Shown here piece by piece: positions 1-54,040 of a DNA stretch of 54,040 nt. The position numbers were made by a program, and so were the translations under genes. The DNA is from an uncultured Cytophagaceae bacterium. GTDB taxonomy: Bacteria > Bacteroidota > Bacteroidia > Cytophagales > Spirosomataceae. The stretch spans positions 1 through 54,040 of the forward strand of contig CAIVPF010000061.1 in assembly GCA_903907745.1 (NCBI GenBank). Reading direction: 5' to 3'. Below the pieces are notes generated by a model. That model was not told the DNA's origin. It ran no database searches and was given only the letters and a program-made list of their open reading frames with translations. Position 1 is the first letter of the stretch. The number at the start of each line of letters is the position of its first letter.

Positions 1-19
1 AAAGGATCGCCAAAGGGGC

Positions 20-335
20 GGTTTGCCAAAGGCACTTTGGCAATCCTAGGCCGCAGGCCTTCAAAAATCACATTACAAGATAAAGCTAATAATGGGAGAA
101 GGATCGCCAAAGTTTCACATTGGCGAACCGGGCAATAGCCAGAAATGGGAGAAGGATCGCCAAAGTTTCACATTGGCGAACCGGGCAATAGCCAGAAATG
201 GGAGAAGGATCGGCAAAGTTTCCCATTGGCGAACCGGGCAATAGCCAGAAATGGGAGAAGGATCGGCAAAGTTTCCCATTGGCGAACGATGTTGAGGCCT
301 TCGGCCTAGGTTTGCCAAAGTTCCTTTGGCAAACC
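20..335. repeat. Composite repeat island bounded by 41-bp inverted arms
   Basis: Bases 20-60 and 295-335 are inverted copies of each other, 38 of 41 positions matching by direct comparison. Each arm is itself a hairpin: TTGCCAAAG (23-31) faces CTTTGGCAA (35-43), and a 12-bp stem (309-320 with 324-335) has a 3-base loop. Between the arms lies the 53-bp tandem array. The first bases (about 2-15) resemble the start of one more 53-bp unit, so the island probably continues upstream of the window. No coding function is apparent. Confidence 0.85.
92..287. repeat. 53-bp tandem repeat, about 3.7 copies
   Basis: Units start at 92, 145, 198 and 251, each opening with ATGGGAGAAGGATCG; the fourth is cut off at about 287. 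The first two copies contain CGCCAA and TTGGCG as a 6-bp inverted repeat around a 9-base loop. Copies three and four share the changes CGGCAA and TTTCCC, so they are more alike, as expected from stepwise duplication. The unit length is not a multiple of three, so it is not a protein repeat. There are no spacers, so it is not CRISPR. Confidence 0.9.
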
Positions 336-446
336 ATCTCCTCCCAAACCATCTCCTCCCAAACCATCTCCTCCCAAACCATCTCCTCCCAAACCATCTC
401 CTCCCAAACCATCTCCTCCTAAACCATCTCCTCCTAAACCATCTCC
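331..446. repeat. 15-bp tandem repeat, 7.7 copies
   Basis: AAACCATCTCCTCCC is repeated from 331 with period 15; the last two full copies end in CCTCCT, and the array stops in a partial copy at 446. The stop codon of the minus-strand ThuA-fusion gene begins only a few bases away (450-452). Read on the minus strand in that gene's frame, each unit encodes Gly-Gly-Asp-Gly-Leu. The first unit overlaps the outer end of the right inverted arm of the neighbouring island. Confidence 0.92.
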
Positions 447-449
447 AAA

Positions 450-3400
450 TTAATTCTCAAAAAAGAAATCCTTCAATCCAAACAATGCCCCATCAGCACC
501 AGTCGGGCTTACGAAAACAAAGTATAAATCCTTCACACCCGAAACACTCACCGGAATTTCAAATTGCTTACTTGCTTTAATTTCAACGGAACCCAACAAG
601 GCGCCCGTCGCACTTCCCGCACGTAATTCTAAATTTCCACCAATCGTTTGACCTGCCATATACAATCCCATAAATGAAATCTTTTTAATGCCTGTTAAGT
701 CAATGTTCGAGAATTTTACAAAACCCTTATTCCCCGTAGCAGCCAAAATATCACCCATACCTTCTACCTTAAATTTCATTCCCTTCGAAACCTCATCATA
801 AGAAACCGCCGGCACACGTGGATGACGCAAAGCCACAACCTTTTGGCCCGTCGCCGGTGCAATTTTCCCTGCCCCTTTATCCGTATAACTCGCCGCAAAT
901 AAATAAGTACCCGCCTTCCCTTTGTCCTGAGGAACATATTCACCCTCCACTGGCTTCGATGCCTTTTTCGCATCCGATAAACTCAAAATATACGTCACAA
1001 TTTCCTTCGCATCCCCTAAAGAAACCTGCGGATGCGCCGCCATCGCCTGCTGACCCCAAACCCCGCCTCCACCGTTAATCACTTTTTTGGCCAACATATC
1101 AATGTTCTGCGCACTCGGACGATATTTTTTACCTAAATCCATATAAGACGGCCCTATCGACTTTTGATTTACCGCATGACAAGCCTTACAATCCGACTGA
1201 TCCATTAATCGCTTGCCCGTAGAGAAACTCACATTCGCCTGATGACCCTGCTCAATAATCGTTTTGTCATACCCATCCAAGAAATTTACCGACACCATCA
1301 CATCCTCCGCAGCCACTTTCTTGTTCGCCAAACTTCCATCTTCCTTATCTTCCACCGAAACCTTGTATTTCACCGGTTTATCATTCCAATAAAAAGTCTT
1401 ATTCCCTTCAAGCACCACATCCACCTTAGGAATTTCATTCCCCACCCGAACCGTCAACGAAGAAGAACCCGTATTCCCTTTCGCATCTTTTACCACTAAA
1501 GAAACTTGATAAACCCCCGGTTTTGTATAGATATACGAAGGATTTGCCACCGCACTTTTTTGACCATTACCAAAATCCCAGGCATAAGTCAATTTGTCTT
1601 TGTCATAATCCACCGTTCCCTCGGAAGATAATTTTACCTTCAAAGGCGTCGAACCCACCTTTTTATCCGCACTCGCAACAGCCACCGGCTTACGGTTTCC
1701 TTCATTATATTCTAATTTGTACAAGACCGCATCCTCATTTTGAGCAAACCAATTTGGCCCATATTCTAAACCAAAAAGCGTTCCATTTTTGTCAAATTGC
1801 ATATCCATCGGATGCGAAAATTTAATCGATGGTAAAAAGCGCTCCATCGACAAGAAATCCCCATTCTCCTTCATCGATACCGTATACACAATATCCCGCG
1901 CCCAATCATACGCAATTAATTTACCATCATAATAGGCCGGAAATTTTACCTTCGAATCCGCTGGAAAATCATCTTTATAATACACCGGACCCGCCATCGC
2001 ATTCCGACCCCCTTTACCAATCACCGGTCCAAATTCCGGAGAATCTACATATGGATAATAAATAAAAGCCTTTTGTGGAGAAGGCAAATGCGCAAACCCT
2101 GTATTATGCGGGGAATCATTTACCGGCGCCTTTGGATTAAATACCGACCATGTACTATCGTTTTTGAAATCACGCTGATTATACGCCCGATTATCCGCCA
2201 CAAATAATGGCCATCCAAAATAACCCGCCGCACGTGCTTGGTTCACCTCATCATGACCCCTCGGTCCATACTTCGGAGAAGCCTCACCCGCATCCGGACC
2301 TACTTCACCCCAATACAAAAATCCAGTCCGCTGATCCACCGATATCCGATATGGATTCCGATTTCCCATCACATAAATTTCTTGTTTCGCATGATAAATT
2401 TTATTTGGATACAAATTACCCTCTGGAATCGTATAGCCTCCATCCGGCGTCGGTTTGATTCTCAAAATTTTACCACGTAAATCATTGGTATTCGAGCTTG
2501 TTGCACGCGCGTCCCAGCCTGAACGTCCCGGACGATTATCCATTGGGCCATAGCCCTTTGAATCAAATGGATTTGTATCATCGCCCGTAGATAAGAATAA
2601 ATTTCCTTGTTTATCCCAAGCAATCGATCCCCCTGTATGGCAACATCCCGTACGCTTCACCGGAATACGTAACATCACTTTTTCCGTATCAAATAACAAA
2701 GTATCCTTGATGTCATCGTAGGTAAAACGAGATAAATGCTGCGCCGTATCTGCCTGACCCGTTTGAGGTGAATAGTATAAATAAATCCATTTGTTTTGGT
2801 CAAAATTCGGGTCAATATTCACCCCCATCAAACCATATTCTTCTTTCGTAAATACATTCATATTCGCAATCACCTTGGTTTTACCCTTTTTTGGATCATA
2901 CATTTTCAATTTCCCTTTACGCTCTCCAAAGAAAATCTTTCCACTATTCGCCACCGCTATTTCTGTCGGCTCATCCAAATTGCGATCCAAGATTGTTTTC
3001 GTAAAGCGATTTTCCTCTGGCAATTCTCCCGTGCGCAATTTCTTCGCATAGTTTTGCGCAGGTCCTGAACTTACCCACTGTAAACCACCCCAAAGATGTT
3101 GAAGCGCTAATGGCTCATCGAATGTCTCATTCGTATGTCCCCAATTCGAGTAAAACGAACGACCTCCGTCAAATTCATGGTACCAGGCCATCGGGTGAAA
3201 ATTTCCCATTTTGCCATCTTTGTATGACTTTTCGTCCACCGTCACCAAAACTTTTACATCTGTATTGAAACTTTTAATGTCATAAAACTCATCTGTCCGA
3301 TCAAAAGTCGCCGGCATATGGGCCGTCGAAATATGTGTATTATCCACCACGGTCATCGTACCTTTTTGAACATTAGGTCGACCAGGATGCGAGGCAAAAT

Positions 3401-3821
3401 ACCCCCCCGCTAATTTACCATACCAAGGCCAATCATATTCCGTATCGGTCGCGGCATGAATTCCCATATATCCTCCACCCGCTTGAATATAACGTTCAAA
3501 CGCATTTTGCTGGGCATCATTCAAGACGTTTCCTGTGGTATTTAAAAACACAACCACCCGATATTTTTTCAAATTAGGCTCTGTAAATACCGCAGCATTT
3601 TCTGTAGTATCCACTTCAAATCCTTTTTCTACCCCCATTTTCATCAATGCCTTTTTACCTGCACCAATGGACCCATGGCGAAAACCTTTGGTCGACGAGA
3701 AAACGAGAATTTTTTTACCTTTTAATGGATTTTTTTCTTGTGCCTGCGCGCTCAATGTCATCATGAAAGCAAAGGCAAGAAGCATCGAAATTCGGGCTGT
3801 GCCGAACAAAAACTTTTTCAT
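450..3821 (-). CDS. Secreted ThuA / PQQ-type sugar dehydrogenase / PKD / cytochrome c fusion
   Basis: A 1123-residue secreted protein. The start is set at the methionine before a signal peptide (MKKFLFG..., ending near AQA, about residue 28) rather than ten codons upstream. Domains in order: ThuA-like (about 30-255), a six-bladed glucose/sorbosone dehydrogenase propeller (about 275-705, with the family's TGCCHTGG segment near 391), a PKD domain (about 710-795, with AWDFGNG), a class I cytochrome c domain (CKACH at 878-882, probable axial Met near 927) and a C-terminal beta-rich, carbohydrate-binding-like domain. Such fusions are known in Bacteroidota and are thought to oxidise sugars in the periplasm or at the cell surface, passing electrons to the fused heme. 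The substrate cannot be read from sequence. Confidence 0.88.
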   Translation of the reverse strand: MKKFLFGTARISMLLAFAFMMTLSAQAQEKNPLKGKKILVFSSTKGFRHGSIGAGKKALMKMGVEKGFEVDTTENAAVFTEPNLKKYRVVVFLNTTGNVLNDAQQNAFERYIQAGGGYMGIHAATDTEYDWPWYGKLAGGYFASHPGRPNVQKGTMTVVDNTHISTAHMPATFDRTDEFYDIKSFNTDVKVLVTVDEKSYKDGKMGNFHPMAWYHEFDGGRSFYSNWGHTNETFDEPLALQHLWGGLQWVSSGPAQNYAKKLRTGELPEENRFTKTILDRNLDEPTEIAVANSGKIFFGERKGKLKMYDPKKGKTKVIANMNVFTKEEYGLMGVNIDPNFDQNKWIYLYYSPQTGQADTAQHLSRFTYDDIKDTLLFDTEKVMLRIPVKRTGCCHTGGSIAWDKQGNLFLSTGDDTNPFDSKGYGPMDNRPGRSGWDARATSSNTNDLRGKILRIKPTPDGGYTIPEGNLYPNKIYHAKQEIYVMGNRNPYRISVDQRTGFLYWGEVGPDAGEASPKYGPRGHDEVNQARAAGYFGWPLFVADNRAYNQRDFKNDSTWSVFNPKAPVNDSPHNTGFAHLPSPQKAFIYYPYVDSPEFGPVIGKGGRNAMAGPVYYKDDFPADSKVKFPAYYDGKLIAYDWARDIVYTVSMKENGDFLSMERFLPSIKFSHPMDMQFDKNGTLFGLEYGPNWFAQNEDAVLYKLEYNEGNRKPVAVASADKKVGSTPLKVKLSSEGTVDYDKDKLTYAWDFGNGQKSAVANPSYIYTKPGVYQVSLVVKDAKGNTGSSSLTVRVGNEIPKVDVVLEGNKTFYWNDKPVKYKVSVEDKEDGSLANKKVAAEDVMVSVNFLDGYDKTIIEQGHQANVSFSTGKRLMDQSDCKACHAVNQKSIGPSYMDLGKKYRPSAQNIDMLAKKVINGGGGVWGQQAMAAHPQVSLGDAKEIVTYILSLSDAKKASKPVEGEYVPQDKGKAGTYLFAASYTDKGAGKIAPATGQKVVALRHPRVPAVSYDEVSKGMKFKVEGMGDILAATGNKGFVKFSNIDLTGIKKISFMGLYMAGQTIGGNLELRAGSATGALLGSVEIKASKQFEIPVSVSGVKDLYFVFVSPTGADGALFGLKDFFFEN

Positions 3822-3848
3822 AGTTATGTTTTTATTGATAGGAATCGC

Positions 3849-3856
3849 CAAAGTTA
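3849..3856 (-). promoter_or_regulatory. Candidate -7 box for the ThuA-fusion gene
   Basis: The minus strand reads TAACTTTG, matching the Bacteroidota -7 consensus TAnnTTTG, 28 bp upstream of the start codon. No correctly spaced TTTG/TTG partner was seen, so this is a partial match. Confidence 0.35.
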
Positions 3857-3915
3857 ATTCAATTCACAAAATTTCGATTATTTTTATAAAAAATATTTAT
3901 AAATCCGTATCTGCC

Positions 3916-4749
3916 ATGAAAAAACTACTACTAAGTCTCCTATTTGCCATCCTTCCTTTGCTCATGTTTAGTCAATCCATCTGTTTTTCAAAAAAGGATG
4001 AAATGCAACTGATGGCCTCCAATAAATCATTCATAAAATCCCATGCCCTTCCAAAAGCATATCACCATATCAGTAAAGCCGGCGGCGTCATGGTCGAATT
4101 TAATACCCCAGATGGCACCATGGCTAAAGGCTTCTACATTCCGGCCGCCAAACCTACTCCTTATACCTTATTTGTATTCCAAGAATGGTGGGGCCTAAAC
4201 GATCACATCAAACGCGAAGCCGAACATTTGTATAGCACCTTGGGGAATGTAAATGTCCTCGCGCTCGACATGTATGACGGTAAAATCGCAACTACCCGCG
4301 AAGAAGCCGGAAAATACATGGGGTCCGCCTCGCCCGCCCGCCTAGAAGCTATCATTCAAGGCGCTATTTCATATGCAGGACCAAAAGCAAAAATCGCCAC
4401 AGTAGGTTGGTGTTTTGGAGGCGCTTTATCCTTAAAAGCTTCCATTTTAGTAGGTAAACAAGCAGCGGCTTGCGTGATGTATTATGGAATGCCGGTGAAG
4501 GATGTGGAACAATTGAAATTATTACAAACCGACGTCCTAGGTTTATTTGCCGGCAAAGAGAAATTCATTTCCCCTCAAGTCGTTAAGGAATTCGAAGAAA
4601 ACATGAAATTAGCCGGGAAAAAACTAAGCCTGAAAAGCTTCGATGCGGACCATGGATTTGCCAATCCATCCAATCCGATTTACAATGCCGCAGCAACCGA
4701 AGAGGCTTGGAACATGGCCATCGCCTATTTTAAAACTAAATTAAAATGA
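3916..4749 (+). CDS. Secreted dienelactone hydrolase family protein
   Basis: An alpha/beta hydrolase of 277 residues. The start chosen is the ATG before a signal peptide (MKKLLLSLLFAILPLLMFSQS); the longer reading frame upstream runs antisense through the ThuA gene. The nucleophile motif GWCFGG places Cys at 166 and the catalytic His is at 246 (DADHGFANP). The expected acid position holds Glu 215 (FAGKEKF) where the family normally has Asp. It is divergent from the ThuA fusion and overlaps the next small gene by 4 bp (ATGA). Members hydrolyse dienelactones and related esters; the substrate here is unknown. Confidence 0.85.
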   Translation: MKKLLLSLLFAILPLLMFSQSICFSKKDEMQLMASNKSFIKSHALPKAYHHISKAGGVMVEFNTPDGTMAKGFYIPAAKPTPYTLFVFQEWWGLNDHIKREAEHLYSTLGNVNVLALDMYDGKIATTREEAGKYMGSASPARLEAIIQGAISYAGPKAKIATVGWCFGGALSLKASILVGKQAAACVMYYGMPVKDVEQLKLLQTDVLGLFAGKEKFISPQVVKEFEENMKLAGKKLSLKSFDADHGFANPSNPIYNAAATEEAWNMAIAYFKTKLK

Positions 4750-4940
4750 TGCGAATTTGTTTCCTTCTATTCATTTGCTTCAGCTGCCTAAGTCCAATGG
4801 ACTCACAGGCAGAAGAAAATTTTAGCTCCACGAGCATCCATTTTCGCAAGCCCAAAGAAGCCAAAGTCTACCGAAAAAAACGCGGTTTTTTATGGGGAAT
4901 ATTCAAAAGTAAAAAATCCTGCGATTGCCCAAAATACTAA
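4746..4940 (+). CDS. Small secreted basic protein of unknown function
   Basis: A 64-residue protein whose start overlaps the hydrolase stop as ATGA, suggesting translational coupling. A second ATG follows directly at 4749. The N-terminus is a plausible signal peptide (MMRICFLLFICFSCLSPMDSQA). The remainder is Lys/Arg-rich and ends in CDCPKY with two cysteines. I recognise no family. Its last 4 bases overlap the convergent dioxygenase gene. It is kept as a gene because of the signal peptide and the coupling. Confidence 0.55.
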   Translation: MMRICFLLFICFSCLSPMDSQAEENFSSTSIHFRKPKEAKVYRKKRGFLWGIFKSKKSCDCPKY

Positions 4941-5704
4941 TAAACAATCGGGTTTATCGCAGAAGCAGCTAATTCACCAGGAGGCGTAGCGAGCAGCCAA
5001 CGCTGCCGGTCCGCCTCCTGATTTGGATTTGTAGGTTCTATAACCCTTGCCTCCGCATCCATAAATATCAAGGTCATCACCTCCCGCATCGTGGAAGTTT
5101 GATTGCCAGGCGCATTATGTAATGTCCAGCCATAATGAAACGTGGCATCGCCCGCTTTCATGGTTTTTTGAGCCGCAATCGGGAAGTTTTGTTCTTGCAC
5201 AAAAGCTCCGATTTTTTCCTCTGAGGCATCCGAAATTTCCATCGGCGGCAAGCTGACTTTTTGGGTTCCCGAGGCGAAGGTCAACATCCCCATCCCCTCC
5301 TCAATATCCACCAAAGGCATCCACATCGTCACCGTTTTAGGAGTATCCAATGGCCAATAATATTGATCCTGATGCCAAGGCGTGTGTCCTCCACCGGGCT
5401 CCTTAAACAAAGCCTGGTCATGATATAGGCGAACATGTTCGACGCCCAACAAACGGGCCGCCATCTCCCCAAAACGCTTATGCAACGAGAATTCCTTAAT
5501 TTTTTCATTTTCCTCCCACAAATTCATCATTTGCAAAAAGGCCTTTCCGTAAGTATCCCGCTCGGCGATAGGTTTTTGTTGGGCCCGAAACTCCTCCGCC
5601 CAAGCCAAAATAGCTGCCCGATACGGCGCTAATTCTTCCGCCAACATCAGGCCGGGTATATATACATGTCCGTTTTTTTGGAAATAGTCTACCTCTGAAT
5701 TCAT
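4937..5704 (-). CDS. Phytanoyl-CoA dioxygenase (PhyH) family protein
   Basis: A 255-residue non-heme iron, 2-oxoglutarate-dependent oxygenase of the PhyH/ectoine-hydroxylase superfamily. The iron ligands are visible: His 111 and Asp 113 in TPWHQDQYYW and the distal His 196 in LHNAPGNQT, with Arg 207 as a probable 2-oxoglutarate ligand. There is no signal peptide, so it is probably cytoplasmic. It is divergent from an AraC-type regulator with a 123-bp gap holding an inverted repeat, so that regulator probably controls it. Substrate unknown. Confidence 0.85.
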   Translation of the reverse strand: MNSEVDYFQKNGHVYIPGLMLAEELAPYRAAILAWAEEFRAQQKPIAERDTYGKAFLQMMNLWEENEKIKEFSLHKRFGEMAARLLGVEHVRLYHDQALFKEPGGGHTPWHQDQYYWPLDTPKTVTMWMPLVDIEEGMGMLTFASGTQKVSLPPMEISDASEEKIGAFVQEQNFPIAAQKTMKAGDATFHYGWTLHNAPGNQTSTMREVMTLIFMDAEARVIEPTNPNQEADRQRWLLATPPGELAASAINPIVY

Positions 5705-5771
5705 ACATTAATTTTTTTCAAAATTCGAAGAAAAAAGGTCGGCGAACAACCACTAAATTTGTAATTTGTAA

Positions 5772-5802
5772 TGCAATTTTACCATTTTATAAAAAAATTG
5801 CA
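5772..5802. promoter_or_regulatory. 9-bp inverted repeat between PhyH and AraC genes
   Basis: TGCAATTTT (5772-5780) and AAAATTGCA (5794-5802) form a perfect 9-bp inverted repeat with a 13-bp spacer, near the middle of the divergent gap. It is a candidate operator for the adjacent AraC-type regulator or another factor; the function is inferred from position only. Confidence 0.45.
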
Positions 5803-5827
5803 CCCCTACATGCTAATATTTGTATAA

Positions 5828-6718
5828 ATGAAAGCGAGTTTAGAACGATTAAGCGAAGATATGCAGAGCCCATTCATGCTGAAAGAGGTCGTTCAGTCGC
5901 GCTTTGATGCCCCATATCATTTTCATCCTGAATTTGAGTTGACTTTAATCATTGCGGGGGAAGGGAAGCGATTTGTTGGTAATCAGATAACTGATTTCCG
6001 TCCAGGGGATTTGGTATTGTTGGGCTCGAATTTACCGCATTGTTGGCAAAATCATCGCACCGACTGGCTAGGGCAAGAAGAAGATCCCAAGGCCGCCCAG
6101 GCGCTAGTCCTTCATTTTAACCGCGATTTATTAGGCGAAGGATTTTTAGATTCTGCATCCTGTCAAACGGTTCGCCACCTTTTAGAAAAAGCCAAAGGCG
6201 GTTTGTCTATCCAAGGCCCGACCCAAGATCGCGTCGCCCGCGACCTGTTAATGCTGAAGGAATTAGCTCCTTTTCCACGCTTAATCGCCTTTTTACAAAT
6301 TTTACATAGCCTCACTTTGGCTGGTTCAGATGTACAAGTAATCGATTCAAGCGAAGGAAATTATACCCTTTCCCCCGTGGATTTGGAACGAATCAACCGC
6401 GTGTATGCCTACGTGATTGCGAATTATACCCGAGAAGTACATTTAGACGAAGTTGCGCATTTGGCAAATATGACGGAAACCGCATTTTGTCGATATTTCA
6501 AAAAAGTAACCCGGAAAACCTTTGTCGAAATGGTCACCGAATTTCGCATTAAACATGCATGTCAAATGCTCCGAACCAGCGCTAAAACCATGGTGGAAAT
6601 TTGTTTTGAAAGCGGATTTGGAAATTTGTCGCATTTCAACAAACAGTTCAAACTAAATATGAACATGCCTCCCCTCCAATACCGAAAAATGACCCAGGAG
6701 TGGAATTCCTCTTTATAA
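5828..6718 (+). CDS. AraC family transcriptional regulator with cupin sensor domain
   Basis: A 296-residue regulator. The N-terminal half is a cupin (PYHFHPEFELTLI near 28-40 and FRPGDLVLLGSNLPHCW near 58-73), the usual ligand-binding part. The C-terminal ~100 residues (190-290) are the two helix-turn-helix AraC domain, with MTETAFCRYFKK and the family signature ending FGNLSHFNKQFK. It is divergent from the PhyH oxygenase, which is its likely target. Its stop codon overlaps that of the convergent TerC gene by 6 bp. Confidence 0.88.
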   Translation: MKASLERLSEDMQSPFMLKEVVQSRFDAPYHFHPEFELTLIIAGEGKRFVGNQITDFRPGDLVLLGSNLPHCWQNHRTDWLGQEEDPKAAQALVLHFNRDLLGEGFLDSASCQTVRHLLEKAKGGLSIQGPTQDRVARDLLMLKELAPFPRLIAFLQILHSLTLAGSDVQVIDSSEGNYTLSPVDLERINRVYAYVIANYTREVHLDEVAHLANMTETAFCRYFKKVTRKTFVEMVTEFRIKHACQMLRTSAKTMVEICFESGFGNLSHFNKQFKLNMNMPPLQYRKMTQEWNSSL

Positions 6719-7768
6719 GTTTTCTGATTTTTTTTCTGGGAAGGCCAAACTTAGCCCGATGCTAATGCCCAAAATCCCAATGATCACTGCCAAAGACGAG
6801 AGCGTTCCGAAGCCCATGGCATCTAAATAATCATGGGCCAACATTTTCAGTCCTACAAAACTCAACAAAACGCCCAAGCCCATCGGCAAAAAACGAAACA
6901 AGCCCATCAAATTCGACAAGAAAAAGAACAAGGATCGAAGGCCCATGACCGCAAATACATTCGAAAAGAAGACAATATAGGGGTCTTTTGAAATCGAAAA
7001 GATAGCTGGAATCGAATCCACCGCAAAAAGAATATCCGTAAAGGCAATCACGACCACAATCACAAAAATGGGGGTAATAAACCATTTCCCCTTTTTGGTC
7101 CGTAGGAAAAATCGACCGATCACATTCCGCTTATAGACATTAAAATACTTGGACAAAAACTTCACAATCGGATGCTCGCCCGGTTTCATTTCCTCCTCTT
7201 CCTCATGAGACACCAAAATTTTGATCCCCGTATAGACTAAAAATGCGCCGAAGACATAGATAATCCAGTCAAAGCGCTGAAGTAATGCCGCCCCCAGAAA
7301 AATAAAAATCAAGCGAAGGATAATCGCTCCCAAAACACCCCAAACCAAAATTTTCTTGTAGTAGCGCTTCTGAACACCGAAGGAATTAAAAATGAGGATG
7401 AATACGAAGACATTATCGGCGGACAACGAATACTCAACCAAATAACCCGTGATAAATTCAAGCGCCAAGTTATTTTGAAAAAGTACTTTTTGTGTGTCAA
7501 AAGATCCACCGCCCAGATTGATGTGAGGCGCGAAGGCTTGTTGGACCGCCAATAAATCCCCCATGCCCTGAATCCCGTGCACCATCGCCCCCTGAAAACG
7601 CAAGAAAATATAGAATCCAAGCGCCAATAAGACCCAGGCACCACTCCAGAATCCCGCTTCTCGGAAACTCACTTCCGCCGCTCCTGCTTTTTTGAATACC
7701 CCTAAATCAACCAGCATGACAGCCATCACCAGGACTGAAAAAACAAGAAAAAATAGAGATTCGCTCAT
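6713..7768 (-). CDS. TerC family integral membrane protein
   Basis: A 351-residue protein with about nine hydrophobic segments. The two conserved acidic membrane motifs of the TerC/Alx family are present: SADNVFVF (Asp 118) and TDILFAVDSIPAIF (Asp 245, Asp 251). A charged loop (HEEEEEMKPGEH, about 188-199) lies between the halves. Members are linked to tellurium resistance and to manganese export or metal loading of exported proteins; the role here is not determined. No other ter genes are nearby. The 3' end overlaps the convergent AraC gene by 6 bp. Confidence 0.88.
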   Translation of the reverse strand: MSESLFFLVFSVLVMAVMLVDLGVFKKAGAAEVSFREAGFWSGAWVLLALGFYIFLRFQGAMVHGIQGMGDLLAVQQAFAPHINLGGGSFDTQKVLFQNNLALEFITGYLVEYSLSADNVFVFILIFNSFGVQKRYYKKILVWGVLGAIILRLIFIFLGAALLQRFDWIIYVFGAFLVYTGIKILVSHEEEEEMKPGEHPIVKFLSKYFNVYKRNVIGRFFLRTKKGKWFITPIFVIVVVIAFTDILFAVDSIPAIFSISKDPYIVFFSNVFAVMGLRSLFFFLSNLMGLFRFLPMGLGVLLSFVGLKMLAHDYLDAMGFGTLSSLAVIIGILGISIGLSLAFPEKKSENL

Positions 7769-7825
7769 TATTAATTAATTTTACACATTCAAGCCACAAA
7801 GGTCGGAAAATTTGACCAAAAAAAT

Positions 7826-8563
7826 ATGTACGAAGGAAAAAAGGTAATTGTCGTAATGCCCGCCTACAAGGCTGCGCTGACCCTTGAAAAAACCTATAAT
7901 GAAATTCCTCACGATTGGGTCGATGAGGTGATTTTGGTCGATGATCATAGCCCCGATAATACGGTGGAAGTCGCGGCACAAATTGGCATCCAACACATCA
8001 TTCGTCATGATAAAAATAAAGGCTATGGAGGTAATCAAAAAACCTGTTATACCAAAGCCCTCGAGCTCGGTGGCGACATCGTCATCATGCTACATCCTGA
8101 TTATCAATATACGCCGATGCTGTTAAAAGCTATGATTTCGATCATTGGAAATGGTCTTTATCCGGTCGTTTTTGCCTCTCGGATTTTGGGAAAAGGCGCG
8201 CTAAAAGGCGGCATGCCGATTTACAAATACATCGCGAACCGATTATTAACCCTCTTCCAAAATATCCTGATCGACCAAAAGCTTTCCGAATACCATACCG
8301 GCTACCGCGCTTTTTCCAAAGAAGCCCTTCAAGCAGTAAATTTTACGGCTTGCGACGATGATTTTATTTTTGATAATCAAATGGTTTTGCAATTATTTTG
8401 GAAAGGTTTCGAAGTAGGCGAAGTCACTTGCCCAACCAAATATTTCGAAGAAGCCTCTTCCATCAATTTCAAACGCAGTTCCATTTATGGCCTCGGCGTC
8501 ATCTGGTTTTCCATCCGCTACCGATTAGCGAAATGGGGCTGGACCTGGGATTTAATGCAATAA
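7826..8563 (+). CDS. Glycosyltransferase family 2 protein
   Basis: A 245-residue GT-A fold transferase resembling polyprenyl-phosphate mannosyl/glucosyl transferases. The N-terminal strand VIVVMPAYKAALTLEKT, the acidic pair in VDDHSPDNTV (39-40) and the metal-binding motif HPDYQY (Asp 92) are visible. There are no C-terminal membrane helices, unlike the DPM1-GtrA fusions. It is divergent from terC by 57 bp and followed directly by a terminator, so it is a single-gene unit. The acceptor is unknown. Confidence 0.85.
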   Translation: MYEGKKVIVVMPAYKAALTLEKTYNEIPHDWVDEVILVDDHSPDNTVEVAAQIGIQHIIRHDKNKGYGGNQKTCYTKALELGGDIVIMLHPDYQYTPMLLKAMISIIGNGLYPVVFASRILGKGALKGGMPIYKYIANRLLTLFQNILIDQKLSEYHTGYRAFSKEALQAVNFTACDDDFIFDNQMVLQLFWKGFEVGEVTCPTKYFEEASSINFKRSSIYGLGVIWFSIRYRLAKWGWTWDLMQ

Positions 8564-8596
8564 AAAAAGGAGGCCGTTGAAAACAGCCTCCTTTTT
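8564..8596. terminator. Bidirectional intrinsic terminator
   Basis: AAAAAGGAGGC (8564-8574) pairs perfectly with GCCTCCTTTTT (8586-8596) around an 11-base loop, giving A- and T-runs on both sides. It sits directly after the glycosyltransferase stop and downstream of the convergent TonB receptor gene, so it can serve both. Confidence 0.85.
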
Positions 8597-8680
8597 GGAT
8601 GTAATCCGAATTTCTACTTGGTTTCGCGAAACTCCTTCAAGTTCAAAAATCAATCATTGATTCAGCGAATCGAGCATCCA

Positions 8681-11083
8681 TTACAAATGAATCTGTAAGC
8701 CTACCAAGAAATTAAATCCCGCCTGCGGATATTGAAAATTTTCCGTAGTTAAATCCCCCGCATACAAATAACTGTACGTATATCCATTGGACGCATATAG
8801 GGTATTCAACACATTATTCATCAAAAACGTCGCCCGAATTTTTTTAGAAATCGCATAGGCCACCCGAACATCTTGTGTCGCATAGGCCGGAAGCGAACGC
8901 GCATTGGTAGACGTATTATCCAAAAATTGCTTCCCTACCATTTTGCTCAATAGACTCGCTTCCCAAGCACCACGCAGATACGTCATCGTACTTCCAGCAA
9001 TCAGCGAAGGTGAATAGGCAATGTCCGTCAATCCATGCGCGACGGATTTTTCTTCATAGGTATCGTAATCGGTTACATATTCCGTGAAATTCCGGATTTT
9101 ATTTTGACTGAGGGTCACATTCCCTTGCCACAACCAGCGCGGATGAATCTGATAATTCCAGGATGCCTCCACACCCATTCGATAACTTTCCGGCGCATTC
9201 GTCCGAATCGCCTCACCCACCGAATTAAGCGCGCCCGTTAAGACCAATTGGTCCACATATTGCATCCAATACGCATTGAATTGAAAGCCAAATTTGGTAA
9301 AACGCTGCTGATAACCCAGCTCCCAATCTCTCAAAAACTCAGGCCGTGGCGCTCGACTCGGATTGTCGATAAAATCCTGCCGACTCGGTTCCTTGCTCCC
9401 CAGCGAATAGGAAGTAAACAATTTAGCGTTTGGAGAAATCACATGCGTCAAGCCGACCTTTGGATTAAAAAAATCATAATTCAAAGTCCGGCCAATATCT
9501 TGTCTTTTATCCGCAATCCCCGCCATCGTATAGCCAAGCCCACGGTATTGCAAATCCACATAAGCATTCCAAGCGGGATGAAATTCTACATTCATTTTTC
9601 CGTAGAGATTAAAATCCGTTTTTTGCGAGCGGCTACGATACCATTCATAATTTACCCATTCAGCAGGTAAATAATTGCCGGAAATGATTTTACCAAAATG
9701 CCGGCCTTCATATCGATTCCACGCACCTCCCAAGGTAAATCGAAGCGTTTTCGAACCCTCATAACGCAGCGCAAAGGTGCTTCCATAGAAATCATTGTCC
9801 AACCATTTCTGACGCACAATATTCAATCCCCCAGGAAATACCCGTGGTTTTAGCCCATAATTCGCCACATCGACATCGGGTTTAAACTCCTCGTAATAAC
9901 CACGCCCATAGGTATAATGCGCATTTAGGTCGAGGTCCCAATTGGGCGATAGCCGATGATGCGTCAACAATTGCAAGTGATCCTGCGCATAATGATCAAT
10001 TTGATTCAAATACGTGTAATAATTATAGGTCCGACCGCTGGAAAGCAGGTTTTTGGCTTCATCGGCCGACAAATAATTCCGACCAATATACCCCTGCATA
10101 GCTTCTAAAGAACCTGTTACCCGCGATTCCGGTGTACCATACCAAGACTGATAGGTTTTTTCTAAACCCGTAAAATAATTAAGACGAAGGAGCGATTTTT
10201 TCCCGAAATAGGCGCCCGAAATATAAGCGGATTGCAAATTCGAACTCGCCCGATCGATGTAGCCATTCGACACGATGCGTGACAATCGACCATCCACCGT
10301 GAATTTCCCTGCCAATAAACCGGAACCGACTTTGATCGTCGATTTCAAAGTCCCAAAAGAACCGCCCGACAGCAAGATTTCCCCATAGGATTTGTCCTTA
10401 AATTCATTCGTCTGCATGTTGACCGAACCCCCAAAAGCCCCGGCGCCATTCGTGGATGTCCCCACGCCGCGTTGAATTTGTACGGATTGCACCGAGCTCG
10501 CAAAGTCAGGCATATTGACCCAATAAGTTCCTTGGGATTCCGAATCATTCACTGGAATGCCATTGATGGAAACATTCACTCGGGTCGCATCCGAACCCCG
10601 GATCCGAATACCTGTATAGCCAACTCCCGCACCCGCATCTGAAGTCATCACGACTGAAGGTGTGAATTGCAAAAGTACAGGCATATCCTGACCCAAATTA
10701 TTTTTATTAAGCGTTTTTGCCCCCATATCGCTAAAAGCCATGGCTGAATTTTCATCGGCCCGCGTGGCTTTTACGATGACTTCGTCTTGTAAAAAATTAG
10801 ACCGATTAAGTAGAATTTTCTCAGCATTCGTCGCTGAAATTTGTTTTGGCTCATAGCCCACAAAACTGACCACGAGTGTAGTATTTGCCGGGAGATTAGA
10901 CAAGGAAAAATTGCCCTTAGAATCCGAAATAGTTCCTTTTTGAACCCCTTCCACTTGAATACTAGCACCCCATAAAGGAGCCTTGGTTTCGCTGTCGAGT
11001 ACGAGTCCCTTCACTTGCTGCGCCTGTATGGGACAAGTATAACATAAAAATAATACGGCAAAAATTGTTGTTAACTTTTTCAT
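8681..11083 (-). CDS. TonB-dependent receptor, probable thiamine/thiamine-precursor importer
   Basis: An 800-residue outer-membrane receptor. The start chosen is the ATG before the signal peptide (MKKLTTIFAVLFLCYTCPIQAQ), 12 codons inside the longest frame. It has an N-terminal carboxypeptidase-regulatory-like domain (about 23-98), a plug domain with the usual YTGIRIRGSDATR and DSESQGTYWVNM segments, and a 22-strand barrel. No SusD gene follows, so it is not a SusCD pair. The leader carries a TPP riboswitch, so family knowledge suggests uptake of thiamine or a precursor; this is inferred from regulation, not from the protein. It appears monocistronic. Confidence 0.9.
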   Translation of the reverse strand: MKKLTTIFAVLFLCYTCPIQAQQVKGLVLDSETKAPLWGASIQVEGVQKGTISDSKGNFSLSNLPANTTLVVSFVGYEPKQISATNAEKILLNRSNFLQDEVIVKATRADENSAMAFSDMGAKTLNKNNLGQDMPVLLQFTPSVVMTSDAGAGVGYTGIRIRGSDATRVNVSINGIPVNDSESQGTYWVNMPDFASSVQSVQIQRGVGTSTNGAGAFGGSVNMQTNEFKDKSYGEILLSGGSFGTLKSTIKVGSGLLAGKFTVDGRLSRIVSNGYIDRASSNLQSAYISGAYFGKKSLLRLNYFTGLEKTYQSWYGTPESRVTGSLEAMQGYIGRNYLSADEAKNLLSSGRTYNYYTYLNQIDHYAQDHLQLLTHHRLSPNWDLDLNAHYTYGRGYYEEFKPDVDVANYGLKPRVFPGGLNIVRQKWLDNDFYGSTFALRYEGSKTLRFTLGGAWNRYEGRHFGKIISGNYLPAEWVNYEWYRSRSQKTDFNLYGKMNVEFHPAWNAYVDLQYRGLGYTMAGIADKRQDIGRTLNYDFFNPKVGLTHVISPNAKLFTSYSLGSKEPSRQDFIDNPSRAPRPEFLRDWELGYQQRFTKFGFQFNAYWMQYVDQLVLTGALNSVGEAIRTNAPESYRMGVEASWNYQIHPRWLWQGNVTLSQNKIRNFTEYVTDYDTYEEKSVAHGLTDIAYSPSLIAGSTMTYLRGAWEASLLSKMVGKQFLDNTSTNARSLPAYATQDVRVAYAISKKIRATFLMNNVLNTLYASNGYTYSYLYAGDLTTENFQYPQAGFNFLVGLQIHL

Positions 11084-11164
11084 TTTTTTGAAAATAGTAG
11101 CAACAGGTAAAGGAGTCAAATCCTGCTTGATTTAACATATAACCCTTACATCGATGATTTTTTT

Positions 11165-11186
11165 GAGTTTTCAGCGCTAAAAACTC
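11165..11186 (-). other. Hairpin between the TPP aptamer and the receptor start
   Basis: On the minus strand GAGTTTT and AAAACTC form a 7-bp stem with an 8-base loop (TAGCGCTG), 8 bases downstream of the aptamer core. No U-run follows it in the sense direction, so it is not an ordinary terminator. It could belong to the expression platform. Confidence 0.4.
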
Positions 11187-11193
11187 GACAAAA

Positions 11194-11261
11194 TCCCTTC
11201 GACGGCATTACCCGTATCAGGTTCAATGGGTATAATCTCAGCCTTTTTCACGAGGCACCCC
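11194..11261 (-). promoter_or_regulatory. TPP riboswitch (THI element)
   Basis: The minus strand contains the conserved core in order: GGGGTGCC (from 11261), GGCTGAGAT, ACCC, TTGAACCTGAT, CGGGTAATGCC and GAAGGGA (to 11194). This is the full thiamine-pyrophosphate aptamer without a P3 extension. It lies about 110 bases upstream of the TonB receptor start. TPP binding would lower expression of the receptor. How it acts (transcription or translation) is not obvious, because no terminator with a U-run is seen after it. Confidence 0.96.
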
Positions 11262-11275
11262 TTTTTGTGGATGCA

Positions 11276-11304
11276 CAAAGATACAAATTTTCCTACCTTT
11301 GCAA
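11276..11304 (-). promoter_or_regulatory. Promoter of the TPP riboswitch / TonB receptor transcript
   Basis: On the minus strand TTG (11304-11302), an 18-bp spacer and TATCTTTG (11283-11276) match the Bacteroidota promoter. The predicted start, about 5 bases downstream, is a few bases before the aptamer. It overlaps the mfd -7 box on the other strand. Confidence 0.7.
11294..11301 (+). promoter_or_regulatory. Candidate -7 box for mfd
   Basis: TACCTTTG matches TAnnTTTG, 40 bp upstream of the mfd start. The only TTTG upstream (11264-11267) is 26 bp away, longer than usual. The box lies inside the spacer of the opposing riboswitch promoter. Confidence 0.45.
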
Positions 11305-11341
11305 GCCTAAATTAAAATTTCCTCCCTGCAAAGGGAAACCC

Positions 11342-14300
11342 ATGATTGTCAAAGATTTTCTCCAGTATTACCATTCTGACGGCATCGTTCAAACGATTTC
11401 CGAAGAAATCCGATTGGCCAAAGCCGGAGATTCCATCTACATCAAAGGCCTTTGCGGCTCCATGGACACCGTCCTTATTTCCTCGCTCAGCAAAGAAAAA
11501 CAGCCCTTTCTAATCATTTGTGAAGAAAAAGAGGAAGCCCATTATGTCATCAATGACCTGCAAGCACTGCTCGGCGATAGCGCCGTCTTGCTATTTCCCA
11601 TGTCACACAAAAAACCCTATGAATGGGAAGAAGTGGACAATGCGAATGTACTCATGCGGGCGGAGGTTCTCAATTTATTAAGCAATTACCAAAACCAAAT
11701 TTTGGCCATCGTCACCTATCCCGCAGCCCTAACGGATAAGGTAATCAATCGGAAATCCTTGGTCAAAAACACCCTTTCCGTGCGTGTGGGAGACAAAATC
11801 GACCCCGCCTTTGTCGCAGAAACCTTAAATGAATACGATTTTGAACGAACAGATTTCGTCTATGAAGCCGGCCAATATTCCGTGCGAGGCGGAATTTTAG
11901 ACGTATTTTCCTATGCGGCGGAATATCCCTATCGCTTGGATTTCATGGGCCATGAGGTTGAAAGCATTCGGACCTTTCATCCCGAAACCCAGTTGTCGAT
12001 TCAGTCCGTCTCCGCCATGCATTTAATTCCGGATGTTCAAACCAAACTCATCCAGGAAACCCGCGAATCCTTTTTCCATTTTTTACCAGAAAATACCAAG
12101 ATTTGGATTAAAGATACCACGATTCTTTTGGAGACGATCGAAACGAATTTCGAAAAAGCTCAAGGAGATTTTGAACGCATCAAACAATCCGGCGGTGGAA
12201 ATATTCAAGTCATTTCCCAACCCGAAGAACGCTGGGAAACCAAAAAAGACCTTAAAAAAGGCTTACAACAATTTACCACCATCGAATACGGCAAACGCTG
12301 TAGCCATAAAAATGCCAAAACATTTGCCTATCCCTCTAAAAATCCAGGAGCTTTCCATAAGGATTTCGAACGATTGGCAGCAGCCTTTTTAGATAATCAA
12401 AGCCTTGGGATTCAAAATATTATTTGTTCGGAATCTGCGCGTCAACTCGAACGGCTCGAAGTCATTTTCAATGAAATCAATACCACCATTCATTTTAAAA
12501 CCCTACAAATTACCTTGCGGGAGGGTTTTATCGACCAGCAAACGAAAATAGCTTTTTATCCAGATCATCAGTTGTTCGATCGCTTCAACCGCTTCAAAGA
12601 AAAAAGCAAATTCACCAAAAATAAATCCCTAACCCTCAAAGAATTGCGCAGCCTACAAGTAGGTGATTTCGTCACCCATGTGGATTACGGAATCGGGCGA
12701 TTTGCGGGATTGAATTTGATCGAAACGGGTCATGGGGAACAAGAAGTGATTCGATTGATTTATCGGGACGATGATGTATTGTCCGTTTCCATCCACTCCC
12801 TGCATAAAATTTCCAAATATTCGGGGAAAGAAGGGGCGCCGCCGAGCATGTCGAAACTGGGTTCGCCGGAATGGGATAATAAAAAATCGAAAGTGAAAAG
12901 GCAAGTCAAAGACATCGCCAAAGAACTGATTTCCTTATATGCCAAACGCAAACAAGCGGCGGGTTTTGCCTTTTCGCCAGACACCTATTTGCAGGCAGAA
13001 TTGGAATCGTCCTTTATCTACGAGGATACCCCCGACCAAGCGCGCGCGACGCAAGAAGTAAAAACGGATATGGAAAAGGCCCATCCGATGGACCGATTGG
13101 TTTGCGGGGATGTGGGTTTTGGCAAAACCGAAATCGCGATTCGGGCGGCATTTAAGGCCGTTGCGGATTCCAAACAAGTAGCGATTTTGGTGCCTACGAC
13201 CGTTTTGGCGATGCAACATTTTCGCACCTTTCATGAGCGTCTTGCGGCCTTTCCTTGCAAAGTGGAATACATCAATCGCTTTAAATCGAATAAACAAATT
13301 AACGAAACACTTGCCCGGGTAGCCTCGGGTTTGACGGATATTTTAATCGGTACCCATCGATTGGTCAATAAAGATGTACAGTTCAAAAACTTGGGCTTGA
13401 TGATCATCGATGAGGAGCAGAAATTTGGGGTGAAAGTCAAAGACCGTTTAAAGGAAATGCGAGTGAATGTGGATGTCTTGACGCTCACGGCGACTCCGAT
13501 ACCACGGACGCTGCACTTTTCGCTGATGGGTGCGCGGGATTTATCGATTATCGCGACGCCGCCGCCGAATCGCCAACCCGTTGATACGAAATTAGTCGTC
13601 CTAAACGACGAAATTCTGCGCGATGGCGTTCGGGATGAATTGGCCCGCGGAGGACAGGTTTTTGTGGTGCATAATCGGATCAATGATTTAGATAGCACAG
13701 CGAATCGGATATTGCGACTGGTTCCGGATGCAAAAATCGCGGTGGCGCACGGACAGATGGAGGGGGACAAATTGGAAAAAATTATGCTGGGTTTCATCGA
13801 GGGTCATTATGATGTATTGGTGGCCACGAACATCATTGAATCCGGCCTAGATATTCCGAATGCGAATACGATTTATATTTTGAATGCTAATCATTTTGGT
13901 TTATCGGACTTGCATCAGATGCGTGGTCGGGTAGGTCGGTCGAATAAAAAAGCTTATTGTTTTTTGGCCACACCGTCACTGGCTACGTTGACGAGTGATG
14001 CGCGGAAGCGCTTGAGTGCATTGGAGGAATTTGCGGATTTGGGGGATGGTATTAAGGTGGCGATGCGCGATTTGGACATTCGGGGGGCTGGAAATTTATT
14101 GGGGGGTGAGCAGAGTGGATTTATCAATGATTTGGGCTATGACATGTACCACAAAATTTTGGATGAGGCGGTTCAGGAGTTGAAAGAAAATGAGTTTAAG
14201 GCTTTATTTGAGGCTGATTTGGGGGCTATTGCGGAAGTTTTGCAGGTGGAATGTCAGATTGAAACAGATTTGAGAGTATTGATTCCGGAGGAATATGTGT

Positions 14301-14695
14301 CGAGTATTTCGGAGCGTCTTTCTTTGTATACGCGTTTGGATGAGATTGAAGATGAGAAAGCTTTAGATGAATTCGTTACGGAGGTCAAAGATCGCTTTGG
14401 GGATTTACCTACGGAGGTGGAAGATATGTGTGCTTTGGTGAAATGTCGATGGAAAGCACAATTGGCCGGAATTGAAAAAATTATCTTGAAGGGCAATAAT
14501 TTGAAATTACATTTCGTTTCGAAAGAGGCTGAATCCCCGCAGGCGACTAAGATTTTGAGTACGTTGATTCAATTTGTGAATCGGCCAAATTCGGGATGTG
14601 CTTTAAGGGAAAAAGCGGGCAAATTGATCTTACAAGTGGAAAAAGTAAGTACAATTCAAGAATTGAATCGTATATTAGTGAATATTTTGGGCTAA
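11342..14695 (+). CDS. mfd: Transcription-repair coupling factor Mfd
   Basis: An 1117-residue ATP-dependent translocase that removes RNA polymerase stalled at DNA damage and recruits UvrA. The start is set at ATGATTGTC; the longer frame upstream would run through the riboswitch and promoter. It has a UvrB-like N-terminal half (1 to about 430), an RNA polymerase-interacting CarD-like domain (about 440-510, LQVGDFVTHVDYGIGRF), a RecG-like helicase core with Walker A GDVGFGKTE (near 590), the DEEQ box (near 690) and TATPIPRTLHFSL, and a C-terminal TRCF domain. Length is normal. Base use changes sharply near 12660, at the start of the polymerase-binding domain. Confidence 0.97.
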   Translation: MIVKDFLQYYHSDGIVQTISEEIRLAKAGDSIYIKGLCGSMDTVLISSLSKEKQPFLIICEEKEEAHYVINDLQALLGDSAVLLFPMSHKKPYEWEEVDNANVLMRAEVLNLLSNYQNQILAIVTYPAALTDKVINRKSLVKNTLSVRVGDKIDPAFVAETLNEYDFERTDFVYEAGQYSVRGGILDVFSYAAEYPYRLDFMGHEVESIRTFHPETQLSIQSVSAMHLIPDVQTKLIQETRESFFHFLPENTKIWIKDTTILLETIETNFEKAQGDFERIKQSGGGNIQVISQPEERWETKKDLKKGLQQFTTIEYGKRCSHKNAKTFAYPSKNPGAFHKDFERLAAAFLDNQSLGIQNIICSESARQLERLEVIFNEINTTIHFKTLQITLREGFIDQQTKIAFYPDHQLFDRFNRFKEKSKFTKNKSLTLKELRSLQVGDFVTHVDYGIGRFAGLNLIETGHGEQEVIRLIYRDDDVLSVSIHSLHKISKYSGKEGAPPSMSKLGSPEWDNKKSKVKRQVKDIAKELISLYAKRKQAAGFAFSPDTYLQAELESSFIYEDTPDQARATQEVKTDMEKAHPMDRLVCGDVGFGKTEIAIRAAFKAVADSKQVAILVPTTVLAMQHFRTFHERLAAFPCKVEYINRFKSNKQINETLARVASGLTDILIGTHRLVNKDVQFKNLGLMIIDEEQKFGVKVKDRLKEMRVNVDVLTLTATPIPRTLHFSLMGARDLSIIATPPPNRQPVDTKLVVLNDEILRDGVRDELARGGQVFVVHNRINDLDSTANRILRLVPDAKIAVAHGQMEGDKLEKIMLGFIEGHYDVLVATNIIESGLDIPNANTIYILNANHFGLSDLHQMRGRVGRSNKKAYCFLATPSLATLTSDARKRLSALEEFADLGDGIKVAMRDLDIRGAGNLLGGEQSGFINDLGYDMYHKILDEAVQELKENEFKALFEADLGAIAEVLQVECQIETDLRVLIPEEYVSSISERLSLYTRLDEIEDEKALDEFVTEVKDRFGDLPTEVEDMCALVKCRWKAQLAGIEKIILKGNNLKLHFVSKEAESPQATKILSTLIQFVNRPNSGCALREKAGKLILQVEKVSTIQELNRILVNILG

Positions 14696-14697
14696 AA

Positions 14698-14728
14698 TTG
14701 AGCAAATGGCTTGAATTTTATACCTTTG
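14698..14728 (+). promoter_or_regulatory. Promoter of gldJ
   Basis: TTG (14698-14700, directly after the mfd stop), a 20-bp spacer and TACCTTTG (14721-14728) match the Bacteroidota promoter. The predicted start is about 27 bp before the gldJ ATG. Confidence 0.65.
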
Positions 14729-14759
14729 TTTTTCATAGTTTGCAGATAAAAGAAGATAG

Positions 14760-16025
14760 ATGATTGCTAAATTGAAATTTCTATTGGGCCTTTGTGCCAT
14801 CACGGTGTTCATGACTTCCTGTAATAAAATAGGTGGAAGTGGCGCCTTAGGTGTTTCTGGAAAACCGTCGAGTGTCAATGTGGGGAATAGCTCTACAGTT
14901 ACGGGCATCGGGTATAATCAAAAAGGTGGTTTTCAGGTGGACAAAAAGTTTAGTGGCCAGGTTGCTGGGCCTAACTTGGTGTTTATTGAGGGCGGTCGAT
15001 TTACCATGGGTTCTTTGCAAGAAGATGTGATCGGCATTCACGATAATATCGAAAGAACGGTGTCCGTGCAGTCTTTTTACATGGATGAAACTGAAATCGC
15101 GAATGTGCATTATTTAGAATATTTATATTCGGTTCAAAAGGACTCTACCTTAGATTTTTACGAATCTGCTTTACCGGACACCACGGTTTGGCTAAATGAT
15201 TTGGCATTTAATGATCCTTATGTGGAGCAATATTTGCGATTCCCAGGTTTCCGGATGTATCCAGTGGTCGGTGTTTCTTGGAAGCAAGCGACGGATTATT
15301 GTGTTTGGAGAACGGCGGCAATCAACCAACGTTTGGCAGGCCAAGGTTCCTCCTCCCCAGCGAAAAAATTAAGTAAAAAAGCAGCAGCGGCGTCATCATC
15401 GGCTACTCGGGCGAATGCGCCGGCGAGACTAACCATCGAATCAGGGCGTATTTTGCCGGCGTATCGCTTGCCAACGGAAGCGGAATGGGAATATGCAGCT
15501 AAAGCGATGATTGGAACGCAGCAGCAGGATGAGAATCAGGCGAATCAACGAATTTATCCGTGGGATGGTCCATCTTTACGTGAATCAAGTGGCAAAAAGC
15601 AAGGGATGATGTTAGCGAATTTCAAGCGCGGGCGTGGTGATTATGCGGGTATCGCAGGAAAATCGAACGATGGGTCGATGACTACAGCTGAGATTTACAA
15701 GTATGCTCCGAATGATTTTGGTTTATATCAAATGGCTGGAAATGTGAATGAGTGGGTGATGGATTTATATCGTCCCTTATCGTTTCAGGATTTCAATGAT
15801 TTGAATCCAGCACGTCGGAACGATAAATTAGACAAAGCCTCTCGCTACGATAGTAAGAACAATAATTCCTTAATCGACAATAAAGTTCGGGTGTATAAAG
15901 GTGGTTCTTGGGCGGATGTGGCCTATTGGTTAGCCCCGGGCACGCGTCGTTACTTGGATGAAGATTCGGCGACGGCGACGATCGGTTTCCGTTGCGCTAT
16001 GATTTCCGCCGGAATGAATAAATAA
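14760..16025 (+). CDS. gldJ: Gliding motility / type IX secretion lipoprotein GldJ
   Basis: A 421-residue lipoprotein with signal peptide and lipobox (VFMTSC, Cys 21) and a formylglycine-generating-enzyme-like (sulfatase-modifying factor) domain from about 78 to the end (LVFIEGGRFTMGS, SFYMDETEIANVHYLEYL, LPTEAEWEYAAKA, NVNEWVMDLYRP, GFRCAMISA). The N-terminal GYNQKGGFQV segment and the YPVVGVSWKQATDYCVWR stretch recall GldJ rather than GldK. GldJ is required for gliding and stabilises GldK in Flavobacterium; it is an accessory of the type IX secretion machinery. A low-complexity Lys/Ala/Ser insert lies at about 198-222. GldK is the main alternative. Confidence 0.8.
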   Translation: MIAKLKFLLGLCAITVFMTSCNKIGGSGALGVSGKPSSVNVGNSSTVTGIGYNQKGGFQVDKKFSGQVAGPNLVFIEGGRFTMGSLQEDVIGIHDNIERTVSVQSFYMDETEIANVHYLEYLYSVQKDSTLDFYESALPDTTVWLNDLAFNDPYVEQYLRFPGFRMYPVVGVSWKQATDYCVWRTAAINQRLAGQGSSSPAKKLSKKAAAASSSATRANAPARLTIESGRILPAYRLPTEAEWEYAAKAMIGTQQQDENQANQRIYPWDGPSLRESSGKKQGMMLANFKRGRGDYAGIAGKSNDGSMTTAEIYKYAPNDFGLYQMAGNVNEWVMDLYRPLSFQDFNDLNPARRNDKLDKASRYDSKNNNSLIDNKVRVYKGGSWADVAYWLAPGTRRYLDEDSATATIGFRCAMISAGMNK

Positions 16026-16034
16026 CAAAGACCT

Positions 16035-16715
16035 TTATTTTAAGGCCGCCAGTGCGAGGAAAGATATTTCTGAAGCACCGGCGGCTTTTATTTTTTCGGC
16101 TGCTGCGATAAAAGTTGCGCCCGTGGTCAGCGTGTCGTCCACTAATAGCACATGCTTTCCTTTCAAGACGCTTGGATCCGCTACCTCAAACACCCCGGAA
16201 AGAGTTTCGTAGCGGGAAACGCGGTTTTGTCCAACGAGCGATTGGCTTTGACTCAATCGACGTAAAACGTTTTCACAATATGGAATTTGGGTCATCTGGC
16301 TAATTCCTTGAGCGATACAGGCGGCTTGGTTATAGCCGCGTTCCTTAAATTTTTTATGAAAAAGGGGGATCGGAATAATGAGATCGTACGAAATTAGTTG
16401 GATGTTATTTTTTAGGTGAGCGCCGCACCAGGCGCCAAGAAACTCGCCTAAGTCTTTTTGACCTTTGTACTTTATTTGATGCATTAGGTGTTGGACCTTT
16501 GAGCCAGGACTGAATAAAAAGAAGGCATGAACATACGTAAAGGGGAATAGGCCATCAAACTTTACACTGAGCCAATTTGGGCTTTTTAGGAATAATCCGG
16601 GTTTTGGTAATTCGATTCGACAGGCGGTGCATAGGAAATCTTCGGATTCCAATAGCGGCAAATCGCAGGCACCACAGCGTTTTGGATAAAGTAATTGTAA
16701 AATGCGCTTAAACAT
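16035..16715 (-). CDS. ComF family phosphoribosyltransferase-like protein
   Basis: A 226-residue ComF/GntX-type protein. An N-terminal four-cysteine zinc site (Cys 14, 17, 29, 32 in KRCGACDLP and FLCTAC) is followed by a type I phosphoribosyltransferase domain with the PRPP loop LLVDDTLTTGAT near 190. Relatives help DNA uptake during transformation in some bacteria, but no other competence gene is nearby. It ends 9 bp from the convergent gldJ stop, and its start lies 12 bp from the fusA promoter on the other strand. Confidence 0.88.
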   Translation of the reverse strand: MFKRILQLLYPKRCGACDLPLLESEDFLCTACRIELPKPGLFLKSPNWLSVKFDGLFPFTYVHAFFLFSPGSKVQHLMHQIKYKGQKDLGEFLGAWCGAHLKNNIQLISYDLIIPIPLFHKKFKERGYNQAACIAQGISQMTQIPYCENVLRRLSQSQSLVGQNRVSRYETLSGVFEVADPSVLKGKHVLLVDDTLTTGATFIAAAEKIKAAGASEISFLALAALK

Positions 16716-16727
16716 CGATAAAAAACT

Positions 16728-16757
16728 TTTGTATTTAATTAAGTTTCCCTAATTTTG
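16728..16757 (+). promoter_or_regulatory. Promoter of fusA
   Basis: TTTG (16728-16731), an 18-bp spacer and TAATTTTG (16750-16757) match the Bacteroidota consensus at all fixed positions. This gives an untranslated leader of about 100 bases before fusA, ending in an A/T-rich stretch with no Shine-Dalgarno. Confidence 0.75.
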
Positions 16758-16861
16758 CACCCCTAAATAAGTACCTAAACGAATTTGTAAAAAATTGTTG
16801 TCCAGGTTCTTGATTATTAACAAAGAGTATAAAAAAAACATTTCATAATTAACCTTTTAAA

Positions 16862-18955
16862 ATGGCACGCGATTTAAAATTTACTAGAAACATCGGTATT
16901 GCTGCGCACATTGATGCAGGTAAAACCACCACGACGGAACGTATTCTGTATTATGCAGGGGTTAGTCACAAGATTGGTGAGGTACACGATGGAGCGGCAA
17001 CCATGGACTGGATGGAGCAAGAGCAAGAGCGTGGTATCACGATCACTTCGGCTGCAACGACCGTGGGTTGGAAATACCGCGATGAAGATTACCACATTAA
17101 CATCATTGATACCCCAGGTCACGTAGATTTTACTGTAGAGGTGAATCGTTCATTACGTGTATTGGATGGTCTAGTATTTTTATTCTCAGCCGTGGATGGT
17201 GTTGAGCCTCAGTCGGAGACTAACTGGCGTTTAGCTAATAACTACAACGTAGCTCGTATCGGTTTCGTAAATAAAATGGACCGTTCGGGTGCTGATTTCT
17301 TAAACGTGTGTAAGCAGGTGAAGGAAATGTTAGGTAGTTATGCGGTGCCACTTCAATTGCCGATAGGTGCTGAAGAAGGATTCGAAGGGGTGGTTGACTT
17401 AGTTAACTTCCGTGGAATCATTTGGAATGAGGCAGATAAGGGAATGACATTTACAGAAGTACCGATTCCGGCTGATATGTTGGAAGAGGCGACTGAATAC
17501 CGTGAGAAATTACTAGAAGCAGTAGCTGAATTTGACGAGACTTTGATGGAGAAATACTTCGAAGATCCAGCCTCAATCACGGAAGATGAAATTTTAGCAG
17601 CATTACGTGCGGCGACTATATCGATGAAAATCGTTCCTATGTTATGTGGATCATCTTTCAAAAACAAAGGTGTTCAAACGATGTTGGATTACGTGATGGC
17701 TATTTTGCCTTCACCGATGGACAAAGAAGGCGTAAAAGGAATTCACCCAGATACAGGTGCTGAGATCTTGCGTAAGCCAAGTGAGTCTGAGCCATTTGCG
17801 GCTTTGGCATTTAAAATTGCAACGGATCCGTATGTGGGTCGTTTATGTTTCATTCGTGCCTATTCAGGAGGTTTGGATTCGGGTTCTTATGTGTTGAACA
17901 ACCGTTCAGGCAACAAGGAGCGTATTTCTCGTATCTTCCAAATGCACGCGAATAAGCAAAATGCAATTCCTCGTTTAGGTGCTGGAGATATCGGTGCAGT
18001 AGTGGGTTTCAAAGACATCAAAACAGGGGATACGCTGTCTGATGAGAAACACCCAATCGTATTAGAAGCAATGGATTTCCCAGAGCCCGTAATTGGTTAT
18101 GCAATTGAGCCTAAGAAAGCGGCTGATGCGGATAACTTCTCTAAGGCGATCACAAAATTGATCGAAGAAGATCCAACTTTACAAGTAGAATCAAACGAGG
18201 AAACAGGCCAAACCATCATTAAAGGAATGGGGGAGCTTCACTTAGAAATCATCATCGACCGTATGCGTCGTGAGTTTAAAGTAGAAGTAAACCAAGGCGC
18301 TCCTCAAGTAGCTTACAAAGAGTCTTTAACGAAGACAACCGAACACCGCGAAGTTTACAAGAAACAATCCGGTGGACGTGGTAAGTTTGCTGATATCGTA
18401 TTTGAAATCGGGCCAAGAGACGATGACAAACCAGGTTTGGAATTTGTGAATAACATTGTGGGTGGTGTGATTCCACGTGAATTTATTCCAGCGGTTCAAA
18501 AAGGATTTGAAGAAGCGATGAAAACTGGTGCCTTAGCAGGTTATCCAATGGATTCGATGAAAGTTCGTTTGTTCCACGGTTCTTTCCACGATGTCGATTC
18601 AGATTCATTGTCATTTGAATTAGCCGCTCGTATGGGTTACAAAGATGCAGCGAAACAAGCGGGTGCCAAATTAATGGAACCGATCATGGCCGTAGACGTA
18701 GTAACTCCAGATGAATATACAGGTCCTATTACAGGTGACTTGAACCGTCGTCGGGGTATCATGAAAGGAATGGATTCTCGCCAAGGGGCAGTTATCTTGA
18801 AAGCTGATGTGCCTCTTTCAGAATTATTCGGTTATGTAACGGATTTACGTACGATGTCTTCTGGACGTGCAACGGCATCCTTAACCTTCTCTCATTACGA
18901 ATTTGTTCCACAAAACCTTGCGGAAGAAGTAGTTAAGAAAGCAAAAGGTTTATAA
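16862..18955 (+). CDS. fusA: Elongation factor G
   Basis: A 697-residue translational GTPase that drives ribosome translocation. G1 AHIDAGKTT (15-23), the switch I segment [12 protein letters not shown]3 DTPGH (83-87) and G4 NKMD (137-140) are intact, and domains II-V follow at normal length. Codon use differs from neighbours (many CGT, GGT, GTA), as expected for high expression. The gene stands alone, with its own promoter and a strong terminator, not beside rpsL/rpsG or tuf. It looks like a canonical EF-G, though a second copy elsewhere cannot be excluded. Confidence 0.97.
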
Positions 18956-18974
18956 TATTCCAATTCATACCATC

Positions 18975-19008
18975 AAAAGCCTGGGCCTCACCGCTCAGGC
19001 TTTTTTTT
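18975..19008 (+). terminator. Intrinsic terminator of fusA
   Basis: AAAAGCCTG (18975-18983) pairs with CAGGCTTTT (18996-19004) around a GC-rich loop, followed by a run of eight T. It starts 20 bp after the fusA stop. Confidence 0.9.
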
Positions 19009-19114
19009 GATCCTTGTCCCGTCCTAAACTAAGATGAAAAGCTATTTATGTCAGATTAGCAGAAAAATGGTATTTGAATTTTCGTCAAGTAAACATGAAA
19101 GGCTTTCCCATAAG

Positions 19115-21274
19115 CTATTGAACAAATAATCCCTGCGCGGCTACCTTTTGCGCATACGCTCCTTCTATCCGAATCAGGTCCAAATGCGTACCTGCCTGAA
19201 CAACTTGGCCATCTTGAAGCACCATGATGTGATCGGCGTGAATAATGGTGCTGAGACGATGCGCAATAACCACTAAGGTTTTTCCCATTTGCCGAAAACG
19301 TTCGAGAACTTGTAAGATGTTTTGCTCGGAAGCGGAATCCAGAGAGGAAGTTGCCTCATCCAATAATAACATGTCAGGCTCTCGATACAATGCCCTCGCC
19401 AGGGCAATGCGTTGCTTCTGACCCCCAGACAACATCGCACCATTTTCCCCCAAAGGTGTAGCATAGCCACTCGGAATTTTCTCGATGAATTCAGCGATGC
19501 CTGTATCCCGACAAAGCTTCAACACGCGTTTTACATCCGGACATGGATCTCCTAATGCAATATTATCGATGACGTTGCCGGAGAACAATTGGATTTGTTG
19601 GGGCACCACCGCGATTCTTCTTCGCAAATCCGCCAAGCGAATATGCCGTATATCATAATCACCCACCATAATTCGACCCGACTGAATCGGATACAAGCCC
19701 TGTAAAATTGAAAAAAGCGAGGTCTTACCACTCCCACTATCCCCTACAATTGCCGTCATTTTTCCTTGGCAGATGCGCACATCCAAACCCGTAAAGACTT
19801 GCACTCGACTCCCATACGAAAAATGTACCTGCTCAAATCGAATATCCCCCAATGTTTCTTCCCCTAAACTAACTTCTTGATTTTCACCCTTCTCCAATGC
19901 CAAATCCATGATTTCAAACAATCGATCCGCGGCAATGCGAGCATTTTGGATGGATTTATTCGCCCCGACCAAAGCCGCCATCGGCCCCGAAAAATAACCG
20001 ACTAATGCATAAAATGAGAAAAGTTGACCCGGCGTAATTTCTTGATCCAGCACGTATCCAGACCCCAACCACATTAAAACTACCGTAATAAAGGAAGCTA
20101 AAAAAGAGGCACTCGAACCAGCAAAAAGTGAATGATAGCCTGACCGCATGCCCGTAAACAATAATTTAACAAAGCGATGCTCCGTTTTTTGATTCATAAA
20201 AAGCTCGATGCCAAATTCCTTCACCGTTCGAATATGATTCAGCGACTCGACCAATTGCGTTTCCAATGCCGCCGAATCCTCCATCACCTCTCGTTCCACT
20301 TTTTTGTTCAGCCAATGAAATACCGCAAAGATCAACGCATACAAAGGGAGAATGGCTAACATGACGAGCGCTAATTTCCAATCATACAAAAACATAAATC
20401 CAAAGGCAAACAAAACCACAAACACATTCACCACCCACTCAATCAAGGTATCATTCAAAAAGTTTCTAATTTTTATAGCATCACTAATCCGGGAAGTAAT
20501 CTCCCCAATCTGCATCGTATCAAAAAAGCGCTGAGGCAGATGCAACAAATGTTTATAATAACCCAAGATCAATGCGGCATCCATTAATTGACCTGATTTC
20601 ATCATCAACATCGATTTCCAAATACCCACAAATGCCTGCAAAGTAATCACGATCAGCATACCCACACTCATCAAATTCAACAAATTCCGATTCCCATCCA
20701 CCAACACATAATCCGTGATTTTTTGAATATAAACTGACATGCAAAGCCCCAAAACTGTAAAAAACAAGGCGCCTACCAGTGCTTGGGTCACTCCCACACG
20801 ATGAGGCCAGACCAAGTTCCAAAACCGTTTAACTACCGATTGCGTCGCATCCATCCGCTTAAATCCGTCCCCAGGCGCCAGCAAGACCAAGACCCCGGAC
20901 CAAATCTCCCCAAATTCCTTCAAATCATACGTTTCCATCGTCCCAAATGCCGGATCCATCAATTGAACTTGCCTGCTTGTCAATTGGTAAATCACAACAA
21001 AATGATGCAATTGATTTTTCAAGACAACATGTGCAATTGCCGGCAAAGGAATATTAGGTAAGGAATCTACATGAGCCTTAACCCCTTTGGCCAAAAACCC
21101 CATTTTTTCAGCCGCTTGAACAAGTCCCAATACATTCGTCCCTCGCAAATCCGTACTGGAAAATTGCCTTATTTGTGCAATGGGAATGTGAACCTGGTAA
21201 TGATTTCCGATGGAAGCCAAACAGGCCGCGCCACAATCTTTGATATCATGTTGTTTAATTTTCTTGCTTTTCAT
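19115..21274 (-). CDS. Peptidase-C39-containing ABC exporter
   Basis: A 719-residue bacteriocin/peptide exporter of the PCAT type. The N-terminal C39 cysteine protease domain has its Cys 14 (IKDCGAACLAS), His 91 (LHHFVVIY) and Asp 107 (LMDPAFG). Six membrane helices follow (about 165-430), then the ATPase domain with Walker A GDSGSGKTS (near 512), signature LSGGQKQR (near 615) and Walker B LLLDEATSSLD. Such proteins cut double-glycine leaders and export the peptide. The start overlaps the HlyD-type gene by 4 bp, so the two are co-translated. No double-glycine precursor gene is visible nearby. Confidence 0.93.
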   Translation of the reverse strand: MKSKKIKQHDIKDCGAACLASIGNHYQVHIPIAQIRQFSSTDLRGTNVLGLVQAAEKMGFLAKGVKAHVDSLPNIPLPAIAHVVLKNQLHHFVVIYQLTSRQVQLMDPAFGTMETYDLKEFGEIWSGVLVLLAPGDGFKRMDATQSVVKRFWNLVWPHRVGVTQALVGALFFTVLGLCMSVYIQKITDYVLVDGNRNLLNLMSVGMLIVITLQAFVGIWKSMLMMKSGQLMDAALILGYYKHLLHLPQRFFDTMQIGEITSRISDAIKIRNFLNDTLIEWVVNVFVVLFAFGFMFLYDWKLALVMLAILPLYALIFAVFHWLNKKVEREVMEDSAALETQLVESLNHIRTVKEFGIELFMNQKTEHRFVKLLFTGMRSGYHSLFAGSSASFLASFITVVLMWLGSGYVLDQEITPGQLFSFYALVGYFSGPMAALVGANKSIQNARIAADRLFEIMDLALEKGENQEVSLGEETLGDIRFEQVHFSYGSRVQVFTGLDVRICQGKMTAIVGDSGSGKTSLFSILQGLYPIQSGRIMVGDYDIRHIRLADLRRRIAVVPQQIQLFSGNVIDNIALGDPCPDVKRVLKLCRDTGIAEFIEKIPSGYATPLGENGAMLSGGQKQRIALARALYREPDMLLLDEATSSLDSASEQNILQVLERFRQMGKTLVVIAHRLSTIIHADHIMVLQDGQVVQAGTHLDLIRIEGAYAQKVAAQGLFVQ

Positions 21275-22410
21275 GGTTCATTAGAAAGTTTCATCGGGTT
21301 GAAAAAAGTATCCATTCGATCCACGAGTAATTGCAACAAGGAACGCCTTGCCAAAAAAAAACGAGCCGTCAAGGTCATCCCTTTTTTCACCTGAACCTGT
21401 TTGCCTTTCCTTTGTAATTTTTGAAGGAGCAATCGACAACGTACCCGGAAAAAAACCGCCTCATTTTGAATTTCAGGATTTCGATCAATTTCCAAGACTT
21501 TGGCAGGAACAAAGCCCCATTGGTGATATGGAAATGCATCAAATTGCAGACGGGCCGATTGACCTATCCGCAAAAGTCCAATGTCTTTGGGGCCGATCTG
21601 ACATTCTACCAGCAGGGCATGATCCGGCGTAATTTCCGCTAAATACCCAGCCGAAACCACAAATGAATTCGATTCAAATCCCTTTACATGGGTCAGCGTT
21701 CCATCAATGGGCGCGCGAATTACGTATTGTTTCTTCTCAAGTATCAATTTTTGAATGGCCAATTCATTGCTTTGTTGCAAATCATGAAATTCTTTGAATT
21801 GCCGTTGCCAAATGGCATATTGGTTGGCTTCGGCCAATCGCCAAGCCGCGAGTGCCATTTGATATTCGTGTTCAGCACGTTCATACTCCGCTGGCGGAAT
21901 AACATGGTCGGAAAAGAGTTTTTGCTGGCGTACCCAGACACTTTTAGCCGCCTGTATATGCGTTTGAGCTTCCTTTTTTTGAGCTAAAAACTTATCAAAA
22001 TCTTGACGAAGGGTGGCTTGTGTCAACAAAGGCATTTCCGAAGAACTTATCATTTCATGAAGATCTCGAAGAAGCGCTTGGTTTTGCTTAAACACGGATA
22101 TTTGATGGGCAAGTTCCTCGTCTATTCGTTTGGAATCGATGCGCAAGAGCGTATCACCGCGGCGAACTGCTTGATTATTCCTCATGTTCATTTGTATAAT
22201 ATTACCACTGACAAGGGATAGGATGGGTACCGGGTCTTGGGCGGAGCGAAGTATACCGCGGGCCTGCGCCGATACATCAACCTGAATAAAAGGAAGGGCG
22301 AATAATGCGATAAGAAGCAAAAAGAGGATGAATACATAGACAGAAAATCCGTTGACCCGATTTTTGATAATCAGATTTTCAAGGCTATACCTAAAGTTAT
22401 TTGTGGGCAT
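21271..22410 (-). CDS. HlyD family membrane fusion protein
   Basis: A 379-residue periplasmic adaptor for the adjacent exporter. It has a short cytoplasmic N-terminus, one membrane helix (about 24-46), a lipoyl half-motif (SGNIIQMNMRNNQAVRRGDTLLRI), a long coiled-coil hairpin (about 95-215), and a second lipoyl half with a beta-barrel (RAPIDGTLTHVKGFESNSFV). It overlaps the ABC gene by 4 bp. The outer-membrane TolC-like partner is not in the window. Confidence 0.92.
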   Translation of the reverse strand: MPTNNFRYSLENLIIKNRVNGFSVYVFILFLLLIALFALPFIQVDVSAQARGILRSAQDPVPILSLVSGNIIQMNMRNNQAVRRGDTLLRIDSKRIDEELAHQISVFKQNQALLRDLHEMISSSEMPLLTQATLRQDFDKFLAQKKEAQTHIQAAKSVWVRQQKLFSDHVIPPAEYERAEHEYQMALAAWRLAEANQYAIWQRQFKEFHDLQQSNELAIQKLILEKKQYVIRAPIDGTLTHVKGFESNSFVVSAGYLAEITPDHALLVECQIGPKDIGLLRIGQSARLQFDAFPYHQWGFVPAKVLEIDRNPEIQNEAVFFRVRCRLLLQKLQRKGKQVQVKKGMTLTARFFLARRSLLQLLVDRMDTFFNPMKLSNEP

Positions 22411-22541
22411 ACATGCGTCATTTTTTGACGAAAGTACGGCCTGTAATGGAAGCGAAAAATAGGAAGAAAAGGATTATCAAAAACCTGATCAGGGAAAATC
22501 AAGTAGCTGATATTTAGAGAAAAAATGGGTTTGAAAAATCC

Positions 22542-23576
22542 CTACACAAAATGCCGCTTCAGCTCCTGAATCGGTTTTTCGATCCATCGATACGAAATCG
22601 CGGCAACTAAAAATAGAACCAGTAAACCGATCACATGATAGGGGTCGGCTGGCAAAGGAATGTGTAATCGAGCGGCGATTTGATAAAATAAATCAGGGAC
22701 AAGCATGTGATAAAGGTAAATCCCATAACTCATTTGGCCGATCTTCCGCAAAGGAGTCCATGAAAAAATACGGGCTAAAATCCCTGCTTGCATCACCTGA
22801 AAAAGCAAGGCCACAGACACCATCGAGGTCAAGGTTCGAAAGAGCAATTGCTTCACCAAATCCGCATCCGTATGCCACAGACACAGCATAATCCATAAAA
22901 TTAGCACCGGAATCCACAATCGGCGAACCCAAATTCCCAGTTCCGAAGTGCGACCGCTGCGTACATAGTAGGCCAACAAAGCCCCCCACGCAAACGTATC
23001 CACACAGGTAATCATATACACCCCAATCCCATGAAATTCATGCACCGAAATATAACGCGCCACGATTCCTAGCACCACGACCGACCATAAAAAACCAAGC
23101 AGGCGTTTGCCAGAAGGAATCAATAACATAAAAAATGGCCAAACAATGTAAAACTGCTCCTCCACCGATAAAGACCAATAAGGCGATAACATATCGGACC
23201 AATTTTGTTGGCGCTCTAACCAATGATTATACAAATACGTCCAATAATAAACCGGGTGCTCATAAAAATCGGTGACCACTTGAATCCCCACTCGTTTGGC
23301 CACGAGCAAGCCTAAAAGCACCAAAAAATAAATAGGAAAAATGCGTAAAGCCCGACGAATCACGAAATTTTTAAAGGAACGAACGAAGTTGCCGGCGGCT
23401 TGTTGGCCCATCAAAATCGTCGAAATCAAATAGCCACTCAAGACAAAAAAAAGTGTCACGCCGATCGGGCCGTTTGGCAATACATTCACCCAATGATTCA
23501 CCGGAAACCAGTGAAACAAAAGAACCAAAAGAATAGCAAGGGCCCTGACCCCATCTAAAGCAGGAATGTATTTCAT
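22542..23576 (-). CDS. Acyltransferase 3 family membrane protein
   Basis: A 344-residue OafA/YrhL-type membrane acyltransferase with about ten hydrophobic segments. The start (ALDGVRALAILLVLLFHW), including the conserved His, and the GVTLFFVLSGYLIS segment are typical. Members O-acylate cell-surface glycans or antibiotics. There is no C-terminal SGNH domain. It is transcribed toward the exporter genes, 131 bp upstream of the HlyD gene; it may be co-transcribed, but a functional link is not established. Confidence 0.9.
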   Translation of the reverse strand: MKYIPALDGVRALAILLVLLFHWFPVNHWVNVLPNGPIGVTLFFVLSGYLISTILMGQQAAGNFVRSFKNFVIRRALRIFPIYFLVLLGLLVAKRVGIQVVTDFYEHPVYYWTYLYNHWLERQQNWSDMLSPYWSLSVEEQFYIVWPFFMLLIPSGKRLLGFLWSVVVLGIVARYISVHEFHGIGVYMITCVDTFAWGALLAYYVRSGRTSELGIWVRRLWIPVLILWIMLCLWHTDADLVKQLLFRTLTSMVSVALLFQVMQAGILARIFSWTPLRKIGQMSYGIYLYHMLVPDLFYQIAARLHIPLPADPYHVIGLLVLFLVAAISYRWIEKPIQELKRHFV

Positions 23577-23592
23577 CGCATTTTATCGAACA

Positions 23593-23623
23593 CAAAGCTA
23601 AAAAAACCCGCATAGGAATCAAA
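23593..23623 (-). promoter_or_regulatory. Promoter of the acyltransferase (and possibly exporter) unit
   Basis: On the minus strand TTTG (23623-23620), a 19-bp spacer and TAGCTTTG (23600-23593) match the Bacteroidota consensus. The predicted start is about 10 bp before the acyltransferase ATG. Confidence 0.65.
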
Positions 23624-23731
23624 CCTCTTATCCACCTATATGCTTATTTATCCCCTCCCCGTATCTTTTGTAGAAAAGAATGAAGACTTTGCGACAATGC
23701 GTGTATTTTTGAAGCTTGAATGAATGTCCTT

Positions 23732-24442
23732 ATGAGCAAAATTATTGTTACCAAAAATATTTCAAAACGCTATGTCATGGGCGAAGAGGTGATTGATGCC
23801 TTAAAAGACATCAATATTTCCGTCAATAAAGGCGAATATGTCGCTTTTATGGGACCTTCGGGTTCAGGAAAATCTACTTTAATGAATATTGTGGGCTGTT
23901 TAGATACGCCCACCACGGGTCAATATATTTTGAATGGACAAGATGTCAGCGAGATGTCTGAAAATGAATTAGCCGCGGTCCGCAACAAAGAAATCGGTTT
24001 CGTTTTCCAAACCTTTAATTTGCTACCTCGCCAATCCGCCCTCGAAAACGTAGCCCTGCCCCTTATCTACGCAGGTTATTCGAAATCCCAACGCACCGAA
24101 ATCGCCATGGAAACCCTTCGCGGAGTAGGCCTGGATAATCGGGCTGGACATAAGCCTAATGAACTTTCTGGGGGACAACGCCAACGTGTGGCCGTCGCCC
24201 GTGCCTTAGTCAACGAACCTTCGATTTTATTGGCCGATGAACCGACAGGTAACCTGGACACCAAAACCTCCTATGAGATCATGGACCTCTTCGACCAATT
24301 GCACAAAAAAGGCAATACCATCGTGATGGTTACCCATGAAGACGACATCGCACAATACGCGCACCGCATCATCCGCCTGCGCGACGGACTCATCGAATCC
24401 GATACCATTAATCCCAATGTACGGAAAGTGGAGAAATTGTAA
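23732..24442 (+). CDS. LolD/MacB-type ABC transporter ATP-binding protein
   Basis: An ATPase of 236 residues from [10 protein letters not shown]; an in-frame ATG four codons earlier (23720) is also possible. Walker [11 protein letters not shown]-loop [11 protein letters not shown], signature [15 protein letters not shown], Walker [13 protein letters not shown] and switch His (VTHEDD) are all present. The [15 protein letters not shown] and ADEPTGNLD forms are typical of the MacB/LolD/FtsE group. No permease gene is adjacent, so the partner must lie elsewhere. A TATTTTTG box at 23704-23711 is a possible -7 element. Confidence 0.9.
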
Positions 24443-24499
24443 GTAGCGCATCTTTTTTTACTTTAAATTCGATTTCAAATAATCCATTTTAGCAAAATA

Positions 24500-24535
24500 A
24501 ATAAACTGATAATCTTCCGATTAAATCAGTTTATT
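24500..24535. other. Long imperfect hairpin upstream of higBA
   Basis: AATAAACTGAT (24500-24510) and ATCAGTTTATT (24525-24535) are perfect inverted copies. The stem continues inward with AATC (24511-24514) facing GATT (24519-24522), leaving two unpaired A. It lies 57 bp after the ATPase gene. No T-run follows, so it is a weak terminator at best. It could be a protein-binding site or a boundary element of the toxin-antitoxin insert. Confidence 0.5.
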
Positions 24536-24586
24536 GTCCAAGCTTTTTCAAGCAATTAAATATTTTTGTCAAATAAAACCTGTCAT

Positions 24587-24622
24587 TTTATTCACTTATT
24601 TGTGAATAAATATTTACTTTTG
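24587..24622 (+). promoter_or_regulatory. Candidate higBA operator and -7 box
   Basis: TTTATTCAC (24587-24595) and GTGAATAAA (24602-24610) form a perfect 9-bp inverted repeat with a 6-bp spacer. Four bases later TACTTTTG (24615-24622) matches the -7 consensus. HigA antitoxins usually repress their own operon by binding such a palindrome, so this is the likely autoregulatory site. The predicted transcript start is close to the toxin start, giving a very short leader. Confidence 0.55.
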
Positions 24623-24657
24623 TTTGGCTGATCATCATTGTTTTCGACAAATACGAA

Positions 24658-24942
24658 TTGCAAGAATTGTATGAAAAAGGCTATTCGGAAAATCGACAGG
24701 TTAGGTTTCAGCCGAGTGTGATCAAACAATACATCAAAATAATTAACATGATGCTTGCGATAGAGAAATTAGAAGAACTCTATCAAATTAAAAGCCTGCA
24801 TTTTAAAAAACTAATTGGTGCAAAATCATTGTTTCATTCCATACGTGTTAATCAAAAATACCGGCTTGAATGCATCATCAGTTATGATATATATTTGTTA
24901 GTCGGTAAAATCATGTCTCTTACGAATCACTACCAATCATGA
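24658..24942 (+). CDS. higB: HigB-type toxin (RelE superfamily)
   Basis: A ribosome-dependent mRNA interferase toxin by family: the segments LEELYQIKSLHFKKLIG, SIRVNQKYRLE and the end LTNHYQS match HigB. The first usable standard start is TTG at 24658, giving 94 residues but removing the usual first strand. The frame stays open to 24610 and reads IIIVFDKYELQ just upstream, which looks like the missing HigB N-terminus. Translation may therefore start at a non-standard ATT/ATC near 24631-24637, or the gene may have lost its ATG. It overlaps the antitoxin gene by 4 bp (ATGA). Confidence 0.8.
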   Translation: MQELYEKGYSENRQVRFQPSVIKQYIKIINMMLAIEKLEELYQIKSLHFKKLIGAKSLFHSIRVNQKYRLECIISYDIYLLVGKIMSLTNHYQS

Positions 24943-25232
24943 ACTCAAAACAAGCCCTTGTCCCATTATTTCCAACACATCCAGGAGAACTAATACTCGA
25001 TGAGATGAAAGTGCGAAAAATATCTCAGCTAAAAATGGCCAAAGAAGTAGCTGTACAGCCTTCTTTCCTGAACGAAGTCATCAAAGGAAAAAGAGGCGTT
25101 CATGCACATTTGGCTATTGCTCTTGAAAATGCATTAGGTATATCGGCCGAGTATTGGCTCCGCCTTCAAATGCAATACGATCTAAGCAAGGCTCGTGCCG
25201 AACTAAAACAAATAAAATCAGCCATCAGCTGA
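24939..25232 (+). CDS. higA: HigA-type antitoxin (XRE family)
   Basis: A 97-residue helix-turn-helix antitoxin. The HigA signature is clear: FPTHPGELILDEM, then the helix-turn-helix SQLKMAKEVAVQPSFLNEVIKGKRG, and ALGISAEYWLRLQMQYDL. It neutralises HigB and probably represses the operon through the palindrome upstream. The toxin-first order and the 4-bp overlap are typical of higBA. It is convergent with rplS, which ends about 100 bp away. Confidence 0.92.
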   Translation: MNSKQALVPLFPTHPGELILDEMKVRKISQLKMAKEVAVQPSFLNEVIKGKRGVHAHLAIALENALGISAEYWLRLQMQYDLSKARAELKQIKSAIS

Positions 25233-25279
25233 TCCTAATTAGAATACGAAAACCAACACGATTAAATTAATGGAAACAA

Positions 25280-25309
25280 AAAAGGCCGTTCATTGCTGAA
25301 CGACCTTTT
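25280..25309 (-). terminator. Intrinsic terminator of rplS
   Basis: Arms 25280-25292 and 25297-25309 pair with a single mismatch around the loop TTGC. On the minus strand the stem is followed by TTTTTTGTTT, 22 bp after the rplS stop. On the plus strand the T-run is shorter, but the hairpin could also end higBA. Confidence 0.8.
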
Positions 25310-25330
25310 CCTATATAAAATATCTCAAAC

Positions 25331-25684
25331 CTATTTCTTCTTCTCTTTAACACGAGCCGCTTTTCCTTGCTTGCCTCTCATGTAGAATAAACGTGCACGA
25401 CGAACTTTACCGCGACGCAATACTTCGATTTTATCCAAATTTGGTGACAAAATTGGGAAAATACGCTCTACACCAATTCCGTTAGAAATTTTACGAACAG
25501 TGAATGATTCACCTGCTCCTGAATTTTTACGTTGGATGACCAAACCCTGGAAAACCTGAATACGCTCCTTGTTACCCTCACGAATCTTCACGTGAACATT
25601 TACCGTATCTCCTGCAGCAAATTCTGGATGCTGAGCCCGACGGGCCGAGTTTTCTGCTTCTACTAACTTAATTAAATCACTCAT
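25331..25684 (-). CDS. rplS: 50S ribosomal protein L19
   Basis: A 117-residue ribosomal protein L19, at the 30S-50S interface. The family core is visible: [53 protein letters not shown] and [26 protein letters not shown]. It is separated from the trp operon by about 130 bp, has its own -7 box and terminator, and is not joined to rpsP/rimM/trmD here. Confidence 0.97.
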
Positions 25685-25757
25685 CTTCGTTTCGATTTTT
25701 GATGATTATCAGTCCTTAGCGGTCCACTTTGTACATAAGGCACACTGATTTGGGTTG

Positions 25758-25765
25758 CAAAGATA
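25758..25765 (-). promoter_or_regulatory. Candidate -7 box for rplS
   Basis: The minus strand reads TATCTTTG, matching TAnnTTTG, 73 bp upstream of the rplS start in the gap after trpA. A T-rich stretch but no clear TTG lies at the -33 position. Confidence 0.45.
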
Positions 25766-25815
25766 GAAAAAATCTATTCTTTAAAAAAAAAATTGACTAA
25801 AAAAATCCTCAAAAA

Positions 25816-26604
25816 TTAAGCTAAACCCTTGATACCCTTCACAAATGCCACCACTTCCGAACGAATATCCTTTGCCTGACCCACTAATTTCACAAAGGCA
25901 CTTCCAATAATCGCCCCTGACGCACCTTTCGATGCCTTTAAAAAACTCGCCCGATCCGATATACCAAAACCCACCAATCGTGGATTCTTCAAGTCCATTC
26001 CCTCTATCCGCTCAAAATACGCCTCCTGATCAGACGAAATCCCCGTCTTAGCCCCAGTCGTACTCGCCGAAGAAACCATGTAAATAAATCCCTCACTCAC
26101 CGAGTCAATCTGTCGAATACGCTCATCCGAAGTCTGTGGCGTGATCAAAAAGATATTAAACAAGCCATAACGCTCAAAAATCGCCTTGTATTCCCGCTCA
26201 TATTCCGCCATCGGTAAATCAGGTAATATCAATCCATCCACACCCACCTCATTGCATTTTTGGCAAAAACGCTCTACCCCAAACTGCAAGACCGGATTTA
26301 TATACCCCATCAAAAGTACAGGAACCTGAATTTTAGACCGCATATCGGCCAATTGATCAAATAATTTCGCCACCGTCATCCCCTGATCCAATGCCGACTG
26401 GTTCGATTGCTGAATCGTTTCCCCATCCGCCACCGGATCCGAATAAGGCATCCCAATCTCAATAATATCCACACCGCCTTCCTGCAATGCCTCCAACACC
26501 TCCATCGTATCCCCAAAACCAGGATATCCCGCCGTCGTATATACATTTAAAATCGGACCCTGCGCCGACTGAAAAACCTCCGTAATTCGATTCATCTTAG
26601 TCAT
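25816..26604 (-). CDS. trpA: Tryptophan synthase alpha subunit
   Basis: A 262-residue TIM-barrel enzyme that splits indole-3-glycerol phosphate to indole and glyceraldehyde 3-phosphate in the TrpA2B2 complex. The catalytic Glu and Asp are in [16 protein letters not shown], and the phosphate site segments GFGISD and [11 protein letters not shown] are present. It is the last gene of the operon and overlaps trpB by 8 bp. A second in-frame ATG (MNRI) lies three codons in. Confidence 0.97.
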
Positions 26605-27799
26605 TCAATTTTAATCTTTTTTGATACGTCGCCAAATCCTTATCCCCACGGCCCGATAAATTAATCACCACCACCTCATCCGCCCCCGCACCTAATTTTC
26701 CCAAAACCGCAAATGCATGCGCAGATTCCAAAGCCGGAATGATCCCTTCCAATCTCGAACATTCTACCGCCCCTTCCAAAGCCTCCTCATCCGTAATATC
26801 ATAAAATTTCGCCCGACCCGATGTCGCCAAATGCGCGTGCATCGGCCCAATACCCGGATAATCCAATCCCGCCGAAATCGAATACGGTTCTATCACCTGA
26901 CCATCCTCCGTTTGCATCAACAAACTCTTACTTCCATGCAATACCCCCGGTTTCCCCAAAAATGTCGTCGCCGCCGAATGTCCCGTCGAAACACCCTGAC
27001 CCGCCGCCTCCGCCGCAATCAAAGCCGTCCGAGGTTCATCCAAATAATGATAAAAGGCCCCCGCCGCATTCGATCCACCTCCCACACATGCAATCACATA
27101 ATCCGGATAATCCCGACCCTCCTTTTCCATTAATTGCACTTTGATTTCCTCAGAAATCACCGATTGAAACTTCGCCACCATATCCGGATAAGGATGCGGC
27201 CCCACCACCGAACCGATGATGTAATGCGTATCCACCGGATGATTGATCCAATGCCGCATCGCCTCATTCGTCGCATCTTTTAAGGTCTGGGAACCCGATT
27301 TTGCCGCCACCACTTCGGCGCCCAACATCCGCATCCGCGCCACATTCGGCGCCTGACGCTCAATATCAATCGCCCCCATATACACAATACATTCCATGCC
27401 CATTAAGGCACAAACCGTTGCCGTAGCCACTCCATGCTGCCCCGCACCCGTTTCTGCCACAATTTTATGTTTCCCCAAACGCTTCGCGACCAAAATCTGA
27501 CCAATCGTATTGTTCACCTTGTGCGCACCCGTATGGCATAAATCCTCTCGCTTTAAATAAATATTCGTACCGTATTTGGCCGACAAACGCTCCGCCTTAA
27601 ACAAGGGCGTAGGCCGACCCACATAATCCTTCAGCAAAGCATGAAATTCTGCCTGAAACGCAGGATCCGACATAATTTTCAAATAATTTTGCCGCAATTC
27701 CTCTACATTCGGGTACAACATCTCCGGAATAAATGCCCCTCCAAAATCCCCATAATAACCCTCCTCATTCACATGAAACGATAATGACTCCTGTATCAT
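26597..27799 (-). CDS. trpB: Tryptophan synthase beta subunit
   Basis: A 400-residue PLP enzyme (TrpB1 type) that joins indole and serine to make tryptophan. The PLP lysine is in the signature [15 protein letters not shown], the phosphate-binding glycine loop is [10 protein letters not shown], and the catalytic-loop ETGAGQHG is present. Start and length are standard. It overlaps trpF by 4 bp and trpA by 8 bp, consistent with coupled synthesis of the two subunits. Confidence 0.98.
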
Positions 27800-28410
27800 A
27801 ATGCTATTTTTTTTGCAATGTCCTTTATTTTTTCCAAATCCTTAAGCCCCGGCTGAATCTCCAAACGACTATTAAAATCCAAACCCGCCAACGGGCATTT
27901 TGTTCTCAATTCCATCGCCTCCACCATATTTTCCCCCGAAATACCCCCCGCTAAAAAAAACGGAACCTTCGACGAATAAGCCTTTAAAATCGACCAATCA
28001 AATCGTTCCCCCGTTCCACCTACTTGTGAGCCCTTTTTCGTATCCAATAAATAATAATCAGGCGCCCCTTGTAAGGCCAACAAATCCCCTTCCTCCGCCA
28101 CCGACACCGCTTTAATCACACCCAGACCAGCCCTTTTCAAAGCCTCTATAGCTGAATCACCCTCCTCCCCATGTAATTGAACCCACCTAAATCCAGCATG
28201 TTCAGCCATCGCGATAATCCGCTCCACCGTTTCATTCACAAAAACCCCAACCGCCTGCGTCGCTCCTAACAAATCCACCGGAATGACAAAATCCTTTCCC
28301 ACATAACGCGGCGATTTTTCCACAAAAATAAAACCCATAAAATCAGGCTTGCATGCCGCCACCGCCGCTATATTCGCTCGCTCCCGCATGCCACAAACCT
28401 TCCATTTCAT
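27796..28410 (-). CDS. trpF: Phosphoribosylanthranilate isomerase
   Basis: A 204-residue TIM-barrel isomerase converting phosphoribosylanthranilate to CdRP. The general-base Cys is in [14 protein letters not shown] and the catalytic Asp in [28 protein letters not shown] forms the phosphate site. It is a separate gene, not fused to trpC. It is 4 bp from trpC and overlaps trpB by 4 bp. Confidence 0.96.
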
Positions 28411-28414
28411 CCGC

Positions 28415-29200
28415 CTATTGATTTAAAAATGAGGTCAGAGCCCTCCCAGGATCCTCCGTTTTCATAAAACTCTCCCCAATCAAAAATCCCCGGTAGCCAT
28501 AGGATTTCAAATCCTTAATCACCTCCGGCCCCGAAATACAACTCTCTGAAACCTTCACAAATCGAGCAGGGATCTTTTCCGACAATCGCTTCGACGCCTC
28601 CACATTTTGCTCCGAAAAATTCTTCAAATTCCGATTATTCACCCCCACCACCGATATATAATCCCCCAAACTACGTTCCAACTCCTCCTCATCATGCACC
28701 TCCAACAAGGTCTCCATCCCCAAACTCCGCGCCAAAGTCCCCAACACCTCTATCTCCCTCGGACTCAAAGCCGCCGCAATCAACAAAATCACATCCGCCC
28801 CCATCGACTTCGCCTCCACAACCTGGTATTCATCCACCATAAAATCCTTACGCAACATCGGCGTATTCGGATTCGTCCGACGTGCCAAGTCAAAATCAGC
28901 CGCCGTTCCCCCAAAATACACTTCATCCGTCAGCACCGACAAACAAGCCGCACCCGCCACCACATAGCCCCTCGTCACTTCATCCACCCCCAAACGATCA
29001 TTAATGACCCCCTTCGAAGGCGATTTACGCTTAAATTCAGCAATGATGCCAGTAGAAGCCGGCTGCACCAAAGACATCGTCAGCGCATGACATGTCCGCG
29101 CAAAATATCCCAACTTCTCTAAGGCCCCCATCGACACCTTTTCCTTCGCCTTCGCTACCTCCAAACGCTTCGTCGCTACAATTTGTTCTAATATATTCAT
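28415..29200 (-). CDS. trpC: Indole-3-glycerol phosphate synthase
   Basis: A 261-residue TIM-barrel enzyme closing the indole ring. The catalytic lysines are in IAEFKRKSPSKG and MLRKDFMVDEYQV, with VGVNNRNLKNF and SESCISGPE toward the C-terminus. It starts with MNILEQIVATKRLEVAKAK, the usual N-terminal extension of the family. It is the fourth gene of the operon, 21 bp after trpD. Confidence 0.97.
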   Translation of the reverse strand: MNILEQIVATKRLEVAKAKEKVSMGALEKLGYFARTCHALTMSLVQPASTGIIAEFKRKSPSKGVINDRLGVDEVTRGYVVAGAACLSVLTDEVYFGGTAADFDLARRTNPNTPMLRKDFMVDEYQVVEAKSMGADVILLIAAALSPREIEVLGTLARSLGMETLLEVHDEEELERSLGDYISVVGVNNRNLKNFSEQNVEASKRLSEKIPARFVKVSESCISGPEVIKDLKSYGYRGFLIGESFMKTEDPGRALTSFLNQ

Positions 29201-29221
29201 CTTATTTATGGCCTATTCCCC

Positions 29222-30211
29222 TTAATCCATAATGAACTTTTTGAAGGATTGGAATGCTTTTCCACTTTCCAAACTTTCTTTGGCCATCAAAATACCATCC
29301 GCCAAATTAGGCGCCTTTTCAGCGACCCAAAGTGCAGCTCCCGCATTTGCTAACACAGCTTGTGTTTGCGCGGGAGTTCCCTCCCTTTGCAAAATTTTAT
29401 ACATAATATCTGCCGATTGCGCCACAGTTTCCCCTCCGGAAAGTTCTGCCTGCGCAAAGGTATCAAAACCAATATCTGAGGGTTGATACGTTTTCAAGCC
29501 CCCCCTCGTCGAAATATCAAAGGGCGATGTCAACGAAATCTCATCGTAGCCATCCGCCGCATAGACAATCCCAAATTTCTTTTCGCTAGCCTCAAAAAAT
29601 CCACGGTATAAATCAAACACCTCCTTCGAATACACACCGGTCAATTGCTTCGTCACCTTCGCTGGGTTCAACAAAGGCCCCAACAAATTAAAAAAGGTCT
29701 TCATCCCCAATTCCTTCCGAATCGGTCCCACAAATCGCATTGCCGGATGAAACAAAGGCGCATGCAAGAAACAAATTCCTGCCGTCTCCATTTTCCGCCG
29801 AAGCACCTTCGGATCACTCGTAAACTTTAAACCCAAAAACTCCAATACCGTCGACGAGCCCACCGAGGAAGAAACCCCGTGATTACCATGCTTGGCCACT
29901 TTTTGACCCGCACCCACGATCACAAAAGACGATGTCGTACTAATGTTAAACGTATCCTTTCCATCCCCACCCGTGCCACACACATCCATTGCCTCAAATT
30001 CCGATAAATCCAAAGTCACCGCCAATTCCAACATCGCATCCACAAATCCAGTCAATTCCTGAACTTGAATCGGATGGTACCAATACGACGTTAAAAAAGC
30101 AGCAATTTGACTTGGATTTACTTCACCCCGCCCAATATTCAACATCACCTCTTTCGCCTTTTCAGAAGACAAAGCTTCCCCTTGCACTCTATTTTGTATA
30201 ATCGATTTCAT
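29222..30211 (-). CDS. trpD: Anthranilate phosphoribosyltransferase
   Basis: A 329-residue class IV phosphoribosyltransferase that transfers PRPP to anthranilate. The PRPP motif DVCGTGGDGKDTFNIST, the KHGNHGVSS segment and the anthranilate-site residues in NLLGPLLNPA are all present. It is not fused to trpG. It follows trpG by a 1-bp gap. Confidence 0.97.
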   Translation of the reverse strand: MKSIIQNRVQGEALSSEKAKEVMLNIGRGEVNPSQIAAFLTSYWYHPIQVQELTGFVDAMLELAVTLDLSEFEAMDVCGTGGDGKDTFNISTTSSFVIVGAGQKVAKHGNHGVSSSVGSSTVLEFLGLKFTSDPKVLRRKMETAGICFLHAPLFHPAMRFVGPIRKELGMKTFFNLLGPLLNPAKVTKQLTGVYSKEVFDLYRGFFEASEKKFGIVYAADGYDEISLTSPFDISTRGGLKTYQPSDIGFDTFAQAELSGGETVAQSADIMYKILQREGTPAQTQAVLANAGAALWVAEKAPNLADGILMAKESLESGKAFQSFKKFIMD

Positions 30212-30212
30212 C

Positions 30213-30782
30213 TTATTTCATCCAATTTTTAATCATTTGTAATCCATGCTCCGTCAAATAAGCCTCCGGGTGAAACTGCACCCCACGCACATCATACTTC
30301 GAATGGGCCTCCGCCAACACATTTCCGCCCGCATCCTCCGCCGTCACCTTTAATTCCAATGGCATCGTATCCGGCAAAACCGTCCACGAATGATAGCGAC
30401 ACACATCAAATCGAGAGGGAATATCCAAAAATAATTTCTCCTGCGGATCTTTGACGATACATTCCGTCGTCACGCCATGTAGCACTTCGCCCATGTTTTG
30501 CAGCGTCGAACCAAAAGCCTCCGCAATCGCCTGATGCCCTAAACAAACACCCAAAATCTTTTTACTCGTCTTATATTCCTTCAATAAATCCATCATAATC
30601 CCCGCCTCCGAAGGAATTCCAGGACCCGGCGAAAGCAAAATTTGATCATACGCATTCACCTCTTCCAACCTAATTTTATCATTGCGAAAGACGTCTACGT
30701 TGGCACCTAACTCTTTCAAGAGGTACACCAAATTGTACACAAACGAATCATAATTATCAATCACTAATACTTTCATGGCCAT
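30213..30782 (-). CDS. trpG: Anthranilate synthase glutamine amidotransferase component
   Basis: A 189-residue class I glutamine amidotransferase that feeds ammonia to TrpE. The nucleophile motif GVCLGHQAIAEAFG, the LSPGPGIPSEAG oxyanion strand and the His-Glu pair in GVQFHPEAYLTEHG are intact. The start may be this ATG or the one two codons later (MKVLVIDNYDSFVYN). It abuts trpE without a gap. It might also serve folate synthesis as PabA, as in some bacteria. Confidence 0.97.
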   Translation of the reverse strand: MAMKVLVIDNYDSFVYNLVYLLKELGANVDVFRNDKIRLEEVNAYDQILLSPGPGIPSEAGIMMDLLKEYKTSKKILGVCLGHQAIAEAFGSTLQNMGEVLHGVTTECIVKDPQEKLFLDIPSRFDVCRYHSWTVLPDTMPLELKVTAEDAGGNVLAEAHSKYDVRGVQFHPEAYLTEHGLQMIKNWMK

Positions 30783-32201
30783 TTATCCTAAGGTTTCTGC
30801 AACGTCTAAGGCACGTCGCAATGCCGCCAATTTATTATGTATTTCCTGCATTTCGCTCGCCACCACCGACTTCGCTACCACGCCCATACCCGCCTGTAAA
30901 AACAAAGTATTCCCCTTACTCAAAAAGGTACGAATCGCAATCGCATGGTTGAAATTTCCCGCGAAATCCATGAAGCCAATCGCCCCACCATATATCGCCC
31001 GGTTCGACGGTTCCAAGCGATTAATGATCGTCATCGCATTGTGCTTCGGCGCACCACTCAAAGTCCCCGCCGGAAATGTATCCGCCACCATTTGCAAAGG
31101 ATTCACACCCGCCTGCAAACGACCCGTCACCTTGGAAACCAAGTGTATCACGTGAGAGAAAAATTGAACTTCTTTGAACGTCTCCACATGCACCTCATCC
31201 GCACTGCGGCTCAAATCATTCCGCGCTAAATCCACCAACATCACATGCTCCGCCGATTCCTTCGGATCCGCAATCAAAGCCTTCGCTAATTCTGCATCCC
31301 GCGCATCATCGCCCGAGCGACGAAAAGTCCCCGCAATCGGGTGAATTTCCGCCACGTCCCCCTCAATCTTAATTTGCTTCTCCGGGGAAGCCCCGAAAAT
31401 CCGGTAATCCTCATAATCAAAATAGAACAAATACGGCGAAGGATTCACCGAACGCAAGGCCCGATACACCTGAAAATCATCCCCTTGAAAGGATTGGCTA
31501 AATCGGCGCGAAGGTACTATTTGGAACACATCCCCTCGCAAACAATGCTTGATACACGTTTCCACAATCGCCTTGGTTTCATCCTCCGTCAAATTACTCG
31601 TCTCTTCACCCACTCGGGAAAAGGCCGCCAGATCCACCGAAGGTTTTTGTAAAATCGTATTCGCTACATCCAACAAAGGCGAAGAATCATCGTAACTATG
31701 CGCGTACCAGGTCAACTGATTATTAAAATGATTCAAAGCCACCACATAGCGGTACACATAGTAACGAATGGATGGAATCTCCGTTTCAGGACTTTTCGCT
31801 TGGATATCGATGTCCTCAAAATACTGGACGGCATCGTAAGAAATATGTCCAAATAGGCCATTGGCCATCGGCGAATCTCCCTTTTCTTTGGTATATGAAA
31901 AGCGATCTGAAAAGTTTTTTAAGGCCTTAACCGCCTCTTTTTTATGAACTAAGGTAAAAGATTCCACATGCCCATCCGGAAAGGTCTGGGTAACAATGGA
32001 ATCATTCAGCACAAAACTCGCCACGGGATCGAAGGCCATGTGGGAGAAACCGTGCTCTCGGCCATGGTAATCCGCCGATTCCAAAATCACGGAGTTTTTA
32101 TAGGCGGAGCGAATCTTTAAGAAAATCCCGATCGGCGTCAGCGTATCCGCCAACATCATTTTTCGAGAAGTCTGAACCAGTATTTTTTGCGTCGTAGACA
32201 T
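30783..32201 (-). CDS. trpE: Anthranilate synthase component I
   Basis: A 472-residue chorismate-using enzyme that starts the pathway. The start is set at MSTTQKILVQTS; the longer frame upstream runs through the leader terminator hairpin. The tryptophan feedback motif is visible as VILESADYH, and the catalytic half has IVPSRRFSQ, IFGASPEKQIKI, HPIAGTFRRSGDD, LVDLARNDLSR and FPAGTLSGAPKHNAM. It is the first gene of trpEGDCFBA, led by a probable attenuator. Control therefore seems to be both by feedback and by transcription attenuation. Confidence 0.96.
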   Translation of the reverse strand: MSTTQKILVQTSRKMMLADTLTPIGIFLKIRSAYKNSVILESADYHGREHGFSHMAFDPVASFVLNDSIVTQTFPDGHVESFTLVHKKEAVKALKNFSDRFSYTKEKGDSPMANGLFGHISYDAVQYFEDIDIQAKSPETEIPSIRYYVYRYVVALNHFNNQLTWYAHSYDDSSPLLDVANTILQKPSVDLAAFSRVGEETSNLTEDETKAIVETCIKHCLRGDVFQIVPSRRFSQSFQGDDFQVYRALRSVNPSPYLFYFDYEDYRIFGASPEKQIKIEGDVAEIHPIAGTFRRSGDDARDAELAKALIADPKESAEHVMLVDLARNDLSRSADEVHVETFKEVQFFSHVIHLVSKVTGRLQAGVNPLQMVADTFPAGTLSGAPKHNAMTIINRLEPSNRAIYGGAIGFMDFAGNFNHAIAIRTFLSKGNTLFLQAGMGVVAKSVVASEMQEIHNKLAALRRALDVAETLG

Positions 32202-32227
32202 GTTTTTCAAAGGATAACAAAGGTAAT

Positions 32228-32259
32228 AAAAAAGGCTTACTGATGAACAGCAAGCCTTT
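32228..32259 (-). terminator. trp leader terminator (attenuator hairpin 3:4)
   Basis: On the minus strand AAAGGCTT (32259-32252) pairs with AAGCCTTT (32238-32231), with an inner CTG/CAG stem. The 3' arm runs into six T (32233-32228). It lies 27 bp before the trpE start and 45 bp after the leader peptide stop, which is the expected place for an attenuator rather than a gene-end terminator. Confidence 0.85.
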
Positions 32260-32312
32260 GTAAAACATATCATGTACACACAGCAAAACTGTTCAAGGAT
32301 GCATTACCCTTG
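32244..32312 (-). promoter_or_regulatory. trp attenuator: alternative 1:2 and 2:3 pairings
   Basis: On the minus strand CAAGG (32312-32308), which includes the codon after Trp, pairs with CCTTG (32298-32294): hairpin 1:2. TGAACAG (32295-32289) is a perfect complement of CTGTTCA (32250-32244), which forms the inner stem and loop of the terminator: pairing 2:3. The two pairings share bases 32294-32295 and exclude each other. A ribosome stalled at the Trp codon would cover arm 1, free arm 2 and break the terminator. The logic is that of classic ribosome-mediated attenuation; it is read from sequence only. Confidence 0.65.
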
Positions 32313-32345
32313 CCAACCGTTTTGTTTGTATGCTGCTTTTGTCAT
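32304..32345 (-). CDS. trpL: trp leader peptide
   Basis: A 13-codon reading frame MTKAAYKQNGWQG with ATG at 32345 and TAA at 32306-32304. It starts about 10-12 bases after the predicted transcript start. It has one Trp codon, third from the end, directly in front of the 5' arm of hairpin 1:2. This position, the promoter before it and the terminator after it fit a tryptophan-sensing leader peptide. A single Trp codon is fewer than in the enterobacterial leader. Confidence 0.7.
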   Translation of the reverse strand: MTKAAYKQNGWQG

Positions 32346-32361
32346 TTTGTTTAATTTGCTA

Positions 32362-32391
32362 CAAATGTAAAATGAAATCTTTTAAATCAAA
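32362..32391 (-). promoter_or_regulatory. Promoter of the trp operon
   Basis: On the minus strand TTTG (32391-32388), an 18-bp spacer and TACATTTG (32369-32362) fit the Bacteroidota consensus at all fixed positions. It lies at the end of the VOC gene (stop at 32395), 16 bp before the leader peptide ATG. Confidence 0.78.
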
Positions 32392-32394
32392 ATT

Positions 32395-32790
32395 TTAACC
32401 TATCAAATCCCACAAATTTCCATATAAATCCGCGAAAACCAACACCTTACCATATTCCTCCTCCGACGGTCCGCGCACAATTTCAATCCCCTGTTCCACT
32501 AAATTTAGATGCTCTTTCTCAAAATCATCCGTATGCAAAAACAAGAAAACCCGACCACCGGTTTGATTTCCCACGCGTGATTTTTGTTCCTCCGTCGCGG
32601 CTTTCGCCAGCAATAATTGGCAAGAACCTTCGCCCTTCGGCTGGACTAATACCCAGCGCTTCACCTCACTCAACACCGTATCCTCCACCAATCGAAAACC
32701 CAATTTTTGCGTATACCAAGCAATCGCCTCGTCATAATCCGCTACGACAACGGCCACATGCATCATGCGAGGAAAAGGACTAGCGCTCAT
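32395..32790 (-). CDS. VOC (glyoxalase/bleomycin-resistance fold) family protein
   Basis: A 131-residue single-module VOC protein. The start is set at ATG 32790 (MSASPFPRMMHVAVVV), because the four-codon longer frame begins with TTG; the ATG at MMHVAV is also possible. The two beta-alpha-beta-beta-beta repeats are visible (HVAVVVADYDEAIAWYTQKLGF and FLHTDDFEKEHLNLVEQGIEI), with probable metal ligands His and Glu and the end VFADLYGNLWDLIG. Members include lyases, dioxygenases and resistance proteins; substrate unknown. It overlaps purB by 11 bp and is probably co-transcribed with it. Confidence 0.85.
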   Translation of the reverse strand: MSASPFPRMMHVAVVVADYDEAIAWYTQKLGFRLVEDTVLSEVKRWVLVQPKGEGSCQLLLAKAATEEQKSRVGNQTGGRVFLFLHTDDFEKEHLNLVEQGIEIVRGPSEEEYGKVLVFADLYGNLWDLIG

Positions 32791-34144
32791 CCCGACCCAC
32801 AAAATTAAATGGACTAATCAATTTTAATTCCGCTTTGATGGCATCATTCACCGCCAGGCCCTCGATAAAACGATGAAACACCGCTTGGTCGATCTTCCCA
32901 TGGTGGCGCGTCAACTCCTTCAAGGCCTCATAAGGCTTCGTATAGGCCTCCCGACGCAAGACCGTTTGTATCGCCTCCGCGATCACGACCCAATTATCTT
33001 CTAAATCTTGTTCAATTTTACTGGCGTTCAATTCCAATTTCCCCAGACCCCGCATTAAAGAATTCAAAGAAATCAAGGTATGGGCCAAAGGCATCCCCAC
33101 ATTACGTAAGACGGTCGAATCTGTTAAATCCCGCTGCAAACGAGAAATCGGTAATTTGCCTGATAAAAATTCTAGACCCGCATTCGCATAAGCGAAATTC
33201 CCCTCCGAATTCTCGAAATCAATCGGATTTACCTTATGTGGCATGGCCGAGGAACCGATTTCTCCCGCTTTAATCTTCTGTTTAAAATAACCCATTGAGA
33301 TGTATTGCCACATGTCTCGGGACAAGTCGATCAGAATCGTATTTAATCGCTTCAATCCATCAAAATAAGCCGCTAAATTATCGTAATGCTCGATTTGCGT
33401 TGTATACCGACTGCGTTTAATACCTAAAGATTCATGTAGATTTTGGGCGAAACTAGGCCAATCGACCCCGGGAAATGCGACATGATGGGCATTGAAATTA
33501 CCCGTTGCACCCCCAAATTTTCCGCTAAAAGGCACTTGGGCTAATAGGTCCAATTGACGCGCCAAACGTTCGACAAAAACTTGTATTTCCTTGCCTAAAC
33601 GGGTGGGCGAAGCCGGTTGGCCATGGGTATGCGCTAACAAAGGTATCGCCTTCCACTCTTCCGCATACTCGGCTAATTGCGCTGAAACGGCCTGATAGGC
33701 AGGCAACATCAGTGCTACATGCGCCTCCGCAATGGACATGGGAATGGCCGTATTATTAATATCTTGGGAGGTAAGTCCGAAGTGAATAAACTCGACAAAA
33801 GGGGCCATGCCGCCATATTTGGCAGATAAGCCCAACATTTTTTCTTTGATAAAATATTCCACGGCTTTCACGTCGTGGTTGGTCACTTTCTCGGTATCCT
33901 TAATCCATTGCGCATCTGCCTCACTGAAATGAAGGTACATGTGCCTCAAATCAGCAAAGGCGGCTTTGGGGAAATTAGCCAAAGGAGCCAGCGGAATTTC
34001 ACATAGTGCTATAAAATATTCGATTTCAACCCGAACTCGGTATTGTATCAATCCGAATTCTGAAAAGTAAGGGGCGAGGGCTTCCGTTTGTTTACGATAG
34101 CGACCGTCCACGGGAGAGATTGCACTTAATACATTTAATTCCAT
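32780..34144 (-). CDS. purB: Adenylosuccinate lyase
   Basis: A 454-residue enzyme of the fumarase/aspartase superfamily that acts twice in purine synthesis, releasing fumarate from SAICAR and from adenylosuccinate. The signature loop GSSAMPHKVNPIDFENSEGN (near 294-313) holds the catalytic Ser. The catalytic His is in LLAHTHGQPASPT, and the N-terminal DGRY motif (SPVDGRYRKQTEALAPYFSE) is present. It is the longer bacterial form of normal size. It is followed by the overlapping VOC gene. Confidence 0.97.
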   Translation of the reverse strand: MELNVLSAISPVDGRYRKQTEALAPYFSEFGLIQYRVRVEIEYFIALCEIPLAPLANFPKAAFADLRHMYLHFSEADAQWIKDTEKVTNHDVKAVEYFIKEKMLGLSAKYGGMAPFVEFIHFGLTSQDINNTAIPMSIAEAHVALMLPAYQAVSAQLAEYAEEWKAIPLLAHTHGQPASPTRLGKEIQVFVERLARQLDLLAQVPFSGKFGGATGNFNAHHVAFPGVDWPSFAQNLHESLGIKRSRYTTQIEHYDNLAAYFDGLKRLNTILIDLSRDMWQYISMGYFKQKIKAGEIGSSAMPHKVNPIDFENSEGNFAYANAGLEFLSGKLPISRLQRDLTDSTVLRNVGMPLAHTLISLNSLMRGLGKLELNASKIEQDLEDNWVVIAEAIQTVLRREAYTKPYEALKELTRHHGKIDQAVFHRFIEGLAVNDAIKAELKLISPFNFVGRDER

Positions 34145-34161
34145 GCGTCTATATCAAAAAG

Positions 34162-34169
34162 CAAAGGTA
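34162..34169 (-). promoter_or_regulatory. Candidate -7 box for purB
   Basis: The minus strand reads TACCTTTG, matching TAnnTTTG, 18 bp before the purB ATG, which implies a short leader. No TTG at the expected distance was found. Confidence 0.45.
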
Positions 34170-34233
34170 CAAAATTTGTATTTATTTAGGCGATTCATGA
34201 ATTTTTATTGAAATTCGTGCAAAATAAATTCCC

Positions 34234-35262
34234 ATGCTAAGTCCTCGTTATTTATCCATTGTGTTGGCCATAGTGATTGCAGGAGTGAGTACCGCGTTTA
34301 TTTCATTTTTACCGAATTCAGATTTCACGATCCTTTTTGTTTGCTTTATCAGTTGCCTTATTTTCGGATCGGTTTTGATCTATTTTGCTTTGGATTATTT
34401 GGTTTTCAAAGAGGTCAACCAATTGTATGACCGAATCAAACAAATCAAAAAAAAGAACTTCTCCGTGATTCCACGGAAACAATTGATTGAAAAGGAAAAC
34501 CCGATAGAATTGTTGAAACAGGAATTAAACATCTATGTAACCACCAAAGAGGACGAGTTGAAAGAGTTAAGACAAGCAGCCAAGTACCGTCAAGAATTTT
34601 TGGCCGATGTGTCACATGAATTAAAAACCCCCATTTTTGCGGCCCAAGGATTTGTTCATACGCTGCTCGACAACCCCGACGAAGAGATCGAAATTCGCAC
34701 CAAATTCCTCGAAAAAGCGGCTAAAAGTTTAGATGGATTAGACGAATTAGTCAAAGATTTATTGACCGTTTCTCAAATCGAAACCGGTGCGATAAAAATC
34801 GTGAAAAAGCCTTTGGATCTTCGGCCGGTGATTCTTGACATTTTCGAACAATTGGAAGCGAAGGCTAAAAAGAAAAATATCTCCCTTAAATTGACCGGAA
34901 AAGAAGGAGCTTTGACTGTGAATGCGGACCATCAGCGGATTGAACAGGTGCTAATTAATTTAATTGACAATGGCATTAAATATGGCAAGCAAGACGGAAA
35001 GGTAAATGTCCTTATGGAAGAGCGTAAAAAGAATTTCCAGATCATCGTTCGGGACAATGGCCCCGGAATTTCCAGCGAACATTTACCGCGCCTTTTTGAA
35101 CGTTTCTATCGCGTGGACAAAAGTAGGGCGAAACAAAGTGGGGGTTCCGGACTCGGGCTTTCTATTGTAAAGCACATCGTTAAGGCACATGGAAGCCAAA
35201 TTACCGTACTTTCCAAAATAGACAAGGGCACATCCTTTTCATTTAAATTGGAAAAAGCTTAG
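34234..35262 (+). CDS. Orphan membrane sensor histidine kinase (PhoR-like)
   Basis: A 342-residue kinase. Two N-terminal membrane helices (about 5-25 and 32-55) enclose almost no periplasmic loop, followed by a linker coiled coil (about 58-118). The phosphorylated His 128 is in FLADVSHELKTPIF. The ATPase domain has N-box NLIDNGIKYGK (near 242), G1 DNGPGIS and G2 GGSGLGLSIVKHI. It resembles PhoR in size and H-box. No response regulator is adjacent, so its partner is elsewhere. With so short a sensor loop it probably senses the membrane or a partner protein. Confidence 0.9.
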   Translation: MLSPRYLSIVLAIVIAGVSTAFISFLPNSDFTILFVCFISCLIFGSVLIYFALDYLVFKEVNQLYDRIKQIKKKNFSVIPRKQLIEKENPIELLKQELNIYVTTKEDELKELRQAAKYRQEFLADVSHELKTPIFAAQGFVHTLLDNPDEEIEIRTKFLEKAAKSLDGLDELVKDLLTVSQIETGAIKIVKKPLDLRPVILDIFEQLEAKAKKKNISLKLTGKEGALTVNADHQRIEQVLINLIDNGIKYGKQDGKVNVLMEERKKNFQIIVRDNGPGISSEHLPRLFERFYRVDKSRAKQSGGSGLGLSIVKHIVKAHGSQITVLSKIDKGTSFSFKLEKA

Positions 35263-35367
35263 GCAAAAATTCTCCTTTAAAAAGCTTGGTGGATTTAATC
35301 GAGCATGGAATAAATCAAAACAGTCCTTTGCATACCTGGGCTTGAAGTACAAAAAAATGCGAGAAAA

Positions 35368-36441
35368 TTAGTTTTGTGCTCCTTCCGCCAAACGCTCTGT
35401 ATTTTCAGCGATGCGCAATTGCTCAATAAATTCTCCAATTTCCCCATCCATTACCACCGGTAAATTATAGACCGTCAAGCCGATCCGGTGATCTGTCACC
35501 CGGCCTTGAGGATAATTATAGGTGCGAATTTTATCCGAACGATCGCCGGAGCCCACCATGGATTTCCGATTGCCCGCAATTTCCGCATTTCGTTTTGCTA
35601 ATTCGATTTCATAGATCCGAGAACGCAATACGGTCATGGCCTTATCAAAGTTCTTGATTTGAGAACGTTCATCCTGGCATTGTACCACCAAACCCGAAGG
35701 AATGTGTGTCACACGCACGGCTGAATAGGTCGTATTGACAGACTGTCCACCCGCTCCGGAAGAACAAAACGTGTCCTTTCGGATGTCGTTCATGTTGATT
35801 TGCACATCCACCTCATCGGCCTCTGGCAAAACGGCCACAGAGGCAGCCGAGGTATGAATTCGTCCTTGGGATTCTGTGGCAGGAACACGTTGTACCCGAT
35901 GAACGCCCGATTCAAATTTCAATTTAGCATATACGTCTTCCCCTTGAACGGAGGCAATAATCTCTTTATATCCCCCCGCACTTCCTTCGGTAAAATCCAT
36001 GATTTGGAAAGCCCAACCCATTTTTTCCGCGTAGCGCTGATACATCCGAAAAATATCGCCAGCAAAAATGGAGGCCTCGTCGCCCCCCGTTCCACCGCGG
36101 ACCTCTAGGATGCAGTCTTTGGAATCGTTTGGATCCCTCGGAATGAGCATTTCCTTCAATACTTCTTGTAATTCTTTTTCTTTGGGAATTAATTCTTCCA
36201 ATTCCGCCTTGGCCATGTCACGAAAATCCTCGTCCTTTTCGGTGGCGATGACTTCTTTGGCTTCGTCGATGGACTGAAGGGTTTGTTGGTATGCCAAATA
36301 CTGATCCACAATTTTTTGCAGATCCTTGTATTCTTTACTTAAGGTCTTAAATTTTTTAAGGTCGGAAACGACCTCAGGCATGGCAATTTGTTGTTCTACT
36401 TCTAAAAAACGCTCCCTAATGGCCTCGAGCTGCTCCAGCAT
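35368..36441 (-). CDS. prfA: Peptide chain release factor 1
   Basis: A 357-residue class I release factor that ends translation at UAA and UAG. The codon-recognition motif PAT (187-189, [10 protein letters not shown]) identifies RF1 rather than RF2, which has SPF. The GGQ motif is at 231-233 in [12 protein letters not shown], and the N-terminal domain and [14 protein letters not shown] segment are normal. It is divergent from a lipoprotein gene. No prmC gene (GGQ methylase) is next to it. Confidence 0.97.
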
Positions 36442-36462
36442 ACATGTTCAATTTTAAAAATC

Positions 36463-36495
36463 TTTGCAAAGATAACAATTAGTTGAATACCTTTG
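36463..36495. promoter_or_regulatory. Overlapping divergent promoters of prfA and the lipoprotein gene
   Basis: Plus strand: TTTG (36463-36466), 21 bp, TACCTTTG (36488-36495), ending 17 bp before the lipoprotein ATG. Minus strand: TATCTTTG (36474-36467), 26 bp before the prfA ATG, with TTG at 36500-36498 after a 23-bp spacer. The plus -33 element and the minus -7 box together form the palindrome ATCTTTGCAAAGAT (36460-36473), so the two promoters probably compete. Confidence 0.6.
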
Positions 36496-36512
36496 CGCAA
36501 CGCATTTTTATT

Positions 36513-36965
36513 ATGAACATTTCCCGCTATCTGCCCTTTTTAAGTCTTTTCATCTGTTTGGCCTGTGATTTTTCACATCGGATTGATACGAGTGCGGTGG
36601 TCAAGGAAATGAAATCCAAACAAGTCAAACGCGTGCTTCCTGAGCAAATTGTAAGCCAAGTGGATACTTGGGGTCAAGCTTTGGAAAAAAATCCAAAGGC
36701 GTTGCCGGTGGAAATTAGCTTTAAAACCTACCAAGGGCCCGCGCAAGAACTTATCAAACAAGTGGCTGACAAAAAAATTAAAGAGGTCTTAGATGCAATT
36801 TCATATAGTGTAGAACATCAGCAAACGGTTCCCGCGAGTATCCAAAAAAACGCGACTGGGGATAGTCTGTTCTATATATTCCAACAAGCCAATGGGGAAA
36901 CCACCCTATTCGGATTCAGTAAGTCTTCCATTATTCAGAACATGGACCGACCGCTCATTAAATAA
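36513..36965 (+). CDS. Putative lipoprotein of unknown function
   Basis: A 150-residue protein. The start is set at the ATG before a lipoprotein signal peptide (MNISRYLPFLSLFICLAC, with the lipid-accepting Cys followed by Asp). The mature part is a mixed alpha/beta sequence with no cofactor motif that I recognise (VLPEQIVSQVDTWGQALEK, SFKTYQGPAQELIKQV). The spacing of short helices with a central gap slightly recalls DUF3365/Tll0287-like heme sensors, but no heme-binding motif supports that. It overlaps the convergent DUF2520 gene by 8 bp. Confidence 0.75.
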   Translation: MNISRYLPFLSLFICLACDFSHRIDTSAVVKEMKSKQVKRVLPEQIVSQVDTWGQALEKNPKALPVEISFKTYQGPAQELIKQVADKKIKEVLDAISYSVEHQQTVPASIQKNATGDSLFYIFQQANGETTLFGFSKSSIIQNMDRPLIK

Positions 36966-37725
36966 GCGGACGCTGAGACAATAACACCATTTGCTTATAA
37001 ATTTCCTGCATTTCGGGTTTTTCAATGTAAGCCAAAGCCTCGTAGTTCAAGGCAATTGCACTAGAAGGCATCGCTTGCTGAGTGAAATAGGCTTTCATGT
37101 GATTTTCAACTAGCCCTTGAATTAATTGGGTATCTAAGTCGATCGAATCGAGTAATTCTTTTGCCTGATTCCACAGATGATTTGTAAACAAGCCGGCCAT
37201 TTGCATCGCCAAATGAATCTTTTTCCGCTCCTCGGCACTGACCACATAAATCGCATCAGAAATGTCCTTCGCAAGCGTCACGAGAATTATTTCAGTCTCT
37301 TCGACTAGCACTTCCACGCAAATAGGCATATGCGTTAGGGCTATTTTACGACCAATGCTCAGGTGCTGGACTGGAAAAAACACACCCATTTGGTTCATGC
37401 TTTCCCGCAAAGGATCATACATGACCATGGCTTCCGCCAAGGCAGCGGTGCCAGAAACTAAAATAAGGGTGCCATATTTAGGTAAGAGTAATTCGGACAA
37501 AACCTGTGAATAGGCGCTTTCGGGGATACAAAGAAAAAATACGTCGGAACTGGATTCGGAGAAATCTAAATGTTCTTGGACCTGGGCATTGTAACAAAAA
37601 GAAACGACCTCCTTCGCTTTTTTGGGATCACGGCTAAATACTTCTTGGACCGAGTTTCCTGCGTTTTCTAAGGCTTGGGCTAAATGCCAGGCGACATGTC
37701 CGGCGCCGATGAATGAAATCTTCAT
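36958..37725 (-). CDS. Rossmann-fold DUF2520 family protein
   Basis: A 255-residue protein related to the F420/NADP oxidoreductase and pyrroline-5-carboxylate reductase folds. The dinucleotide-binding motif GAGHVAWHLAQAL is at the N-terminus, VFFLCIPESAY is the usual second strand, and the C-terminal helical DUF2520 part (LAMQMAGLFTNHLW) follows. The reaction is unknown. It is 3 bp from the HNH nuclease gene upstream, so the two are probably co-transcribed. Its 3' end overlaps the lipoprotein gene. Confidence 0.82.
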   Translation of the reverse strand: MKISFIGAGHVAWHLAQALENAGNSVQEVFSRDPKKAKEVVSFCYNAQVQEHLDFSESSSDVFFLCIPESAYSQVLSELLLPKYGTLILVSGTAALAEAMVMYDPLRESMNQMGVFFPVQHLSIGRKIALTHMPICVEVLVEETEIILVTLAKDISDAIYVVSAEERKKIHLAMQMAGLFTNHLWNQAKELLDSIDLDTQLIQGLVENHMKAYFTQQAMPSSAIALNYEALAYIEKPEMQEIYKQMVLLSQRPLI

Positions 37726-37728
37726 AGA

Positions 37729-38244
37729 TTAGTAAATGGTTTCGCGTTTGGAACCGACAAATGGAATCCATTGCGTATCCAAAATTCCTGAAAAATTTCG
37801 CAAAAACATAACAAATGAAGGCTTAAATGGATGTCGGGCCAAATGCATCCCAGCTTCTTCAGGCGTTTGGTCGCCTTTTTTGGCATTGCAATATTTACAA
37901 GCGGTGGTCAAATTATCCCACGAGGTTCTTCCCTGACGGGATTTAGGCATCACATGATCTAAGGTTAGATGTTCTTTGGCGCCGCAATATTGACACATGT
38001 TTCCGTCCCTTTTAAAAATGTTTTGCCGAGTTAAGACCACGCCTTTATATGGAAAATAGACGTAGCGATTGAGGCGAATGACGGAAGGAAAGGGAAAGGT
38101 TTGAGAAATGGAGTGCAATTTGGCGGTCGAGGACTCGGCGACCAATTCGGCTTTGTTCAGGTAGACCAAAAGAAAGGCTTTGGGCATCGAACAGATCGTG
38201 AGGGCGCTGTAATCTTGATTCAGAACTAATACCTTTTGACTCAT
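37729..38244 (-). CDS. HNH endonuclease family protein
   Basis: A 171-residue protein. The start is set at MSQKVLVLNQDYSALT, 15 codons inside the longest frame, because that sequence is the conserved beginning of this family. The HNH domain has a four-Cys zinc site (CQYCG and CKYCN) and the active-site stretch LTLDHVMPKSRQG with DNLTTAC. This is a widespread stand-alone Bacteroidota/cyanobacterial type without phage neighbours, and its function is not established. It is co-oriented with the DUF2520 gene, 3 bp apart. Confidence 0.87.
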   Translation of the reverse strand: MSQKVLVLNQDYSALTICSMPKAFLLVYLNKAELVAESSTAKLHSISQTFPFPSVIRLNRYVYFPYKGVVLTRQNIFKRDGNMCQYCGAKEHLTLDHVMPKSRQGRTSWDNLTTACKYCNAKKGDQTPEEAGMHLARHPFKPSFVMFLRNFSGILDTQWIPFVGSKRETIY

Positions 38245-38377
38245 AGAAACAGGATTAGAAGACCTTTTAAAGTTAGTAAAATAATCCACTGAATCCCAAG
38301 TGCTTGCAGATTAAATTTAGGTACATTCCAAGGAATGAATCAGAATGTGTAAATTTGGAAAAAAAAGAAAGCGCCCG

Positions 38378-39571
38378 ATGTCAACCTTGTTGGAACAAAT
38401 CAAATCCCTCGCCTCAGCAAATGCTCAAGAAACGGTTAAAAACCGCCACCATTTGCATCAAAATCCCGAACTCTCTTATCAAGAAAAAGAGACACAGGCC
38501 TATGTGGAAGCGCAATTAAAGGCCATGGGTATTTCTTCCAATCGGATAGCAGATACCGGGCTCATCGCGCTGATCGAGGGAAAAAATCCTTCGAAAAAAG
38601 TCATTGCCTTGCGGGCCGACATGGACGCCTTGCCCATTTTCGAAGCGAATCAAGTTCCATACAAATCCCAGCGCGAAGGGGTCATGCATGCCTGTGGACA
38701 TGATGTTCATACCTCTTCCTTACTCGGAACAGCGAAAATTTTACAAGAGATACGGGGCGAGTTTGAAGGGACAGTTAAATTATTATTTCAACCTGCGGAG
38801 GAAAAAGCGCCGGGCGGCGCGAGCATTATGATTCAGGATGGCGCTTTGCAAAATCCGATTCCGAATGGGATTTTAGGCCAACATGTAGCGCCCAATATTC
38901 CCGTAGGAAAAATCGGTTTCCGAGAAGGCATGTATATGGCTAGTGCAGACGAATTGTATTTGACCGTCAAAGGCAAAGGTGGCCATGGGGCCATGCCTGA
39001 TATTTGTGTGGATCCGATTTTGATCGCTTCGCATATTATTGTGGCGATGCAACAAATCATTTCTCGAAATAAAAATCCACGCTTGCCATCGGTGTTGACC
39101 TTTGGGAAAATCGAGGGTTTGGGAGCGACGAACATCATTCCCGATGAAGTAAAAATCCAAGGAACTTTCCGGGCGATGGATGAAGAGTGGCGGGCGGATG
39201 GTTTGGCGAAAATGAAAAAATTAGCGGAAGGAATGGCAGAGGCGATGGGGGGAACTTGCGAATTCAATGTTTTAAAAGGATATCCATTTTTACAAAATAA
39301 TCCTGCGCTGACCCGACGGATGAAGGAAGCGGCGATCGAATACATGGGTCAGGAACACGTGATCGACTTGGATATTTGGATGGCGGCGGAAGACTTCGCT
39401 TGGTATACACACCATGTGGATGCTTGTTTTTATCGACTGGGCACACGGAATGAAGCGCGCGGAATCATCAGTGGCGTGCATACGCCTACTTTTGATATCG
39501 ATGAACAAGCCTTAGAAATCGGGCCGGGATTGATGGCGTGGTTGGCCATCCAGGAGCTACAAATTACCTAG
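38378..39571 (+). CDS. M20 family metallopeptidase / amidohydrolase
   Basis: A 397-residue N-acyl-amino-acid or hippurate amidohydrolase-type enzyme. The start is set at MSTLLEQIKS; the TAAATTTG at 38350-38357, inside the longer frame, looks like a -7 box. The metal site is visible: Cys and His in MHACGHDVHTSSLLG, Glu-Glu in FQPAEEKAPGG, His in LGQHVAP, and the late His in VHTPTFDIDE. The dimerisation lid lies near 175-290. There is no signal peptide, so it is cytoplasmic. The exact substrate is unknown. Its 3' end overlaps the SDR gene by 8 bp. Confidence 0.92.
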   Translation: MSTLLEQIKSLASANAQETVKNRHHLHQNPELSYQEKETQAYVEAQLKAMGISSNRIADTGLIALIEGKNPSKKVIALRADMDALPIFEANQVPYKSQREGVMHACGHDVHTSSLLGTAKILQEIRGEFEGTVKLLFQPAEEKAPGGASIMIQDGALQNPIPNGILGQHVAPNIPVGKIGFREGMYMASADELYLTVKGKGGHGAMPDICVDPILIASHIIVAMQQIISRNKNPRLPSVLTFGKIEGLGATNIIPDEVKIQGTFRAMDEEWRADGLAKMKKLAEGMAEAMGGTCEFNVLKGYPFLQNNPALTRRMKEAAIEYMGQEHVIDLDIWMAAEDFAWYTHHVDACFYRLGTRNEARGIISGVHTPTFDIDEQALEIGPGLMAWLAIQELQIT

Positions 39572-40358
39572 GAAATTCGAGGGGATCTGGCCATTTAAAG
39601 GTGTAATGAAGGCGTTCTGCGATAGCATCGCCGGAAACGATTTTTCCTCCGAGACAAGGTTGGGTATCATCCCAAAGCCCGATGGGCAGGCCTCTTTGTT
39701 CGCAATCATAAATGCCAACATCCATTTTACTCGGGTGCTGGGGTGCTACTAAATTAAATAAGCCTTCTTGGATAGATTCCGTTGCCTTTGCGATAAGCGC
39801 GACGACATCGTCTTTGTGGATATAATTCACCGGACAATTTGCCCCATCATTTCGTTTGCCTGAGAAATATTTTGCTACATAGCGATCGCCGCCCATTAAT
39901 CCGCCCAAACGCAACATGAGCGAGGGTATTTCGGAAGCTTGAACGATGGCCTCGGCTTTGGCCATTAAAGAGGACTCTTGAATATCCGATTCCTCGGTCA
40001 CGATATCCGAGACGTTTTGGTAAATGGATGTGGAGGAGAGGAAAATGATTTTCTTGGTGATGGACGGGTCTATTTGTTGGACCCAAGCCCCAAGTATTTC
40101 CAAATAATGTTCTTCTGAATTCTTCTTCCGACGTGGTGGAATGGCCCAAATATGAATCTCTGATTGACACATGGAGACCCAAGCTTGTTCCGGCATGCCT
40201 GGTTCGGCACGAAAATCCAAGACCTTGATATTCGGATGAGCGGCTTGTTTATGTGCCGAAGAAGCGGAAACTTGCACCTCGAAATCAGCTAGAGCTAATT
40301 TAAATGCGAGAGGGGCTCCTACCCAACCGCCACCAAAAATACTAACTGTCTTTTTCAT
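39564..40358 (-). CDS. NAD(P)-binding SDR/epimerase-like protein (YeeZ-type)
   Basis: A 264-residue atypical extended SDR. The start is set at MKKTVSIFGGGWVGAPLA, whose glycine motif lies right at the N-terminus; the longer frame begins four codons earlier. FLSSTSIYQN supplies the catalytic Ser region and the sequence continues with PSLMLRLGGLMGGDRY and NYIHKDDVVALI. The canonical YxxxK pair is not obvious, as in the YeeZ group. Reaction unknown. It overlaps the convergent M20 gene by 8 bp and is divergent from the metallophosphoesterase. Confidence 0.82.
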   Translation of the reverse strand: MKKTVSIFGGGWVGAPLAFKLALADFEVQVSASSAHKQAAHPNIKVLDFRAEPGMPEQAWVSMCQSEIHIWAIPPRRKKNSEEHYLEILGAWVQQIDPSITKKIIFLSSTSIYQNVSDIVTEESDIQESSLMAKAEAIVQASEIPSLMLRLGGLMGGDRYVAKYFSGKRNDGANCPVNYIHKDDVVALIAKATESIQEGLFNLVAPQHPSKMDVGIYDCEQRGLPIGLWDDTQPCLGGKIVSGDAIAERLHYTFKWPDPLEFPR

Positions 40359-40426
40359 AATTTTTTGCACCTTTGGAACAAAAGAACAACAAAATTAGTT
40401 GTAAACCTCATTAGCGCAGACAAGCC

Positions 40427-41671
40427 ATGAACAAATTGATTTTTGTACCATTTATTTCTCTATTAATTTTTGCGATCGATTACTATGTCTGGCAGGCGGT
40501 GAAAATGGCTACCATACAAAGTTCGTCAGGCTTGCAAACGGGCGTAAAATGGGGCTATTGGGGTTTTACAAGTTTAGTCGTTTTAGGCATTTGGGGATAT
40601 AATTTTTTGCCCTTGCACGTTTGGAAAAATGAGATTCGGATTACATTCATGGCTTTGGTCATGATTTCGGTGGTTTCGAAATTGTTTATTATCCTGTTTT
40701 TATTGATTGAAGATATTACGCGAATTATTCGATGGGCTTTCCAAGGCGTGAAAATGCGGATTAGTTCGGATGATTATGCGCCGGGTACTATTTCTCGAAA
40801 TGAATTTTTATCGAAGGCTGCCTTGGCGGTGGGCGCGGTTCCGGCGGCTACGTTTGCATTTGGAATTATTTCGGGGGCACATGATTATCGGGTGGAACAG
40901 ATTTCTTTGAAGATCCCGAAATTGCCCAAGGCTTTTCGGGGTATGCGGATTGCACAGGTTTCGGATATTCATACGGGAAGTTTTTTTAATAAGACGGCGG
41001 TGAAGGGAGGCGTGGAGATGTTGATGCGCGAAAAACCGGATGTCATCTTTTTTACGGGGGATTTAGTCAATAATGAAGCCAAAGAGTTGACCGATTATTT
41101 TGAGATTTTTTCCAAATTAAAGGCGCCGCGTGGAGTTTATAGTACATTAGGAAATCATGATTATGGCGATTATGTGCGGTGGAAATCTCCTGCGGCTAAA
41201 AAGCAGAATTTAAAAGATTTGATGAAAGCGCATGAATTGATGGGCTATGATTTATTGATGGACGAGCACCGTTTTTTAGAGGAGTCGGGCGAAAAATTAG
41301 CTATCATAGGGGTTCAAAATATTGGTGTGGGTAGGTTCCCTTGGTATGGGAATTTAGAAAAAGCGCACAAGGGAACCGAGGAGGCTGCGGCTAAGTTATT
41401 ACTTTCTCATGATCCATCGCACTGGAATGCGGAGGTGACGAAGAAATACAAAGACATCGATGTAGCCTTTGCGGGGCATACGCATGGATCTCAATTTGGT
41501 GTTAAAATAGGAGATTTCCGTTGGTCACCTGCCCAATACATCTATAAACAATGGGCGGGATTATATCAGGAGGAAGGGCAACAATTATATGTCAACCGAG
41601 GTTATGGTTACTTAGGTTATCCGGGTCGCGTAGGTATGCCTCCTGAAATTTCCATCTTTACGCTGAGTTAA
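40427..41671 (+). CDS. Membrane-anchored metallophosphoesterase (YkuE-like)
   Basis: A 414-residue protein with three N-terminal membrane helices (about 3-21, 42-62, 72-95), a further hydrophobic stretch (about 128-150, after SRNEFLSK) and a calcineurin-like phosphoesterase domain from about 165. The metal ligands are visible in order: VSDIHTG, FFTGDLVNN, LGNHDYGDY, LLSHDP and FAGHTHGSQFG. Relatives hydrolyse lipid pyrophosphates such as UDP-diacylglucosamine, so a membrane substrate is plausible but not shown. Confidence 0.9.
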   Translation: MNKLIFVPFISLLIFAIDYYVWQAVKMATIQSSSGLQTGVKWGYWGFTSLVVLGIWGYNFLPLHVWKNEIRITFMALVMISVVSKLFIILFLLIEDITRIIRWAFQGVKMRISSDDYAPGTISRNEFLSKAALAVGAVPAATFAFGIISGAHDYRVEQISLKIPKLPKAFRGMRIAQVSDIHTGSFFNKTAVKGGVEMLMREKPDVIFFTGDLVNNEAKELTDYFEIFSKLKAPRGVYSTLGNHDYGDYVRWKSPAAKKQNLKDLMKAHELMGYDLLMDEHRFLEESGEKLAIIGVQNIGVGRFPWYGNLEKAHKGTEEAAAKLLLSHDPSHWNAEVTKKYKDIDVAFAGHTHGSQFGVKIGDFRWSPAQYIYKQWAGLYQEEGQQLYVNRGYGYLGYPGRVGMPPEISIFTLS

Positions 41672-41698
41672 GGGAAAGGACTGAATTTAGATTTTAAA

Positions 41699-41729
41699 TT
41701 TGCCGATTAGCAAAAAAATCCTAATTTTG
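41699..41729 (+). promoter_or_regulatory. Promoter of tRNA-Cys
   Basis: TTTG (41699-41702), a 19-bp spacer and TAATTTTG (41722-41729) match the Bacteroidota consensus. The box ends 13 bp before the tRNA. Confidence 0.75.
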
Positions 41730-41742
41730 TGTCCCTAATCAT

Positions 41743-41813
41743 GGTTTCGTGGCCGAGTGGCTAGGCAGAGGTCTGCAAAACCTTCTACAGCGGTTCGAAT
41801 CCGCTCGAAACCT
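41743..41813 (+). tRNA. tRNA-Cys (GCA)
   Basis: A 71-base cloverleaf. The acceptor stem GGTTTCG pairs with CGAAACC, the D stem is GCC/GGC, the anticodon stem GAGGT/ACCTT holds the loop CTGCAAA (anticodon GCA), and the T stem AGCGG/CCGCT has the loop TTCGAAT. The discriminator base is T, the normal identity element for cysteine. The 3' CCA is not encoded. A terminator follows within 3 bases. Confidence 0.97.
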
Positions 41814-41815
41814 CA

Positions 41816-41840
41816 AAAAACCTCCTTATTGGAGGTTTTT
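41816..41840 (+). terminator. Intrinsic terminator of tRNA-Cys
   Basis: AAAAACCTCC (41816-41825) pairs perfectly with GGAGGTTTTT (41831-41840) around TTATT, with more T following. It isolates the tRNA from the downstream respiratory operon. Confidence 0.9.
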
Positions 41841-41963
41841 TTGTTTCACTCGATATGTTACAAATCATTCTTCAAATAATTCAAAAATGTTTTGGCCTTA
41901 TTTTGAAAAGTTCTAAATAACCGTCCAATCCTTAAAAAATCCTGAAATAGATTCAGAAATTAA

Positions 41964-41994
41964 TTGTTTCCTAAAAAATCGAATTGTAATTTTG
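41964..41994 (+). promoter_or_regulatory. Promoter of the act-cox operon
   Basis: TTG (41964-41966), a 20-bp spacer and TAATTTTG (41987-41994) match the Bacteroidota promoter, about 30 bp before actA. A short out-of-frame ATG frame (42009) lies between promoter and gene. Confidence 0.65.
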
Positions 41995-42025
41995 CGGACT
42001 GAATTAAAATGAGAATTCCTAGCTT

Positions 42026-43237
42026 ATGTTTTGTAAAAAATCAACTCTCGTTACCTTTCTTTTTTCCATCGTCCTATTTTTAGCCACGGCTAATGCTACG
42101 ATTGCCCAAGATGCGGCAGAAGGAGAATCGCTATTTAAAAATAACTGTGCGGCATGTCACAATACATCAGATGAGGTTTTAGTAGGTCCTGGATTAAAGG
42201 GCATTACGGAGCGTCGTCCGATCGAATGGATTGTGAATTGGGTGCATAATCCACAAGCGGTGATTGCTTCAGGAGACAAATATGCCAATGAGCTTTATAA
42301 TAAGTTCAATAAAGCAGCCATGACGCCTTATCCTAATTTTTCAGAGGGTCAAATAAAAGGAATTATGGCCTATATCGAAGCCGCAAATGCAGCACCGGCG
42401 GCACCGGCGGCAGGCGCAGCACCGGCAGCGAGTGCGGCACCGGCAGAAGGAGCGAAAAGTTCTGGAGGCATGATGGAGGTTTTATTGGTTGGCTTATTGG
42501 TGATCATGGTATTGGTATTAATTGCATTATTATCCATTGTTAACACATTAAGCAAGCTTTCCGGAACAGATGCGGCAAGTTCAGAGGTGCCATTGTTACA
42601 GCGCTTCTCAGAAAATGCTAAAAAGTTGGCAGCGAACTCGGCAGTGAAGACAGGAATCATCGTGTTGGTGTTATTATTAGGAGGAAAAGCGACGATTGAT
42701 GCGGCATATGGAATTGGTATCCACCAAGGATATGCGCCGGAGCAACCGATTAAATTTTCTCACAAATTACATGCGGGTCAATACCAAATTAACTGTAACT
42801 ATTGCCACACAGGGGTATACGAAGGAAAAGGAGCGAATGTGCCATCGGCTAATATTTGTATGAATTGCCATAATGCAATCAAACGCGAATCACCTGAAAT
42901 TCAAAAAATCTACCGTGCATTAGAAAACGATGAGCCGATTCAATGGGTTCGGGTACACAATTTGCCAGATTTAGCTTATTTCAATCATGCCCAACATACA
43001 AATGTGGGTGGATTGGAGTGTAAAAGTTGTCACGGTGAAATTGAAAAAATGGAAGTGGTAGAACAACGTTCTTCATTAACCATGGGATGGTGTATCGATT
43101 GTCACCGTCAAACAGACGTGAATGCAAAGGGAAATGCGTATTATGACAAATTGGTTGAGATTCATAATAAGGACAGCAAAACTCCTTTGAAAGTGCAAAA
43201 CATCGGTGGCTTAGAGTGTTCTAAGTGCCATTATTAA
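42026..43237 (+). CDS. actA: Alternative complex III multiheme cytochrome c subunit ActA
   Basis: A 403-residue exported cytochrome with six CxxCH sites: one in an N-terminal class I domain (41-45) and five in the C-terminal part (257-261, 278-282, 332-336, 356-360, 398-402). A signal peptide (about 1-28) is followed by the mono-heme domain, an Ala/Pro linker (about 120-140), a membrane helix (about 149-172), a second hydrophobic segment (about 207-225) and the pentaheme domain, which ends one residue after the last heme site. In the quinol-oxidising complex it forms the heme wire. It is the first gene of the operon. Confidence 0.93.
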   Translation: MFCKKSTLVTFLFSIVLFLATANATIAQDAAEGESLFKNNCAACHNTSDEVLVGPGLKGITERRPIEWIVNWVHNPQAVIASGDKYANELYNKFNKAAMTPYPNFSEGQIKGIMAYIEAANAAPAAPAAGAAPAASAAPAEGAKSSGGMMEVLLVGLLVIMVLVLIALLSIVNTLSKLSGTDAASSEVPLLQRFSENAKKLAANSAVKTGIIVLVLLLGGKATIDAAYGIGIHQGYAPEQPIKFSHKLHAGQYQINCNYCHTGVYEGKGANVPSANICMNCHNAIKRESPEIQKIYRALENDEPIQWVRVHNLPDLAYFNHAQHTNVGGLECKSCHGEIEKMEVVEQRSSLTMGWCIDCHRQTDVNAKGNAYYDKLVEIHNKDSKTPLKVQNIGGLECSKCHY

Positions 43238-43282
43238 TAGCTTAAAAATAGATTCAAAATTAGTCTGAATACGAAAGATTAT

Positions 43283-46200
43283 ATGGAAAATTCGAACAAG
43301 AGGTATTGGAAAGGGATTGAGGAGTTAACCAATGAGCCATCGTTTGTCAAAAATATCCACAATGAGTTTGGTAATATGCCAAGCGAGACCGATGCTAAAG
43401 GTGATTCTTTAGTAGACGGTTCGGGAACTCATCGTCGTGATTTTCTTAAGATGTTGGGCTTCGGAGTCGCAGCAGTGTCATTAGCGGCCTGTGAGTCTCC
43501 GGTTAAAAAGACCATTCCTTACTTGAACAAGCCGGAAGATGTGGAGCCGACGATTGCCAATTGGTACGCGTCTACGTACACCGACGGAGGAGATTATGCC
43601 TCCATCCTTGTAAAAACAAGAGAAGGTCGTCCAATTAAAATTGAAGGCAACAAATTGTCTTCCGTTTCCAAAGGAACACTTTCGGGTCGAGCACATGCTT
43701 CCGTTTTGAGTCTATATGACAATGAAAAATTAAAAGGTCCTCAATCGGCTGGGAAAGCAACGGATTGGGCTTCTTTGGATACAGCCTTTACCGCAAAATT
43801 AGCTGAAGTAGCTGCGAAAGGTGGTCAAATACGTATCGTCTCAAATACCCTACTTTCACCAAGTACGAAAAAGGTTATCGCGGATTTTGCTGCGAAATAT
43901 CCAACGACACAACACATTACTTACGATGCAAATTCTGCTTATGGCTTAACCGCAGCGCATGGAGGAATTCTTCCGGCGATTGATTTCAGCCAAGCGAAAA
44001 CCATCGTTTCTTTAGGTGCTGACTTCTTAGGTACTTGGATTGCTCCTACGGAATTTGCAGCGCAATGGGCGATCACTCGCCGAGTAGGTTCAGACAAAGA
44101 AGGTAAGAAAACGATGTCTCGTCATTATCAATTTGAGACAATCCTTTCGAACACAGGAGCGAATGCAGATTACCGCGCGACTTATAAGCCCTCTCAGGAA
44201 GGTTTAGTCGCGATTAGCTTATACAATGCGGTGGCTAAATTAACAGGCGCGGCGGCAGTTGCTGGTGCATCGGTTAAAGTGGATCATTTAGATAAAGCGG
44301 CGAAAGATTTAGTCGCTTCTAAAGGGGCCTCGATTGTGGTTTCAGGTTCGACAGATCCAGAAGTTCAAAAAATGGTGGCTGCGACAAACGCTTTAGTTGG
44401 CGCTTACGGCACCACGATCAATACAGGTCAAGCTGTTCATTACCGTCAAGGAAATGATGCTGCGATGGCATCGTTCATTCAAGAGGTTGCTGCAGGTTCT
44501 ATTGCCGCGGTCATCTTTTACAATGCGAATCCTGTTTATAATCACCCACAAGGGGCAGCCTTAGCGGCAGCGCTTCCGAAGGTAGGTCTTAGTTTAGCCA
44601 CAAACGATCGGGCAGATGAGACCGCTTCTTTATGTCAATTCATCGCGCCAGATTCACATTATTTAGAATCATGGAATGATGCGGAACCAAAGGCGGGATT
44701 TTATTCATTGACTCAACCAACCATTTCGACCATCTTCAAAACACGTCAAGCACAATCAAGTTTCTTAACTTGGGCAGGTGCAGGCAATGATTTTGCTGCT
44801 TATTTAGAGTCGAATTGGGAGAAAAATATTTTAAAAGGTGGAAAAGTAGCTTGGAACAATGCCTTGCATGATGGGGTATTTGAGCCAAATGCGGTTTCTG
44901 TTTCTGCGGCAAGTCCAAGTATCGATGTGAATGCATCGGCTGGGGCGATCGCAAAAACCTATGCGGCTTCGTCGACCGAATTAGAAATCACGGTTTACGA
45001 AAAAGTAGGTTTGGGAACGGGATCACAGGCGAACAATCCATGGTTACAAGAATTCCCTGAGCCGGTATCGAAAGCTTGTTGGGATAATTACGCAACCATT
45101 TCACAGCCTACGGCTACGAAATTAAACTTGAAACAAGGAGATGTGGTTGAAGTTGGTGCTAAAGGATATAAAGTTTCATTGCCGGTATTAGTTCAACCGG
45201 GCCAGGCGCAAGATACGATTGCGATTGCGATCGGTTACGGTCGTAGCAAAGCAGGTAAATCTGCAGATGGTGTGGGTGTAAATGCATATCCATTCTTAGT
45301 AGCTGGTGCTTTAACAGCAACGATAAGCCCAACGGGAGAAAGCAAAGACATCGCTCAAACACAAACTCACCATACGGTGATGGCGCGTCAAGCGGTGGTT
45401 CAAGAAACGGTGTTGGGTGATTTTGCGAAGGATCCTTTGTCGGGTCGATACAATCCTACCATATTAACTTCGGAAGGAAAGAAAAATGCGACAGACATTT
45501 CACTTTGGAATGGTCACAAGTATAATAATCATGCCTGGGGAATGGTCATTGACCTGAATACATGTACGGGATGTTCGGCATGTGTGATTTCGTGTTCGGC
45601 AGAAAATAACGTGCCGGTGGTGGGACGTCAAGAAGTGATTAACCGTAGAGAGATGCACTGGATGCGGATTGACCGGTATTATTCTTCAGATGCGGAAGTA
45701 GAAGATTTGAAAGGATTGGAAATCGCTTCGGATAATCCGGAGGTGGTGTTCCAGCCGATGTTATGTCAACATTGTAATAATGCCCCTTGCGAAACAGTTT
45801 GTCCAGTTTTAGCGACGACTCACTCGACAGAAGGTTTAAATCAGATGACGTATAACCGGTGTATCGGAACGCGTTATTGTGCGAACAACTGTCCGTACAA
45901 AGTGCGTCGTTTCAACTGGTTCCGTTATTTCCAAACGGATGATTTTGATTTCCATTTCAATAATGACTTAGGTCGTATGGTGATTAACCCAGACGTAACG
46001 GTTCGTTCACGTGGGGTTATGGAAAAATGTTCGATGTGTGTTCAGCGTATTCAAGAAGGTAAGTTGACAGCAAAGAAGGAAAAGAGAAGACCAGTAGATG
46101 GAGAAATTCAAGTGGCCTGTGCACAATCTTGTCCTACGAATGCGATTACTTTCGGAGATATGAATAATCCTGAATCTGAGATTTCGAAATTATTAGAAGT

Positions 46201-46306
46201 TGAGAAAGAAGGTCGCGCTTATCACGTGATTGAAGAGATTAATGTGAAACCGAACATTTCTTATTTGATGAAAGTAAGAAACAAGGACACGAAAAAAGAA
46301 GCATAA
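43283..46306 (+). CDS. actB: Alternative complex III iron-sulfur / molybdopterin-like subunit ActB
   Basis: A 1007-residue periplasmic subunit. A twin-arginine motif (HRRDFLKMLGFG, 50-61) followed by a lipobox (SLAAC, Cys 70) indicates Tat export and lipid anchoring. The first two thirds resemble a molybdopterin oxidoreductase, which in this complex carries no cofactor. The last third is an NrfC/PsrB-like ferredoxin part with Cys clusters near 760 (CTGCSACVISC), 826 (CQHCNNAPCETVCPV), 860 (CIGTRYCANNCPY) and 914-949. It follows actA by 45 bp. Confidence 0.94.
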   Translation: MENSNKRYWKGIEELTNEPSFVKNIHNEFGNMPSETDAKGDSLVDGSGTHRRDFLKMLGFGVAAVSLAACESPVKKTIPYLNKPEDVEPTIANWYASTYTDGGDYASILVKTREGRPIKIEGNKLSSVSKGTLSGRAHASVLSLYDNEKLKGPQSAGKATDWASLDTAFTAKLAEVAAKGGQIRIVSNTLLSPSTKKVIADFAAKYPTTQHITYDANSAYGLTAAHGGILPAIDFSQAKTIVSLGADFLGTWIAPTEFAAQWAITRRVGSDKEGKKTMSRHYQFETILSNTGANADYRATYKPSQEGLVAISLYNAVAKLTGAAAVAGASVKVDHLDKAAKDLVASKGASIVVSGSTDPEVQKMVAATNALVGAYGTTINTGQAVHYRQGNDAAMASFIQEVAAGSIAAVIFYNANPVYNHPQGAALAAALPKVGLSLATNDRADETASLCQFIAPDSHYLESWNDAEPKAGFYSLTQPTISTIFKTRQAQSSFLTWAGAGNDFAAYLESNWEKNILKGGKVAWNNALHDGVFEPNAVSVSAASPSIDVNASAGAIAKTYAASSTELEITVYEKVGLGTGSQANNPWLQEFPEPVSKACWDNYATISQPTATKLNLKQGDVVEVGAKGYKVSLPVLVQPGQAQDTIAIAIGYGRSKAGKSADGVGVNAYPFLVAGALTATISPTGESKDIAQTQTHHTVMARQAVVQETVLGDFAKDPLSGRYNPTILTSEGKKNATDISLWNGHKYNNHAWGMVIDLNTCTGCSACVISCSAENNVPVVGRQEVINRREMHWMRIDRYYSSDAEVEDLKGLEIASDNPEVVFQPMLCQHCNNAPCETVCPVLATTHSTEGLNQMTYNRCIGTRYCANNCPYKVRRFNWFRYFQTDDFDFHFNNDLGRMVINPDVTVRSRGVMEKCSMCVQRIQEGKLTAKKEKRRPVDGEIQVACAQSCPTNAITFGDMNNPESEISKLLEVEKEGRAYHVIEEINVKPNISYLMKVRNKDTKKEA

Positions 46307-46338
46307 TTATTTAAACGTAATAAAAAGTAAATAAAAAT

Positions 46339-47739
46339 ATGTCGCACGTTGTATCACCCATAAGAGAGAAACTAGTTTCTGGTGGCAAATCTTATCACGA
46401 TGTTACCCACGATATTTGCAAGCAGGTAGAAGGGGAACCCACCAAAGAATGGAAATGGGCCTTTGGCATTTCATGCATTATCTTTGCTTATGGGGCTTAT
46501 TGTCTTTTCTACACTTGGTGGCAAGGAATTGGCGTTTGGGGATTGAACAAGACCGTTGGTTGGGCTTGGGATATCACAAACTTCGTATGGTGGGTGGGTA
46601 TCGGTCACGCGGGTACCTTGATTTCAGCCGTATTATTATTGTTCCGTCAAAAGTGGAGAACATCCATTAACCGTTCTGCGGAGGCGATGACGATTTTCGC
46701 GGTACTTTGTGCTGCATCCTTCATTTTGGCGCACATGGGTCGTCCATGGTTGGCGCATTGGGCTTTGCCTTTGCCAAATACCTTTGGTTCTTTATGGGTT
46801 AACTTTAACTCGCCATTGGTTTGGGACGTATTTGCGATCTCGACGTATTTATCAGTTTCCTTATTGTTCTGGTACATGGGCTTGGTGCCGGATTTGGCAA
46901 CCATTCGTGATCGTGCTACGACGAAAGGCCGTAAATTTTGGTATGGTTTATTCAGTTTAGGCTGGACGGGTTCTGCGAAAACATGGGCACGTTATGAGTA
47001 TATGTCATTAATTTTGGCGGGTATTTCTACTCCTTTGGTACTTTCGGTTCACACGATTGTATCGATGGACTTTGCAACCTCGGTGATTCCGGGTTGGCAT
47101 ACAACGATCTTCCCTCCTTATTTCGTGGCGGGAGCGATTTTCTCAGGATTCGCGATGGTACAAACCTTGCTTTTGATTACCCGTGTGGTTTTTAAATTAG
47201 AGGATTACATTACGATTGAGCACATAGAAATGATGAACATCGTGATCACGGTGACGGGATCGATTGTGGGTATTGCTTATTTAACTGAGTTCTTTATCGC
47301 TTGGTATTCAGGCGTGGAGTATGAGAGTTATGCTTTTATTAATCGTGCAACGGGTCCATATTGGTGGGCTTATTGGATGATGATGACTTGTAATGTGATT
47401 TCACCACAATTATTCTGGTCGAAAAAAATCCGTACTAGTTTATTGGTATCCTTCTTATTATCGATTGTGGTAAACGTAGGTATGTGGTTTGAGCGTTTTG
47501 TGATTATCGTAACTTCTTTACACAGGGATTATATTCCGTCTTCATGGGCGATGTTTTCTCCGACAAGGTATGATATTGGAGATTACATCTTCTCATTTGG
47601 TTTGTTTTTCACGTTATTCTTCTTGTTTGCTAAGTTTTTACCGGTTGTTAATATGGCAGAGGTGAAAGCGGTGATGAAAGGCGTATCGACGAATTACCCG
47701 GCAAAGCAAGCGAAGGCTGCTAAAAAATCAGAGGAATAA
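46339..47739 (+). CDS. actC: Alternative complex III membrane subunit ActC (NrfD/PsrC family)
   Basis: A 466-residue polytopic protein of the NrfD family with about ten membrane helices (about 45-440). Typical segments are [17 protein letters not shown], with the conserved His, [15 protein letters not shown] and [15 protein letters not shown]. ActC is the main quinol-binding membrane subunit. A hydrophilic N-terminal tail of about 35 residues and a Lys-rich C-terminus face the cytoplasm. It is 32 bp after actB. Confidence 0.94.
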
Positions 47740-47768
47740 TTTTAAATGACATTGGAAATTTAAACAAT

Positions 47769-48287
47769 ATGAGTTCTACAACTAACTACATTTTGGGAGT
47801 TTATGATGATGAGGATGAGGTTTTGCATGCAGTAAGCGAAATCAAAGCCAAAGGCATTAAAATCGAAGAGGTATTTACGCCTTTCCCAATTCACGGATTA
47901 GACACAGCTTTAGGTCATCCGCGGACGCGCTTGCCGATTGCGGCCTTTATGTTTGGCTGTTTAGGTTTAGTTTGTGCGCAGGCATTAATTAATTACACGA
48001 TGGTATTTGATTGGCCGATGATCATTGGGGGTAAAGACTTTTTTGCTTTACCAGACTGGATTCCTATTACGTTTGAAGGAACGGTATTGTTTACCGCTTT
48101 CGGCTTAGTGACTACCTTTTGTATTTCTAATGGCCTTTATCCTGGAAAGGAAGTGGAGGTTTTGGATGTTCGTATTACAGATGATCGTTTTGTGATGGCC
48201 ATAAATTTGGACAAAAACAAAGTAGGCGCTGCGGATATTACGAAAGCCTTGAAGGATTCTGGGGCGGTAGAAGTGAATGTTAAATAA
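47769..48287 (+). CDS. actD: Alternative complex III subunit ActD (DUF3341)
   Basis: A 172-residue subunit. A small cytoplasmic domain at each end (YILGVYDDEDEVLHAVSEIKAKG and VTDDRFV-like ITDDRFVMAINLDKNKV) encloses a two-helix membrane hairpin (about 55-80 and 98-122). This is the DUF3341 arrangement found between actC and actE in this operon type. It has no cofactor site and is thought to be structural. Confidence 0.93.
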   Translation: MSSTTNYILGVYDDEDEVLHAVSEIKAKGIKIEEVFTPFPIHGLDTALGHPRTRLPIAAFMFGCLGLVCAQALINYTMVFDWPMIIGGKDFFALPDWIPITFEGTVLFTAFGLVTTFCISNGLYPGKEVEVLDVRITDDRFVMAINLDKNKVGAADITKALKDSGAVEVNVK

Positions 48288-48322
48288 TTTAAAGAACATT
48301 GTTCAAGAAGAAGCATAAAAAG

Positions 48323-48931
48323 ATGTTGAATCAAAGCAAATCATTGATTTTATTAGCTGGATTAGCGTTAGGTATGTTGTCATGTGGAAAAGACCCCAAT
48401 GACACAGGAACTGAATTCGCCCCTAATATGTACAATTCTGTAGGCTATGAGCCGATGACCCAGCTCGACGGAGACACAAACAAAATCAATCCTTTGGGAA
48501 TGAATATGCGTTTGCCAGTGGCGGGAACGGTTGCTCGAAAAAGATATAACGGCCCAGATAGTTTAAAGAAGGCATTTTTATCCCAAGAATTGGTTGCAAA
48601 AACAATTCCCAATGATAGCATTTCCTATTCGGAGGCTTTATTGACAAACCCATTGGCGGCAACTCCAGAGAATATTGAGGAGGGTAAATTGCAATACGAG
48701 CGTTTTTGTCAGCATTGCCATGGCGAAGCAGGTAAAGGAGATGGTTTGGTAGCGAAGGCATATAAAGGTGTTCCGGTGTATTCCAGTGATGCATTAAAAG
48801 CGGTGAACGATGGACATATTTATCACGTAATTACGCATGGTAAGGGACGGATGTGGCCACATGGATCACAGATTTCGTCTCAAAACCGTTGGAAAATCGT
48901 GTTGTATGTTCACGAATTACAAAAACAATAA
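48323..48931 (+). CDS. actE: Alternative complex III monoheme cytochrome c lipoprotein ActE
   Basis: A 202-residue lipoprotein. The start is set at ATG 48323, eight codons inside the longest frame, because it precedes the lipoprotein signal (LLAGLALGMLSC, Cys 21). One heme site, CQHCHGEAGKGDG, lies near 129, and GRMWPHGSQI supplies the probable axial Met. It is the likely electron exit toward the oxidase, together with the extra heme domain of ActA. It is 35 bp after actD. Confidence 0.92.
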   Translation: MLNQSKSLILLAGLALGMLSCGKDPNDTGTEFAPNMYNSVGYEPMTQLDGDTNKINPLGMNMRLPVAGTVARKRYNGPDSLKKAFLSQELVAKTIPNDSISYSEALLTNPLAATPENIEEGKLQYERFCQHCHGEAGKGDGLVAKAYKGVPVYSSDALKAVNDGHIYHVITHGKGRMWPHGSQISSQNRWKIVLYVHELQKQ

Positions 48932-48962
48932 TTCTATCAATTAAAATTAAATACAGATAAAG

Positions 48963-50330
48963 ATGGCGGGACATTCACATTTTTCCCCAGCGAACGTAGA
49001 AGAGCATTTTGAGTTTAGCTCGGAAGGTAAGAAAAGAATTATCATTGCTTTCATCGCAGGTTTAGTTGCTTTAGCCCTTGGCATTTACCTTTTATCCAAA
49101 GGGGAGTCAGGCGGACATGAAGTAGCAGCGGCTGGTCATGAGGCTGCTAATGCAGGCCATGAAGCGACGAATGCGGCCGAGCATTTATCCGGTGGCGCGG
49201 CTTCACATCAAGCAAAAGCGGAAGAGCATTATGATTGGACGAATCGTATTTGGGCAAACGTATGGTTAAACGCTGTATTTTTTACGGGAATCTCCGTGAT
49301 AGGAATGTTTTTTGTTTCCTTGCAATATTTATCAAAGGCCGGTTGGTCTTCCGTAATCAAGCGTGTGCCTGAAGCTTTTCCTAAGTTTTTATATTATTCA
49401 TTACCGATTTTATTGGCTGTATTTTTCTTCAAAGGTGATGTAATTTTCCATTGGATGCACCATGGTGTAACTGAGGTGGGAAGTGAGAACTACGATAAAA
49501 TTATTGCTGGCAAAGCGGGTTATTTGAACAAGAACTTCTTTATGGCTCGTTTGGTCGTTTTTGGAGCATTATGGATCATATTATGGAACATGTTGCGAAA
49601 GAAATCGATCGAAGAGGATTTAGTAGGGGGAACAGAAATCTTTACGAAATTAGTTCGTTTAGGCGTTGCGTTTATTGTGATATTTGGAGCGTCTAGTTCG
49701 ATGTTCGCGTGGGATTGGGTGATGTCGATTGATACACACTGGTTCTCGACGATGTTTGGATGGTATATGTTTTCTTCTTGGCACGTAACCGGATTAGCGA
49801 TTATTACCTTGACCATCTTATTATTGAAAGATAAAGGCTATATGGCGTATGTAAATGAAAACCATTTACATGATTTAGGTAAGTTTATGTTTGCCTTTTC
49901 TATTTTTTGGTCCTATGTGTGGTTCTCTCAATTTTTATTGATTTACTACGCAAATTTCCCTGAGGAGACTATTTACTTTTTAGAGCGTTGGGAGGGACAC
50001 AATAAAATTTACAAAACTTCAGAAGTTTTGAACATTTTCTTTAACTTTTTCTTCCCTTTCTTGGTTCTTATGACAAGGGATGCAAAACGTACAAGTATCT
50101 TCTTGAAAATTGCTTGTTTCTTTATCATTAGTGGCCACTACATTGATTTTTATCAAATGATTATGCCAGGTGTATTAGGTAAGCATGGTGGATATGGCTT
50201 AGTAGAATTTGGGATGTTGACCGTATTTAGCTCAGCATTTATTTATGTAGTATCGAATGAATTGACTAAAGCGAGTTTGGTGGCTAAAAATCACCCATTC
50301 TTGCCAGAGGCTTTACATCACGACATTTAG
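48963..50330 (+). CDS. actF: Alternative complex III membrane subunit ActF
   Basis: A 455-residue polytopic protein, a divergent paralogue of ActC with about ten membrane helices. An N-terminal helix (about 26-45) is followed by a His/Ala-rich loop (about 52-88) before the main bundle. Segments such as WDWVMSIDTHWFSTMFGWYMFSS carry the acidic and His residues proposed for a proton path. It is 31 bp after actE and leads into the oxidase genes with the same spacing. Confidence 0.93.
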   Translation: MAGHSHFSPANVEEHFEFSSEGKKRIIIAFIAGLVALALGIYLLSKGESGGHEVAAAGHEAANAGHEATNAAEHLSGGAASHQAKAEEHYDWTNRIWANVWLNAVFFTGISVIGMFFVSLQYLSKAGWSSVIKRVPEAFPKFLYYSLPILLAVFFFKGDVIFHWMHHGVTEVGSENYDKIIAGKAGYLNKNFFMARLVVFGALWIILWNMLRKKSIEEDLVGGTEIFTKLVRLGVAFIVIFGASSSMFAWDWVMSIDTHWFSTMFGWYMFSSWHVTGLAIITLTILLLKDKGYMAYVNENHLHDLGKFMFAFSIFWSYVWFSQFLLIYYANFPEETIYFLERWEGHNKIYKTSEVLNIFFNFFFPFLVLMTRDAKRTSIFLKIACFFIISGHYIDFYQMIMPGVLGKHGGYGLVEFGMLTVFSSAFIYVVSNELTKASLVAKNHPFLPEALHHDI

Positions 50331-50361
50331 TTAAAAAATACAGGATTTAAATTAAAACAAT

Positions 50362-51441
50362 ATGAATTTCCTAATTGGTCTTTTATCAATCGTCTTCTTC
50401 GCATTGTCTATTGCTGTGATTAGCAAAAGTATGAAGTTGAATAAAAAGTTAAGTGGTGAGGATGAGGACGAATTCGCCTTAGATTCAGCGAATAATGTGA
50501 ATGCCATAGGCATGATGTTGTTCTGGTTATTTGGAACAATTGGAGGTGTTTGGTCTTTTTTACATTCAAAGCCTGATTTTTTACCGGTAGCTGCTTCAGA
50601 GCATGGCCTTAAAACAGACAGTATGTTTTGGTCTTCGATGGCCGTGGTGACCTTTGCTTTCTTTATTTCAAACACATTGTTGTTTTACTTTGCATTTAAG
50701 TATCGTCACAACAAAAACAGAAAAGCAACATTTTATCCAGTTAACCACAAGTTGGAATTAATTTGGACTGTTATTCCCGCGATTGTCATGGCGATTTTGG
50801 TATTTACAGGTTGGAGAACTTGGAGAGATATTACGTCTCAAGCGCCAAGCAATGCGGCGGTGATTGAATTAACAGGACATCAATTTGGTTGGTATGTACG
50901 CTATGCAGGTGCGGATGACAGCCAATTAGGCCATGTGAATTATAAGTTAATCGATGAAACCAATAATTTGGGAATTGATTTTACGGATAAAAATTCATTT
51001 GATGATTTTACAGCTACGGAATTACACCTTCCAAAAGGCCAACCGGTATTATTAAAAATCAGAGCGCAAGACGTATTACACTCGGTATATTTACCATTCC
51101 ACCGCGTGAAAATGGATGCGGTTCCTGGTATGCCGACTAAATTTTGGTTTACACCCAATATCTCCACAGATGAGATGCGAGCTAAATTAGGGAAGCCTGA
51201 TTTCAACTTTAAATTAAACTGTACTGAGGTATGTGGCCGTGGCCACTTTGGTATGTCGATCACCGTTTTTGTGGATGAACCAGCAGATTACAAGAAATGG
51301 GTAGCGGAACAAAAGCCATTTTTGGCCACAAACCCAAGCTATTTGGATAAAGTACCTGCCAACTTAAAAGCAAAAGCAAGCAAATATATTCCAGCAGAAC
51401 CAATTGCAGCGGATAGCACAGAAGCTGTCAGTGTAAAATAA
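50362..51441 (+). CDS. coxB: Cytochrome c oxidase subunit II
   Basis: A 359-residue subunit II. There is a first hydrophobic segment at 1-22, then two membrane helices (about 50-70 and 90-113), and the CuA domain follows. CuA ligands are visible in the cluster CTEVCGRGHFGM (near 287-298) and the upstream His in DVLHSVYLPFHRVK. GHQFGWYVRYAG is the conserved aromatic electron-entry patch. The extra N-terminal helix and the insert near 200-220 are common in Bacteroidota. It is 29 bp upstream of coxA. Confidence 0.95.
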   Translation: MNFLIGLLSIVFFALSIAVISKSMKLNKKLSGEDEDEFALDSANNVNAIGMMLFWLFGTIGGVWSFLHSKPDFLPVAASEHGLKTDSMFWSSMAVVTFAFFISNTLLFYFAFKYRHNKNRKATFYPVNHKLELIWTVIPAIVMAILVFTGWRTWRDITSQAPSNAAVIELTGHQFGWYVRYAGADDSQLGHVNYKLIDETNNLGIDFTDKNSFDDFTATELHLPKGQPVLLKIRAQDVLHSVYLPFHRVKMDAVPGMPTKFWFTPNISTDEMRAKLGKPDFNFKLNCTEVCGRGHFGMSITVFVDEPADYKKWVAEQKPFLATNPSYLDKVPANLKAKASKYIPAEPIAADSTEAVSVK

Positions 51442-51470
51442 TAGTTTAGAAAAGAGAAAACAATATTCAT

Positions 51471-53369
51471 ATGTCAACTGCCTTATCTACTTCCGAAGAA
51501 ATTCACACTCATGACCATGATCACGATCATGATCACGAACACCATGAATTAGGATTTATTCGCACATACATCTTCTCTGAAGACCACAAGACCATCGCGA
51601 AGCAATACTTGATTTCAGGTATTCTTTGGGCATTTATCGGAGGGTCCCTTTCGATCATTTTCCGTCTTCAATTGGGCTTCCCAGGAATGACTTTAGAATG
51701 GTTAAAGCCCATTTTAGGAACATGGATTGACGAATCAGGGAAATTAGATAAAGAATTTTATTTGGCCCTTGTAACGATGCACGGAACCATTATGGTGTTC
51801 TTTGTGTTGACAGCTGGTTTGTCAGGAACATTCTCCAACTTCCTTATTCCCTTGCAAATCGGAGCACGTGACATGGCCTCAGGATTTATCAATATGTTAT
51901 CGTATTGGTTCTTCTTCATCTCATCTGTTGTTATGTTCTCTTCTTTGTTCATAGAGACTGGACCAGCCTCGGGTGGTTGGGTTATTTACCCACCATTAAG
52001 TGCATTGCCTCAAGCGATGCCAGGTTCAGGATTAGGAATGACGATGTGGTTAATTAGTATGACCTTCTTTATCGTTTCTTCGTTAATGGGTGGCATTAAC
52101 TACATCTGTACGGTAATTAATTTACGTACCCGTGGAATGTCATTTACTAAAATGCCTTTAACGATTTGGTCATTCTTCTTTACAGCGGTATTAGGTTTAT
52201 TGTCTTTCCCTGTATTATTGTCGGCTGCCTTATTATTGATCTTCGATCGTTCTTTTGGAACTTCATTTTACTTATCGGAAATCTATATTCAAGGACAAGC
52301 ATTACCAAACGTAGGTGGTTCACCGATTTTGTATCAACACTTATTCTGGTTCTTAGGTCACCCAGAGGTTTACATCGTATTGTTGCCTGCTTTGGGTATG
52401 ACATCTGAAATTATTGCAACGAATTCTCGTAAGCCAATTTTCGGATACCGTGCCATGATCGGGTCCATGATGGGCATAACAGTTCTTGCCTTTATCGTAT
52501 GGGCACATCATATGTTTGTGACAGGTATGAATCCATTCTTAGGATCCGTTTTTATGTTCTTGACATTGATTATCGCTGTTCCATCAGCGGTGAAAGCCTT
52601 TAATTACATCACGACATTGTGGAGAGGAAATATCGTATTTACCCCAGCGATGTTGTTCTCCATCGGATTAGTTTCCATGTTTATTTCAGGGGGTGTAACA
52701 GGTATTATTTTAGGTAATTCGGCCTTAGACATCAACTTACACGATACCTATTTCGTGGTTGCCCACTTCCACTTAGTAATGGGTGCAGCTTCGTTCTTTG
52801 GCTTAATGGCGGGTGTGTACCATTGGTTTCCTAAAATGTTTGGTCGGATGATGAACAAAACATTAGGCTATGTTCACTTCTGGTTTACGTTCGTAGGTGT
52901 TTACTTGGTATTCTTCCCGATGCACTACATAGGAATCGCAGGTTTCCCACGTCGATATTATACCTTTACTGCTTTAGGAAATGATGGCATGGCGGCATTT
53001 GCTGATATGAATTCATACATTTCAATTGCTGCGATTATCACTTTTACTGCGCAGGCGTTCTTTGCATTCAACTTCTTCTATTCAATATTTAAAGGTAAGA
53101 AAGCTCCACAAAATCCTTGGAATTCAAATACGTTGGAATGGACAACACCTATAAATCCGCAACACGGTAACTGGGAGGGAGATATTCCAGCGGTATATCG
53201 TTGGCCTTATGACTACAGCAAACCAGGAGCGGCAGCTGATTTCATTCCTCAAAACGTTCCATTTTCAGCTACCCCTGAATCTAATTTACCAGAGGAAAAT
53301 GAAGAAATCGCGAAGGAAAAAGCGATTGAAGGATTATTAGGCGCTCAAAACGAGAGTTATAATCGCTAA
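51471..53369 (+). CDS. coxA: Cytochrome c oxidase subunit I (aa3-type)
   Basis: A 632-residue heme-copper oxidase subunit with twelve membrane helices. The heme a ligand His is in LVTMHGTIMVFF, the CuB/Tyr cross-link motif is GHPEVYIVLLP, the CuB His pair is WAHHMF, and the heme a3/a His pair is VVAHFHLVMG. FPRRYYTF is typical of the A family. The N-terminus is unusual: residues about 12-26 are almost only His, Asp and Glu (THDHDHDHDHEHHE). It is followed by a strong hairpin terminator. Confidence 0.97.
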   Translation: MSTALSTSEEIHTHDHDHDHDHEHHELGFIRTYIFSEDHKTIAKQYLISGILWAFIGGSLSIIFRLQLGFPGMTLEWLKPILGTWIDESGKLDKEFYLALVTMHGTIMVFFVLTAGLSGTFSNFLIPLQIGARDMASGFINMLSYWFFFISSVVMFSSLFIETGPASGGWVIYPPLSALPQAMPGSGLGMTMWLISMTFFIVSSLMGGINYICTVINLRTRGMSFTKMPLTIWSFFFTAVLGLLSFPVLLSAALLLIFDRSFGTSFYLSEIYIQGQALPNVGGSPILYQHLFWFLGHPEVYIVLLPALGMTSEIIATNSRKPIFGYRAMIGSMMGITVLAFIVWAHHMFVTGMNPFLGSVFMFLTLIIAVPSAVKAFNYITTLWRGNIVFTPAMLFSIGLVSMFISGGVTGIILGNSALDINLHDTYFVVAHFHLVMGAASFFGLMAGVYHWFPKMFGRMMNKTLGYVHFWFTFVGVYLVFFPMHYIGIAGFPRRYYTFTALGNDGMAAFADMNSYISIAAIITFTAQAFFAFNFFYSIFKGKKAPQNPWNSNTLEWTTPINPQHGNWEGDIPAVYRWPYDYSKPGAAADFIPQNVPFSATPESNLPEENEEIAKEKAIEGLLGAQNESYNR

Positions 53370-53385
53370 AACCCACTAAATGAAA

Positions 53386-53428
53386 AGGGTGCATCGAAAT
53401 GAAATTCATTTGGATGCACCTTTTTTTT
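53386..53428 (+). terminator. Intrinsic terminator between coxA and ctaA
   Basis: GGTGCATC (53388-53395) pairs with GATGCACC (53413-53420), and the stem continues inward with AAATGAA/TTCATTT. Eight T follow (53421-53428). The ctaA ATG is only 7 bp after the T-run, so ctaA would depend on read-through. Confidence 0.9.
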
Positions 53429-53434
53429 AGTCCT

Positions 53435-54040
53435 ATGTCTTTTCAAAAATTTGGTCTAATCTCACTCATTAGCATTTATATGCTCATCCTCGCTGGCGCA
53501 ATCGTCCGCAGTACTGGATCGGGAATGGGATGCCCGGATTGGCCAAAATGCTTTGGTCGCTACATTCCGCCGACACAGGCGTCTGAATTACCCTTTAATT
53601 ACCAAGAAATTTATAAAGCAAAACTCCATGGTGAGGTAGTTTTTAATCCGACCAAAACCTGGATAGAATACATCAATCGCCTATTGGGTGCATTAACAGG
53701 TCTTTTTGTATTTATTACCGCGCTTTTATCATTTAAGGAACAGAAGCAGGTACGGAATTATTCTTTGGCGGCCCTGCTGTTTGTTTTAGGAAATGCCGTT
53801 TTAGGTAAATATGTGGTTGATTCTTTTCTTTTACCTGGCGTCGTTACGGCCCATATGTTATTGTCCATCGGCGTCCTCTTTTTTTTAATCAAAGCGCTAA
53901 ACATTCAGTCGAGTTATGTGGTTAAACCTTTGTCGGCACGAAACTGGGTAGGCATCAATTTGTTGGTCATTTTTATCCAAATTTTAGTTGGGACGCAGGT
54001 TCGTGAAAATATGGATCATGTGATTCTTGACTTAGGAGAA
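53435..54040 (+). CDS. ctaA: Heme A synthase, 5' part cut by window end
   Basis: An open frame of 202 codons that runs off the window. The protein is the CtaA/Cox15 heme A synthase, which oxidises the C8 methyl of heme O in the membrane to make heme A for the oxidase. Visible marks are IYMLILAGAIVRSTGSGMGCPDWPKCFG at the N-terminus (read in parts), KLHGEVVF, the EYINRLLGA motif with Glu and Arg, TAHMLLS with a heme His, and GTQVRENMDH. About five of the eight helices are present. The neighbouring coxBA genes fit this role. Confidence 0.95.
   Translation, partial: MSFQKFGLISLISIYMLILAGAIVRSTGSGMGCPDWPKCFGRYIPPTQASELPFNYQEIYKAKLHGEVVFNPTKTWIEYINRLLGALTGLFVFITALLSFKEQKQVRNYSLAALLFVLGNAVLGKYVVDSFLLPGVVTAHMLLSIGVLFFLIKALNIQSSYVVKPLSARNWVGINLLVIFIQILVGTQVRENMDHVILDLGE

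Follow-up and report, generated by a model that had tools for sequence, protein, structure and literature searches.

The window analysed here is a 54,040-nt stretch of a 2.79-Mb draft assembly (92.9% complete) from an uncultured Cytophagaceae bacterium, for which the nearest named isolates found in the search belong to Aquirufa. Its minus strand carries the tryptophan operon trpEGDCFBA. The trpG, trpD, trpC, trpB, and trpA genes exceed an NCBIfam cut-off; trpF has trpF models as its best matches, at sub-cut-off scores, and trpE is best matched by TIGR00564 (trpE_most) at 407.5 bits, under the cut-off of 517.7. Elsewhere in the window, a TPP riboswitch is found at 11177-11272 of the minus strand (74.9 bits). 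Directly ahead of the operon, between positions 32390 and 32228, lies an apparent transcription attenuator, made up of the following elements:

32362..32390, minus strand: putative leader promoter, with TTG at 32390-32388, an 18-nt spacer, and the -7 box TACATTTG at 32369-32362
32304..32345, minus strand: leader ORF MTKAAYKQNGWQG of 13 codons, with ATG at 32345 and TAA at 32306-32304
32313..32315, minus strand: TGG (Trp), the sole control codon, at the place of the 3'-most Trp in the WW or WWW run of relatives
32276..32333, minus strand: extended 1:2 hairpin, predicted by folding
32333-32327/32282-32276 and 32324-32319/32289-32284, minus strand: outer stems of 1:2
32312-32306/32300-32294, minus strand: inner stem of 1:2 (CAAGGGT/ATCCTTG), beginning at the codon directly 3' of Trp
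32289..32295, minus strand: segment 2 (UGAACAG), predicted 5' side of the antiterminator, with segment 3 as partner
32244..32250, minus strand: segment 3 (CUGUUCA), predicted 3' side of the antiterminator, within the 5' arm and loop of the terminator
32228..32259, minus strand: 3:4 intrinsic terminator, with 12 pairs, a loop of 5, and six T at its end
32218..32225, minus strand: TACCTTTG, possible -7 box of a second promoter between terminator and trpE, matching TAnnTTTG
30783..32201, minus strand: trpE
25816..30782, minus strand: trpG, trpD, trpC, trpF, trpB, and trpA, downstream of trpE

The leader ATG stands 16 nt from TACATTTG, and 17 nt separate the Trp codon from segment 2. The terminator hairpin itself spans 32259-32231, and its T run (32233-32228) consists of six T, three of which lie inside the stem. 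A preliminary description of this DNA had proposed a promoter, a 13-codon frame with one Trp codon, the pairings 1:2, 2:3, and 3:4, and a run of six T, all of which were found on the minus strand. It had also held that 1:2 and 2:3 exclude each other by sharing two bases. Two bases are indeed common to segment 2 and the inner 1:2 stem, and the exclusion was borne out with a greater overlap than claimed: the minimum-energy 1:2 hairpin begins within the leader frame, extends 13 nt beyond segment 2, and pairs six of the seven segment 2 bases. The folded leader has a z-score of -3.15.

The leader was compared with the DNA ahead of trpE in relatives. The search for TrpE covered 38 genomes of the genus (35 matched), 150 genomes of the family (148 matched), and the genomes of named species (78 loci, five of which, L027, L063, L066, L075, and L079, lacked the 5' end of trpE and were unused). 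From the 150 family genomes, 80 stretches were selected, the remainder including genus members and loci already among the named set. Together, the window, 73 named loci, and 80 family genomes gave 154 regions of 450 nt 5' of trpE (or as much as the contig held), and 150 distinct loci after removal of four same-contig duplicates (L084, L085, L086, and L160). The script accepted an ATG frame with Trp followed by a terminator within 10-130 nt.

A Trp leader and terminator hairpin precede trpE in 146 of the 150 distinct loci, 142 by script and four by eye. The latter are WWW leaders: the T run of the hairpin is poor in L096 and L098, GTG is the start codon in L101, and the stem of L074 is low in G+C. 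All 33 loci of the Aquirufa group have a frame with a Trp codon and a terminator (in L010 the script chose a different frame, and the leader was read by eye), and a 2:3 helix of 7-8 pairs is present in all 32 that were scored. Outside the family, as classed from record titles, 16 of 16 loci have such a leader. The conservation of frame and Trp codon that the preliminary description had named as a check is thus found in near and far relatives, and its proposal that the trp attenuation logic operates in the window gains strong comparative support. No Trp leader lies directly before trpE in L099, L102, L107, and L134, where by eye another coding frame seems to extend up to trpE. Two metagenome-assembled genomes, Flammeovirgaceae SZUA-230 and Bacteroidetes B34T3L8 (L064 and L065), appear by eye to carry two tandem leader-plus-terminator units before trpE, each with a WWW frame. 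In this Bacteroidota family, a trp attenuator of classical appearance is the rule before trpE.

Further support comes from the pairing of the stems. Each stretch, anchored solely to the last Trp codon and the terminator, was folded with its own and with foreign partners in 124 distinct leaders (L010, L059, L064, and L152 were omitted here, as from the antiterminator probabilities and distance measurements below). For 1:2, own partners gave -23.4 kcal/mol and foreign partners -15.1, and for 3:4 the values were -20.8 and -12.8; for both stems, all 124 leaders pair better with their own partner than with the median foreign one. For 2:3, the energies were -14.2 and -10.8 kcal/mol, and the own partner won in just 93 of 124. 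Two leader comparisons used subsets, one of 43 of the 142 leader cores and one of 18 leader cores; a further alignment, A3, was kept out of the pair counts because it contains antisense terminator hits. In the 43-row alignment, 98.0% of the 3:4 cells are paired and five of 12 pairs have changed on both sides, above the shuffles of that stem, and 99.6% of the 2:3 cells are paired across 42 distinct sequences. In the nearer family, however, 2:3 varies solely via G-U, and every column shuffle equals the observed score. Over the wider set, changes in segment 2 are accompanied by changes in segment 3, as in GTCGTGA/TCACGAC, GATGAGCAA/TTGCTCATC, and GTCGTAAG/CTTACGAC, these helices being the best complement picked per leader. 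The group-only alignment has little variation and weak co-variation, with one pair changed on both sides. There, 90.0% of the outer and 85.7% of the inner 1:2 cells are paired; of the 17 distinct rows, seven lack two of the inner pairs, and a single row, that of the window, has one of the outer pairs. Co-variation in the three stems, another suggested check, is thus strong for 1:2 and 3:4 and less so for 2:3.

Folding models indicate how these parts could act as a switch. The free window RNA folds into 1:2 and then 3:4; if the 5' portion up to nt 45, which a ribosome on the Trp codon would cover, is deleted, 2:3 becomes the most stable fold for RNAs ending at nt 102-110 of the leader. In a thermodynamic model, the antiterminator probability of the window rises from 0.002 in the free RNA to 0.97 with a ribosome on the Trp codon. 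Across 138 leaders, the modelled medians are 0.03 free and 0.98 stalled, the latter value being in part a product of the method, which took the best complement as the helix; stalling gives a rise above 0.3 in 115 of the 138, and in 23 it does not. After segment 4 has been made, 3:4 is favoured even under a stalled ribosome; thus, the decision must be kinetic.

The stop codon ends 7-9 nt 5' of segment 2 in 32 of 32 Aquirufa-group leaders; it reaches segment 2 or further in 93 of 106 others. A ribosome positioned on the stop codon covers up to 12 nt past it, according to the accessible part of one report (PMC4833913), and 12 nt is the larger of the two footprints modelled. With a ribosome so placed, the modelled 2:3 probability is 0.49-0.87 in the window and, depending on the footprint assumed, 0.47-0.90 on average in the 32 group leaders, with a median of 0 over the 138 leaders. 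The group leaders would retain 2:3 because the stop codon ends short of segment 2, and with masking only partial, full termination probably needs ribosome release.

The anatomy, the conservation, the co-variation of 1:2 and 3:4, and the switching models together make it very probable that the window leader is a ribosome-mediated transcription attenuator of the trpEGDCFBA operon. From these data we infer that the leader is translated, that ribosomes stall on it, and that it responds to tryptophan. Judging from the promoter box, RNA polymerase would start about 11-12 nt before the leader ATG. Where charged tRNA-Trp is present, the ribosome would complete the 13-codon leader and depart, 1:2 would re-form, segment 3 would be left free for segment 4, and transcription would stop. 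Where charged tRNA-Trp is short, the ribosome would stall at the one Trp codon and cover the 5' side of 1:2; segment 2 could then capture segment 3 before segment 4 is made, and transcription would enter trpE. With no translation, termination would be the default.

The preliminary description had considered a single Trp codon an unusual sensor. The trait is real; it is also derived, most relatives having two or three. Scored over its final three codon positions, the Trp run is WWW in 94 of the 146 leaders, NWW in 24, NGW in 12, and another triplet in 16. Three Trp codons are found in 94 of the 113 leaders beyond the Aquirufa group; within the group, 21 of 33 loci carry TGG TGG and 12 a single Trp. 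These 12 all fall in one clade (support 96/91), and a single change accounts for the trait on the trpE tree, as it does in 95% of 200 bootstrap trees. The single Trp codon, as reconstructed on that tree, is thus a shared derived trait of one Aquirufa clade. Its 12 loci also rule out a sequencing error as the cause. Gly-Trp is kept in all 12 members, where TGGTGG of the sister clades corresponds to GGTTGG in the window. The window and L014, which lie on opposite sides of the clade, are separated by a tree distance of 0.8 changes per column.

The codon kept in this clade stands at the position of the 3'-most Trp. In 32 leaders of the group, the gap from the last Trp to segment 2 measures 16-18 nt; in 106 others it is 11-21 nt. 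The idea that this codon was kept since a stall there masks 1:2 better found no support, as the modelled antiterminator probability is equal at all three positions (means 0.94-0.95). Elsewhere in the family, the first of three Trp codons has been replaced in L095, L104, L105, L108, L112, L113, L132, and L145, by GGT in seven and by AGT in L105; GGT likewise replaces a Trp codon in the window's clade. In L062, one of the 16 other triplets, the run is broken by Tyr (W-Y-W) and the last Trp retained. We tentatively suggest, as a reading somewhat short of probable, that in this clade of small-genome freshwater bacteria the attenuator has been pared from three Trp codons to two and then one, while its stop codon shifted to a place before segment 2; the result would be a one-codon sensor in which ribosome release, and not masking at the stop codon, governs termination. 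If true, the single-Trp leader would be a minimal working form of the trp attenuation switch. The three-two-one series in related species offers a natural experiment on the theory that attenuation owes its sensitivity to how many control codons there are.

With one control codon, the leader might instead respond mainly to overall translation, that is, to initiation or ribosome supply, and little to tryptophan. The 1:2 and 3:4 folds of the free RNA would fit such a response, as would the modelled incomplete blocking of 2:3 by a ribosome at the stop codon; moreover, the accessible text of Elf and Ehrenberg has sensitivity fall when few codons of the control region are regulatory (PMC1183508). 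Against this, the single TGG is retained at a fixed place in all 12 clade members, and we regard a mainly translational response as unlikely. The same text describes a class of attenuators with two or more control codons (PMC1183508), a number that neither the window nor any of the 12 clade members reaches, each having one Trp. Two or more control codons are a usual feature of classical attenuators and are not demanded by the logic.

The leader promoter is conserved as well. In the Aquirufa group, TACATTTG is present at 33 of 33 loci, with TTG at 18 nt in 32. At the other 113 loci (including four same-contig duplicates), TAnnTTTG lies no more than 90 nt from the scored frame in 88, and 67 of these have TTG at 16-23 nt. 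Bacteroidota are not known to use Shine-Dalgarno initiation, and the preliminary description had called ribosome loading on a leader of 10-12 bases of interest. Such loading is made less puzzling by conserved adenines at the leader start of the group loci: A is found at -6 and -12 in 33 of 33, at -13 in 30, and at -3 in 27. Adenines at such positions promote initiation in Flavobacterium johnsoniae, according to the accessible part of PMC6847099, and TAnnTTTG is given as the Flavobacterium sigma-A -7 box in that of PMC9723704.

A match to the same box after the terminator raises the alternative that most trpE mRNA comes from a second promoter, TACCTTTG, and that the attenuator is vestigial or partial. 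TAnnTTTG occurs between terminator and trpE at 23 of 33 Aquirufa-group loci, compared with 4.5% of base-shuffled regions, although relatedness among the loci and a T-rich region keep these counts from being independent; in the window, TACCTTTG lies 16 nt from trpE, equal to the distance from leader box to ATG. However, the downstream box is missing at ten of the 33 loci, nine of them within the single-Trp clade, and occurs at only five of the 113 other loci. TTG is found 16-23 nt upstream for just seven of the 23 boxes, the window's not included. A vestigial attenuator, moreover, would not be expected to retain frame, stems, and promoter at such divergence. We therefore consider this account improbable, although the downstream box could supply attenuation-independent transcription of trpE, and transcripts beginning after the terminator, a refuting outcome in the preliminary description, may occur.

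An added trans-acting role of the terminated leader RNA or its peptide, by analogy with Sinorhizobium peTrpL, has that precedent alone in its favour (available part of PMC7298713); the leader peptide varies widely across the family except for Trp, which makes such a role very improbable. The least likely account, a chance arrangement of parts around an ordinary terminator, draws on the 2:3 helix. When the sequence 5' of the terminator was shuffled (n=1000), 86 shuffles matched the 2:3 score, 41 gave the switching contrast, and four gave both; the 2:3 helix taken alone is weak evidence. As judged by sequence comparison, conservation, unlike that helix, settles the matter against chance: frame, Trp codon, and stems recur in relatives with co-varying partners, and among 770 dinucleotide-shuffled regions nine have one Trp and none has two adjacent Trp codons.

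Control of trp by TRAP or a T-box was likewise rejected, as PF02081 has no match in the 92.9%-complete genome and a T-box is absent among the Rfam matches in the window. For TrpR, the Pfam model has one match in that genome, at 21.9 of 27 bits inside a 343-aa frame, and none over the cut-off. Other leaders were sought in the genome by a His-codon pattern with 15 matches; of the eight loci fetched, L165 and L167 have short ATG frames with HHHH, neither leader-like.

Attenuation of trp by ribosome stalling is an RNA switch of long-known type. The trpL leader of E. coli has two adjacent Trp codons and initiates with a Shine-Dalgarno sequence. The window leader resembles the enterobacterial attenuator in its four-segment logic, its Trp leader frame, and its terminator before trpE, and differs in having one Trp codon where trpL has two adjacent ones. 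It shares with classical attenuators a short frame, predicted to be translated, that includes end-product codons and precedes the biosynthetic operon and, in folding models, mutually exclusive antiterminator and terminator, with a stall on the control codon favouring the former. The Rfam model Trp_leader is not among the 12 matches to this region up to E = 10, all of which are under their gathering scores (one is Thr_leader, at 18.3 of 55 bits).

A closer relative is RF01692, described in Rfam as a Bacteroidete tryptophan peptide leader RNA and listed as Bacteroid-trp in the accessible text of Weinberg et al. 2010 (PMC2864571). The window leader resembles it in phylum, position upstream of trp genes, leader type, and shared structure. 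Nevertheless, RF01692 has no match at this leader, its gathering cut-off of 49 bits not being reached; therefore, the leader is not filed as a member of the present model. Although such leaders are the rule before trpE, this public model caught only ten of the 150 family genomes, six over the cut-off (with stricter filters, which lose weak matches), in each case within about 300 nt upstream of trpE. Leaders from the Aquirufa group (17) and from Sandaracinomonas (one) served to build a model of our own, R1. Twenty loci were scanned with RF01692 for positive leaders and 100, including same-contig duplicates, with R1. The latter recovers leaders across the family, including the RF01692-positive L055 (42 bits), L035 (39), and L049 (24), each before trpE; thus, all are taken as one structural lineage. 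In the window's genome, R1 has five further weak matches, one being the antisense strand of the window's terminator; three more, L172-L174, look by eye like terminators that have no leader. The RF01692-positive L055, L035, and L049 carry WWW, in contrast to the window with its one W and a stop before segment 2.

Attenuation by leader peptides has been inferred for amino-acid operons of Flavobacterium psychrophilum on the basis of transcriptome and structure (PMC9723704; PMC6414381 for Bacteroid-Trp). These structured leaders likewise belong to Bacteroidota and to leader-peptide attenuation, and differ in that the available parts of those two articles mention no single-Trp leader. Within the literature searched (listings and accessible parts of open articles), no description of a single-Trp leader or an Aquirufa attenuator was found, nor a Bacteroidota trp case in the accessible part of PMC2965389. 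The window attenuator is thus not new in kind, as RF01692 and F. psychrophilum provide precedents in Bacteroidota. What is new is the single Trp codon of one Aquirufa clade and a stop codon placed 7-9 nt before segment 2 instead of in it.
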